DNA from: a virus
Length of the DNA stretch: 21,947 nt
Reading direction: 5' to 3' (one strand)
Virus record (IMG/VR): IMGVR_UViG_3300028384_000782
Location: 1 to 21,947 of that record
The position numbers and the translations under genes were made by a program. The stretch's first letter is position 1, and every line of letters starts with the position of its first letter. Under the pieces are notes generated by a model. The model saw nothing but the letters and a program-made list of their open reading frames with translations, had not been told where the DNA came from and did not search any database. This document shows positions 1 to 21,947 of the stretch, one piece after another.

Positions 1-399
1 GAAATCGTTTCTAACATCTCTTATCATCTCTATTTGTTTTGAGATTGGGATAAGATTGTTAACTCCTTTTAGGTTACTGAACCTACGATGATAAAATGTA
101 TGTGTTGGTGTTGGGATAGATTGTAGTGGTGAGTTCGAATGTAAATACTTTACCCACCCCGCATCTACTGAGTTTGGTATGTGAATATGGTTAAGCAATC
201 CTTTGTTACCATACACATATGCTCTCTCAAAAGAGAACGTAATTTTATCCAAAATGGTTGTATGAGTATCTATGTTCTTTAGGTTGATTAAAACCTCTCT
301 ATCCTCTTCTATATCGTATATATACAACAAAGATAACCCGTCATTATGCGGGTGTACGGATATACTCTCCCAAATGGGATGAATATATACCTTTTTCAT
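1..399 (-). CDS. Unknown protein, C-terminus cut by window edge
   Basis: An open frame of 133 codons runs from an ATG at 399 to the left edge without a stop, so the protein continues outside the window. It begins MKKVYIHPIWESISVHPHND. I see no signal peptide, membrane segment or recognisable catalytic motif; the visible part is a mixed alpha/beta-looking soluble protein rich in His, Ile and Asn. An in-frame ATG at 432 would add 11 residues. I prefer 399 because GAGGG lies about ten bases upstream of it, whereas the 432 start has no ribosome site and sits almost on a promoter-like box. It is the last gene of the run and is separated by 50 bases from the 43-aa gene before it. I do not recognise the family. 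Confidence 0.7.
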   Translation of the reverse strand, partial: MKKVYIHPIWESISVHPHNDGLSLLYIYDIEEDREVLINLKNIDTHTTILDKITFSFERAYVYGNKGLLNHIHIPNSVDAGWVKYLHSNSPLQSIPTPTHTFYHRRFSNLKGVNNLIPISKQIEMIRDVRNDF

Positions 400-436
400 A
401 GATATATTTCCCTCAGCCAGAAATTCAACCATACAT

Positions 437-444
437 CAAATATA
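437..444 (-). promoter_or_regulatory. Candidate promoter box TATATTTG
   Basis: On the minus strand this reads TATATTTG. It fits the TAnnTTTG -7 element known for Bacteroidota promoters, and TTTG sequences lie 16 and 20 bases further upstream, close to the expected -33 position. It is also one base from the ATATTTA core of the octamer found in the other gaps. It lies in the 50-base gap before the partial gene, about 37 bases ahead of its preferred ATG. This is motif reading only; AT-rich DNA gives such matches by chance. Confidence 0.35.
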
Positions 445-449
445 CGAAA

Positions 450-581
450 TTATTTCTTATCAAACAAACTTTTGTATAGTTTTTCTAGTTCCCTACGTTC
501 CGTATCGGTCATACGGCGGGGGGATTTTCCCTTATTTAAGGTTTCCCATTGTTGTGGTGTAACTGTATAATGCAATCCCAT
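450..581 (-). CDS. Small hypothetical protein, 43 aa
   Basis: A 43-codon frame begins with ATG at 581 and ends with TAA at 450. The protein starts MGLHYTVTPQQWETLNKGKS and ends in a charged helix with many Glu, Arg and Lys (residues 25-43). The ATG lies four bases after the stop of the upstream gene, with AAGAG just before it, so translation is probably coupled. There is no membrane segment or signal peptide. Function is unknown; the position in a tight run of small genes supports a real gene rather than a chance frame. Confidence 0.55.
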   Translation of the reverse strand: MGLHYTVTPQQWETLNKGKSPRRMTDTERRELEKLYKSLFDKK

Positions 582-585
582 ACTC

Positions 586-852
586 TTAACTTACAAATTG
601 ATTGGTAGGAATCTCAATTCCTTTTTGTTTCTTAATCTGATAGAACACATTGAAAAATGCTTTGTAAACCTTTCCGGCGTGCTCCAAATAATCAGAGTTA
701 GGATTCTTCCACATTAACTGACCACCACTCATATGATGTTTGTTCACTATCTCAATCTCATATCCATTGAGAAGTTTGTTAACAATCTTTTGTTGAGCGG
801 GAGTAAATTTAACACCCTCAATCGCTTTTTGAAATTCTTCTATCTTATTCAT
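586..852 (-). CDS. Hypothetical protein, 88 aa
   Basis: The frame is open from 888, but I place the start at ATG 852 (MNKIEEFQKAIEGVKFTPAQ). That gives an 8-base overlap with the stop of the preceding gene, typical of coupled phage genes. The upstream extension MIWVILKNLMRD is just the other-frame reading of the neighbour's conserved end. A GAGAG lies a few bases before the chosen ATG; ATG 861 is an alternative. The protein is predicted soluble, mixed helical, with a helix-rich first 30 residues and an aromatic stretch near residues 65-75 (YKAFFNVFYQIKK). I do not recognise the family. It sits between baseplate genes and the partial gene at the window edge. Confidence 0.65.
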   Translation of the reverse strand: MNKIEEFQKAIEGVKFTPAQQKIVNKLLNGYEIEIVNKHHMSGGQLMWKNPNSDYLEHAGKVYKAFFNVFYQIKKQKGIEIPTNQFVS

Positions 853-1399
853 ATCTCTCATTAGATTCTTTAATATTACCCATATCATCTAATATATCAT
901 AAATAGGTCCTTTGATTTTCCATCTCAATTTAAACCCCAACCACAACGGAGCGGCTAATCCATCTTTTGTACCAATTTTAGCGTAATCTTCTTGTGATAG
1001 CTCTAAGATTCTACCATCATTTTGTTTATAACCAAAATATCTTTCGAAATAAGCTCTTTTTGTATCGGTATCTGTAATTTCTTCTACGTTTTGATTTGGA
1101 ATAAAAGTTTTTTTGATATCAACTTGCTTAACTCTATCATACTCATAATTTGTTGCTATATCAATACCCATATCATTGATTGAACCAACACTTGCCACAT
1201 CAACATATGGTATTAATTTTCTAGACTTTCCCTCAACGAAATTGGATTCAGAAAATACTTCACCCGTAGTGTATTTGTGATATTGCCCAACATACTCTGT
1301 AGTATCTATGAACATCCACTCACCACCCTCAGTAATCAAACCATTTTTGATTTGAGCTTTAGTGTAATATACTCTACTTCTTTTGTATTCGTTTACCAT
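845..1399 (-). CDS. Hypothetical protein, 184 aa, possible tail-associated
   Basis: The frame starts at ATG 1399 with CGGAA shortly upstream and ends at 845. The protein opens MVNEYKRSRVYYTKAQIKNG and has a Tyr/Gly-rich N-terminal half (residues 20-60, including EYVGQYHKYTTGEVF), then a more charged C-terminal half. There are no membrane segments. The octamer TATTTATA sits 32 bases before the ATG, so this gene probably heads its own unit together with the following small genes. I have the impression that proteins with a similar YVGxYHKYTTGEVF stretch occur near baseplate genes of marine T4-like phages, but I cannot verify this. Function unknown; a minor virion or assembly protein is the best guess from context. 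Confidence 0.75.
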   Translation of the reverse strand: MVNEYKRSRVYYTKAQIKNGLITEGGEWMFIDTTEYVGQYHKYTTGEVFSESNFVEGKSRKLIPYVDVASVGSINDMGIDIATNYEYDRVKQVDIKKTFIPNQNVEEITDTDTKRAYFERYFGYKQNDGRILELSQEDYAKIGTKDGLAAPLWLGFKLRWKIKGPIYDILDDMGNIKESNERYE

Positions 1400-1431
1400 A
1401 TTATTCCGTTTTTACTATTCAACGATTCATA

Positions 1432-1439
1432 TATAAATA
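1432..1439 (-). promoter_or_regulatory. Octamer motif TATTTATA, candidate late promoter
   Basis: The coding strand reads CTATTTATATATG. The motif lies seven bases after the stop codon of the LamG gene and 32 bases before the next ATG. It is one of nine such octamers in the window, all between genes. Confidence 0.5.
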
Positions 1440-1446
1440 GGTACTA

Positions 1447-2157
1447 TTATGCGAACCGCGTTTTAAGTACTCTGTAGTTTTTGAAAATTTCTCTATCTAA
1501 TAAAGCATGGTCATATAACATAATATGATTAATCAACCCATCGTATCTATTTGAATATCCACCACTACCGATATATTGTAGTGTTGTATCGTAACCACCC
1601 AAATTTGTTAATGGCGTAGCGCTACAATTGACTGAACCATAGTCAGTTGTTTCACCAATGTTCTGGCCATCTATAAACCAATGTGATTGGTTATTGTTAA
1701 ACCTCACTGCAACGTGGTGCCATTCATTATTATTCCATACTGTAAATGTTGGTGAACTAAAGTATCCACAATTATTATTTGTTTCAGCATAGAAGTATGC
1801 TCCAACATTGACGTTATATCTGTATTCTATTAATTGAAGTACACCACCCGACGAAGATGCCCCAAATAAATTATAATTTGTTGTTGCGCTTGATGGAGCC
1901 ATCCACCACATTAGAGTTGCCCCAGCGGAATCCATAGTAAAGGTTTCATCGAGCTCTACATAATCATCAGTCCCATCAAAATCAAAAGAACCATTAGTAG
2001 AATCGTAGGTTATTTTTCCGTTTAACGTACCACCAGTTTCAGGTGGGCTTAAATCCGCCCAATCAGTTCCAGTACCAGGATATGATTTATCGTTTATTGC
2101 ATCTAATGCAATTGTTAATCCATTTTGTACTACATTTGGTCCGATTGATACACCCAT
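1447..2157 (-). CDS. LamG / concanavalin A-like domain protein (adhesin)
   Basis: A 236-aa protein. After a short lead (MGVSIGPNVVQNGLTIALDA) it has KSYPGTGTDW and then the LamG-type run FDFDGTDDYVELDE near residues 57-70, followed by alternating beta-strand sequence with NEWHHVAVRFNNN and WFIDGQNIG. These are the usual landmarks of a LamG (pentraxin/laminin G-like) jelly-roll that binds glycans. In marine phages such proteins are often tail- or fibre-associated receptor binders. The start is firm, with AGGAG eight bases before ATG 2157. It shares the N-terminal pattern GP.V, DA.N.KSY.G(S/T)GT with the LamG protein at 21089-21808. It follows the hub gene after a 34-base gap, as the last gene of the baseplate unit. 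Confidence 0.8.
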   Translation of the reverse strand: MGVSIGPNVVQNGLTIALDAINDKSYPGTGTDWADLSPPETGGTLNGKITYDSTNGSFDFDGTDDYVELDETFTMDSAGATLMWWMAPSSATTNYNLFGASSSGGVLQLIEYRYNVNVGAYFYAETNNNCGYFSSPTFTVWNNNEWHHVAVRFNNNQSHWFIDGQNIGETTDYGSVNCSATPLTNLGGYDTTLQYIGSGGYSNRYDGLINHIMLYDHALLDREIFKNYRVLKTRFA

Positions 2158-2191
2158 ATCTATACTCCTAATTTATAATTATATACCATTG

Positions 2192-3580
2192 TTACGACAT
2201 CCTCATTACAGTATTTATTGAGGTTTCCCAATCACCCTGTCCATCGAAAGTATGTTCAACACCAGTTATACTAAAGAACGCGTTTTGCTTATATGCCGAT
2301 GGTATTCTATCGGTTGTGATATTGGCTAAATATGGAATACCCCAAATTCCATCTAAAGTAATACTTAGGTTCAAAACAAACTGAATTTCCCCATATCTAC
2401 CACCATCTTTTAGCTTTGAATCAGTAGCACAATTTCTTAAAATATAGTTTCTACATGCCTCTTTGTAAGATGAAACTTTAGAATCATCAAAACCACCATT
2501 ACCATATTGTAATCTAATCTGTTTTAATTCTGATTCATCAGGAGGGCCATCTCCACCAAACGGTGGTGGGGCTGGACAATCCGCATTAAATGGTGTTTTT
2601 ACACCACCAGCCAACTGACCACCGATTACACTTGTACCCTTTGTAATGTTTACGGGAGTTGCTGCTATCATCATATCTGTATCAAAGTCGGAATCTAGCG
2701 ATATGGCTCTCGTTATACACTCATCACCAATTGCGGGGAACACATATGGTTCTACTTTAGATGCCTGTATTGCTTTTTTGTTTCCAAGAAGTAATGTCAT
2801 TGGTGTATCAGTATTAACCGTCTGATTTGGTCCTAGCATATTACCATTCGCATCAGTTGGGATAAGTTGTAAAGAAATCAATCCACCAGTTAAATCTTCT
2901 AACTCAGCAAAAACAGCCTTTAAGTAATCAACTACTTTTGGATTCATTTTTACACCACTCTTATATCCAGCCTTCCGTGATAATTCCATATACTTATCAT
3001 TTAGGAATTGTAAAGATACTGCGATTTCACCCACATCAGTTGTACCACCACCAGCTACTTTACTACCCCATTTTGAAAAATTAAGTGCATAATCACCATC
3101 TCCCCAGCTATCATCATTAGGGTCTCCATAATTACCTTGATTACCCGGAAGTATAAACTTTCTTGGGTCTGCGCATCCAATTGCATCTATTTTAGGCCAA
3201 GTTCCCAATTTACCATCAGCAAGTTTGTATTTGTATATACTATCTGGACTTTTAGATGCCTGATGGTTTATGAAATTTAATAAATCTTCGACTGTTGTAT
3301 ATCCAACATAGGTTTCATCATCATTGAACCATCCTGGAGCGGTTACAATTTCCGCAGCATAATAATAGCTCATTCCCCAAGGGTCGCGGTGTTTTTTAAA
3401 TCTTAATTTGTTGTTTCCTAAATCATCGACCGAGTCTGGCCCTTCATCATCATCAAGACCAAATGCTCTACGGAATCCTTTTTGTAATCCCTTTAAGAAA
3501 TCAGCCTGCGGGTCCTCTTCTGCATCTGAATCACCCTCATCATCCTTTTCAATACCACCCATATCATCAGCCGACCACAA
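2192..3580 (-). CDS. Baseplate hub protein, C-terminal part (gp27-like, split gene)
   Basis: A 462-codon frame with no stop. It opens in a very acidic linker (DDMGGIEKDDEGDSDAEEDP), then a helical LKGLQKGFRRAF stretch, then a long mixed region. The last 70 residues (LNLSITLDGIWGIPYLANIT and SITGVEHTFDGQGDWETSI) match the C-terminal pattern I know from myovirus tail-hub proteins: a beta-rich ring domain with GVxHxxxxxxWxTxI. The start is uncertain. TTG 3580 has AAGG eight bases upstream, while ATG 3562 has no ribosome site. The frame is -1 relative to the 125-aa frame at 3493-3870, overlapping it by 88 bases, and two stops (TAG, TAA) close this frame just upstream. I read both as pieces of one hub protein. 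No lysozyme domain is visible. Confidence 0.6.
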   Translation of the reverse strand: MWSADDMGGIEKDDEGDSDAEEDPQADFLKGLQKGFRRAFGLDDDEGPDSVDDLGNNKLRFKKHRDPWGMSYYYAAEIVTAPGWFNDDETYVGYTTVEDLLNFINHQASKSPDSIYKYKLADGKLGTWPKIDAIGCADPRKFILPGNQGNYGDPNDDSWGDGDYALNFSKWGSKVAGGGTTDVGEIAVSLQFLNDKYMELSRKAGYKSGVKMNPKVVDYLKAVFAELEDLTGGLISLQLIPTDANGNMLGPNQTVNTDTPMTLLLGNKKAIQASKVEPYVFPAIGDECITRAISLDSDFDTDMMIAATPVNITKGTSVIGGQLAGGVKTPFNADCPAPPPFGGDGPPDESELKQIRLQYGNGGFDDSKVSSYKEACRNYILRNCATDSKLKDGGRYGEIQFVLNLSITLDGIWGIPYLANITTDRIPSAYKQNAFFSITGVEHTFDGQGDWETSINTVMRMS

Positions 3581-3870
3581 ACCAGTGCACCTTGATTACT
3601 AATTTTAACCGATTTTAATTGTGGTTTAAATCTACGAACACCACCTTCGGTTTCGTATAAATCAATATGAGGCCCTCTAAGTCCAGGGTCGCCTATCTTC
3701 TGACCACCTGTGGAACAAAATACCGTTGTACTCTTACCAGTACCCTGCATACTAACCCAAGCATATTTCTGATAGTTCCATTTTACGTTCTTACCTGAAA
3801 CATATGCTTTCCTAGCATCCAATTCGGTTTTCTGTGCCCCGTCTATACTTTTATCAAAACTAAGTGCCAT
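3493..3870 (-). CDS. Baseplate hub protein, N-terminal part (split gene)
   Basis: A 125-codon frame starting at ATG 3870, 12 bases after the LysM gene. The first ~94 residues look like a real protein: MALSFDKSIDGAQKTELDAR, then KWNYQKYAWVSMQ, then RRFKPQLKSVKISNQG. This resembles the start of phage hub proteins, where a strand such as KSVKISNQG opens the tube-like domain. After about residue 96 the sequence (CGRLMIWVVLKRMMRVIQMQ) looks like an out-of-frame reading and ends at TAA 3493. The -1 frame continues as the 462-codon hub frame. I see no canonical slippery heptamer in the overlap. A deletion/indel or a sequence error is as likely as a programmed shift. A fully separate small protein is the alternative. 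Confidence 0.6.
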   Translation of the reverse strand: MALSFDKSIDGAQKTELDARKAYVSGKNVKWNYQKYAWVSMQGTGKSTTVFCSTGGQKIGDPGLRGPHIDLYETEGGVRRFKPQLKSVKISNQGALVCGRLMIWVVLKRMMRVIQMQKRTRRLIS

Positions 3871-3882
3871 ACTTTTTTACTA

Positions 3883-4182
3883 TTATTGGTTTAAGTTATT
3901 GTATTCTTCAACGATTGATAAGTGGTCATATGGTATCCGTAGTTGAATACCAATTGGGATATTTAAATCACCCTTACCCAAATTGTTTGCTCTAGCCAAT
4001 ATCCACCACAATCTAGCATCTTGATAGTATTTGTGGGCTAGATTATCTAATCTATCACCCTGTATGGATATGATATATCTATCCTTTGAATTTCTTTTCA
4101 TTTCAGGATATCTTACGGTTTTTCGGTATCTCTTACCATTTTCCGTTTTAAGTACTTCTATGTATTCGTATCTGTTAGCCAT
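3883..4182 (-). CDS. LysM-domain baseplate protein (gp53 / P2 gpX-like)
   Basis: A 99-aa protein. Residues 36-85 carry a LysM-like fold: RYIISIQGDRLDNLAHKYY, then WWILARANNL and a closing IPIGIQLRIP. Phage LysM proteins of this size hold the baseplate centre or wedge together around the tube (T4 gp53, P2 gpX and relatives); they are structural rather than lytic here, since no catalytic domain is attached. The gene starts at ATG 4182, three bases after the stop of the 978-aa baseplate protein, with GGGATAAG just upstream. It precedes the hub gene, so the order tube-initiator, LysM, hub matches many contractile tails. The N-terminal 30 residues (RYEYIEVLKTENGKRYRKTV) are strand-rich and basic. 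Confidence 0.85.
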   Translation of the reverse strand: MANRYEYIEVLKTENGKRYRKTVRYPEMKRNSKDRYIISIQGDRLDNLAHKYYQDARLWWILARANNLGKGDLNIPIGIQLRIPYDHLSIVEEYNNLNQ

Positions 4183-4185
4183 ATC

Positions 4186-7122
4186 TTATCCCAAATCGTA
4201 AACGTTAGACATTGCATATTGTGGAATCGCATCATCTAATATCTTCATTCCAATTGCCACATCAATACCCATTGAAGCTTCTTCATCCACATCCCAAGGT
4301 ACTTCATCAGAGAATGTGTATGATAGCGATTCAATGAATGATAATTTATCCTTCCAAAGATTACCCAATGTGAATGTAACCAAAGTACCTGTATACCCCT
4401 GTGTACCATAAGTTGGCATTGTCATCGATGATAACCTTTCTAATTTTTTGTATAGTGGTTTTAACTCTGCTTTTGATGTAGGATATACCTGAAAGTTGAA
4501 ACTTAAACTTCTCTCAAATGTAGAATATTTGTATGCCTGGTCAGCTCTACCATTATATTTGAACGAATCCCAAGATGGTGAGAATGTTTCTGTAATACCA
4601 CTCACAGCACCTCTGAATTGTATTTGTGAACCACCACCATAAACATTAAATAATAGTTTAATTAAGTCCGTCTGAGCCTCATCACCAATTCCACTTAAAT
4701 TAATTGTATCACTTGATAAAGATTTACTTCTATCACTTCTATCTGCCCCATGTTTTGGTGCTGATGGGAATCCAATACGGGTTTCTATATTATCTTCTTT
4801 ATAGTTTTGGTCTTTTGCTCTTTTACTAGCATTACCATCTAACAGTTCTCTGAAATCATTAAATGTTGTATCACCTGCAACTCTCTTTGGTATCTTACCA
4901 TATGCGATTGTTTCGTAATTTTTTATGATTTCCGCTGCCGAGTCATTCTTTTCTAATGGATGAATAGTACCTTCAGTATTCTTAGTATTATTCTTAAAAG
5001 AATCAGGTAGGTTCTTTATATTCTCACCTAACTCAGTACTATCTGGTTCAAATGCAAGACCCGGCAAACCCGATTGATTAGGGCCGCCCTCAGTTGGGTT
5101 ATATTGGCTTTGGATTGTATATCCAGTAAACAACCCACCCAACGTACTTACATTTCTAGATGGTAATAACCCATTCGGAATCAATCCATATAGTGAATTA
5201 GGGCCACCTTTACCAAGAGTAAGTGTACTAAATTCTTCACCGATAAATTTACTCGTACCGATTGTGTTAGCCGATATTGTAAATGTTTCATTGTACAATT
5301 GTACTAATCTGTTTCCAGTATTTGCAATACCCAGTGTTACATCATCGGTATGAGAAATTCGTTTGGCTTTTTGTATTGCACCATAAGTTTCAACCTCAGG
5401 GTCAAATGGAGTGAACCCATGTCGTTTTGGTCTTAATCCTACAAATCCACCAATTGCTGATGCGATTGTGTTGATAGGAGTCCAAGTTTTTGTTAATCGC
5501 TTACCAGTAAGGGTTTCTACATTTGGATTGGATGCTTGTAATCCTAAGTTTTTGATTCCCCATAGTAATCCATTTACTGAAATCATCCACTTACCTAACC
5601 TCACTGCATCTACTACAGAACGGTCAACTGCCGTAACGATACCGCCTCTAACCAACCCATCATCGACTGGGAATCCAAATCCCCACTTTTGAGGTTCACC
5701 TTTATCGATTGGTTTTCGTTGAATACCCCTCATAATCAATGGATGTGCGAACGCAGCCGTTCCTAAATTAAATGCATCATCTCTAAGATTGTATTTGTGA
5801 TACATTTCATCTAAGAATGAAGGTGAGTTCTTCATCTCATGCAATTTAGATATGCTTGGATTTGTTAATTCAGTATCTACATAATACTTTGTATCAAAGT
5901 TATATCTCTGAGTCAACCCAGTTTCTTTACCCACTTTGAACTTACCATATCCAGCTCTGAACGATAATCCATTAAATGCCCCACTAAAGTTACTATATAA
6001 TGAACTTACATTATCAAACTGAGTATTATCAGGATTTATACCAACAAATTTGGTTTTAGTTTTATCAGTAAAGTTCTGAGTAAATCCAATTGCTTTATCG
6101 TTTGTAAACATATCCACAGATGGTGGGGTAACCGCCTGCTCATCTTTGTTGTTTGGAGTTTTAAAATTCTTTGGAGTCGTTTCACCTAAGAATTGTGCCC
6201 CCAAGTTCATATCGCTTGGGGTTGTTTCACCTAAGAATTGTGCCCCCAAATCCATATCTGTTGGAGTTGTTTCACCTAAGTACTGAGATTGATTATTCAT
6301 CTCAGTTGGAGTTGTCTCACCTAAGTACTGAGATTGTGGTGCCGCTGAATTTGGAGTTGTTTCTCCCAAATACTGCGATTCATTGTTCATCTCAGTTGGA
6401 GTTGTTTCACCTAAGAATTTTGATTCTGGTGCAGCTGACTTCTGAGTTGTTTCTCCTAAGAATTTTGATGTATTATCCATAGGCGTTGGGTTGGTTTCAC
6501 CCAAAAACTTAGATTGTGGTGCTGCGGATGTAGGGGTTGTTTCTCCGAGATAATTTTCGGAATTATCCATTGTTTTTGGTGTTGTCTCCCCTAAGAATTT
6601 CTCAGAATTATCCATTTCAGATGGTGTTGTTTCACCTAAAAATCTCTCCGATGTATCCATACGATTTGGAGTAGTTTCCCCTAAGAACTGCTCTGATGAA
6701 TCCATTTTTGATGGTGTTGTTTCCCCTAAGAATTTTTCTGAATTATCCATCTGTTGTGGATTTGTTTCACCTAAGTAGTTTGGTGAATTATCCATCTTCT
6801 CTGGTGTAGTCTGACCTAAATATCTCTGTTCCAAACTCATTCGAGTCGGTGTAGTTTCACCTTTGAACTTTTCGGTGTTATCCATAGGTGTTGCTGATGT
6901 TTCACCTTTGAACTTATCACCCTGCTGAACTTTATTTGGGTTTACACCCTCTTTATTTGTTGTTGTTTGGGAACGTGGGATTTTCGGCGCTGAATCTACC
7001 AGTGAACTCAATGGTGTTTGGTTCTGGTTTGATTTTATATCCTCTCTCTTCTTAGATTCCAAAGGTTCTTTCTTTGGCATTCTAAACTTGGACAAATCCG
7101 ATTTCATATCTTTCAGTGCCAT
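4186..7122 (-). CDS. Baseplate/tube-initiator protein with 17 x 15-residue repeat arm
   Basis: A 978-aa protein in three parts. Residues 1-69 are basic and Gln/Asn-rich, without predicted structure. Residues 70-324 are seventeen copies of a 15-residue repeat, consensus K-F-L-G-E-T-T-P-x-x-M-D-N-S-E. Residues 325-978 are folded; the last ~200 (FSPSWDSFKYNGRADQAY, then FERSLSFNFQVYP, LKPLYKKLERL and LSFIESLSYTFSDEVPWDV) match a domain I know from baseplate proteins that precede the LysM protein in marine and T4-like phages. It is probably a tube-like fold that caps or starts the tail tube, in the role of T4 gp48/gp54. Its ATG overlaps the tape measure stop by one base (TAATG), so translation is coupled. 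The function is inferred from domain pattern and order. The repeat arm is unusual for this class. Confidence 0.75.
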   Translation of the reverse strand: MALKDMKSDLSKFRMPKKEPLESKKREDIKSNQNQTPLSSLVDSAPKIPRSQTTTNKEGVNPNKVQQGDKFKGETSATPMDNTEKFKGETTPTRMSLEQRYLGQTTPEKMDNSPNYLGETNPQQMDNSEKFLGETTPSKMDSSEQFLGETTPNRMDTSERFLGETTPSEMDNSEKFLGETTPKTMDNSENYLGETTPTSAAPQSKFLGETNPTPMDNTSKFLGETTQKSAAPESKFLGETTPTEMNNESQYLGETTPNSAAPQSQYLGETTPTEMNNQSQYLGETTPTDMDLGAQFLGETTPSDMNLGAQFLGETTPKNFKTPNNKDEQAVTPPSVDMFTNDKAIGFTQNFTDKTKTKFVGINPDNTQFDNVSSLYSNFSGAFNGLSFRAGYGKFKVGKETGLTQRYNFDTKYYVDTELTNPSISKLHEMKNSPSFLDEMYHKYNLRDDAFNLGTAAFAHPLIMRGIQRKPIDKGEPQKWGFGFPVDDGLVRGGIVTAVDRSVVDAVRLGKWMISVNGLLWGIKNLGLQASNPNVETLTGKRLTKTWTPINTIASAIGGFVGLRPKRHGFTPFDPEVETYGAIQKAKRISHTDDVTLGIANTGNRLVQLYNETFTISANTIGTSKFIGEEFSTLTLGKGGPNSLYGLIPNGLLPSRNVSTLGGLFTGYTIQSQYNPTEGGPNQSGLPGLAFEPDSTELGENIKNLPDSFKNNTKNTEGTIHPLEKNDSAAEIIKNYETIAYGKIPKRVAGDTTFNDFRELLDGNASKRAKDQNYKEDNIETRIGFPSAPKHGADRSDRSKSLSSDTINLSGIGDEAQTDLIKLLFNVYGGGSQIQFRGAVSGITETFSPSWDSFKYNGRADQAYKYSTFERSLSFNFQVYPTSKAELKPLYKKLERLSSMTMPTYGTQGYTGTLVTFTLGNLWKDKLSFIESLSYTFSDEVPWDVDEEASMGIDVAIGMKILDDAIPQYAMSNVYDLG
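6151..6915 (-). repeat. In-frame tandem repeat, 17 units of 45 bp
   Basis: Seventeen consecutive 15-codon units encode residues 70-324 of the 978-aa protein. The core F/Y-L-G-E-T-T-P is nearly invariant (K-G in the first two units, G-Q in the third). The next seven residues vary: mostly xxMDNSE-like, but SAAPQS/SAAPES in units 9, 11 and 13, and DMxLGA in units 15-16. Length is exactly 45 bases throughout with no frame break. Neighbouring copies differ mainly at variable positions and third codon bases, which suggests old expansion under protein-level selection plus some recent copying; units 15 and 16 are close to identical. Confidence 0.95.
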
Positions 7123-9773
7123 TAGCTAAATCCTCTTGTTGATACACTCTGCCTACTTTGTACTCTTGTTATCTTCTGTACTGCTTTACCATCGATGTTT
7201 AGTACAATAGGTTGTGCTTTAATATCACTGCGTAACCCTTTTATCTCTTCTAACAATTCTGCGTTTCCACCACTACTACTATCTGAACTCTCAGAATCAC
7301 CACCGCCAAATCCAAAGAACTCACCAAGACCCATTAATGTAGGCGCTAGGGCTGCCAATCCGGCTATTGCACCGAATATTGGTATTGCGAGTAATCCCGC
7401 ACCAGCAACTGCTACCAACCCACCACTTATAGAATATAATGCGCCTGATAATTGGTACATTGGTGATACTAAATCACCCATACCACTCATAGATTCGGTA
7501 ACTATCGACATGTTATCTGCTACCGCTGCCAACCCATCACCAGCATCTTTAACTCCTGGCCCAACTTTTCCTAATTCCACTATTTGGTCTACTAATCCAC
7601 CACCGAACCAACTTGCAAAAGCACCAACTAATAGTGATGCTGAGAATGCCAACATACCAACCGATGCCAACATCAAAGCAGGTCCTAATAATAACAATCC
7701 TGCTATTGCTTCTGGTGTTATCGCACCTAACATTGTTACGAATCCATCGGCTATTGCCTGAATGATTGGTGGAACTGCGCTCATAACACCTACAATAACA
7801 TTACCAAATGCCTCTACTAATGGTGATAACAAAGATAATGCGTATGCGAAAGGAATCATAGCCGCACCTAATGCTGCCATCAACCCAATACCAATTAATA
7901 CAAACACCGCCGTACCCGGATTACCAAATGCTGCTAAACCAGCGGCTAATGCTGTAAAGTTTGCTTGAATTATAGGTCCAGTTGCTGGGATGGACATGAA
8001 TGCTAAGAATGGAATTGCTAATAATCCCATCGCAAGTGCCGGCCCCACTAACATCATTGTTAATGCACCTAATGCACCTTGTGGCATTTGTGCTAAACCT
8101 CTACCCAAACCTCCAAAGTTTTCTTCTAATGCCTTTAGTTTAACCTTACCCATAAACAATAGGAATGGGATGGATGGAAGTGCTACCACAAATGCAGGTC
8201 CTGCTAATGCAACTACACCAACACCTGCTAATACTTTACCATCACCCATTTCTCTTAAACCATCGGCAAGTGATTTTAATCCACCACCACTACCTTGTGC
8301 AGCTCTACCCCCACCACCGCCACCTTTACCAAACATACCCTTTACACCATCTTTCAGATTACCAAATCCAGCACCTTTACCCATCATCATATTCATAATA
8401 GCGGTTTTAGCAATCAACTTAACCATTTCCAAAGTCATATTACCAACAGCACTAGCACCCATCGCTAAAAACCCCTGAGCACCTTCTACTAACCCGGCAT
8501 ATTCACCATACTTTTCTGTAAGTTCTTTTTGCTTTTCTGTGGTTTGTATTTTGGTTGCCAAATCTTCAACACTCATACCATATGATTGAGCCATAATCTG
8601 TTGCTCTTTCAACGACATGTTGTTAAAATCTTCTGCTGAACCTACCTTTTCCATTAAGAGGTCGGACATTTGTGTAGCGATTCTGGTTCTTTCTTCTTCG
8701 GTCTTTGCAGTTTGTAATTGTAACGAAAGAGACCTCATCTCATTAGCGCCGATATCTCTACCAAACATTGCTCTAGCTTTAGCCTCATTTCTCATCGAAG
8801 TTTCAATATCCAACATATTGTTAGATAAATCTTCGATTTCACCCATTGTCATACCACGCTTCTGAAGTTCGATATTACCTTTGATGATAAGTTCTAATTC
8901 TTCTTCACTTGCACCAACTAATCTGTGCATTTGGTCACCAAGACCCTTTACTGCTAATTGACCAGATACACCAGCCTCCTTAGCTATATCAGAAATTTTA
9001 TCTTTTACATCACCAGCCTCAACTCCGGCAGATTCAAATGCTTCGGTTAGTTTTAGTGCGGTTGATGCATCTCCCGTTAATGATGAAACCTCAGTAACCC
9101 CTTTGATTAAATCTGTGGTTGCTGCATTAACGTTACCATATTCTTCGGTGATTGCTTTTGCAGATGCGGCTACAGCATCTGAACCATATAGGAATCCGGT
9201 CATACTCATAGATGCCAGTTCGATGTTACCTTGCAGTTTCATCGCCTCACCACCAGCAAGTCCCAATTCCGTTACATTGGATTTAACGCCATCATACATT
9301 CTTGATATATTAGCACTTACATTCTCAAATGCTTTATTTAAGAATAGTACCTTCATACCACCACTTACAATGGCTTCTTCGATATCATTATCGATACCTA
9401 ATATCTCTTGTAGAATACCTTTTTGAGCGTTTTTAAAATCATTTATTTCTTCTTCTATTTCCTTTTCTTTTTGCTTATTTTGTAAAAGCTTTTTCGCACT
9501 ATCAAGCTGAGTGATGTAGTGCTGATTAACCTCATCGCCTCGCTCAACTTGCTCTTTTAACATTTCTTCAATAGCTTCATCAATAGTAGATATTTTAGAT
9601 TTTAAATCACCTTCTTGAGCGAGTTGAGTAAGAAGTTGTGCTTTACTCTCAGTAGCTTGTTTGGATAATGCTTTTGTTGTATTCGCGGCAGCGAGTATCT
9701 TCTGAGTAAAATTATACTCAGCTTGAAGAAGTTCTTTACGTTCTTTTAAACTCTTATTTTTATCGTCTGCCAT
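7122..9773 (-). CDS. Tail tape measure protein
   Basis: An 883-aa protein with the classic tape measure make-up. Residues 1-130 are highly charged and helical (probable coiled coil). A long helical middle follows, then a glycine-rich hinge (GKGGGGGGRAAQGSGGG, around residue 480). Residues ~500-840 are very rich in Ala, Gly, Leu and hydrophobic helices, of the sort expected to be injected or to span the inner membrane. The end is a short Ser/Gly linker plus a charged tail (LEEIKGLRSDIKAQPIVLNI). It sits inside the tube, sets tail length, and lies directly after the 26/51-like chaperone genes as expected. At roughly 1.5 Angstrom per residue the tail would be about 130 nm, longer than T4. Start: ATG 9773 with a weak CGGATAAC upstream. 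Confidence 0.9.
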   Translation of the reverse strand: MADDKNKSLKERKELLQAEYNFTQKILAAANTTKALSKQATESKAQLLTQLAQEGDLKSKISTIDEAIEEMLKEQVERGDEVNQHYITQLDSAKKLLQNKQKEKEIEEEINDFKNAQKGILQEILGIDNDIEEAIVSGGMKVLFLNKAFENVSANISRMYDGVKSNVTELGLAGGEAMKLQGNIELASMSMTGFLYGSDAVAASAKAITEEYGNVNAATTDLIKGVTEVSSLTGDASTALKLTEAFESAGVEAGDVKDKISDIAKEAGVSGQLAVKGLGDQMHRLVGASEEELELIIKGNIELQKRGMTMGEIEDLSNNMLDIETSMRNEAKARAMFGRDIGANEMRSLSLQLQTAKTEEERTRIATQMSDLLMEKVGSAEDFNNMSLKEQQIMAQSYGMSVEDLATKIQTTEKQKELTEKYGEYAGLVEGAQGFLAMGASAVGNMTLEMVKLIAKTAIMNMMMGKGAGFGNLKDGVKGMFGKGGGGGGRAAQGSGGGLKSLADGLREMGDGKVLAGVGVVALAGPAFVVALPSIPFLLFMGKVKLKALEENFGGLGRGLAQMPQGALGALTMMLVGPALAMGLLAIPFLAFMSIPATGPIIQANFTALAAGLAAFGNPGTAVFVLIGIGLMAALGAAMIPFAYALSLLSPLVEAFGNVIVGVMSAVPPIIQAIADGFVTMLGAITPEAIAGLLLLGPALMLASVGMLAFSASLLVGAFASWFGGGLVDQIVELGKVGPGVKDAGDGLAAVADNMSIVTESMSGMGDLVSPMYQLSGALYSISGGLVAVAGAGLLAIPIFGAIAGLAALAPTLMGLGEFFGFGGGDSESSDSSSGGNAELLEEIKGLRSDIKAQPIVLNIDGKAVQKITRVQSRQSVSTRGFS

Positions 9774-9787
9774 CTGATGTTATCCGA

Positions 9788-10021
9788 TTATTTATCAAAA
9801 ACACCCGCAGCATTTGCTTTATCAAACGCAGCGGCTAAATCTCTTAACTTTGATTGTTGGTCTTTTGGAGCGGATTGAATAGTATCTTCAATATCCGCTT
9901 GAACATCTTTTAGTTTTTTCTTTAAACGTTTTCTCTTCTTATTGAAGATATCAAATACACCATCCGATATACCATATTCGGTAAATATCTTCTTTAGGTG
10001 AGACTCTTTTATTGTTGCCAT
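9788..10021 (-). CDS. Small hypothetical protein, 77 aa, basic helical
   Basis: Starts at ATG 10021 (MATIKESHLKKIFTEYGISD), with GGAG nine bases upstream and the octamer TATTTATA 27 bases upstream. The longer in-frame extension to 10072 would run through the terminator and promoter-like motif and is rejected. Residues 25-40 are strikingly basic (FNKKRKRLKKKLKDV), followed by an acidic helix; a helical hairpin or coiled coil is likely. It is the first gene of the unit that contains the tape measure, 14 bases before that gene, which fits a small tail assembly factor or a minor structural protein. I do not recognise a named family. Confidence 0.75.
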   Translation of the reverse strand: MATIKESHLKKIFTEYGISDGVFDIFNKKRKRLKKKLKDVQADIEDTIQSAPKDQQSKLRDLAAAFDKANAAGVFDK

Positions 10022-10048
10022 ATTAGGTACTCCGTTCGTTGTATATAG

Positions 10049-10056
10049 TATAAATA
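10049..10056 (-). promoter_or_regulatory. Octamer motif TATTTATA, candidate late promoter
   Basis: The coding strand reads CTATATTTATACTAT, 27 bases before ATG 10021 and directly after the hairpin that ends the 26/51 unit. It heads the longest unit in the window (77-aa protein through LamG). Confidence 0.55.
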
Positions 10057-10060
10057 TAGA

Positions 10061-10086
10061 AATACCCAACAAAATTGTTGGGTATT
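10061..10086 (-). terminator. Hairpin terminator after gp26/gp51-like unit
   Basis: A perfect 10-bp inverted repeat (AATACCCAAC / GTTGGGTATT) with a 6-base loop lies four bases after the stop of the 91-codon frame. On the minus strand it is followed by TCTATATTT, a poor U-tract, so termination may be partial. Confidence 0.6.
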
Positions 10087-10090
10087 CACA

Positions 10091-10366
10091 TTATCTTCTT
10101 TTTGATTTTGCTTTCTTCATTTCTTTATCATGTGCCTTCTTTTCAGCTTCTTTAAATTCTACAATTTTAGTAATGTAGAATGTTCTAGCCCAAACCGGCA
10201 TATTATAAACATCATTCCATGTAAATCCACCATTTCCGTGATAAATTAAATCAAAAAGTTGTGAGTGAAGATGCTTTCTGTAATTAGGATTTAGGCCAAA
10301 AAAACCCGATATCCATAGGCAGTAGCATCTCCCTCCTTTCCCCAGTCTCCTCAGATATAAATTCAT
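10091..10366 (-). CDS. gp51-like tail chaperone extension, probably made by +1 frameshift
   Basis: A 91-codon frame in the +1 phase relative to the gp26-like gene, overlapping its end by 83 bases. The part after the overlap is a compact helical domain: NYRKHLHSQLFDLIYHGNGG, then FTWNDVYNMPVWARTFYITK, then a basic tail. This pattern (hydrophobic helix, GGF/GGY, YxMPVxxR) is one I know downstream of gp26-like proteins in T4-like phages, in the place of T4 gene 51. The ATG at 10366 lies deep inside the gp26 gene, and its first ~20 residues are an out-of-frame reading of the conserved gp26 end. No other ATG, GTG or TTG precedes the domain. I infer it is reached from the gp26 frame by a shift near 10298-10304, giving a long and a short product as in lambda G/GT. 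Confidence 0.65.
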   Translation of the reverse strand: MNLYLRRLGKGGRCYCLWISGFFGLNPNYRKHLHSQLFDLIYHGNGGFTWNDVYNMPVWARTFYITKIVEFKEAEKKAHDKEMKKAKSKRR

Positions 10367-11171
10367 ATGTTAAGTCAACATCTGGAACAACTGTGTTTAT
10401 ATGCGCTCTGAGGGCTCTTGAGTCTACCGCAAATAATTCGTTATCCACAAATTGGTTTATTACCTTCTGGTCGGTTTCACCATCAACTGATGTGATTGTG
10501 TTTTTTAACCTAGTAGTAAGTTGCCTATCGGTTGTATCTTTCATTCGTCTAGCGGCTTTCTTAGAATCCTCTAACTGATGTTTAATTTTTCGCTCCTTAC
10601 TTTCAGTTAATGCCGAAAATGTAATCTTTCTTTTGGATTGGGGTAACTCAAACTCAAATTCATTTTTGTTTAGCTCGGTTTGATTTGAACCATCATACTC
10701 TGCTGATTCAAATTGAGTTAAATCAATAACATCTTTTTGCTTTTTACCGGGTGATGTTGGGTCATCAATTTCAACCTCATAATCCTTACCATAACCTAAG
10801 ATTCTGGCGGCAAGCATTACTGCGTTCTTATCACCCATTGTGATATCAACGTATTTGATTGGTCTACCTTCACCATTTGAAATAATTAGGGATTGGAATA
10901 ATCGGTCTAACACCGAACCATCTTTGATATATGATTGTGTTGTAAGAATATCCTCTTCTTTTGCAGTCATATATTTCATTTCCACTTTTCCTGATGATAG
11001 TGGATTATCCTTTGGGTATATCAACCCTTTGGATGGTAACTCTACGATTTCAGTAGGGAATTTGTAATCCGATACCTTCTGTTGTTCGTATTGTTGTTTA
11101 GCCATCTCCACCATTTCCTGATTGGATGTTGGTGCAGTGTACTCATCTTGTAATTGCTTTTCTGTACTCAT
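10284..11171 (-). CDS. gp26: gp26-like baseplate/tail assembly chaperone
   Basis: A 295-aa protein. The diagnostic stretch lies at residues 45-76: ELPSKGLIYPKDNPLSSGKV, then EMKYMTAKEEDIL. This is the signature of the T4 gp26-type baseplate protein family. A charged region follows (residues ~140-220, with a basic helix ESKERKIKHQLEDSKKAARR), then a C-terminal strand-rich end closing MLLPMDIGFFWPKS. In T4, gp26 acts with gp51 and gp28 in baseplate hub assembly; the position before the tape measure equals that of lambda G, a chaperone that coats the tape measure. Start ATG 11171 has a weak GAGAG upstream and the octamer 43 bases upstream. The final codons include a T7 run that probably allows a shift into the gp51-like frame. 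It is longer than T4 gp26 (about 208 aa). Confidence 0.8.
   Translation of the reverse strand: MSTEKQLQDEYTAPTSNQEMVEMAKQQYEQQKVSDYKFPTEIVELPSKGLIYPKDNPLSSGKVEMKYMTAKEEDILTTQSYIKDGSVLDRLFQSLIISNGEGRPIKYVDITMGDKNAVMLAARILGYGKDYEVEIDDPTSPGKKQKDVIDLTQFESAEYDGSNQTELNKNEFEFELPQSKRKITFSALTESKERKIKHQLEDSKKAARRMKDTTDRQLTTRLKNTITSVDGETDQKVINQFVDNELFAVDSRALRAHINTVVPDVDLTYEFISEETGERREMLLPMDIGFFWPKS
10298..10304 (-). other. Candidate frameshift site (T7 run) at gp26/gp51 junction
   Basis: The coding strand reads GGG TTT TTT TGG CCT AAA TCC TAA in the gp26 frame. Slipping +1 on the T7 run (or -2) gives GGC CTA AAT CCT AAT and continues into the gp51-like domain. tRNA-Phe on TTT re-pairs perfectly after a +1 move. 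Another possible +1 point is the TCC TAA stop itself. The new frame has no start codon after this point until the middle of the domain. Lambda-type tail chaperones use -1 and Mu-type -2 shifts at the same place. Confidence 0.5.
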
Positions 11172-11214
11172 AACATTACTCTCTGTTTTAAAACTATATT
11201 AGCGGTTAACCACA

Positions 11215-11222
11215 TATAAATA
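11215..11222 (-). promoter_or_regulatory. Octamer motif TATTTATA, candidate late promoter
   Basis: The coding strand reads CATATTTATATGTGG, 43 bases before the gp26-like ATG and after the tube-gene terminator. The flanks make it an imperfect palindrome (ACATAT-TT-ATATGT). Confidence 0.5.
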
Positions 11223-11244
11223 TGTAACTCTGGATTTATAAGTG

Positions 11245-11272
11245 AAAAAACCCCAACATTTCTGTTGGGGTT
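11245..11272 (-). terminator. Rho-independent terminator after tail tube gene
   Basis: Minus strand: stem AACCCCAACA with TGTTGGGGTT around a GAAA loop, followed by TTTTTT. It lies 40 bases after the stop of the tube gene and is a textbook intrinsic terminator. It nearly matches the hairpin at 21860-21888. Confidence 0.85.
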
Positions 11273-11311
11273 CTCAATTACCAATTTGTAATTAGTAGTA
11301 CAATCCGAAAA

Positions 11312-11800
11312 TTAATATTGTAGTATTGCGTAATCGTATGTAAGTGTCAAATCTACAGTTGCTAAATCTTCACCTGTGTAATCCATATCTGAGAACTTAG
11401 CCGTTTGGATGTAAGCTCCCTTCAACGTCCACTCTTCTACTTTATCACCAACAGGACCCAAACTGTTAAATGTGATATCTTTCTTGTAGAAATCAGAGTA
11501 ACCGTCTCTACCAGTTACAGATTCGTGATGTAAACGTACCCACTCCATTGCTGCTTGTGCTGCTGATGGAACTACTGGGTCGTACAATGAAATTGTTAAA
11601 TCACTCCACTCACTTCTACCCTTCACGTATCTTCTAACGTTGATATGGTCAATGGTAACTTTACCATTTGTTATCTCAGGTCTGTTGGCCGCTTTCACTA
11701 AGTACGCTGGAATTCCTTCGATGTACATAATGAACCTGTTCGACATCTTCGGTTCGAATGATGTGAACATTACTTCTGTTGGGTCTAATAATTGTGCCAT
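11312..11800 (-). CDS. gp19: Tail tube protein (gp19-like)
   Basis: A 162-aa protein, almost the same length as T4 gp19 (163 aa). It directly follows the sheath gene, as in T4. The sequence fits a tube protein: N-terminal MAQLLDPTEVMFTSFEPKMS, then NRFIMYIEGIPAYLVKAANR, then strand-rich DLTISLYDPVVPSAAQAAME and WTLKGAYIQTAKFSDMDYTG, ending in a beta hairpin. The family forms hexameric rings stacked inside the sheath through which DNA passes. The start is firm: AGGAG eight bases before ATG 11800, with a mismatched octamer (TATTTATT) 24 bases upstream. Its own promoter-like motif and strong terminator would allow separate high expression, fitting a major virion protein. Confidence 0.93.
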   Translation of the reverse strand: MAQLLDPTEVMFTSFEPKMSNRFIMYIEGIPAYLVKAANRPEITNGKVTIDHINVRRYVKGRSEWSDLTISLYDPVVPSAAQAAMEWVRLHHESVTGRDGYSDFYKKDITFNSLGPVGDKVEEWTLKGAYIQTAKFSDMDYTGEDLATVDLTLTYDYAILQY

Positions 11801-11824
11801 TTATGTCTCCTATTATCTCTTTCT

Positions 11825-11832
11825 AATAAATA
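11825..11832 (-). promoter_or_regulatory. Octamer variant TATTTATT, candidate late promoter
   Basis: The coding strand reads ACTATATTTATTAG, one mismatch from the octamer, 24 bases before the tail tube ATG and after the sheath terminator. Confidence 0.45.
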
Positions 11833-11843
11833 TAGTTCTTTTC

Positions 11844-11886
11844 AAAAAAGTATTTAGTCCCCCCAAAATTTTCGGGGGAACTAAAT
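11844..11886 (-). terminator. Rho-independent terminator after tail sheath gene
   Basis: A long stem (ATTTAG-U-CCCCC type, 13 pairs including one G-U) spans 11852-11886 with a 9-base AT-rich loop, and six T follow on the minus strand at 11844-11849. It starts ten bases after the sheath stop codon. Confidence 0.8.
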
Positions 11887-11896
11887 TATCTTTCAT

Positions 11897-14305
11897 TTAC
11901 TCTGGAAACGCTGCCCCAGTTGGTAATACATTGAAGTCAAGAACTATGAATTCCGCTGTCTTAGCTGGTTGTAAGAAAATCTCACCCACCATAACGTTTC
12001 TATCGATTACGTCTGGTGTGTTGTTAGTTTCATCCATTACAACACGGAATGCGTATAAACCTTGTCTTTGTTGGATTGATTCCAAGTAAGGGTTAACGAT
12101 TGATAAGAATCTGTTTCTCGTAGCTGCTGTGTTGTTTTCGAACACTAAGTAACGAGTTGAAGAAGCGATGAACTTCTTAACAGCAATTAACAATCTTCTT
12201 ACATTGATTCTATCCAATGCCGATGGTTTGGCTTGTAGTGTTTTCTGTCCGAATACCGTAACACCCTGACCTGGGAACGTAGCGATTGGATTCAATCTAC
12301 CTTCGTAAAGTGAATCTCTCTCAGTTCTTGTCAAACGTGTCTTAGCTTCGATAACTGAAGTTAAACCACCTCTATTCAAACCTGCTGGAGCGAACCACTC
12401 AGCAGCAACCTGGTCGTTAAATGCGATAACACCTGGTAGAACTACTGATGGTGGCACCCAAACTGGTTTGTTCTTATCTGTGTTAAGAATCTTAACCCAA
12501 GGGTAGTAAGATGCCACATAGTTTGAATCAAATGATTGAACTGCATTTACAGCAGTAGAAATTGAATCACCATATGCAGATGCATCCATCACAAAGAACG
12601 TATCTTGTCTATCTTCACACATATCTTTAGCGAATGTGGTAACTGAAGAGTGTAATCTGTGAATAGCGCCTGGAATAACTAACATATTGATATCAAACTC
12701 ATCTGGATTAGATACTGCGTTGATAGCTTTTCTATATGCTACAGTACCAGCTGCTGTATTAGATGATAAATCATATCCTTGCGAGTTTCCTGCTACGATA
12801 TCATTTCCTAATGAAACAACTCTCGATGGTTTGAATCCATCAAAACCACCTTGGAATGGTACTAAGAACTTACGAGAATCGATAGATGTGTTGTTATCGT
12901 TCAATGAGATTGAACCTGAGTTAGCTCCAGCCGATGATGGGTAGTTAGCTCCGGCTTCTTGGTTGTAATCACCTAAGTAGAATGCCGTACCTACAGTACC
13001 CGTTCCTGTTGAAGGAGTTGGTGCTAAGAATGATAAGTTATCAGTAGATGCTAAATCAAAATCAAATCCCCAATACTTCTTAGCGTTGTATGTAGAATTA
13101 ATTTGTTGATTTGCAACATAAGTTGGGTTTGGAATTGAATGTGCCGAACCTAATGGATTTGCTAATGCTGCGAATCCGAAAGGTACTAATGATACATCAA
13201 CACCTTTATTAGCTACAGCAGTTGCAACTTCAACTCTGATGTTTGCTGAGTTGTTAGCGTAATCACCATTTGTTGATAATTTACCATTTGCATCAACAGT
13301 AATGTACTTATCACCAATCACCCTTGCGATATAGTTTGGTGAATCAGGGTCTAAGTTAACATTTTGGAATGATTCCACTAAGTTAGGTCTGATATCTGAA
13401 TCAACCACACCTACGAATGGAGTTCCGTTTATTTTGTCTTGGTCTACTCTTCTTACTACAACAGTAAACGAACCATACTCAGAACCTGGAACAGAACCAG
13501 CTGGTTTAATATCTTGGATACCAATCTTAAATTCGTAGTTAGTTGCCGTACCATGTGATAATGTATGGAACTTAATCAAGTTAGTAGTTGAACCACCAAC
13601 TTTCTGTGAAGTAATCCAAGGAGTAGCCGCTTCAGTATAAGCATTTTCATAAGCGATATTAGAAGAAGTGTTGATTGTTACTACAGGAACTTCTCCATCT
13701 GCCAATGCTGCAAATGATGCGGATTGGTAAGTTTTAAAGTTTGATAGTACATATGCTTCTTCACCACCTCTTGGTCCGAATCCAAACAATTTAGCAAAGT
13801 AGTTATCGCTTGTTGGATTTAGGGATGCTGAGTAATCAGTTTCCACAGCTTCAGAACCCGATAGGGTTAGTGTGAACAATGATGCTGATACATCAGATGA
13901 CCCATTATGGTCTGTTAGTGATGATGCAATAAACACATCTGTATCTGATACGATATTGGTTGTTGGGTGTAGTACTGCTACTACGTTTTCACCATAAGAT
14001 GATGAAAGTGTCATTACGACCGGGTTTTCAAGAGTATATCCATCTTGCCCTAATACCCTAACGATTGTTGCAGTTCCGGCATCTTCCAAATAAGCTTGAG
14101 CAGTGTATGGTAGATATGAATCTTCTGTCAATCCACCGAACACTTGCTGAAACTCTTGGAAAGATTGTACCTGTGTTGGAACAAATGCAGGTCCTTTAAC
14201 TGTAGACCCGATTAATGCTGCTCCAATTTCACCAATCCCTTGAGGTAGAAATGACAAGTCCTTTTCTCTTGTAAATACACCAGGACTTACTATTCTTTCT
14301 GCCAT
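11897..14305 (-). CDS. gp18: Tail sheath protein (gp18-like)
   Basis: An 802-aa protein. The N-terminus MAERIVSPGVFTREKDLSFL is the usual contractile sheath opening (SPGVYxxExD), followed by IGAALIGSTVKGPAFVPTQV and the FxxxFGG element. The C-terminal ~150 residues hold the conserved sheath core: RINVRRLLIAVKKFIASSTR, then FENN, then a closing strand with AEFIVLDFNV that links subunits. The middle (~residues 130-480) is variable, strand- and Ser/Thr-rich, and accounts for the greater length than T4 gp18 (659 aa); it is probably the surface-exposed domain. Sheath rings surround the tube and contract on infection. Start ATG 14305 has AGGAG nine bases upstream and the octamer 39 bases upstream. 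Its own terminator follows, so it is likely a monocistronic, strongly expressed gene. Confidence 0.95.
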   Translation of the reverse strand: MAERIVSPGVFTREKDLSFLPQGIGEIGAALIGSTVKGPAFVPTQVQSFQEFQQVFGGLTEDSYLPYTAQAYLEDAGTATIVRVLGQDGYTLENPVVMTLSSSYGENVVAVLHPTTNIVSDTDVFIASSLTDHNGSSDVSASLFTLTLSGSEAVETDYSASLNPTSDNYFAKLFGFGPRGGEEAYVLSNFKTYQSASFAALADGEVPVVTINTSSNIAYENAYTEAATPWITSQKVGGSTTNLIKFHTLSHGTATNYEFKIGIQDIKPAGSVPGSEYGSFTVVVRRVDQDKINGTPFVGVVDSDIRPNLVESFQNVNLDPDSPNYIARVIGDKYITVDANGKLSTNGDYANNSANIRVEVATAVANKGVDVSLVPFGFAALANPLGSAHSIPNPTYVANQQINSTYNAKKYWGFDFDLASTDNLSFLAPTPSTGTGTVGTAFYLGDYNQEAGANYPSSAGANSGSISLNDNNTSIDSRKFLVPFQGGFDGFKPSRVVSLGNDIVAGNSQGYDLSSNTAAGTVAYRKAINAVSNPDEFDINMLVIPGAIHRLHSSVTTFAKDMCEDRQDTFFVMDASAYGDSISTAVNAVQSFDSNYVASYYPWVKILNTDKNKPVWVPPSVVLPGVIAFNDQVAAEWFAPAGLNRGGLTSVIEAKTRLTRTERDSLYEGRLNPIATFPGQGVTVFGQKTLQAKPSALDRINVRRLLIAVKKFIASSTRYLVFENNTAATRNRFLSIVNPYLESIQQRQGLYAFRVVMDETNNTPDVIDRNVMVGEIFLQPAKTAEFIVLDFNVLPTGAAFPE

Positions 14306-14344
14306 TTGATTCTCCTATTGATTTCTTTTGGTTTTTAATATATC

Positions 14345-14352
14345 TATAAATA
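14345..14352 (-). promoter_or_regulatory. Octamer motif TATTTATA, candidate late promoter
   Basis: The coding strand reads GATGTATTTATAGATA, 39 bases before the sheath ATG in a 73-base gap. Confidence 0.5.
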
Positions 14353-14378
14353 CATCAAAAAACCCAAAACGATTATAT

Positions 14379-14678
14379 TTATTGGATAGGAGTGAAAGTA
14401 CCTTCTTCTATATCGAATTCCCCATTACCATACTTATTTTGAAATTCTTCGGTTAGATTTTTTTCATCTATCCTCAATTTTCTAAATGAATCTGATAGGT
14501 TGTTCTTCACAGACTTAATACTTTCAAGTACTAACTCTGCATTTAGAATTTCAGCCTCTACCTCTCCCAACCGAGAAACTATCTCAGTATATTCCGTTCT
14601 GAATTTTTTAATTCTATCGATATCCGATTGTTCGATACCAATTACTTGCTTTTCTTCCATTTTCTTAACATCAGCCAT
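14379..14678 (-). CDS. Small coiled-coil protein between gp15 and sheath
   Basis: A 99-aa protein. Residues ~15-75 form one long charged helix with heptad-like Leu/Ile/Val spacing (for example IVSRLGEVEAEILNAELVLE), then KNLTEEFQNKYGNGEFDIEE and a final FTPIQ. Small coiled-coil proteins ending in (E/N)KYGxGxxDxxxGxFxP are, as I recall, widespread in the structural modules of marine T4-like phages, with no assigned function. The gene stands alone: an octamer lies 40 bases upstream, and it ends 73 bases before the sheath gene. No Shine-Dalgarno is evident before ATG 14678. A role in assembly or as a minor virion part is inferred from position only. Confidence 0.75.
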   Translation of the reverse strand: MADVKKMEEKQVIGIEQSDIDRIKKFRTEYTEIVSRLGEVEAEILNAELVLESIKSVKNNLSDSFRKLRIDEKNLTEEFQNKYGNGEFDIEEGTFTPIQ

Positions 14679-14718
14679 AACTTTTTAGTAGTTTTTTGAT
14701 TTTAAACACATTTCAGTA

Positions 14719-14726
14719 TATAAATA
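14719..14726 (-). promoter_or_regulatory. Octamer motif TATTTATA, candidate late promoter
   Basis: The coding strand reads CATATTTATATACTG, 40 bases before the ATG of the 99-aa coiled-coil gene. Confidence 0.5.
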
Positions 14727-14746
14727 TGAAAATTTTTTCTCAAAGA

Positions 14747-15550
14747 TTAAATATCTGCCCTTAATTTCCAAACCACTTTTGATGTACCAAAAGTTTTGGA
14801 TGTATTTATCTCCGTTCCAGTGTTTTCTGGTATAATATATGCTTTTGTAGTCAATGTTACGTTACTTCTAACTAATCTTTCCTCACCAACCCCATTTGTG
14901 GTTTCAAATGAGTAAGATTCTCCCTTAATTTGGAATTTGTATCTATCTCCAAACGCTCCACCCTGAAAATATACGATTTGTTCAACTAATTTGTTTAAAT
15001 CTTCCATAAAATCACACCAAACTATCACATCATACTGAATATTAACATAATCTGGTCTATCTACGATGTATTTCTCTTGCACCGGTCTCTGCCCAATCAA
15101 TTCAGAGAATGCATCATACCTATTTTCTTTAGAATACTTCTTTATGAATGGATGTGATGTATCTTCATTGGTCAAAACCTTCAACTTAGAGTATTCGGTG
15201 TTGATATCTAATGAATTTCTTTTGAATGAAATCAAAGGAGTTTGTACTTTACCATTCCCATCTCTCATAAACCCATCTTTTTGAGCAGATGCCCAATTTT
15301 CAGGCGATGCATACATCACAGGAACAGGAATAAACTTCCCATTCTCTTCAATTGTTGGCTTTACATCCCTTTCTAAGAAATCTTTGAATGCCAAATCAAT
15401 ATCATAGATACCAACTGATACATTTTTTACATCATCATTACGGCGTGATATCTGTCTGGCTTTATTCAACTTAGGGTCATCTGAAAAAGAACTCTGAGTT
15501 CTCTTCAAATCAACTTTTTCATCCCTATTTTGTCTATATTTTTGTGCCAT
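14747..15550 (-). CDS. gp15: Tail sheath stabiliser / tail terminator (gp15-like)
   Basis: A 267-aa protein, close to T4 gp15 (272 aa). It shows the gp15 order: KFIPVPVMYASPENW (residues 72-86, compare T4 KFIRVPITYASKE), then LISFKRNSLDINTEY, then PVQEKYIVDRPDYVNIQYDV and WCDFMEDLNKLVEQIVYFQG in the middle, then strands to the end. gp15 forms a hexamer that caps the tube and sheath and joins the tail to the neck. The gene follows the gp14-like gene with a one-base spacer (TAATATG), so translation is coupled. Its first ~45 residues are basic and charged, possibly a flexible extension. The 13-14-15 order equals T4, but here no terminase genes follow. Confidence 0.82.
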   Translation of the reverse strand: MAQKYRQNRDEKVDLKRTQSSFSDDPKLNKARQISRRNDDVKNVSVGIYDIDLAFKDFLERDVKPTIEENGKFIPVPVMYASPENWASAQKDGFMRDGNGKVQTPLISFKRNSLDINTEYSKLKVLTNEDTSHPFIKKYSKENRYDAFSELIGQRPVQEKYIVDRPDYVNIQYDVIVWCDFMEDLNKLVEQIVYFQGGAFGDRYKFQIKGESYSFETTNGVGEERLVRSNVTLTTKAYIIPENTGTEINTSKTFGTSKVVWKLRADI

Positions 15551-15551
15551 A

Positions 15552-16079
15552 TTAGATTCCTACAGGTAAATCGTTATTGTTATCGTTGTTACCAACTCTA
15601 AAATCATCTCTTAACTTCAATTGGCTCTTCTTAGCAACGTGAGTTTCACATATAATTGATACGTTATAACCTTGAGTATCACCACCATCCCAAGTTTCAG
15701 GATTTTTACCAGCAAAAAACTGATTTGTAAAGGTTACATCAACAATATGTTGCTCATCATTCCACTCAATCACATCACCAACCTCAGGATATACATTTTT
15801 CTCAACCAAAGTATCTCTCAGAAAATAGAAATTCACATTTCTGGTGTATGATGAACCAAATTCATCAAAAATTTGCTGTGCATTTGTTCTATCAACCAAC
15901 GTAGGAATTTTTATTGGATTGTAGTACACCTTATCTTTACCTTCACCATATAGATTACGCTTGGTATCATCCAAAATAATCTTATAGTAGTAAACTTCGG
16001 TATCAATGATATCCGTAATTAATTCTTTGTTGAGTTTCCTAAACAAATCTGCATCTCTCTGTCCACCAAATAATGCCAT
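15552..16079 (-). CDS. gp14: Neck protein (gp14-like)
   Basis: A 175-aa protein starting MALFGGQRDADLFRKLNKEL. Features: DTEVYYYKIILDDT, then KVYYNPIKIPTLVDR, then a beta core YPEVGDVIEWNDEQHIVDVT with NQFFAGKNPETWDG, ending in an Asn-rich tail. These match the gp14-type neck protein of T4-like and marine phages, which pairs with gp13 to close the filled head and receive the tail. It is shorter than T4 gp14 (256 aa). The gene starts three bases after the gp13-like C-terminal frame and runs to the gp15-like gene. Identity rests on pattern plus the 13-14-15 order. Confidence 0.78.
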   Translation of the reverse strand: MALFGGQRDADLFRKLNKELITDIIDTEVYYYKIILDDTKRNLYGEGKDKVYYNPIKIPTLVDRTNAQQIFDEFGSSYTRNVNFYFLRDTLVEKNVYPEVGDVIEWNDEQHIVDVTFTNQFFAGKNPETWDGGDTQGYNVSIICETHVAKKSQLKLRDDFRVGNNDNNNDLPVGI

Positions 16080-16082
16080 TTG

Positions 16083-16727
16083 TTATCCTATATAGATTGC
16101 ACGAGGAACTCTGTTTAATGTTTGCTCCATCGCTTCTGATTCTTCTTGTTGTGCTTGCAATAATGCTTTACGAGAAGTCGCCTCTAAGTTTTCTCGTAAC
16201 TCTGAAATTAAGATTTCTTTTTCTGTAGCAGCCTCACTTCTCAAATCAGCACCATCCAAAGTTACTTCTGAATTTGGAATCGGAATTGATGAGAATTTAG
16301 CTCTAACAGCACCCAACATCTCTTTAGCCAATGCTAATGTATATTTTTCAATCCAACGCTTACCCACATGATTGATATTTGAATATCGAATTCTATCAAA
16401 TCTGGCATTTGAGTAATCAGATACTACTGAATCCGATACTATCGGGTTACTTCTATCCGATTCTAAAATGTAATGAAAGTGTACAGTGTATTCATGCTCA
16501 GGTATTGGAAATAATCTTACTCTATTGTTTTGAATATCGAATCCATATTGAGATTTACGAACCATATCATTGAATTCGATTGCTTGTAATCTTAAAAGGT
16601 CATCATAAAGTGGTTGCATCATAAATGAAACACCTGGTGAGTAGTTACCCCATCCGAAAGTATCCATCATTTGTTGTGAACCTAAACCAGTACCAATGAA
16701 TGGGTCAAAGTATCTTACCATAATCAT
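16083..16727 (-). CDS. gp13: Neck protein, C-terminal part (gp13-like, split gene)
   Basis: A 214-codon frame from ATG 16727 (MIMVRYFDPFIGTGLGSQQM). It carries the C-terminal half of the neck family: DTFGWGNYSPGVSFMMQPLY, then LLRLQAIEFNDMVRKSQYGF, then NNRVRLFPIPEHEYTVHFHY, then KRWIEKYTLALAKEMLGAVR, IPIPNSEVTLDG, and an ending IYIG. In the relatives I remember, this follows in one polypeptide from the N-terminal part, through a roughly 30-residue linker before RYFDPF. Here it is +1 relative to the upstream frame, overlapping by 23 bases, with no good ribosome site. It may be translated by coupling, by frameshift, or reflect a deletion or sequence error. Confidence 0.75.
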   Translation of the reverse strand: MIMVRYFDPFIGTGLGSQQMMDTFGWGNYSPGVSFMMQPLYDDLLRLQAIEFNDMVRKSQYGFDIQNNRVRLFPIPEHEYTVHFHYILESDRSNPIVSDSVVSDYSNARFDRIRYSNINHVGKRWIEKYTLALAKEMLGAVRAKFSSIPIPNSEVTLDGADLRSEAATEKEILISELRENLEATSRKALLQAQQEESEAMEQTLNRVPRAIYIG

Positions 16728-17145
16728 AAACTTGTTGATTTGTATTTACTTCAAATGAACCTGTATAGTAAGTTACTCTACCACCACTACCCGCTTCTGT
16801 TCCATAATCTTTAGATAATGAAATTAACCCACCTAAGTTTGCGTTTAGTTGTGTTTGTGATAGATTTGAACCTGTAGAACTGCCTCTAAGATTCAATAAA
16901 TTTTCTCTAATGTTAAATTGGTTTACTTGCGATGAGTATTCAGTAACTGCTTCCTCAAAACACGCATAAAAATTAATATCTTGTAGTTCAATATCGACAA
17001 TAGGATATCCCAAACGTTTAGCACACCATCCAGCAGTTTTATCTGCGGATGCTGTAAACTCTACATCAGTATCATAGTACCCAAATGGAGTACTTCCTTC
17101 TGAGAACGATGATGAACCCGGCCATATTGGAATATTTACCGCCAT
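16705..17145 (-). CDS. gp13: Neck protein, N-terminal part (gp13-like, split gene)
   Basis: A 146-codon frame starting at ATG 17145 with AAGGAG six bases upstream and the octamer 20 bases upstream. It has STPFGYYDTDVEFTASADKT, then WCAKRLGYPIVDIELQDINF, then CFEEAVTEYSSQVNQFNIRE, then YGTEAGSGGRVTYYTGSFEV. This is the N-terminal half of the gp13-type neck protein, which joins the portal side of the head with gp14. It ends abruptly at TGA after VYDYGKIL, where the family normally continues. The following +1 frame carries the rest. Upstream is a methyltransferase gene, 45 bases away; this gene heads the neck unit 13-14-15. Confidence 0.75.
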   Translation of the reverse strand: MAVNIPIWPGSSSFSEGSTPFGYYDTDVEFTASADKTAGWCAKRLGYPIVDIELQDINFYACFEEAVTEYSSQVNQFNIRENLLNLRGSSTGSNLSQTQLNANLGGLISLSKDYGTEAGSGGRVTYYTGSFEVNTNQQVYDYGKIL

Positions 17146-17165
17146 ATACTCTCCTTAATCTTTGT

Positions 17166-17173
17166 TATAAATA
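17166..17173 (-). promoter_or_regulatory. Octamer motif TATTTATA, candidate late promoter
   Basis: The coding strand reads CATATTTATAACAAAG, 20 bases before the neck ATG in a 45-base gap. This is the shortest motif-to-start distance seen. Confidence 0.5.
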
Positions 17174-17190
17174 TGGAGATAACTAAAGAA

Positions 17191-17769
17191 TCATTTGTTT
17201 ATGTACCAAATCAGATTATAATCACCTCTATCAAATGTAATTACTTTTATGTGCTTTTCCCATCCAAATGCATCTACAATTTCTTCACATTTTTCTGCAT
17301 ATGATGAAATTTCATTAAAATATGAGTATATACCATTGGGTTTTAGAATTTTAGGTACAATTTCCGAAAACGGGCCCCATTGAGGCCAATTTACATAATC
17401 AAATGGAAATGTATCAAAATAAATACTATCAAACTTCTTACCATCTTTAATAAATTGTGGGATAATATCTTCCCAAACACCCTCAATAGGGTCAAATCCC
17501 ATTTCCCGTGCCTTATCACATACTTGTGGATGTGCTTCTATAATACAATGTTCAGTTGGGTTATGTTCTCTAATATATGAATCAATTATACCCATACCAA
17601 AACCAACGTTTAATACAGAACCACCATTTGAACATAGAATTTTAGCACTTTCATACATCAATTCATCTTCATCATCCGACATTATGGCACAGCACTCCAT
17701 TCCAGCTACCGTTAAGGCATGTTCACTATATGATACATCACCCTTTAAATATTTTTCAAATGCATCCAT
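17191..17769 (-). CDS. SAM-dependent methyltransferase, GAMT/RMT2-like
   Basis: A 192-aa class I methyltransferase. Motif I is VLNVGFGMG at residues 52-60; the acidic end of strand 2 is HCIIEAHP (E78, ribose binding); GVWEDIIP follows at 97-104; KFDSIYFDTFPF at 112-123; then ILKPNGIYSYFN at 141-152. The combination NVGFGMGI, IIEAHP, G.WEDI and FDTFP is that of the guanidinoacetate / arginine N-delta methyltransferase (GAMT/RMT2) group, which act on guanidino nitrogens. Substrate here is unknown. It lacks the N-terminal ankyrin-like part of RMT2. The start (ATG 17769) directly abuts the stop of the short S74-like protein, so it is the last gene of the adhesin unit; arginine or protein methylation of a virion part is one inference. 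Confidence 0.8.
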   Translation of the reverse strand: MDAFEKYLKGDVSYSEHALTVAGMECCAIMSDDEDELMYESAKILCSNGGSVLNVGFGMGIIDSYIREHNPTEHCIIEAHPQVCDKAREMGFDPIEGVWEDIIPQFIKDGKKFDSIYFDTFPFDYVNWPQWGPFSEIVPKILKPNGIYSYFNEISSYAEKCEEIVDAFGWEKHIKVITFDRGDYNLIWYINK

Positions 17770-18432
17770 TTATATTAATTTACAGTCTATATCTAATTTA
17801 TTGTAATCTACCCACACATCACCATCTTTGGTAGATAATACATCTGAAAGTCCTAATCTTTGTAATTCATCTACCATAGTACCCACATATCTACCTATAC
17901 CATTCGGAGCGTGTTCTGGATTTTTATATTCGAAATGATATATAGGAATTCCCATTGGAGATGTTCCAATATATTCAATGTTTTTCTTTAATCTTCTTTC
18001 AGAACGACAGCTTCCAAAACCAGTTACTGCGCCCGAAGAAACAGAGTACCAAGAGTTTTGAGATTGGTATTTGTAATGACCATCACCTAAAGATGTCGTA
18101 CCCTTTGCATCACTATATACATTATCACCAGTAGTGGGGTCCGCGCCAGCGCCATCGTGATAGTATGTTTGAAAGACAGTTTGTAAACACGCGTTGCTGG
18201 GATTTGATTGTAAGGTTGATGAATCATATGCTGTCAGAGTTGCGGTCGCATTATGGTTATATCCATAAAATTCAGATATTGCGTGGGGTTGTGCTTGGTC
18301 AGGTACGTTAGGTGCTGAGTTTGAATTTATATTTGTTGTAGATAGTGTTTCGAGTGAATCATTACCTTGAGCCAACCCTTTTTCGTTTACGATATCACCT
18401 ATACTAATTTGTCCCGATGATGGTAGTGTCAT
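17770..18432 (-). CDS. Short tail/fibre protein with S74-like C-terminus
   Basis: A 220-aa protein. The opening MTLPSSGQISIGDIVNEKGL is common in short phage tail proteins (LPSSGxISxxDI), with ISEFYGYNH near residue 53. The middle (55-140) is Ser/Thr/Asn-rich beta sequence. From residue 144, SERRLKKNIEYIG resembles the start of the S74 intramolecular chaperone domain, followed by IPIYHFEYKNP and GRYVGTMVDELQRLGLSDVL. The expected SD pair at the cleavage point is SE here, and the usual long C-terminal helix is absent, so self-cleavage is doubtful. Its ATG overlaps the fibre stop by one base with AAAGGAG upstream. Likely a fibre tip or accessory adhesin. Confidence 0.75.
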   Translation of the reverse strand: MTLPSSGQISIGDIVNEKGLAQGNDSLETLSTTNINSNSAPNVPDQAQPHAISEFYGYNHNATATLTAYDSSTLQSNPSNACLQTVFQTYYHDGAGADPTTGDNVYSDAKGTTSLGDGHYKYQSQNSWYSVSSGAVTGFGSCRSERRLKKNIEYIGTSPMGIPIYHFEYKNPEHAPNGIGRYVGTMVDELQRLGLSDVLSTKDGDVWVDYNKLDIDCKLI

Positions 18433-20216
18433 TACAATCTCCTTTTAAGTTCTTCAATCTCAGCTTTAAGTTCTTTGATTGATTCAATCAGCAATGGAAC
18501 TAACTTTTCATATTGTACAGTTAGATAGTTTTCGCCTGAAAGTGAGCCATCACTACCATCATTATCAAATGGTGCTCTTTTTACTGCTTCAGGTAATACA
18601 CCTTCTACATCTTGTGCAAATACACCCACCATTGATTGATTTCTATCAAATCCTGCTAATTTATTTGCAGTTTCATTCCAATTAAATGTAAATCCTGATA
18701 GTTTATCTATTTTCTCTAAAGGATTTTCAATTGGATTAATGTTTTCTTTTAATCGTTTATCTGATGAATATGCTACGATATCGTTACCAGCATCAATTCT
18801 ACCATCTATTACACTCGCTGCTACATCAACACCCAATGCACCATTATTTACACGCCACCCATTGGTATTAATTGTTCCCCTCTGTGTTCCACCGGTCGTT
18901 ATTGAAATAGTATCGGTAGTTCCTCTATAGAATCCAGTATTTGTATCATCTTTAAAGAAAATCGATGGTTTTCCAACCAAACCATCCTGAGCACGGAAGA
19001 GTCCAGTAAATGAACCACTTGCAGTACAAGTATCTCCTTCTACCACAATTGCTTCATTGTTAAATGTACCAATATTAACAGTATCATCTGAGAATACTTC
19101 AAAAATTGGAATACCTGATATATCATTTACCGAAAATAAAGAACCCGATAGCTGGTCTGTTACTTCAAACAATCTACCTTGCGCCCCATCAATAGCCATT
19201 ACAACATCATCACCAGTTGAACCAGACATATAAACGGATAATGAACCCGTTACCCTAACATCTACTGATGCTGATGTATATGTTGTACCATCGAACCACT
19301 CATATCCACTACCACCAGCAGCGGTTGAGCTCAGTACGTTACCCCCTATGGATAACCCCGTACCAATATCTAACCAAGCCACTTGACCAGCACTATCATC
19401 CCAAAAAAGAATTCTATCATCATTAGGGTCTGCTAGCGAAGTACCAGTACCACCATGTGCCAATGCAATATCTGTTCCACCCCATGTACCAGTTCCAATT
19501 GTACCCAATGTTGTGATATTGGTAGAGCCATTAAAGCCGTTTTCTAATCCGTTTGGAGTTACTACCTTTGTCGTAGAAGTACCAGTAGTAGTTTCTGCTA
19601 TTGTTGCTAATTCTACAACACCCTTTACTGATGTAGTAGCATCTGGCTCATCACCAGTGTTCGTACCACTTAAACCTGTAATAAATGCAGGGTCGATGGC
19701 TGTACCCTTCCATATACCAGTAGCAATTGTACCTAATGTTGTAATATTGGTAGAACCAGCCCATGAAGAAAGTGCGGTGTTTTCAACGTTTCCTAATCCT
19801 ACATCACCTTTTGTAGTTCCTTGTGCTCTAAGCGAAGCATAAGTTCCATCTTCATCAAATTCATCACCTGTCATTGGTGCGGTATTGGTGATTGTGATTG
19901 TACCACCACTAGTCGTTGAAGTCATCTCTGATTGAATACCAGTACCTTGTGCTATTGTAAGAGTTTCACCATTTGTTACCGATGTTGATTCCGAACCATT
20001 ACCTTCTTTGATAGTCCAAGAAGACATTGTACCCGTTCCAGTACCCGCACCGATATCTGAACGTACTTGGGTACCTGTTCTGAAATCTACATTTCCCGCT
20101 GAATCTAATACTAAGAATTTATCAGTATCCGTATTTGCGTTTACTATACCCGATAACTTTAATGTGTTTAATGATGCATCACTTCCTGAAGTGATTAGTT
20201 TTTTCCAATTTGGCAT
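18432..20216 (-). CDS. Tail fibre with C-terminal S74 peptidase/chaperone domain
   Basis: A 594-aa protein. The N-terminus MPNWKKLITSGSDASLNTLK is a common start of marine phage fibres. Residues ~40-300 are Thr/Gly/Ser-rich beta repeats, including two copies of STNITTLGTIxTGxWxGTxI and ALAHGGTGTSL. Residues 485-594 form the S74 domain: SDKRLKENINPIENPLEKID, then VGVFAQDVEGVLPEAV, then LTVQYEKLVPLLIESIKELK and a terminal helix. In known S74 proteins this domain trimerises the fibre and then cuts itself off just before the Ser of the SD pair (S485 here). The role is host recognition. Start ATG 20216 has AAAGG close upstream and follows a 104-base leader with a hairpin and the octamer. Confidence 0.9.
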   Translation of the reverse strand: MPNWKKLITSGSDASLNTLKLSGIVNANTDTDKFLVLDSAGNVDFRTGTQVRSDIGAGTGTGTMSSWTIKEGNGSESTSVTNGETLTIAQGTGIQSEMTSTTSGGTITITNTAPMTGDEFDEDGTYASLRAQGTTKGDVGLGNVENTALSSWAGSTNITTLGTIATGIWKGTAIDPAFITGLSGTNTGDEPDATTSVKGVVELATIAETTTGTSTTKVVTPNGLENGFNGSTNITTLGTIGTGTWGGTDIALAHGGTGTSLADPNDDRILFWDDSAGQVAWLDIGTGLSIGGNVLSSTAAGGSGYEWFDGTTYTSASVDVRVTGSLSVYMSGSTGDDVVMAIDGAQGRLFEVTDQLSGSLFSVNDISGIPIFEVFSDDTVNIGTFNNEAIVVEGDTCTASGSFTGLFRAQDGLVGKPSIFFKDDTNTGFYRGTTDTISITTGGTQRGTINTNGWRVNNGALGVDVAASVIDGRIDAGNDIVAYSSDKRLKENINPIENPLEKIDKLSGFTFNWNETANKLAGFDRNQSMVGVFAQDVEGVLPEAVKRAPFDNDGSDGSLSGENYLTVQYEKLVPLLIESIKELKAEIEELKRRL

Positions 20217-20250
20217 ATCCTTTATTCCGTTTTATATGGTTGGTTACTAT

Positions 20251-20273
20251 AAAAGCCCACTTCCCTTTCGGGC
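20251..20273 (-). promoter_or_regulatory. Small leader hairpin with T-tract before the fibre gene
   Basis: On the minus strand GGCCCGAAAGGGAAGTGGGC is followed by TTTT. It can pair as GCCC/GGGC, or as a CCC-GAAA-GGG tetraloop. It lies between the octamer and the fibre start, so it would be a leader attenuator or a weak terminator of the upstream LamG unit. The stem is short and the evidence weak. Confidence 0.25.
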
Positions 20274-20300
20274 CGATACAAAAGCTTGTACTAATAAGTA

Positions 20301-20308
20301 TATAAATA
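20301..20308 (-). promoter_or_regulatory. Octamer motif TATTTATA, candidate late promoter
   Basis: The coding strand reads GATTATTTATATACTT, 84 bases before the fibre ATG, twice as far as the other copies. This implies a longer leader that would contain the small hairpin at 20251-20273. Confidence 0.45.
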
Positions 20309-20320
20309 ATCTAATAAAAG

Positions 20321-21085
20321 TTAAACAGGGTTATTGTATTTAGATTTGGTTTTATCGTATATTTCATTGATTTCTATATCGCTTAATAATCTATTATATA
20401 CCCAAAGTCCACCAATACCACCATCAAAATAATTTTGATTAGCAACACCAATTGCACCAAACTCCGAAGAAGAGTATCCGATTGATGTAGCAGTTCCAGT
20501 AGGAGTTTGTACATCTGCATCACTCCCATCGATTAAAATCCTCCACTTACCCGGTATAGAGAAGAATACAAATGATACAAATATCCATTGACTTTGTGTA
20601 ATTGCCGATGATGTTATTCGAGAATTTTGGTTTGAGTCCAGTGAACCACCCCCATCACCCGTTCTCATACCTAAACGGCCGTTTGAGTTTATAAATGTTG
20701 ATATACCATAATATGTTGAACTCCCAGCACCATCATTACAGAAAATACCTTGTGATTGAGAGGCTGTATCTGGAAGTAGCCATACATTTACGGTGTATCC
20801 AGTATCTTCAACGTGAGTTGCATCCGGTCGAAATCCAGTTGGGTTTTGGTTCGTTCTCCAAGCCTGATTTGTGCCATTTAAAACCCATCGAGGACCCACA
20901 TTATCGCTTAGTGTAGAACCCGCACTACCCTGACTGCTTAGGGTTACATAATCGTTAGTTGATGTATCTCTACCACCAGCAATATCATATGCGGTTGAAC
21001 TTCCGGGATTTGATTTGTGATTTGCAGGGTCTACACAAAATACCAACGAATCCGTAGCTATGTTTGGTGCTCTAAAAATTGCCAT
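20321..21085 (-). CDS. LamG / concanavalin A-like domain protein (adhesin)
   Basis: A 254-aa protein starting MAIFRAPNIATDSLVFCVDP, with NHKSNPGSST, then WVLNGTNQAWRTNQ in place of the usual FDGTNDY, then VNVWLLPDTASQSQGIF, SQWIFVSFVFFSIPGKWRIL with IDGSDADV, and an ending GGIGGLWVYNRLLSDIEINE. The strand pattern and the closing YNRLLSxxEI are typical of LamG jelly-rolls in marine phages. It is more diverged than the other two LamG proteins in the window. It starts three bases after the stop of the preceding LamG gene, with no clear ribosome site, so it is probably coupled to it. Likely a receptor-binding or virion decoration protein. Confidence 0.75.
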   Translation of the reverse strand: MAIFRAPNIATDSLVFCVDPANHKSNPGSSTAYDIAGGRDTSTNDYVTLSSQGSAGSTLSDNVGPRWVLNGTNQAWRTNQNPTGFRPDATHVEDTGYTVNVWLLPDTASQSQGIFCNDGAGSSTYYGISTFINSNGRLGMRTGDGGGSLDSNQNSRITSSAITQSQWIFVSFVFFSIPGKWRILIDGSDADVQTPTGTATSIGYSSSEFGAIGVANQNYFDGGIGGLWVYNRLLSDIEINEIYDKTKSKYNNPV

Positions 21086-21088
21086 AAT

Positions 21089-21808
21089 TTATCTATATCT
21101 ATTTTTTGTAACATTATAGTTGCTAGTATTCTCACGTATACTTAGTACTTTTTTGTATATTTGTAAGTTACTTACTTTACCATCTAATGGGCGAGTTCCT
21201 CTTAACACATTACCAATCGTTAAGTTATTGCTTGTTCTAATATTTGATAACCGACCAGAATGTGAACCTGAAGAATATGAAGCTCCATTTAATGCCATTT
21301 TAACTGAACTTTCATCATATACTACTGTTATATGATTCCATTGTCCCGTGATAACTGCCTGTCCTTCTATATCCGATTCCTGCCCATCCAATGCAGGAAC
21401 TAATACATTTTTATTACCAGTACGTTCAACTTTAAGTGCAAATCCAGAATCGGTATTTTCTTCAAACTGTATTTTACTTATAGCTGTTACATCACTTTTA
21501 TCCCACAATCTTCCACCCGCAGAATCTACTAAACTATCAATATAAAACCAACAAGAAATTGTAAACGGTCTCCCAAAATTAAATACAGTTGTATCAATAT
21601 CTATTGATGCGAAATCATTAGTACCATCAAAATCCATACAACCCAACGCTGTACTATTGAATGTAGCTCCATTTTCTAAAGTACCACTTGTACCACGACC
21701 CGCTTTATTACGCAGGTTGGTTCCAGAACCTGAGTATGATTTTTTGTTCCCCGCATCTACAGAAAATACTACATCTTTACTACCTAAAACTTTTGGTCCT
21801 ATCTTCAT
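21089..21808 (-). CDS. LamG / concanavalin A-like domain protein (adhesin)
   Basis: A 239-aa protein. MKIGPKVLGSKDVVFSVDAG and KKSYSGSGTNLRN open it; MDFDGTNDFASIDIDTTVF (near residues 58-76) is the LamG FDGTxD element, followed by FTISCWFYIDS, GQWNHITVVYDESSVKMALN and KVSNLQIYKKVLSIRE. This is the complete landmark series of a LamG glycan-binding domain. The start (ATG 21808) has AAGG seven bases upstream and the octamer 22 bases upstream. It heads the adhesin block, right after a strong terminator. N-terminal pattern shared with the LamG protein at 1447-2157. Confidence 0.82.
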   Translation of the reverse strand: MKIGPKVLGSKDVVFSVDAGNKKSYSGSGTNLRNKAGRGTSGTLENGATFNSTALGCMDFDGTNDFASIDIDTTVFNFGRPFTISCWFYIDSLVDSAGGRLWDKSDVTAISKIQFEENTDSGFALKVERTGNKNVLVPALDGQESDIEGQAVITGQWNHITVVYDESSVKMALNGASYSSGSHSGRLSNIRTSNNLTIGNVLRGTRPLDGKVSNLQIYKKVLSIRENTSNYNVTKNRYR

Positions 21809-21830
21809 ATCTATACCTTTTGTTCTTTAG

Positions 21831-21838
21831 TATAAATA
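21831..21838 (-). promoter_or_regulatory. Octamer motif TATTTATA, candidate late promoter
   Basis: The coding strand reads CATATTTATACTAAAG, 22 bases before the first LamG ATG and downstream of the terminator at 21860-21888, as expected for a promoter starting a new unit. Confidence 0.55.
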
Positions 21839-21859
21839 TGTAATTCATAATATTAAATC

Positions 21860-21888
21860 AAAAAACCCCCACATTTCTGTGGGGGTTT
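21860..21888 (-). terminator. Rho-independent terminator after the gene cut by the right edge
   Basis: Minus strand: stem AAACCCCCACA with TGTGGGGGTTT around a GAAA loop (11 pairs), then TTTTTT. It follows the stop codon at 21894-21896 by a few bases. A strong intrinsic terminator. Confidence 0.9.
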
Positions 21889-21893
21889 CTGTT

Positions 21894-21947
21894 TTATCCG
21901 TTTTTAATCAGATTTTGAATCTTCAAAGCCGTCTGATAAACTAATTG
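21894..21947 (-). CDS. C-terminal end of an unknown gene (cut by window edge)
   Basis: Seventeen codons are open from the right edge to TAA at 21894-21896, reading QLVYQTALKIQNLIKNG. It is helical in character. The terminator five bases beyond the stop supports this as a genuine gene end. Too short to identify. Confidence 0.5.
   Translation of the reverse strand, partial: QLVYQTALKIQNLIKNG

Follow-up and report, generated by a model that had tools for sequence, protein, structure and literature searches.

RMT2 is an arginine methyltransferase that carries ankyrin repeats and has the ribosomal protein L12 as its substrate. It is of type IV, and the available text of PMC4860837 describes it as a delta-N arginine methyltransferase. 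The other namesake of its superfamily, guanidinoacetate methyltransferase (GAMT), has been described in viruses: the accessible part of an ocean survey presents viral GAMT as the most virus-enriched of its genes, places it in nine virus populations, each restricted to the Arctic, and accounts for it by the making of creatine (PMC11360552). Arginine and lysine methylation of virion proteins, a tail fiber included, has been detected by mass spectrometry in marine Cellulophaga phages, for which the portion of the report at hand states that no known methyltransferase is present and proposes host enzymes (PMC13288928). Within the limited collection of literature searched, we came across no description of a GAMT/RMT2-family phage enzyme that acts on proteins.

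Here, we analyze a 21,947-base stretch of DNA (the window), a virus record of its own, which encodes a GAMT-like methyltransferase next to tail genes. The window looks like a T4-like phage, i.e., a virus of bacteria, because its sheath protein shares 60% identity, across its full length, with the one in Microcystis phage Mel-JY01, and because the neck protein of a relative, L004, matches those of Mel-JY01 (54%) and of the Flavobacterium phages 'immuto' (41%). No counterpart of the enzyme was found in the annotated regions around the neck genes of Mel-JY01 and the 'immuto' phages.

The methyltransferase gene and its tail neighbors

Table 1. Features of the methyltransferase locus (window coordinates)
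Feature	Position	Strand	Basis
Methyltransferase gene, GAMT/RMT2 superfamily, 192 aa	17191..17769	(-)	ORF, PDB matches, model, dN/dS
SAM-binding loop VGFGMGIID, residues 55-63; contains the clade-specific Asp63 and directly follows Asn54	17581..17607	(-)	Alignment
Glu34, aligned to the GAMT guanidino-clamp Glu; preceded by Asp33	17668..17670	(-)	Alignment
Glu78, SAM-site acid	17536..17538	(-)	Alignment
Asp119, aligned to the GAMT Asp numbered 134 in the literature	17413..17415	(-)	Alignment
Adhesin gene, fiber-tip-like, 220 aa, directly upstream	17770..18432	(-)	ORF, gene order
Putative C-terminal S74-type intramolecular chaperone of the adhesin, residues 144-220; expected dyad Ser144 + Lys149	17773..18003	(-)	Pfam matches of members
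Arg143, predicted end of the mature tip in the case of cleavage before Ser144; candidate methylation site	18004..18006	(-)	
Long fiber gene with C-terminal S74 chaperone	18432..20216	(-)	Profile matches
Neck/head-completion gene	16083..17145	(-)	One 384-aa gene in L003 and L004

The sequence-only reading had recognized the methyltransferase by four motifs, all of which are present in the minus-strand ORF that starts with the ATG at 17769: VLNVGFGMG (residues 52-60), IIEAHP (76-81), GVWEDI (97-102), and FDTFPF (118-123). It had also described the gene as abutting a fiber-tip-like gene and preceding the neck genes, and this is borne out. The ATG comes immediately after the stop codon that ends the 220-aa adhesin gene, leaving a gap of zero bases, and 45 bases separate the methyltransferase from the downstream neck gene. 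An adhesin gene before and a neck gene after the methyltransferase were found in all four relatives (63 to 96% identical), with both gaps identical to those of the window in L003 and L004 and gaps of 56 and 46 bases in L005. The dN/dS ratios of the window gene were 0.07, 0.08, and 0.16 against L002, L003, and L004, respectively, and the protein is thus under purifying selection. Given the conserved gene order, these ratios, and the GAMT matches in the PDB detailed below, the ORF is intact and a real gene, not a chance frame.

The neighbors deserve a closer description. The window ORFs 16705-17145 and 16083-16727 correspond to a single 384-aa neck gene in L003 and L004, of which 92 bases are missing in the window, breaking the frame; this is either an assembly error or a real loss. 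As to the upstream adhesin, 19 of the 21 aligned members match Peptidase_S74 (PF13884) at an E value of ≤0.05 (best, 3.7e-5), with the window protein itself at 17.3 bits, below the cut-off of 22. Both residues of the expected dyad, Ser144 and Lys149, are invariant across the aligned members, and an S74-type chaperone lies at the C terminus of the upstream adhesin in 22 of 27 loci of the window's subclade. The single-chain model of the adhesin (pLDDT 73) gave no useful structural match for the S74 fold, and a profile search of the PDB with this protein returned one weak match, to a potassium uptake protein (E = 0.012).

Family membership and active-site residues

Sequence and structure searches converged on GAMT. 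At an E value of ≤0.01, phmmer against the PDB retrieved four distinct sequences, all of them GAMT (5e-15 to 6e-14), and a profile of 83 viral members reached GAMT at 3e-32, with the next protein at 4e-6. The AlphaFold2 model of the methyltransferase (pLDDT 94.6, pTM 0.91) was used as the query for Foldseek and VIA-align 2, both of which ranked GAMT first; in VIA-align 2, GAMT (PDB 3orh, 1xcj, and 1khh) scored Z 22.1 over 186 to 187 residues, i.e., nearly the whole chain, with an rmsd of 2.4 to 2.5 and about 26% identity, and the best family other than GAMT was catechol O-methyltransferase (Z 16.4). The top viral fold match was BFVD entry A0A8D9CBY1, which comes from an uncultured marine phage and is named 'putative guanidinoacetate methyltransferase'. 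Pfam and PHROGs gave no match for the window protein, nor did PHROGs for six relatives. At an E value of ≤0.001, Pfam Methyltransf_25 matched 27 and RrnaAD 20 of the 83 members (best, 2e-7), the window protein not among them. The window protein had three NCBIfam matches; the models matched by it and its relatives (PRK14968, aminopropyltransferase, RsmA, and Erm) all scored far below their curated cut-offs. In PADLOC, one of three proteins tested, a relative and not the window protein, matched mad2 (E = 1.7e-8), which we take as a shared methyltransferase domain. These results agree with the earlier proposal of a guanidino/arginine N-methyltransferase, as opposed to a DNA methyltransferase. A DNA-, RNA-, or FkbM-type identity was considered and rejected, the relevant NCBIfam matches lying far below the cut-offs and the generic Pfam matches occurring in some relatives and never in the window protein.

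To examine the active site, we aligned the window protein and the human GAMT segment with representatives of 82 viral clusters, which were obtained by clustering 185 ORFs of ≥150 aa at 70%. The sequence-only reading had set the presence of the guanidino-binding acids beforehand as a test, and both are found by alignment (not by a ligand-bound model): the Glu34 column holds Glu in 81 of the 82 viral clusters and Asp in one, and the Asp119 column holds Asp in 81 and Asn in one. Glu78, presumably a SAM-site acid as in the rest of the family, is invariant (82/82), and Trp99 is kept in 81 of 82. We take the GAMT clamp residue aligned with Glu34 to be rat Glu45. A catalytic role of GAMT Asp134, the counterpart of Asp119, is described in the available part of PMC12471008. 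The window protein thus shares with GAMT the SAM loop GFGM, the clamp Glu, the catalytic Asp, and the G-x-WE motif. It differs in length (192 versus about 236 aa) and in three positions near these motifs, with Asn54 and Asp63 where GAMT has Glu and Ala, and Asp33 beside the clamp Glu where GAMT has Trp. These substitutions follow the phylogeny outlined below. Asn54/Asp63 occur in all 34 clade-A rows, whereas the other 116 rows have Glu54 and either Ala or Ser at position 63; the Trp beside the clamp Glu is replaced by Asp, Asn, or Glu in all six members of the window's subclade and is present in 138 of the 144 others.

The VLN-x-GFGMGIID, EAHP, and DT motifs that we attribute to RMT2 resemble those of the window's clade. 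The ankyrin repeats of RMT2 would not fit into the 192 aa of the window protein. Judged by its sequence, the window protein is a member of the GAMT/RMT2 superfamily other than GAMT proper, and it may be akin to RMT2. Very probably, it is active as a guanidino N-methyltransferase of this superfamily and is no DNA enzyme.

Phylogeny of the viral family and the slot behind the fiber gene

Relatives of the window protein are abundant in viral contigs. A scan with a four-sequence alignment matched at least 599 stretches, at least 448 of them relatives (the 80 best were retained), and a motif scan matched at least 120 stretches; the loci sampled from these two scans are neither a complete nor a random set. 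The family comprises 190 ORFs among 203 loci, a number that counts some records twice. Loci L001 and L007-L010 duplicate the record of the window or others on the list, and some of the loci from later scans, the fiber-domain scan included, lie on the same contigs as earlier ones. In the named-phage collection, one relative was found, encoded by an uncultured phage of 635 kb that carries no annotation. Genome contigs yielded 72 relatives in the family-profile search and none in an earlier scan made without that profile.

Some records carry the enzyme more than once: two copies are found in L053 (2881-3465 and 5929-6564) and L199 (1910-2539 and 11165-11752), and two in overlapping tandem in L124 (5956-6576 and 6554-7261). 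Among the cellular relatives, L211, L213, L215-L219, L222, and L232 (Nitrospira and a Nitrospirales MAG) have the GAMT-like domain near the end of long frames, which exceed 1800 aa within the fetched stretch and possibly encode multidomain enzymes.

A 150-row tree, built from 83 viral and 66 bacterial or archaeal rows plus human GAMT, placed the window inside a purely viral set of 34 with an SH-aLRT of 97, hereafter clade A. Clade B groups the 49 other viral rows with two cellular ones; one 'cellular' member within it, L230 (4279-4839, a Flavobacteriales MAG), is perhaps phage DNA. The remaining 64 cellular rows include human GAMT, next to two cyanobacterial proteins. In a bootstrapped tree of 70 rows, one branch split virus from cell with weak support (90/28), and the window's subclade of six was supported at 100/100. 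Because of this separate, weakly supported viral clade, together with Asn54/Asp63, we do not regard the window protein as GAMT proper.

To describe the gene neighborhoods, we labeled the rows by hand as fiber-linked or other, with L074 and L126 omitted. A fiber or adhesin gene adjoins the enzyme in 43 of the 81 labeled viral rows, the window counted, and 38 rows have no such neighbor. Where the adhesin lies upstream, its distance to the enzyme gene is ≤20 bases, often with overlap, in 37 of 39 clusters. The upstream neighbor is a T4-type clamp loader in 12 of 77 rows, and a third class of neighbors comprises other genes, 2OG-Fe(II) oxygenases among them; the downstream-neighbor count omits L127 and L071 (2/75). 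The enzymes next to clamp loaders are clade-A members (L034, L035, L038, L043, L049, L052, L058, L059, L061, L072, L075, and L168).

Fiber linkage is unevenly distributed over the tree: it concerns 6 of 34 clade-A rows, namely, the window's own subclade and none of the other 28, versus 37 of 47 rows elsewhere. The fiber/other label changes at least six times on the 150-row tree and twice on the reduced 70-row tree, from which we infer that the link was gained or regained at least twice, in two or more branches. In clade B, L170 has the enzyme between adhesin-like and neck-like genes, the same arrangement as in the window. The place of the gene in a tail adhesin block, as first read from the window alone, is shared with its four relatives and recurs in other viral branches. 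In L074, one of the rows left unlabeled, a Gly-Pro-Leu-Ser/Thr-Leu-Arg-Gly-Arg motif is common to the two proteins flanking the enzyme (4250-5995 and 6635-7651).

The enzyme gene is accessory, with a fixed slot behind the fiber or tip gene. Among 80 neck-gene loci, it was adjacent in 22 and absent in 46, and 12 were too short to score; loci with the enzyme were accepted at any length, whereas those without it needed 500 bases upstream, a length that 2 of the 22 do not reach. The clade-B fibers supply the second case. Their C-terminal domain, ending ...RVVGY...IYFNPDNTWV, is often found in viral contigs (248 relatives), and at 80 loci carrying it (L353-L432) the enzyme was next to the fiber in 27, nearby in 1, absent in 48, and out of reach on too short a stretch in 4 (20, 1, 37, and 3, respectively, when counted as distinct tips). 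The profile for this domain was built from fibers that precede the enzyme, and 27/80 is therefore no unbiased frequency. When the enzyme is absent, the gene behind the fiber encodes a protein of 219 to 249 aa in 33 of 48 loci, much like the protein that follows the enzyme elsewhere, and one of another size in the remaining 15.

Candidate substrates

The virion arginine that we consider first is the C terminus of the adhesin. In T5 pb1, cleavage occurs before Ser, which departs with the chaperone, according to the accessible part of PMC4690869; if the window adhesin were cleaved by the same rule, ...Gly-Ser-Cys-Arg would be the end of its mature tip. A natural stop at Cys-Gly-Arg is seen in the L023, L025, and L026 adhesins and in a 541-aa protein of L029. 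At the neck loci, after dropping those that lack a tip-domain match and merging identical tips, a terminal Arg was found in 17 of 17 distinct tips with the enzyme versus 7 of 19 without it within the fetched stretch (Fisher test, 4.5e-5, uncorrected for kinship). This association is weakened by stratification. S74 is present in 15 of 17 tips with the enzyme versus 4 of 19 without, and S74-type tips end in Arg in 19 of 19 cases, whether the enzyme is present or absent; among tips other than S74, those ending in Arg were 2 of 2 with the enzyme versus 3 of 15 without (P of about 0.07 by hand calculation). The C-terminal Arg is thus weakly supported as the target. Nor would it be a general one, because the S74 adhesin next to the clade-B enzyme of L180, the tips of L170 and L098, and the clade-B fiber domain all end otherwise.

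An invariant Arg within the clade-B fiber domain was considered as an enzyme-specific target and discarded, being equally constant where the enzyme is missing: it is kept in 52 of 52 loci, 48 of which lack the enzyme and 4 of which are too short to score. Separately, some adhesin-like clade-B neighbors have glycine-rich ends with arginine, in L102 (5878-6468, minus strand), L141 (4021-4359, plus strand), and L162 (2321-2878, minus strand). The arginine is the final residue of the poly-glycine end in L141 and is followed by a few more residues in L102 and L162. These ends recall known arginine methylation motifs, which is only a lead.

Our best explanation, held tentatively and at a shade under even chances, is that the gene product is an active guanidino N-methyltransferase of the GAMT/RMT2 superfamily that depends on SAM, is made together with the adhesins, and methylates an arginine of the adjacent fiber tip or adhesin. 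The enzyme would be translated along with the adhesin, presumably late in infection, and would bind SAM and hold the arginine guanidino group between Glu34 and Asp119. An arginine of the adhesin or of a neighboring tail protein may then be methylated, which could alter the hydrogen bonding of the tip. For the window's lineage, the leading candidate would be the C-terminal arginine left if the S74 chaperone cuts itself off; such a residue would present a guanidino-plus-carboxylate end, chemically like guanidinoacetate. On the side of fiber-tip methylation are the fold and family, the conservation of the SAM site and clamp, the purifying selection, the tight spacing to the adhesin, the recurrence of the arrangement, and the accessory nature of the gene. 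The sequence-only reading had offered modification of a virion protein, or of a host guanidino metabolite, as a hint from the position of the gene, and the recurring gene order suggests the former more strongly. Arginine methylation on a tail fiber, as proposed here, is what the consulted part of PMC13288928 reports for Cellulophaga phages; the difference is that no known methyltransferase is described there, whereas the window virus encodes a putative one.

The position of the gene is in itself weak evidence of a substrate, since adhesin cassettes may gain and lose genes easily. If such traffic alone explained the location, the enzyme could instead methylate an arginine of a host protein, e.g., a ribosomal or surface protein. 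We judge this somewhat unlikely. It would suit the clade-A members that adjoin clamp loaders and other nonstructural genes, the dispensability of the gene at the neck loci (22 with, 46 without, and 12 too short among 80), and the example of RMT2, which acts on the ribosomal protein L12 and whose delta-N arginine chemistry is given in the available text of PMC4860837; the tight spacing to fiber genes in separate branches and the slot immediately behind the tip gene argue against it. Some relatives probably do act on something else, because 38 of 81 rows are not fiber adjacent and 12 of 77 follow clamp loaders, and the clamp-loader-linked branch of clade A probably has another target, since its enzyme is located among replication genes.

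A metabolic role appears quite unlikely. Here, the protein would be a true GAMT making creatine, or would methylate another small guanidino compound, as suggested by its nearest solved relatives, all GAMT, and by the ocean survey, whose accessible text gives viral GAMT (K00542) as enriched 85.4-fold relative to microbial homologues, with creatine synthesis as the proposed role (PMC11360552). The survey's viral 'GAMT' and A0A8D9CBY1 probably belong to the same viral family as the window protein, the survey set being placed there by its description; creatine metabolism is the context in the consulted part of that report, in contrast to the fiber-protein neighborhoods of 43 of 81 rows here. Besides this fiber linkage and the weakly supported separation of viral rows from the human GAMT clade, the amidinotransferase PF02274 was found in 0 of 36 virus records, 33 of them with the enzyme found, and in 3 of 14 named control genomes; this lowers the likelihood of a metabolic role, with the proviso that the records may be incomplete and that absence is unprovable in fragmentary records. 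Creatine kinase (PF00217) was likewise found in 0 of 36 virus records, but the control genomes were silent too, which leaves this result uninformative. Two further explanations do without a guanidino substrate as the main point. A methyltransferase fold acting as a folding helper of the fiber, with catalysis secondary or lost, would account for a gene immediately behind fiber-tip genes, and the available part of PMC10579305 describes a fiber module with a cognate chaperone in Alteromonas phages; the near invariance of the SAM-site and clamp residues over 82 clusters makes it very unlikely. The other explanation, a methyltransferase whose target is unrelated (DNA, RNA, or an FkbM-type sugar), would draw on the NCBIfam matches and on Methyltransf_25 and RrnaAD in some relatives, all listed above. 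With the NCBIfam scores so far under the curated cut-offs and GAMT the clear leader by sequence and structure, we consider it extremely unlikely.

Methylation of the phage's own fiber tip thus remains our preferred explanation. In its broadest form, it would make these proteins widespread, unrecognized phage protein-arginine methyltransferases that modify their own fiber tips and, in the window's lineage, methylate the C-terminal Arg exposed by S74 cleavage, tuning host recognition; we hold this extension to be speculative and unlikely as a whole. If tail adhesins are indeed methylated in this way, the type of arginine methylation reported on phage virions would have a phage enzyme to its name, and variation in host recognition would gain a chemical layer. 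The gene order offers an alternative and testable reading of viral 'GAMT', the post-translational arginine methylation of tail adhesins.
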